15,915 nucleotides of DNA from Cyclobacteriaceae bacterium (lineage in GTDB: Bacteria; Bacteroidota; Bacteroidia; Cytophagales; Cyclobacteriaceae). Position numbers and translations under genes: made by a program. Location of the stretch: NCBI GenBank assembly GCA_013140395.1, contig JABFSY010000359.1:1-15915 (forward strand), written 5' to 3'. Below are positions 1-15,915 of the stretch, in pieces. Every line of letters starts with the position of its first letter. The stretch's first letter is position 1. Below the pieces are notes generated by a model. The model did not search any database, had not been told where the DNA came from, and saw nothing but the letters and a program-made list of their open reading frames with translations.

Positions 1-3000
1 GTACAAACCGGTGGAGCTGTTACTGTTGACGGAGGAGGTCCTGGCGGAACAGGTTTAGATTACTATGTATTTAGCTTAACCTATCCAGGCAATGTATTCC
101 AAATGTCTGGCGGAACGTTAACTGTGAGAGGTTCGCGTGCAGGTACGGCAGGCACCCGGGGCGGAATTTTTATTAATAGCGATCCCGCCAACGTAAGCGT
201 TACAGGCGGCACTATCATTGCAGAAATCAGTAATGGTAATCCTTATGTAGTAACTTCACGTGCTCCATTTTGGAACTTAACGCTTCGGAATACTTTTGAC
301 GCCACATTGCGCGATATAGATTTGCTTGGCGGAACAAGCGGACCGGCTGGAGGTGGTGCAAGTGAAATCACGTTGGCCGCACAAAATTTAGTAGTGAAGG
401 GCGGGCTTACAATTGAGTCATTTGTCAGACTTGACCACAATGGTAGGAACCTTAACATTGCCGGAAACCTTACCATCAATTTAAATGGAGATTTGATCTT
501 CGATCAAGTATTGGCCAATGGAAGAAGAAATACAACCACTTTAGATGGTACTGATAATTCCACTCTTTCATTCTTGAACCGTGTAGATGGAAATGGCGAA
601 CAGCGTTTTTGGAATTTAACCATTAACAAGCCTGCAGATAAAATAGTTAGCCTTGCGTCTGGGAAAACAGACTTAACAGGAAGCAACAACAATTTATTAA
701 GAATTGACGGGACATCATTTAGACTTTTTTCAGGCACTTTGGATCAAGGACTCCATAGTGTAAGAATGTTTTGTGATTCAGTTCTGAATTACCAAACGGT
801 AGGTGTATTTAATGGAGCTACAACTGCTGATGGTCCGGTAGCGAATGACCGTAACGATATGATTAAATTTAGAGATGACAATACACCGACTACGCTGGTC
901 ACAACTAGTAATGCTATTTTCGGTGTTGTCCGGTTAAACAGTGGAGACGACCCAATCCTGCTGAGTAGTAATTTAAGAATTCAATTCCTGCAATATCTCT
1001 ATGGAAAAATCAATTTAGGCACCTACCGATTGACGATAGACCAGATGGTGGGTGCATTAACAGGTGCTGCCTTGCCACCTAATGATAATCAAGCCGACTC
1101 GCTTGGGTTACAACTGAGAAGATTTAGTGTCGAAGACATGTTAGCGACATCTGGAAATTCCTCTGATGGAGGGCTTGCGCTTCGAATTTTTGCCAACGGG
1201 AACTATCGATTCCCATTAGGTATTGGAACAACAGCAAATGATGCCGCCAATACTTCAGGAACAGATAAGTACACGCCTGCGCTTGCAACCATAAGCGGTT
1301 TTGCCGATGATGGTTATATTATCATCAACCCAGTAAACCAGGTACTACAGACCACTAATTTGTCTGGTGGGCCTGATATTCTCAATTATTATTGGCGCGT
1401 ACGTTTTGAAGGCTTCACTACACTGCCAACGGTTAAGTACCAATTTACCTATGCTCAAAGTGATGTAGGAGGTACAGAAACCAACTATCTACCGGGTAAA
1501 GTTTTAGACATAAACCCCTTTACTCGATCATCCGAAGCAGCCAGTGTGAATACAACCGGAAATATCATCCATTTTGATGGCACAGGCACTGGATTTACGT
1601 TAGAACAAGCCAACTATACCGCAGGGGCAGCCGCCAGATTTACAGGTGCCCCAGAAGTTTATTATAGCCGGGGTTTTGGAGATGCTGCCGGCAGAGCTTG
1701 GACCAATGTTAACAACTGGACATTAGGTGCAAACGGAGCTTTTGGCGTCCATGATTCACGACAAGCAGCAGCAACAGATTTCCCACAGGCAGGTGATATT
1801 GCCATTGTTGGGTTTGTACCCTTTGGCGATCCCGCTGGCAACAACGGCCGGCCACATGGCGTAGCAATTAATAACAATGTCACTGTCGCAGAGCTTCGCT
1901 TTGAGCAAATGAAAGATATCTCAAACAATCCAACCGCTAGAATTTATGCTTTTAACTTTCAATTCAGGCCAACGGTTTGTATCAATAACTTAGGTACGCA
2001 AGGCCAACTGTTGGGAGCCAAAGTTGCTGGTGAAGGAATGTTTTGGATTCGAAGCACGGGTGGCAATTTATCCGATCCCACATTTGCTGGAGTAGATCTT
2101 GGAGCATTCAATCTTCAAGATTCATCGTACGTGGTATATGAGAATACGTTAGCGGCAGCTACTTATGTCAACACCCCTGCTTCATTTCCTAATCTGCTGA
2201 TGGCAACCGATGGTTGGGGTGCGGCCGATAAGTCTTCCACTATACCCAATAACATCACTGTTAATGGTGACTTAGAATTACTGGGTGACATCAACTTGGT
2301 TTTAAATACCGGGGCAACTGGAAATATAACCGTGAACAGAAACTTACGGTTTTACAGGTCAAATGCCAACGGAAACGACAGCGGTGGTGGTGGTGAACTT
2401 CGATTTGGAAATGTAGGTACGGCCAGAACGGTGACGGTATTGGGTAACTTGATTTTAGGAAATGGCTTTGATGCAATCGTTCGGGTATTGACCCCTGGAG
2501 TAACTCCGCTTAACCATACTTTCAATCTGTCTGGTAACTTCATACAAAACACAACAGCCGCAAATGGATTTAAAGCAGGAACGCTTTCAACACAGGATAG
2601 AATAAATGTTAATCTATTGGGCAACACTTCCATGACGATGACCAATGCAGGGGGTGATGCACCACAGTTTTATTCTTTGACTGTCAACAAGGGAACTTCA
2701 ACCGCTACGTTGGCCACTATCAACGCAAACATTACCATCAATGGGCCTACTAATCTTGCAACCAAATCACTAACACTTTCTAACGGTCTGTTGCGTTTGA
2801 ATAATAGTTCGATAGCTATCACGCTGTCAAGCGGTGGAGGAAATTTCCCGATACCCGGAACCGCAGGTCTTGAAGTTTCTGCCGGCACTGTCTCTCTTAC
2901 AGGATCCGATACTGGATTATTGTTAGATGGTTTGTTGCGCGTGAGTGGCGGAACTGTCAACATCGATGATGCCGTAGGTAATGGAAACAACTTCATTGAA

Positions 3001-6000
3001 TACTCAGCATCTGGCAATGCCATTATTGAGGTGAGCGCTGGGTCACTCACAGTGGGTTCACAGATTAGAAGAAGCTTGACTAGCACGGCTGGCATTTTAA
3101 ATTACAGACAAACCGGTGGGTCGGTAACAGTTGGCAGGAGGGCGGCACCCACTACCAACCGCGGTGTTTTTGAAGTGGTTAATGCAGGCAGCGAATTTGT
3201 TCACTCCGGTGGAGCCACATTGACTATAGTGAGGGGCATCAATAGTCCTACTGTGCCGTCTATTCTTATTTCTCCTCAAACTCCAGCTGTTTTGAATTCA
3301 ACATCCAATATCATAATTGGTTCTGCGAATACACCAGCGGGAGTTAACGGGCAAAACATTGGGATCACCACCAATAGTAGTCTAGGAAATATAACCATTG
3401 ACAACAGTAGCGGTAATGCGCCAAGGGCTTTGATTTACTCGTTGCCGCTACTGGTAGATGGAACCTTTACCATTGGTAATGGGACAACATTTAACGCTCA
3501 AAGCCTCGGGTTAGAATTAAAGGGTGATATGGTAGTAAACGGAACTTTTCTACCTACCGGAAACACTACTACTTTCTCTGCTGCTGGGGCACAAAGCCTC
3601 TCTGGAACAGGTGCAAAAAACTTCTTCAATTTAACGAAGAACAATACCGGCACTTTAGGCCTTACCACAGTCATAAATGTTAGCAATGATTTGCGTGTTG
3701 AACAAGGTGTGCTTGCCGATAATGGCAATGCTATAAACTTACAAGGTAATGCCTATTTTGGTACGGCACCTGCTACCAGTGGAACCCACACTAGTTCAGG
3801 AGGCGGAAACGGCCTTGTTTTTATGGGCTCGGGGCAGCAACAACTGTTTGGATTACGAACAGACGGAGTAGCTGATTTAGGAACAGTTACAATCGATAAC
3901 CTGAGTGGTGTAATCATCCCTGACAATTCCGATAAACTCACGTTGAACACGGGGCTAAGGCTATCAAGAGGTGTCTTTGATATCGGAGGATCTCTCCTCA
4001 CATTAGGCATAAACACTGCCATTGAAGAAGTCAATACTTTCTCTGCGAATAACATGATACAGACCAATAGTTCGTTCACTGACAATGGTGTGAAAAAGGT
4101 ATTCCCGGCATTGAGCACAACTAGCTTTATATTCCCAGTAGGTCAAGCCCTTTACACACCTGCGACTTTCGATTTTGCAGATCTTGGCCCCGGCTCTGGA
4201 ACTGGAACTACTTCTCCTAGTATAACAGTTCGCCCTGCCAACGAGCGGCAGCCAATCATTCAAGAAGATATAGAATCTGGGCTCTGTATTGCTCAAATTA
4301 ATGATCAAAACAATGTGCTGCAGTACCACTGGATCATTACCGCTGAAAATGCTACAAATCTTGAATCTAACGTAGTGTTGCAATACCAGCAAAGCTTAGT
4401 TGCGCTGGCGAATGGATTAACCGAGGCTGATTATATTGCTGCAAGAATCAGAACGGGTGATGCCACTGTATTCAAGTTTCCAGATGCAGCGGCTGTGGAT
4501 GAACTGAATAATCGAATTAATTTCTCTTTTAACAATGTATCAACCGCAGAAATTTCGGGCGAATACCTGGCGGGCGTAGATTGTGCCATACCCAACAACA
4601 TTATTACATATGTTACAAAAGGGGGAGGTGTAGGAAATGGAGATGTGACTAGTTCATCCATTTATGTTGGCGACCCTTCTCCTTTAACCCTTTCGGGATC
4701 CATTATTAGAGTATCAGCTGGTGACGTTGTCACCATTCCTGGCACAACCGACAATGTTATACTCTATCGGGCAGAAATAAATGGTACGCTCGATATCAAG
4801 AGTGGATCCATTGGTCACCGACTTGGAACAGTGACCGGAACAGGAACCTTAAGCTTTGAAGTAAATGCCCCTGATGTTAGTGCTGTATTTCCTGCTGGTT
4901 TTTACACCGATTTCTTGAGTTGCTCTGGTGGCGGCCTTCAGTATTCTGGCAATACAAACTATGAAGTGCTTGGGGGAATTACTTCGTTACGTAGACTAAC
5001 ATTGGCAGGTACCGGAAATAGAATTCTTGGCAACAATGATATTCTGATTTGTGAAGACCTTACAATTAACGGTTCATCATTCCAAAATACAAATAATCGA
5101 AACATAACGATCCAAAGAGATGCTTTAGTGAATGGTGGCTCCTTCTTAACTGGCGGTGGTACGGTATTGGTGGATCGTGATTTAAATGTTGTAGGCGGTA
5201 CTTTTGATGGCCAAAGTACTGGAAACAAAACAGTGGGGAGAGATCTAGTGGTTTCTTCAGGAAGTTTCACAGCGGGAAGCGGTGGTAACTTGACAATACT
5301 GCGAAATCTAAATTATACGGGAGGTGCATTTAGTGGCGGTACAAGCGCGCATCGTACCATTTTCCAAGGCGCGGTTGCGCAGAGCACGAGTGGCAATTTT
5401 TCTCTCAATCAGTTAGAAATAAACAATGGACTTGGCCTAACACTCGGAGGTAGTGTTACTATCAATAGTGAATTAGTTCTTACCAATGGAAATATTACGC
5501 CAGGTGCCACCACTTTTTTGATTGGGTCAAGCGCTTTGAGTACGCCTGCTGAAGGAAGGGCAAATTCATTTGTTAACGGAAAATTGTTTAAAGCACTTGG
5601 TGCAGGAGGGGCGCCCACCTCTGCCAACACATTTACCTTCCCAATTGGAAGTGGCTCTCGCTGGAGATCCGGTTCTGTGAGTGTAGCCAGTGGAACCGCA
5701 GCCACGTGGGATATGCAATATATAATTGGAAATGCAGATGCCTTGGAGGCCTCGATAACTAATATGACACCCATTGCTCCGGTTGTTCGCCTATCTACAA
5801 TTGAATATTGGAAAGTCTCCGATGGTTCTGTAGCAGCAACAGGAAGGACAGCTACGATAGGATTAAGCTGGGGCATCGAGAGCGATGTGAGCACATCGAA
5901 CGTAGAACGTCAAGATTTACGTGTAATGCAATGGGTAGGCGCGCCTACGAACCAATGGCAAAATAGAGGAGGTGTGAACTTCAGTGGAGGTAATACACAA

Positions 6001-6642
6001 AGTCGAGGTACTTTTAACGCATCATCAACCATATCCTTTAGCGAACAGATTGTGACGTTGGGATCAGTAGATACTCAAAATCCTTTACCTGTCGAACTTG
6101 TAAAATTTGAAGGCAGGATTGACGGATCGATTGCAAGCTTGAATTGGAAGACCGCCTCAGAAATAAATAACGATTATTTTGAGATACAACGATCGCCAGA
6201 CGGGTTGGAATTTGTTGAAGTAGGAAAAGTGAATGGAAACGGAACAACCAATTTGCCTTCCGAGTATTTTTTCGAGGATAGGAACTTGTTGAAAGGCAAT
6301 AATTACTATCGTTTGAAGCAATTCGATTTTGATGGAAAATCGTCTTATAGCGATGTGATCGTGTTGGATTACGATGGTACCACACCATTGAACATATTCT
6401 TGTATCCCAATCCAACCAACACTCAGAATGTTAACCTGGAGTTAATCAATCCTACCTCGGAGAATGTGAGCATTCGAATTTTGGATATCATTGGGCGGCC
6501 ATCGTTTCAGGCAATAGTAAAGGCTGAAGAAATAGAATCGAATATTTCTTTAAAGACCGAGGAACTGAAGTCGGGCGTATATGTGGTGGAGGTGACACAA
6601 GGCACACAACGGGTGACCAAGCGATTGGTAATTCAAAATTAA
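1..6642 (+). CDS. Giant beta-rich surface/secreted protein with T9SS C-terminal sorting domain (5' end outside window)
   Basis: The frame is open from base 1 (no stop, no convincing start), so the N-terminus and signal peptide lie upstream. At least 2213 residues are present and the TAA stop is at 6640-6642. The sequence is rich in Gly, Asn, Thr and Ser, with alternating hydrophobic residues and recurring 'NLTI-N...L.V.NG.L.L.NG' phrases, as expected of parallel beta-helix or stacked beta-strand proteins. A block of 20-22-residue rungs lies at 5041-5340. From 6085 a 'NPLPVEL' Fn3-like module begins, with SEINNDYFEIQRS and NNYYRLKQFDFDG motifs, as often precedes Bacteroidota sorting domains. 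From about 6385 the T9SS type A sorting domain follows (FLYPNPT, then RILDIIGR, then SGVYVVEV, ending KRLVIQN). By family knowledge such proteins cross the outer membrane by type IX secretion and are anchored to or released from the cell surface. An adhesin or matrix role is inference; no enzyme domain is visible. The final hairpin suggests it ends its transcription unit. Confidence 0.93.
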   Translation, partial: VQTGGAVTVDGGGPGGTGLDYYVFSLTYPGNVFQMSGGTLTVRGSRAGTAGTRGGIFINSDPANVSVTGGTIIAEISNGNPYVVTSRAPFWNLTLRNTFDATLRDIDLLGGTSGPAGGGASEITLAAQNLVVKGGLTIESFVRLDHNGRNLNIAGNLTINLNGDLIFDQVLANGRRNTTTLDGTDNSTLSFLNRVDGNGEQRFWNLTINKPADKIVSLASGKTDLTGSNNNLLRIDGTSFRLFSGTLDQGLHSVRMFCDSVLNYQTVGVFNGATTADGPVANDRNDMIKFRDDNTPTTLVTTSNAIFGVVRLNSGDDPILLSSNLRIQFLQYLYGKINLGTYRLTIDQMVGALTGAALPPNDNQADSLGLQLRRFSVEDMLATSGNSSDGGLALRIFANGNYRFPLGIGTTANDAANTSGTDKYTPALATISGFADDGYIIINPVNQVLQTTNLSGGPDILNYYWRVRFEGFTTLPTVKYQFTYAQSDVGGTETNYLPGKVLDINPFTRSSEAASVNTTGNIIHFDGTGTGFTLEQANYTAGAAARFTGAPEVYYSRGFGDAAGRAWTNVNNWTLGANGAFGVHDSRQAAATDFPQAGDIAIVGFVPFGDPAGNNGRPHGVAINNNVTVAELRFEQMKDISNNPTARIYAFNFQFRPTVCINNLGTQGQLLGAKVAGEGMFWIRSTGGNLSDPTFAGVDLGAFNLQDSSYVVYENTLAAATYVNTPASFPNLLMATDGWGAADKSSTIPNNITVNGDLELLGDINLVLNTGATGNITVNRNLRFYRSNANGNDSGGGGELRFGNVGTARTVTVLGNLILGNGFDAIVRVLTPGVTPLNHTFNLSGNFIQNTTAANGFKAGTLSTQDRINVNLLGNTSMTMTNAGGDAPQFYSLTVNKGTSTATLATINANITINGPTNLATKSLTLSNGLLRLNNSSIAITLSSGGGNFPIPGTAGLEVSAGTVSLTGSDTGLLLDGLLRVSGGTVNIDDAVGNGNNFIEYSASGNAIIEVSAGSLTVGSQIRRSLTSTAGILNYRQTGGSVTVGRRAAPTTNRGVFEVVNAGSEFVHSGGATLTIVRGINSPTVPSILISPQTPAVLNSTSNIIIGSANTPAGVNGQNIGITTNSSLGNITIDNSSGNAPRALIYSLPLLVDGTFTIGNGTTFNAQSLGLELKGDMVVNGTFLPTGNTTTFSAAGAQSLSGTGAKNFFNLTKNNTGTLGLTTVINVSNDLRVEQGVLADNGNAINLQGNAYFGTAPATSGTHTSSGGGNGLVFMGSGQQQLFGLRTDGVADLGTVTIDNLSGVIIPDNSDKLTLNTGLRLSRGVFDIGGSLLTLGINTAIEEVNTFSANNMIQTNSSFTDNGVKKVFPALSTTSFIFPVGQALYTPATFDFADLGPGSGTGTTSPSITVRPANERQPIIQEDIESGLCIAQINDQNNVLQYHWIITAENATNLESNVVLQYQQSLVALANGLTEADYIAARIRTGDATVFKFPDAAAVDELNNRINFSFNNVSTAEISGEYLAGVDCAIPNNIITYVTKGGGVGNGDVTSSSIYVGDPSPLTLSGSIIRVSAGDVVTIPGTTDNVILYRAEINGTLDIKSGSIGHRLGTVTGTGTLSFEVNAPDVSAVFPAGFYTDFLSCSGGGLQYSGNTNYEVLGGITSLRRLTLAGTGNRILGNNDILICEDLTINGSSFQNTNNRNITIQRDALVNGGSFLTGGGTVLVDRDLNVVGGTFDGQSTGNKTVGRDLVVSSGSFTAGSGGNLTILRNLNYTGGAFSGGTSAHRTIFQGAVAQSTSGNFSLNQLEINNGLGLTLGGSVTINSELVLTNGNITPGATTFLIGSSALSTPAEGRANSFVNGKLFKALGAGGAPTSANTFTFPIGSGSRWRSGSVSVASGTAATWDMQYIIGNADALEASITNMTPIAPVVRLSTIEYWKVSDGSVAATGRTATIGLSWGIESDVSTSNVERQDLRVMQWVGAPTNQWQNRGGVNFSGGNTQSRGTFNASSTISFSEQIVTLGSVDTQNPLPVELVKFEGRIDGSIASLNWKTASEINNDYFEIQRSPDGLEFVEVGKVNGNGTTNLPSEYFFEDRNLLKGNNYYRLKQFDFDGKSSYSDVIVLDYDGTTPLNIFLYPNPTNTQNVNLELINPTSENVSIRILDIIGRPSFQAIVKAEEIESNISLKTEELKSGVYVVEVTQGTQRVTKRLVIQN
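5041..5340 (+). repeat. Five tandem diverged 20-22-residue beta-helix rungs within the giant surface protein
   Basis: The translated segment breaks into successive units such as ITIQRDALVNGGSFLTGGGT, VLVDRDLNVVGGTFDGQST and TVGRDLVVSSGSFTAGS, flanked by weaker copies starting ILICEDLTINGSSF and TILRNLNYTGGAF. The shared pattern is hydrophobic-x-hydrophobic-x-R-D/N-L-x-V-x-G-G-S/T-F-x-x-G. The period is close to 60 bp, but the DNA copies are diverged, so this is protein-level rather than recent DNA-level repetition. The period fits one turn of a right-handed parallel beta-helix. Confidence 0.75.
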
Positions 6643-6666
6643 GTAGCAACAAGAAGTTGTGAAAAT

Positions 6667-6698
6667 AGGCGAGCCGTGATGCTCGCCTGTTTTGTTTT
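6667..6698. terminator. Bidirectional intrinsic terminator between the surface protein and the YkvI-like gene
   Basis: A perfect 8-bp stem (aggcgagc / gctcgcct, 6667-6674 and 6681-6688) encloses a 6-base loop. On the + strand it is followed by gttttgttttg, and on the - strand by atttt. It sits 24 bp after the + strand stop and 18 bp beyond the - strand stop at 6707, so it can serve both convergent genes. Confidence 0.8.
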
Positions 6699-6706
6699 GT
6701 AGTAGA

Positions 6707-7834
6707 TCAGTTTGATTTCGATGTCAATAGTCTTTTTGAATAGTAAAGAAGCGGCACCCCATAAACAGCGATCATGGCATAGGCCATCATTTCATACCCT
6801 TTGGCCACCAAGTCAATGATGCCCACTTGTGCTAGTAAGAGTGACGCGACTAATGCGACAGTAGAAATGTAAGCCTTGTGAATTTTCTGCATGGGCTGGG
6901 CACTTCGCTCCATCACTTCATTTTCTATGCGATGGATAAACGCGTGAATCATGCCGGTAGCTGTTTCAACTAATGTCCAACCCACCACGATGCCAAAGAT
7001 GACGATCATGATGGTGTGAAAAGGCTCCAGCATTTTAAGCCAAGGGACTGTAGAAGCCAGCACGTCTTGATTTGGATAGTAGGATAACAAAGCAAAGTAG
7101 GTGAGGAACCATGGGATCGTCATCAACGCACCCGAAATAAATCCTGCTGCTATACTTTCTTTTCGAGAGCGAATGTTTCGATAGGTAAAGAACGAAGCAG
7201 GATAAACAGCTAAGTTATAACCAACATACAGTATTCCGGTCCAAACAAGCAGGCCGAAGTGTGGCGCATCAGGCAGAAAGCTGGTATCCCAGTTGGAAAA
7301 GACTGCTGCAATGGCAGAACCCCTGGTGGCAAAAACAGCGATAGAAAAAATGATGTAGGCACTGAAGAGAGCAATCGTTCCAATCGTTTCCAGTTTGGTG
7401 ATCACCTCATCTCCTTTGTAGTTAAGAAATCCAACCAATACCACAATTAACATCACACCCACCCATTGATTAAAGCCCAGTGTGTTGTTTAATATTTCTC
7501 CTGCAGCTGCTGCCATCACTGCGATGATCAAAATCGCCAATAACAAGTAAGCGATTTCGTAGGCAACCCATCCTCTGCCAATCATCTTTTTTAGCAGCGA
7601 CTTGTAATCATATACTTCCCATTGGCGGCAAGCCTCCATGGAAAGGATGGAAATCAACGAGAATCCTAAAAAGATGGCGAGACCACTAATCCAACCGCTA
7701 GCTCCAAACTTTCCTCCATATTCTACAATCTCACGACCTGTGGCATAGCCACCGCCAATCAAAACGGATTGTAAAATGATACCGGGCAGCAGGATGCGTT
7801 TGATCCGAGAAGCAGGTTGTTGAAGATTTTTCAT
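6707..7834 (-). CDS. YkvI-family polytopic membrane protein (LeuT-fold-like transporter relative, substrate unknown)
   Basis: A hydrophobic protein of 375 residues with about ten predicted membrane segments. The first contains GGGYATGREIVEYGGKFG, the glycine-rich opening I recognise from the YkvI-like family (COG3814), which is distantly related to amino-acid/cation symporters with a broken first helix. No substrate is established. I start it at the ATG at 7834 (MKNLQQPAS) rather than the TTG at 7873, which would overlap the stop of the upstream gene. With the ATG, the spacing to that gene is 31 bp. It is co-directional with and downstream of the two ada-like genes and is probably cotranscribed with them. 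Whether it functions in the alkylation response is not shown by the sequence. The C-terminus is short and basic (YYSKRLLTSKSN). The terminator at 6667-6688 follows. Confidence 0.75.
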   Translation of the reverse strand: MKNLQQPASRIKRILLPGIILQSVLIGGGYATGREIVEYGGKFGASGWISGLAIFLGFSLISILSMEACRQWEVYDYKSLLKKMIGRGWVAYEIAYLLLAILIIAVMAAAAGEILNNTLGFNQWVGVMLIVVLVGFLNYKGDEVITKLETIGTIALFSAYIIFSIAVFATRGSAIAAVFSNWDTSFLPDAPHFGLLVWTGILYVGYNLAVYPASFFTYRNIRSRKESIAAGFISGALMTIPWFLTYFALLSYYPNQDVLASTVPWLKMLEPFHTIMIVIFGIVVGWTLVETATGMIHAFIHRIENEVMERSAQPMQKIHKAYISTVALVASLLLAQVGIIDLVAKGYEMMAYAMIAVYGVPLLYYSKRLLTSKSN

Positions 7835-7865
7835 AGTAAGATGAATCGTCTTCAAGATAGGAAGA

Positions 7866-8726
7866 TTAGTCAATCTTGCCTTTGCTCATTTTTGCCATCT
7901 CCCAGCCAACGATACTTTTCTTGCGGGTAGCATTCCAGCGATACTCTCCAAGAATTCCGTCCTTTCGAATAACGCGATGGCAGGGAATTAGATACGCGAT
8001 GTGATTAGAGCCAACAGCAGAACCCACTGCTTGCAGGGCTTTTGGATTTTGTATTTTCTCGGCTATCCGTTGATAGGTGGTTACGCTCCCGATAGGCAAT
8101 CTCAATAGTGCCTCCCATACTTTCACTTGAAAGTTGGTGCCCTTGACAAACACGTGTAATTTTTTCGATGGAGATTTTTTGCCAAAAATAGAATCGATGA
8201 AACTGGCCGTTAGTTCTTGGTCATGATGAAAAATGGAATGATCCCAATGTTCTTTCATTTTTTCAAGTTCGTAGTTGGGATCTTTATCGGTAGTGATAAA
8301 AGACATCCAGCAAACGCCTCGTTCGGTAACACCAAGTAGAGCAAGACCAAAGGGGGTTTCGTGGAAACCATACTCTATTCGTATGCCCGCACCACGCTGT
8401 TTGTACTCCTGCGGTGTAACGGCCTCCAATGTGGTAAACAAATCGTATACACGCGACTGACTCGAAAGCCCAGCTGCTTCTGCTGCATCGACTAGATTTT
8501 TGGTTTGCGCTAATTTGCTTTTTAGAAAATCAACTGTCAGGAATTGGAGAAAGCGTTTCGGGCTTATCCCCGCCCACTCCGTAAAGATTCGTTGAAAATG
8601 AAATGGAGAGAGGTGTACTTTTTCCGCCACCTCGTCCAACTCTGGCTGGCGTTGAAAGTTTTTCTCCAGGTATTGAATGGCCTGCTCTATTCGCAGGTAA
8701 TTGATTTTGTCTTCGATCACCATCAT
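7866..8726 (-). CDS. Ada-like AraC-type HTH / methylated-DNA-[protein]-cysteine S-methyltransferase
   Basis: A 286-residue protein counted from the ATG at 8726 (MMVIEDKINY); the frame also runs up to a TTG at 8780. Domains in order: an AraC-type helix-turn-helix at about residues 10-105 (ELDEVAEKVHLSPFHFQRIF, then SPKRFLQF, then PQEYK), a ferredoxin-like methyltransferase N-subdomain, and the C-terminal MGMT domain with NFQVKVWEALLRLPIGSVTTY, the Asn hinge GSNHIAYLIPCHRV with the methyl-acceptor Cys, and EYRWNATRKK. This is Ada without its N-terminal zinc domain, which is encoded by the gene just upstream, 22 bp away in another frame. By family knowledge the Cys in PCHRV irreversibly accepts methyl groups from O6-methylguanine or O4-methylthymine, while the HTH part binds promoter DNA. 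Two-domain HTH-MGMT proteins of this kind are common, so this is not a degraded gene. Confidence 0.9.
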   Translation of the reverse strand: MMVIEDKINYLRIEQAIQYLEKNFQRQPELDEVAEKVHLSPFHFQRIFTEWAGISPKRFLQFLTVDFLKSKLAQTKNLVDAAEAAGLSSQSRVYDLFTTLEAVTPQEYKQRGAGIRIEYGFHETPFGLALLGVTERGVCWMSFITTDKDPNYELEKMKEHWDHSIFHHDQELTASFIDSIFGKKSPSKKLHVFVKGTNFQVKVWEALLRLPIGSVTTYQRIAEKIQNPKALQAVGSAVGSNHIAYLIPCHRVIRKDGILGEYRWNATRKKSIVGWEMAKMSKGKID

Positions 8727-8748
8727 AAAGATATTGTTTTTTGATAGA

Positions 8749-9081
8749 TCAAATTTGGTGTTTCGGTCTTTCGAATTCAACCCGCTTCTTGCGGAATTTC
8801 CATTGCAAATACGCAGTTTTCATACAATGCCCACATGGTCGGTAACCTAAATGGATCGCCTCTTTTTGACTTCCAAAGAATACACGATTCATTTTTTTCA
8901 TCCGTTTGCCCGAACGACAGTCGAGCGAACCATAGATTTTAAGCTTCTTGTTGCCTGCTAAGATTATTTTTTTACTTTTTAAGAGCCTGGCCAACTCACT
9001 CGTTGTTAGTTTTTCATGTGCAATCATATACAAATGAGAAAGATACGTTTCGTCCCATCGGGTCAATGTCAAATCAATCAT
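8749..9081 (-). CDS. Stand-alone Ada-type metal-binding domain protein (putative methylphosphotriester sensor)
   Basis: A 110-residue protein from the ATG at 9081. The region KIYGSLDCRSGKRM, followed by NRVFFGSQKEAIHLGYRPCGHC, aligns with the Ada N-terminal zinc domain (E. coli Ada Cys38, Cys42, Cys69, Cys72). C55 matches the methyl-accepting Cys38, and C83 and C86 match Cys69 and Cys72. The Cys42 position is Lys59, and three residues are deleted after it, so only three cysteines exist in the whole protein. About 40 residues precede the domain and a basic tail follows. I recall similar short 'Ada metal-binding domain' proteins in Bacteroidota with the same KSGKRM-like variant, so the change looks family-wide rather than a local mutation. 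It is the first gene of the presumed unit with the HTH-MGMT gene and faces the alkA-like gene across a 99-bp gap. A sensing role is inference. Confidence 0.8.
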   Translation of the reverse strand: MIDLTLTRWDETYLSHLYMIAHEKLTTSELARLLKSKKIILAGNKKLKIYGSLDCRSGKRMKKMNRVFFGSQKEAIHLGYRPCGHCMKTAYLQWKFRKKRVEFERPKHQI

Positions 9082-9180
9082 ATGGTAAACATAGGGCTCA
9101 CCGTGAATCTGTAAAACCCGATTCTTGCTGTTTTAGTGATGCGCTGTTTTTATAGGAGAATTATTTTCTAGTATTGTGGT
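9082..9180. promoter_or_regulatory. Divergent regulatory region between split ada and alkA-like genes, with repeated AAAACAGC element
   Basis: The 99-bp gap must hold promoters for both directions. Reading the - strand, AAAACAGC occurs twice, at 9150-9143 and 9134-9127, 16 bp apart start to start. The second copy, read as ACT-AAAACA-GCAAG (9137-9124), matches 10 of 14 positions of the E. coli ada-box as I remember it (AAT-N6-GCAA, in AATTAAAGCGCAAG). A 6-bp inverted repeat, taaaac at 9112-9117 and gtttta at 9130-9135, overlaps it. No good Bacteroidota -7/-33 promoter pair could be fixed for either direction. The operator call rests on pattern and context only. Confidence 0.35.
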
Positions 9181-10068
9181 ATGGAGTCTTTTCATATTCC
9201 GGTTTTCGATGAATTCAGTTTTAAAAGATCAGTTGAGTTTCTTCAACGTTCGCCAAAAGAGCTTTTACATTTTGTAGATGATTATCACGTTTCAAAAGTC
9301 ATTGAAATCGGATCAAAAAGAATTGTATTTGAACTGACCCAAAAGAAATCTAACCAACTACAAGTAAGAGTAGTAAGTGGCTTACCACTGCAGCAATCTG
9401 AAAAGGCACAACTTATTCTTTTTATCAAAGAATGGTTTGACTTAGATGCAGATCTGAGGCCATTTTATGCCCTCGTTAAGGATGATAAGTTATTGGGTCC
9501 ATTAGTAAAGGAATATTTTGGCTATCGCATCATCGGGCAGCCTGACTTATTTGAGTCACTGGTATGGGCAGTGCTTGGGCAACAGATTAATCTTCAGTTT
9601 GCGTACACCTTAAAACAACGATTTGTAGAACAATTTGGCGAAAAGCATACAGTAGGAGATAAGGTGTACTATTTGTTCCCCACACCAAAGGTAGTTTCAA
9701 CCCTTTCCGATGAACACCTTTTGCCACTTCAATTCTCTCGGCAAAAGAGTAAGTACGTAGTGTTAATTGCGCAAGCTTTCTTGAGTGGGAGTATTTCGAA
9801 AGAGAAGTTAAAGGACTTACCCTTTCAAGAGGCCAAAGAGAAATTGATGAATATTAAAGGAGTTGGAAACTGGACTGCTAATTATGCGCTGATGAAAACA
9901 TTTAGATATCCCGAGTCATTTCCGTTAGAAGACGCGGGTGTTCACAATGCCATTAAAAATTTAAAAAAAATGAAAGCGAAGCCAACCTTGGAACAAGTCA
10001 AACGAATTTTTAAAAAGTACAAAGGGTGGGAGGCGTACGCAACACTTTATTTGTGGAAGAGTCTTTGA
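9181..10068 (+). CDS. alkA: DNA-3-methyladenine glycosylase II, AlkA-like (HhH-GPD superfamily)
   Basis: A 295-residue protein from the ATG at 9181, close to the 282 residues of E. coli AlkA. After an N-terminal AlkA-N-like beta region (about residues 1-85), the HhH-GPD domain starts with PDLFESLVWAVLGQQINLQF. The helix-hairpin-helix LMNIKGVGNWTANYALMKTF spans residues 222-241, and the catalytic Asp is D251 in FPLEDAGV, at the place of AlkA Asp238. By family knowledge it flips out and removes alkylated purines such as 3-methyladenine to start base-excision repair. It is transcribed away from the split ada genes, so coordinated induction by alkylation damage is a reasonable inference. It converges on the histidine kinase gene with 17 bp between stops and no clear terminator in that gap. 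Confidence 0.9.
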   Translation: MESFHIPVFDEFSFKRSVEFLQRSPKELLHFVDDYHVSKVIEIGSKRIVFELTQKKSNQLQVRVVSGLPLQQSEKAQLILFIKEWFDLDADLRPFYALVKDDKLLGPLVKEYFGYRIIGQPDLFESLVWAVLGQQINLQFAYTLKQRFVEQFGEKHTVGDKVYYLFPTPKVVSTLSDEHLLPLQFSRQKSKYVVLIAQAFLSGSISKEKLKDLPFQEAKEKLMNIKGVGNWTANYALMKTFRYPESFPLEDAGVHNAIKNLKKMKAKPTLEQVKRIFKKYKGWEAYATLYLWKSL

Positions 10069-10085
10069 TGGGAAAACGAATTCTG

Positions 10086-11273
10086 TTAAGCACTTTTTAG
10101 CTCAATGCGAAATGTAGTTCCTTGACCTTCGTCCGATGACTTGACAAATATTTTTCCCTCGTGATACATTTCAATAATTCTTTTGGCGAGCGCAAGACCC
10201 AACCCCCAACCTCTTTTCTTGGTGGTGAATCCGGGCTTAAACACACTCTGGACTAACTTTTTAGGGATTCCTTTTCCAGTGTCGGAAATGTCAATCAATA
10301 CTTTGCTATCGCTACCTCTCAGTATTTTTATGGCGATGGTGCCTGTATTCTCCATGGCATCTACGGCATTCTTACAGAGATTCTCTAGCACCCATTCAAA
10401 TAGGGGAGCGTGTACATTGGCCAAAATGTTTTCAGATAACGTGTATACTTCGATTTTTACCTTTGAAGAAAGGCGAGGCTGTAGATAGCTCACAACGTTG
10501 TTTACTAAATGGAAAATATTTTCTGTTTTTAAGACAGGTGTTGATCCGATACTGGAAAACCGTTCTGTTACCACCCGCAGTTTTCGAATATCTCTATCCA
10601 GTTCGTCTACAAAGCTTTTGTTTTTTAATTCAGGATCATCACGAAGTACTTCGACCCACGCCATCAATGAGGATAGGGGAGTGCCAATTTGGTGTGCAGT
10701 CTCTTTGGCCAACCCAACCCATACTCGGTTTTGTTCGGATGTTTTTGAATAACTGAATGCGAGGTATGCGATAAACCCAAAAATGGCTAAGATCGAGGTT
10801 TCTACGTAGGGAAAAATCGTTAGCTCGGCCAGTAGAAAAGAGTTTTTATAGTAAACTTTTTGAGTAGCGAAAACCTCTTGACTGGTAGGATCTTTCAGTC
10901 GGATGTCGATCGGGGGGTACGCTTTCTTCATTTCCTCCAGCTCGCTTTTCAGCACTCTTTCTTGCTCACCTTTGCTCCAAGATGAATCGATGTCGATGTT
11001 GCGATAGAAAGTTATGTTATTTTTTTCGTCCAACAGGATGGTTGGGATCGAGTTGTTTTTGTAAATGATTTCTTCTGTGATAAAAAGGATTTCATTTTCA
11101 GTGTCATTGGTACTGTACTCGAGGGCTTTCGCAAAGAGCTGTACTTGATTGCGCTCCCGTTCTTTTAACTGATCAACGAGTATTTTTGTAAACAGAATGG
11201 TTCCACCGCTAATAACAACAGATACGACAACAATAATCCACTTAAGATTTGTGTTATCCTTGTAGAACTCCAT
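10086..11273 (-). CDS. Membrane-bound sensor histidine kinase (no adjacent response regulator)
   Basis: A 395-residue protein from the ATG at 11273 (MEFYKDNTNLKW). The frame also contains an ATG at 11303 and a TTG at 11324; I prefer 11273 because it puts a short cytoplasmic lead before the first membrane helix, as in relatives. TM1 covers about residues 11-32, an extracytoplasmic sensing segment runs to about 155, and TM2 follows to about 175 with no evident HAMP domain. The H-box AKETAHQIGTPLSSL carries the phospho-acceptor His194. The ATPase domain shows the N-box ENLCKNAVDAM, the G1 box DTGKGIP, the F-box FKPGFTTKKRG and the G2 box GWGLGLALAKRI, so it looks catalytically complete. By family knowledge it autophosphorylates and passes the phosphate to a response regulator; none is encoded in this window. 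It lies downstream of the ABC exporter genes in the same direction, separated by a candidate terminator. Confidence 0.92.
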   Translation of the reverse strand: MEFYKDNTNLKWIIVVVSVVISGGTILFTKILVDQLKERERNQVQLFAKALEYSTNDTENEILFITEEIIYKNNSIPTILLDEKNNITFYRNIDIDSSWSKGEQERVLKSELEEMKKAYPPIDIRLKDPTSQEVFATQKVYYKNSFLLAELTIFPYVETSILAIFGFIAYLAFSYSKTSEQNRVWVGLAKETAHQIGTPLSSLMAWVEVLRDDPELKNKSFVDELDRDIRKLRVVTERFSSIGSTPVLKTENIFHLVNNVVSYLQPRLSSKVKIEVYTLSENILANVHAPLFEWVLENLCKNAVDAMENTGTIAIKILRGSDSKVLIDISDTGKGIPKKLVQSVFKPGFTTKKRGWGLGLALAKRIIEMYHEGKIFVKSSDEGQGTTFRIELKSA

Positions 11274-11320
11274 AGAAGCCGGTGAGGAGGGATTGCCTGG
11301 CATAAAAGAATTGGAAGATA

Positions 11321-11351
11321 GCAAAAAACCAACAACCAGATACTTCTGGTT
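11321..11351 (-). terminator. Candidate intrinsic terminator or attenuator between ABC permease and histidine kinase
   Basis: A perfect 7-bp inverted repeat (aaccaga 11334-11340, tctggtt 11345-11351) has a 4-base loop. Read on the - strand it is followed by GTTGGTTTTTT. The stem is short and only moderately GC-rich, and it lies 47 bp past the permease stop, so efficiency is uncertain. If active, the kinase must have its own promoter beyond it or be read through. Confidence 0.45.
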
Positions 11352-11397
11352 AATGAATTTTCTACACTAGTACTTCAGGAAAAAAAGATGCTCTAGA

Positions 11398-12726
11398 CTA
11401 TCCCTTTAGTAAGAACCACTTTATCAAAACTTTCCAGCTGACTTTGGTGCCGGTCATCAAGATGCCTACCCGATAAATGCGACCCGCAATCCAGGTGGTA
11501 AGTAGAAAACCTCCAACCAGCAGCACCATGGATAAGGCTAGTTCCCAATTAGGTACATCAAAAGCAATTCTTCCAACCATCGCAACGGGCGAGGTAAACG
11601 GGATTACAGAAAGCCAGAAGCTAACAGGTCCATGAGGATCTCGCAGAATAAACATGAACAGCCCGAGATAACCAATTAGCAACGGAAGAGTAATAGGAAA
11701 CTGAAATTGTTGAGACTCTTGCATTGATTCTACAGCAGAGCCAACGGCTGCAAAAAGTGCCCCGTAGAGCAGGTATCCTCCCAAGAAATAAAAGACAAAG
11801 ACAAAAGCGATTTTTCCAAATGGAATTTGACTTAGGTTGGCCAGTGTTTCATCAATTTTCGAGTTCTGCTGACTCATCGCCTCCTTGACGTCCTCATCGG
11901 CCATTTGTTTGGTCACTTCCTCCATCGCTTGCTTCTGCGGCATTTTCAATCCAAAATAACCAAGAACACCTGTTGAGAGAACGGTAATTAGTATAATCCA
12001 GATCGTAAATTGTAATAGGCCAACAGAGGCAATCCCTATGATTTTCCCAAGCATAAGTTGAAAAGGCTTTACAGATGAAACGATCACCTCTACAATCTTA
12101 GAAGTTTTCTCATCGATCACACCTTGCATAATTTGAATGCCGTAAACCAACACAAACATGTAAATCAATATACCCAGCCCAAAACCCAAGCCATAAAGAA
12201 TGCCTGAGTTGCTGGACTTCTCTTCACCTGTCTCCGACAAATTGATCTGCTTCAGATTTACACTCACTTTCAAACCTTTAAGGGTCTCTTTGTCAATCTT
12301 GTATTCTTCCAGCTTCAAGTCTCTGATGCGATCTTGTAAGATAGACTCGAGCCCCCCCACTTTTTCAATGCTTGGATTCTCTTTGGTGTAAATTACCATA
12401 CCCTCAGGTTTACTTAAATCAAAAGGAGGGATGTAAAGTAGTGCAAAGTCCTTCGTTTCGTTGTATGCTTTCTTGGCTTGTTCGAGGGGCATGGACAGCG
12501 GCACAAAAGTGTACCGTTTGCTGTTCTCGAAAACAAACTTCCCGCTTTCATCTACTACTTGCACGGTTTCTGCTTTGGCCGATTCTGCTTCCTTCTTCAT
12601 GATGTAAACCAATACACCAATGATGGCCGGAAAAATCAAGGGTACTAAAATAGTGGTGATGAGGAAGGATTTTTTTTGTACACGATTTAGAAACTCGCGC
12701 TGCATGATCAACCAGACTTTGTTCAT
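11398..12726 (-). CDS. ABC-2 type exporter permease, NatB-like
   Basis: A 442-residue protein from the ATG at 12726. The N-terminal motif VWLIMQREFLNRVQKKSFLI leads into TM1 at about residues 21-43, as in NatB-type (COG1668) permeases. A large extracytoplasmic domain (about 45-170) follows, then several membrane helices around 172-200, 225-255, 308-335, 345-360 and 395-415. The cytoplasmic coupling region GVIDEKTSKIVEVIVSSVKP is typical of this family. A charged, Gln/Glu-rich stretch (about residues 262-300) separates two helices. It is 62 bp downstream of the ATPase gene with which it presumably forms the exporter. NatAB is known for Na+ export in Bacillus, but the substrate of this Bacteroidota pair cannot be read from sequence. 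Confidence 0.9.
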   Translation of the reverse strand: MNKVWLIMQREFLNRVQKKSFLITTILVPLIFPAIIGVLVYIMKKEAESAKAETVQVVDESGKFVFENSKRYTFVPLSMPLEQAKKAYNETKDFALLYIPPFDLSKPEGMVIYTKENPSIEKVGGLESILQDRIRDLKLEEYKIDKETLKGLKVSVNLKQINLSETGEEKSSNSGILYGLGFGLGILIYMFVLVYGIQIMQGVIDEKTSKIVEVIVSSVKPFQLMLGKIIGIASVGLLQFTIWIILITVLSTGVLGYFGLKMPQKQAMEEVTKQMADEDVKEAMSQQNSKIDETLANLSQIPFGKIAFVFVFYFLGGYLLYGALFAAVGSAVESMQESQQFQFPITLPLLIGYLGLFMFILRDPHGPVSFWLSVIPFTSPVAMVGRIAFDVPNWELALSMVLLVGGFLLTTWIAGRIYRVGILMTGTKVSWKVLIKWFLLKG

Positions 12727-12788
12727 ATTTTCTCTTGGGTAAATAAGTATGTATTGTGTTGGCTACAATCTCACTGCTTGCAGCTTAT

Positions 12789-13733
12789 TTAAACTTCTTG
12801 TAAGTGTTTTCTCAGGGCTTCATCCCCATCGGCCTTAACCAATCCGATAAAAATATCCGCCATGGTCGGTAGCTTTTCTTGAAAACTATACAGCTCTGTG
12901 ATATCAATCAAATCGCGAATGACCTGGTTGCCTTTGATGCCGTCTGCAGCTTTGATAGTCGTGGAAAACAAATCCTCTTCGATCTTTGTCTGCGCCTTGA
13001 TTTCGTATTTTTCAGCGGGCAGTGTAAAATGATTGCCACGGTGTTCAATTAAGAATGTATTTGAGCGATAGCTTTCCTTCACTTGTTTTTTCGGGCCTTC
13101 CAGGATTTTTTTCGACTTGTTGATCAATGCGATGTGGTCGCAAAGGGACTCAACGGTCTCCATGCGGTGAGTGGAGAAGATAATGGTGCTTCCATTGGCT
13201 TTTAACTCCAGGATCTTTTCTGTGATCAGTTGTGCATTAACCGGATCAAATCCTGAAAAGGGTTCATCAAGAATGATCAATTTGGGCTCATGCAAAACAG
13301 TACTGATGAACTGCACTTTTTGCGCCATCCCTTTGCTGAGGTCTTCCACTTTTTTGTGCCACCAATCCTTAATCTCGAATTTTTCCAGCCATACTTTTAT
13401 GCGCGCCATGGCATCGTGTCGACTGAGTCCCTTTAGTTGAGCCAGGTATAATAATTGATCGCCCACTTTCATTTTCTTGTACAGCCCGCGCTCTTCGGGT
13501 AAGTACCCAATAATTTCGATATGATTGGGCCGAAGTTTTTCACCGAATATCAATACTTCTCCACTATCTGCATTAATGATCTGATTAATGATCCTGATGA
13601 GTGTAGTTTTCCCGGCACCATTCGGGCCAAGCAGTCCAAAAATGGTTTGCTCGGGTATGGTGATGCTTACATGATCCAGTGCCGTGTGCTCGGAGTAGAT
13701 CTTAGTTACGTCTTTGGCGATAAGTGCGTTCAC
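12789..13733 (-). CDS. ABC transporter ATP-binding protein, NatA-like
   Basis: A 314-residue protein starting at a GTG (13733); no in-frame ATG lies nearby upstream, and the first conserved strand (LIAKDVTKIY) begins four residues in, so the GTG start is well supported. The Walker A motif GPNGAGKT is at 36-43. The region GYLPEERGLYKKM takes the Q-loop position, as in NatA-type ATPases. The signature is LSKGMAQK (from 132; variant of LSGGQ), Walker B is LIILDEP (152-158), and the switch His189 is in STHRM. The C-terminal ~90 residues form the extension (DUF4162-like) usual in this group. It energises the permease encoded 62 bp downstream. The 128-bp gap upstream probably holds the promoter, but I could not fix a clear -7/-33 pair. 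Confidence 0.93.
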   Translation of the reverse strand: MNALIAKDVTKIYSEHTALDHVSITIPEQTIFGLLGPNGAGKTTLIRIINQIINADSGEVLIFGEKLRPNHIEIIGYLPEERGLYKKMKVGDQLLYLAQLKGLSRHDAMARIKVWLEKFEIKDWWHKKVEDLSKGMAQKVQFISTVLHEPKLIILDEPFSGFDPVNAQLITEKILELKANGSTIIFSTHRMETVESLCDHIALINKSKKILEGPKKQVKESYRSNTFLIEHRGNHFTLPAEKYEIKAQTKIEEDLFSTTIKAADGIKGNQVIRDLIDITELYSFQEKLPTMADIFIGLVKADGDEALRKHLQEV

Positions 13734-13861
13734 GTGTTTGTTTTTTGTATTAGTCTTAAAAATAGCAATAGAATTACAATCTGGCTAATGTAAAGATTTG
13801 AATAGTTGAAACGACAGCGGTGTTTTGACTAAGACAAGTAAGTACAACTTGCCCGTCTAGA

Positions 13862-14776
13862 TTAATTGGAGTCTTTAAATATGATTTTGCCCATTGAAAC
13901 ATCCAGATCAAAATTCAGAGCGTTTTTGGCATTCTTAGAATAGCTTGCGTTGGCAAATTTGTTGTTCCCCACTTTTTTAAGGCTCTTAGATAGATTTAAG
14001 CTGCAAAGCCAGGAGTCATTTATTTTAACCACTACGGGCACTTCGTCATCGGGTAACTGGATTGTTAGGTTGCCAGCACCAACACTTCCAATAATGTGAT
14101 TGCTAGTTGTGGGTTTGTCAGAAAAATCAAGGTACATATTTCCAAAACCCACGTTGGCTACTACTACTTTAGACTTTGCCATATTGATATGTTGGGCATT
14201 TACTGTTCCCATGTCCACTTTAATGAAAAAAGTATCCATAGTTACTTTGTTTTCAATTCCTGTCCCGTAGGTGATGTTTACGTCCGCGCTACCCGTATTG
14301 ATTTTTAGTTTCTCTACCGAGAGCCCGGATAGGTCAATGTTTGCATTCCCCAATCCATAGTCTAGGTTAAGGGAATAAGGAGTGTTTACCGTGAGATATA
14401 CCTTCCAAAATTTCTCTGATGGCCTGTCGTCACTTCCAAAAACCTGATAAGATATCTTTTTGCCAACGCCTCGTTGACTTTCTTGTTCCAAGGCCAACTT
14501 GATCATGCTCGTTGTGCCCTTTATCTCATTACTGAATGAATGAGAATATTGCTCTAAATCCTGATTACTGTATATATTAAGAAAGTCAGAACTTTGGCTA
14601 GGCCGAATAAAGCAGTTCCCTGTTTTGGCTTTCAATGATAGGTTTACCTTGTTGCACACCTCGTCTTTCTCGACAGAAAATTGCTTCTTGATTTGGCCCC
14701 AACTGACCAAATGTGCGCCTATGCCTATCCAAATTAAAACGGTCTTTAACACGCTTCCTTTTAACTTTAATGCCAC
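13862..14776 (-). CDS. Secreted beta-rich protein of unknown function (DUF4097/adhesin-head-like)
   Basis: A 304-residue protein from a GTG at 14776; the only nearby upstream ATG is followed at once by a stop. An N-terminal signal peptide is visible: basic residues, the hydrophobic stretch VLIWIGIGAHLVSW, then a likely cut at SWG/Q. The mature part has repeated short beta strands with Asn, Asp and Gly turns (LDYGLGNANIDLSGL, then LKINTGSADVNITYG, then VGAGNLTIQLP), a pattern like the single-stranded beta solenoid or 'toastrack' domains of DUF4097-type proteins. I do not recognise a named family with confidence. There is no sorting domain or lipobox, so the periplasm is the most likely place. 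It is co-directional with and 128 bp upstream of the ABC ATPase gene. A functional tie to the exporter or kinase is possible but unproven. Confidence 0.7.
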   Translation of the reverse strand: MALKLKGSVLKTVLIWIGIGAHLVSWGQIKKQFSVEKDEVCNKVNLSLKAKTGNCFIRPSQSSDFLNIYSNQDLEQYSHSFSNEIKGTTSMIKLALEQESQRGVGKKISYQVFGSDDRPSEKFWKVYLTVNTPYSLNLDYGLGNANIDLSGLSVEKLKINTGSADVNITYGTGIENKVTMDTFFIKVDMGTVNAQHINMAKSKVVVANVGFGNMYLDFSDKPTTSNHIIGSVGAGNLTIQLPDDEVPVVVKINDSWLCSLNLSKSLKKVGNNKFANASYSKNAKNALNFDLDVSMGKIIFKDSN

Positions 14777-14815
14777 TGAGAACTTTATAACATTAACAAA
14801 CCGGGATTTTTAGTC

Positions 14816-14853
14816 AAAAAAATAACCCGTAATAGGTCTTATACGGGTTATTT
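14816..14853 (-). terminator. Strong intrinsic terminator after dnaJ
   Basis: A perfect 12-bp inverted repeat pairs 14820-14831 with 14842-14853 (core aataacccgta / tacgggttatt) around a 10-base loop. Read on the - strand the stem ends in a run of seven T (14822-14816). It lies 22 bp past the dnaJ stop, so the next - strand gene (starting at 14776) should have its own promoter in the 39 bp between the T-run and its GTG, or depend on read-through. Confidence 0.88.
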
Positions 14854-14874
14854 CGCAAATGGTTTTATTATTTT

Positions 14875-15915
14875 TTATCCGAAATACTCTTTCATGCGCT
14901 CGAAGAATCCCTTTTCGTTGGCATCTGGACTAGGTTGAAAATTGGCAGAGCTGCGGAGGCTTTCCAATTTGGCCTTTTCCTCACTACTCACCTTTTTTGG
15001 TGTCCAAACATTGATGTAAATAAGCTGATCACCAGTACCATACCCGTTGATGTCTTTCAGCCCCTTTCCACGTAAGCGAAGGATCTTCCCGCTCTGTGTC
15101 CCCGGCTCTATTTTTATACGGACTTTGCCTCCGATAGAAGGCACTTCCACAGACGTACCAAGGGTTGCATCAATGAAGCTTATGTGTAGATCGTATACTA
15201 AATTGGTGCCATCTCGCTTCAGTTCCTTATCCTCTGTTTCCTCGATCAAAATCAACAAATCCCCCGGTACTCCTCCACCGGGTGCTTCATTGCCTTTTCC
15301 CGACATGGAAAGTTGCATACCATCGCTGACTCCTGCAGGAATTTTGACGGTAATGAGATCTTCTTTGGAAACCAACCCTGAGCTGTCAACTCCGGGAGGG
15401 CGTTTGTCAAGGGTTTGGCCTGCGCCATTGCAAGTAGGACAGGTACTTGACGACACCATTTGCCCAAGCATCGTGTTTACTACTTTTCTCACCTGGCCGG
15501 TGCCTTGGCAAGTATTACAATTTTTGAAAGTGACTCCCTCGGCATGAATGAGCCGGTTCACCTTAATTTTCTTTTCTACTCCATTGGCTATCTCCTCCAG
15601 CGTAAGCTTCAGCTTAATGCGCAAGTTTGAGCCTTTCCGTTGCCGTGATCTTCCCCCTCCACCAAAAAAGCTATCGAATGGGCTTCCACCACTTCCACCT
15701 CCTCCAAAAATATCTCCAAACTGACTGAAGATATCTTCCATGTTCATCTCGTGCGAGCTATAGCCACCTCCACCTCCACCTGGTCTGTTGTGACCGAAGC
15801 GATCGTACTGTGCACGTTTCGTTTCATCGCTAAGCACTTCATGGGCTTCGGCAGCTTCTTTAAATTTTTCTTCGGCCGCCTTGTCGCCTTGGTTTTTATC
15901 GGGGTGAAATTGAAT
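14875..15915 (-). CDS. dnaJ: Chaperone DnaJ (Hsp40), 5' end outside window, with only two zinc-binding repeats
   Basis: The frame stays open to the window edge, giving 346 residues. The GTG at 15837 is internal, since the 26 codons before it encode the J-domain with the HPD motif ([11 protein letters not shown]), essential for stimulating DnaK's ATPase. A Gly/Phe linker with [16 protein letters not shown] follows. The zinc region holds only CNTCQGTG (15519-15496) and CPTCNGAG (15441-15418), where DnaJ normally has four CxxCxGxG repeats. The first-repeat site reads [10 protein letters not shown] and the fourth reads [14 protein letters not shown], both without cysteine. The substrate-binding C-terminal domains are intact ([20 protein letters not shown], then [18 protein letters not shown], ending MKEYFG). 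Full J, G/F and C-terminal domains argue for a working class I-like chaperone with half a zinc domain. Translation runs straight through with no frameshift. Confidence 0.95.

Follow-up and report, generated by a model that had tools for sequence, protein, structure and literature searches.

The DnaJ of a Cyclobacteriaceae bacterium keeps two of the four CXXCXGXG motifs that characterize class A DnaJs, and the same reduced form is found in the grpE-linked DnaJ of much of the class Bacteroidia. Judging from sequence, we put the probability at roughly 0.8 that this protein is a housekeeping DnaK co-chaperone with a half-size zinc domain, that it holds one zinc at site II, and that loss of site I has been recurrent and tolerated in Bacteroidia.

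The window, the whole 15,915-nucleotide stretch of DNA that was analysed, is one entire contig (C119) of an 81%-complete MAG. Because the contig ends inside dnaJ, the first 29 residues of the protein are missing, as judged against a named complete copy (L038) that is 99% identical to the window dnaJ and in which the J domain and the G/F region are complete. In the window protein the J domain, DnaJ_CXXCXGXG, and DnaJ_C are all three above their Pfam cut-offs (Table 1), and a Gly/Phe-rich stretch, the G/F region, can be seen by eye after the J domain. Against TIGR02349, the NCBIfam DnaJ equivalog with a cut-off of 377.2 bits, the 5'-truncated window sequence scores 309.3. Full-length two-motif proteins fall on both sides of this cut-off, with L038 (366.2), L174 (365.7), and P0241 (357.1) under it and L146 (381.8), P0139 (386.5), and L104 (381.9) over it, and the subfamily model NF008035 (338) is passed by 6 of 6 full-length two-motif proteins. 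Adjoining the 3' side of dnaJ is a 304-aa frame without a Pfam match (13862-14776, minus strand), and the same neighbour is present in L038.

Table 1. Features of the truncated dnaJ gene, in window coordinates, ordered from the 5' end of the gene after the full frame.
Feature	Position	Strand	Detail
dnaJ coding frame	14875..15915	-	346 aa; 5' end cut by contig end; stop 14875-14877
HPDKN	15892-15906	-	HPD opens the frame
J domain, C-terminal part (model positions 27-63)	15802..15912	-	Pfam PF00226 above cut-off
DnaJ_C substrate-binding domains (PF01556)	14998..15624	-	Pfam, residues 98-306; zinc domain inserted within
Lead-in strand to zinc domain, EKKIKVNR	15553..15576	-	
Left arm, site of lost repeat 1	15520..15552	-	Net 9-residue deletion
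CXXCXGXG motif 2, CNTCQGTG (predicted zinc site II)	15496..15519	-	HMMER alignments; C and G invariant in 129/129
Hairpin joining motifs 2 and 3	15442..15495	-	18 residues in two- and four-motif forms
CXXCXGXG motif 3, CPTCNGAG (predicted zinc site II)	15418..15441	-	HMMER alignments; C and G invariant in 129/129
Right arm	15346..15417	-	As long as the repeat-4 arm in most four-motif DnaJs; RCxxCxGxG replaced by RPxGxDxxGL, without the cysteines

Other parts of the window hold genes of different character. Pfam matches outline a split Ada-type alkylation response (7866-9081, minus strand, and 9181-10068, plus strand). In it a 110-aa Ada_Zn_binding frame overlaps by 32 bp a frame made up of AraC-HTH and O6-methylguanine methyltransferase, and a divergent AlkA-like HhH-GPD glycosylase, also recognised by Pfam, lies beside this split pair. 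The window begins with a 5'-open 2213-aa frame (1-6642, plus strand) that is rich in G, N, T, and S by eye and ends in Por_Secre_tail, a type IX secretion sorting domain, beyond which it has no Pfam match at E 0.001. A 388-aa hydrophobic protein without a Pfam match (6707-7873, minus strand) is, by eye, probably a membrane transporter.

The zinc domain of the window DnaJ contains two CXXCXGXG motifs with four cysteines, and PF00684 matches it above cut-off over model positions 12-55 of 65 only. HMMER alignment places the two motifs on motifs 2 and 3 of DnaJ 6jzb and of Ydj1 1nlt, and the best of three weak domain matches to E. coli 1exk (E 0.37) gives the same pair. In Ydj1, ZBDI involves Cys143/Cys201 and ZBDII involves Cys162/Cys185, according to a passage of PMC6584821, and the reading of motifs 2 and 3 as the pair that would form zinc site II is supported. 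The first-pass annotation had taken the two motifs to be the second and third, with repeats 1 and 4 lost as a pair. Frame reading and the alignments to 6jzb and 1nlt bear this out, coordinates included: the remaining repeats are neither 1 and 2 nor 3 and 4, and the paired loss is seen in 129 of 129 aligned two-motif rows. What that annotation did not separate is the fate of the two repeats, as repeat 1 has undergone a net deletion of 9 residues and repeat 4 a replacement of the same length. Slippage between repeats 1 and 2 was considered as the deletion mechanism and rejected, as it would take about 17 residues and not 9.

Alignment rows were called two-motif when the segment EKKIKV...IPAG had 4 Cys and 82 residues and four-motif when it had 8 Cys; of 202 loci, 17 that were partial or second-best and 4 without a DnaJ match were left out. 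The 213 aligned rows comprise 129 two-motif rows, 124 of them different (five identical pairs come from genomes met twice), and 84 four-motif rows of 90-93 residues. None falls outside both classes, and no intermediate form between the two was found among the 213. The segment before motif 2 has 19 residues in all 129 two-motif rows vs 27-28 in the 84 four-motif rows, the hairpin has 18 residues in 213 of 213, and the distance from motif 3 to IPAG is 29 residues in every two-motif row and in 81 of the 84 four-motif rows, the remaining 3 having 31. Not one of the 129 two-motif rows departs from the four Cys and four Gly of the motifs, and none has a Cys in its arms. From first to last, the cysteines of the window zinc domain span 30 residues. 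Outside the zinc domain, 121 of the 129 two-motif proteins have no Cys, the window's included as far as it is read.

Partial loci fit one form or the other: L067, L025, L028, and L029 are two-motif, and L124 and L125 (genomes G075 and G060) hold repeats 3 and 4. Three four-motif DnaJs, L206 and L208 (family f9, genus g42) and L085 (Thermoflexibacter ruber), have a 93-residue segment with two extra residues around repeat 4 and make up a third length class. Genome G060 carries dnaJ as two adjacent pieces (L132/L125), the second with repeats 3 and 4, and the dnaJ of G018 (L028) has an in-frame TAG; each may be an assembly error or a real break.

The two-motif form extends well beyond the genus and family of the window. 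Sampling was confined to Bacteroidota apart from control genomes. About 84 of 296 sampled genomes of class Bacteroidia, the window's own included, lie within the two-motif PF00684 E-value band of 1e-13 to 1e-8, which was hand-counted and is an imperfect proxy for the two-motif state; four genomes of family f62 (G302, G367, G418, and G441) and G396 also lie in the band and are excluded from the 84. Sequences were read in 38 band genomes besides the window's own and gave 35 two-motif and 3 four-motif forms, the latter all from f62, so that among the 83 counted genomes besides the window's own the 35 that were read are two-motif without exception. Genomes G459, G467, and G503 show weak PF00684 matches only. 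In a sample of the phylum, a short PF00684 match (10/12 to 55/57) was the best match in 12 of 19 genomes of class Bacteroidia and in 0 of 61 sampled genomes outside that class. Additional PF00684 matches (about 16-51 of 65) in frames of about 950-1040 aa are presumably UvrA and not DnaJ.

Among the best 80 of 583 named loci, two-motif forms come from Cyclobacteriaceae, Fulvivirga, Chryseolinea, Chryseotalea, Dawidia, Roseivirga, Marivirga, Nafulsella, Algoriphagus, and one Saprospiraceae, and four-motif forms from Pedobacter, Parapedobacter, Pontibacter, Adhaeribacter, Rhodocytophaga, and Thermoflexibacter. Database proteins extend the range: 240 of the 240 best matches listed to two-motif queries have two motifs, with Wandonia haliotis, Vicingus serpentipes, and Crocinitomicaceae among the organisms, and a query from family f72 gave 119 two-motif proteins among its 120 best matches listed (one was not matched by the pattern), the organisms printed being Flavobacterium. 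These lists were fetched with two-motif queries, and the resulting 359 of 360 listed proteins with two motifs are not a frequency. Whether the loss is clade-wide had been raised in the first-pass annotation: the form reaches beyond the family, and it is scattered. The two-motif DnaJ appears to be a stable working variant and not a lone oddity.

Gene context and copy number bear on the role of the protein, which is the main, housekeeping, grpE-linked DnaJ of the DnaK system. At all 80 named loci, whether two- or four-motif, grpE adjoins dnaJ upstream on the same strand; this order lies outside the span of the window, which ends inside dnaJ. The gene order in L038 is adk-obg-grpE-dnaJ, with names given by reading. 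A full-length dnaK is present in 8 of 8 relatives searched, and its absence from the window's own 81%-complete MAG is put down to incompleteness. Further dnaJ and cbpA copies were counted, as proposed at first pass, in 18 family genomes that are at least 91% complete, a non-random set in which six genomes had been picked for a single match and two (G019 and G024) for a second; 15 of the 18 have a single DnaJ_C protein. The three exceptions (G019, G024, and G129) have a second DnaJ_C protein in a 306-311 aa frame that is read as CbpA-like. A second DnaJ_C-type match occurs in 5 of 24 genomes of the genus and, outside the window's order, in some two-motif genomes, G522 and G538 for example. A full-size DnaJ hidden elsewhere was considered and rejected, as the only other J-domain match in the window's own incomplete genome is a 155-aa frame (L002) and 15 of the 18 relatives have one DnaJ_C protein.

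The history of the two states was followed on trees built from the DnaJ core with the zinc domain cut out. Excluded were the window copies (L001/L003), three loci that are not DnaJ (L140-L142), and the distant four-motif sequences of f62 (L172/L201/L202); L206 and L222 are absent from the 113-row tree. A quick tree of 174 rows (129 two-motif and 45 four-motif) has 12 state changes, of which at least 3 are forced by starred branches. A careful tree of 76 rows has 10 changes, at least 4 of them forced, or 15 losses if loss is irreversible, and it rejects a grouping of the two-motif rows into one clade (lnL difference 105, AU p = 0.00234). With more four-motif relatives, a careful 113-row tree, whose bootstrap is not fully settled, has 12 changes, at least 8 of them forced, or 14 events if loss is irreversible; the quick tree of the same 113 rows has 13 changes with at least 3 forced. 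The forced minimum depends on the tree (3, 4, 3, and 8), and so does the placement of f72 (Flavobacterium), which groups with the window's order in the 76-row tree and with other orders in the 174-row and 113-row quick trees. Independently of the trees, the sequences read show both states inside single genome families (f32, f53, f9, and f2). The changes are counted on the gene's own tree, and whole-gene transfer therefore does not explain the scatter. An ancient paralogue pair sorted by loss is not favoured, as the core tree mixes the states within f32 and f53.

Two accounts of this scatter are nearly even. It is quite possible, at a little under even odds, that the one-zinc arms have a single origin and were afterwards passed from one DnaJ gene to another through intragenic recombination or gene conversion, with four-motif arms moving back and the core left where it was. 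In all 15 maximal two-motif clades of the 76-row tree, 3-6 of six derived arm residues are present, vs 0 in 60, 1 in 19, and 2 in 5 of the 84 four-motif rows, although the six were chosen after viewing the two-motif consensus, and three of these residues can also be found in 7-11 of the 84 four-motif rows. The identical lengths of the 129 two-motif rows, the lack of intermediates among all 213, and the rejection of one two-motif clade on the core tree are consistent with such movement as well. The hairpin between the arms mostly tracks taxonomy and not state, by eye, so that both arms would have to be swapped around it, and no donor-recipient tract was identified. Four rows of family f9 from genus g51 of the window's order (L114, L115, L116, and L119) have a hairpin that reads MQT, as in other orders, with LGRMQT in three of them as in f72/Flavobacterium, and this hairpin could be an import and a possible trace of exchange.

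Alternatively, site I may have disappeared in many separate events, every one an identical in-frame deletion of a CXXCXGXG unit together with decay of repeat 4, with structure forcing the end state; we consider this a plausible account that also stays below even odds. Irreversible loss needs the 14 events of the 113-row tree or the 15 of the 76-row tree, both states occur within f32, f53, f9, and f2, and the hairpin is mostly lineage-specific, all of which fits repeated loss, and the A and G of the conserved A-E-G segment are readable as remnants of the G-A-x-G that follows repeat 1 in the four-motif DnaJs. For 14 events, however, the shared derived residues, the unvarying deletion of 9 residues, and the lack of any intermediate in 213 rows would be much coincidence. 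A stronger version of the exchange account, which we regard as doubtful, makes site I a switchable part, with at least 8 state changes in the dnaJ of Bacteroidia, always between two exact designs, by exchange of the arms around a mostly resident hairpin and including returns to the two-zinc state.

From the remaining ligands we infer exactly one zinc centre, in which the four cysteines would hold one zinc per protomer at site II. It is improbable that the four cysteines instead form disulfides or a redox switch, as proposed for the ER protein DNAJB11, although the ER proteins likewise have four cysteines over 30 residues (main text of PMC12799103). All 129 two-motif rows have the complete CXXCXGXG with every glycine, the sequence usual for a zinc site, which counts against this reading. 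Bacterial DnaJ works in the cytosol, and this too counts against disulfides. Less probable still is a site I rebuilt from acidic residues (E13 with D57 and D64), in which case two metals would be bound. Position 57 is Asp or Glu in 108 of the 129 two-motif rows, position 64 in 117, and position 13 in 87, but position 13 is Pro in 23 rows, the arms are without Cys, and there is no conserved His, with His anywhere in the left and right arms in 18 and 17 rows, respectively. The first-pass annotation had allowed for replacement ligands at centre I, and the 129 rows contain no conserved His or Cys that could serve. Sequencing error or gene decay, which could be suspected from the MAG source and the position of the gene at a contig end, has a negligible chance of being the cause of the two-motif form, as 129 aligned rows and 359 of 360 listed database proteins share this form, and the concordance of these rows rules out the sequencing error for which the first-pass annotation had left room.

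With one zinc at site II as the preferred reading, the conserved arms suggest how the rest of the domain could be organized. The former repeat-1 and repeat-4 arms may pair as a zinc-free stem, bearing the conserved A-E-G and R-P-x-G-x-D-x-x-G-L segments, that still carries the central hairpin and presents it. Transfer of clients to DnaK would be retained and thiol chemistry at site II may persist, while stand-alone anti-aggregation (holdase) activity, linked to site I by E. coli DnaJ mutants, would be reduced or relocated and is probably weaker. The first-pass annotation had read the paired loss as functional and not as random decay, and the conserved cysteines and arms speak for that; its description of the protein as an intermediate between class I and class II has to be given up, as the form is a stable grpE-linked DnaJ of much of Bacteroidia and nothing in this analysis ties it to class B.

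This expectation leans on mutants, in that the ligands of the natural protein match those of a Salmonella site-I mutant and would by that analogy give one zinc at site II, a preserved hand-off to DnaK, and a reduced holdase. Passages of PMC8262869 describe Salmonella DnaJ with its four site-I cysteines changed to Ser as binding about one zinc, keeping oxidoreductase activity and DksA binding, and having wild-type peroxide resistance. For Ydj1, growth in heat needs site II and not site I, and disruption of site I in DnaJ abolishes the protection of luciferase from aggregation (both in the parts of PMC6584821 that report Fan 2005 and Linke 2003). According to a section of PMC4428491, DnaJ cannot do without site I in binding substrate or without site II in its interaction with DnaK. 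Other results from these sources complicate the picture. Purified Ydj1 mutants of either site are defective in folding aid (a passage of PMC6584821) and the repeat-4 cysteine pair of DnaJ contributes to substrate binding (PMC4428491, same section), so that loss of site I may cost more than the holdase. Deletion of the whole cysteine-rich region had no dramatic effect as reported in PMC4428491, again in the section concerned, and retention of site II therefore need not mean much. It is also possible that the thiol chemistry does not carry over, as Cys268 matters in Salmonella DnaJ (a passage of PMC8262869) and a counterpart is impossible in the 121 of 129 proteins without a further Cys.

What is known of how the two DnaJ zinc sites differ in role comes from point mutants. 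The two-motif form amounts to a natural site-I knock-out in the grpE-linked DnaJs of a large group that includes Flavobacterium and that, in the family tested, usually has no second DnaJ_C protein, and the role of site I becomes testable through natural one- and two-zinc DnaJs. Specialists would not expect a grpE-linked DnaJ of Flavobacterium to have, by its sequence, one zinc site, or this state to have flipped repeatedly, and the ER precedent, together with mutants in which site I is dispensable in some settings, lessens the surprise. Sorting of class A and class B by eight cysteines would misfile the dnaJ of many Bacteroidota.

Earlier surveys come close to this form. In the main text of PMC12799103, a survey of 1,420 sequences, the one bacterial group besides the CbpA clade said to have lost the finger is the Actinobacteria, with complete loss, and neither "bacteroid" nor "cytophag" occurs in that main text. 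A previous large alignment retained class A sequences with at least two motifs (methods passage of PMC5542770), and two-motif DnaJs may sit unremarked in it. Among the best-ranked open-access titles listed, we recognised none that describes a two-motif DnaJ in Bacteroidota. DnaJ-like segments with two CXXCXGXG motifs are also known from the DNA polymerases of HMO-2011-type phages and from FIP, a plant thylakoid protein that is without a J domain (PMC9038755, PMC5915565).

With class A DnaJs such as E. coli DnaJ and Ydj1 the form has in common a J domain, a G/F region, DnaJ_C domains into which the zinc domain is inserted, the gene order grpE-dnaJ, and motifs 2 and 3 with their hairpin, but it has two CXXCXGXG motifs instead of four, 4 Cys instead of 8, and no zinc site I. 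The window DnaJ therefore lies outside class A as defined by four CXXCXGXG motifs (8 Cys), and it also lies outside canonical class B, which has no zinc finger, as it has half a zinc domain and matches PF00684 above cut-off. The strict definition in the main text of PMC12799103 would place it in class B-canonical as "truncated ZnF", though gene order and core are those of dnaJ. DnaJ2B and CbpA share the J domain and DnaJ_C, and actinobacterial DnaJ2B is likewise a product of zinc-finger loss from class A, but these proteins are without the zinc finger entirely and DnaJ2B comes from a DnaJ duplicate (PMC12799103, main text). The nearest precedent found is the truncated finger of ER DNAJB11/ERdj3 and atDjA8, which also has 4 and not 8 cysteines over about 30 residues and is predicted to keep the hairpin (PMC12799103, main text), and the Bacteroidia form is a bacterial parallel to it. 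The same main text gives DNAJB11 and atDjA8 as thought to descend from a eukaryotic ER duplicate of a class A gene and as possibly disulfide-stabilised, whereas the Bacteroidia form is a grpE-linked bacterial gene that keeps the motif glycines, and its bacterial gene order makes descent from the eukaryotic ER clade implausible. The engineered Salmonella DnaJ delta-Zn1 (C147S C150S C200S C203S), which a passage of PMC8262869 describes as binding about one zinc, resembles the natural protein in that site I is gone and site II is kept. Delta-Zn1 is a laboratory mutant, whereas in the Bacteroidia form the whole arm has been rebuilt and conserved.
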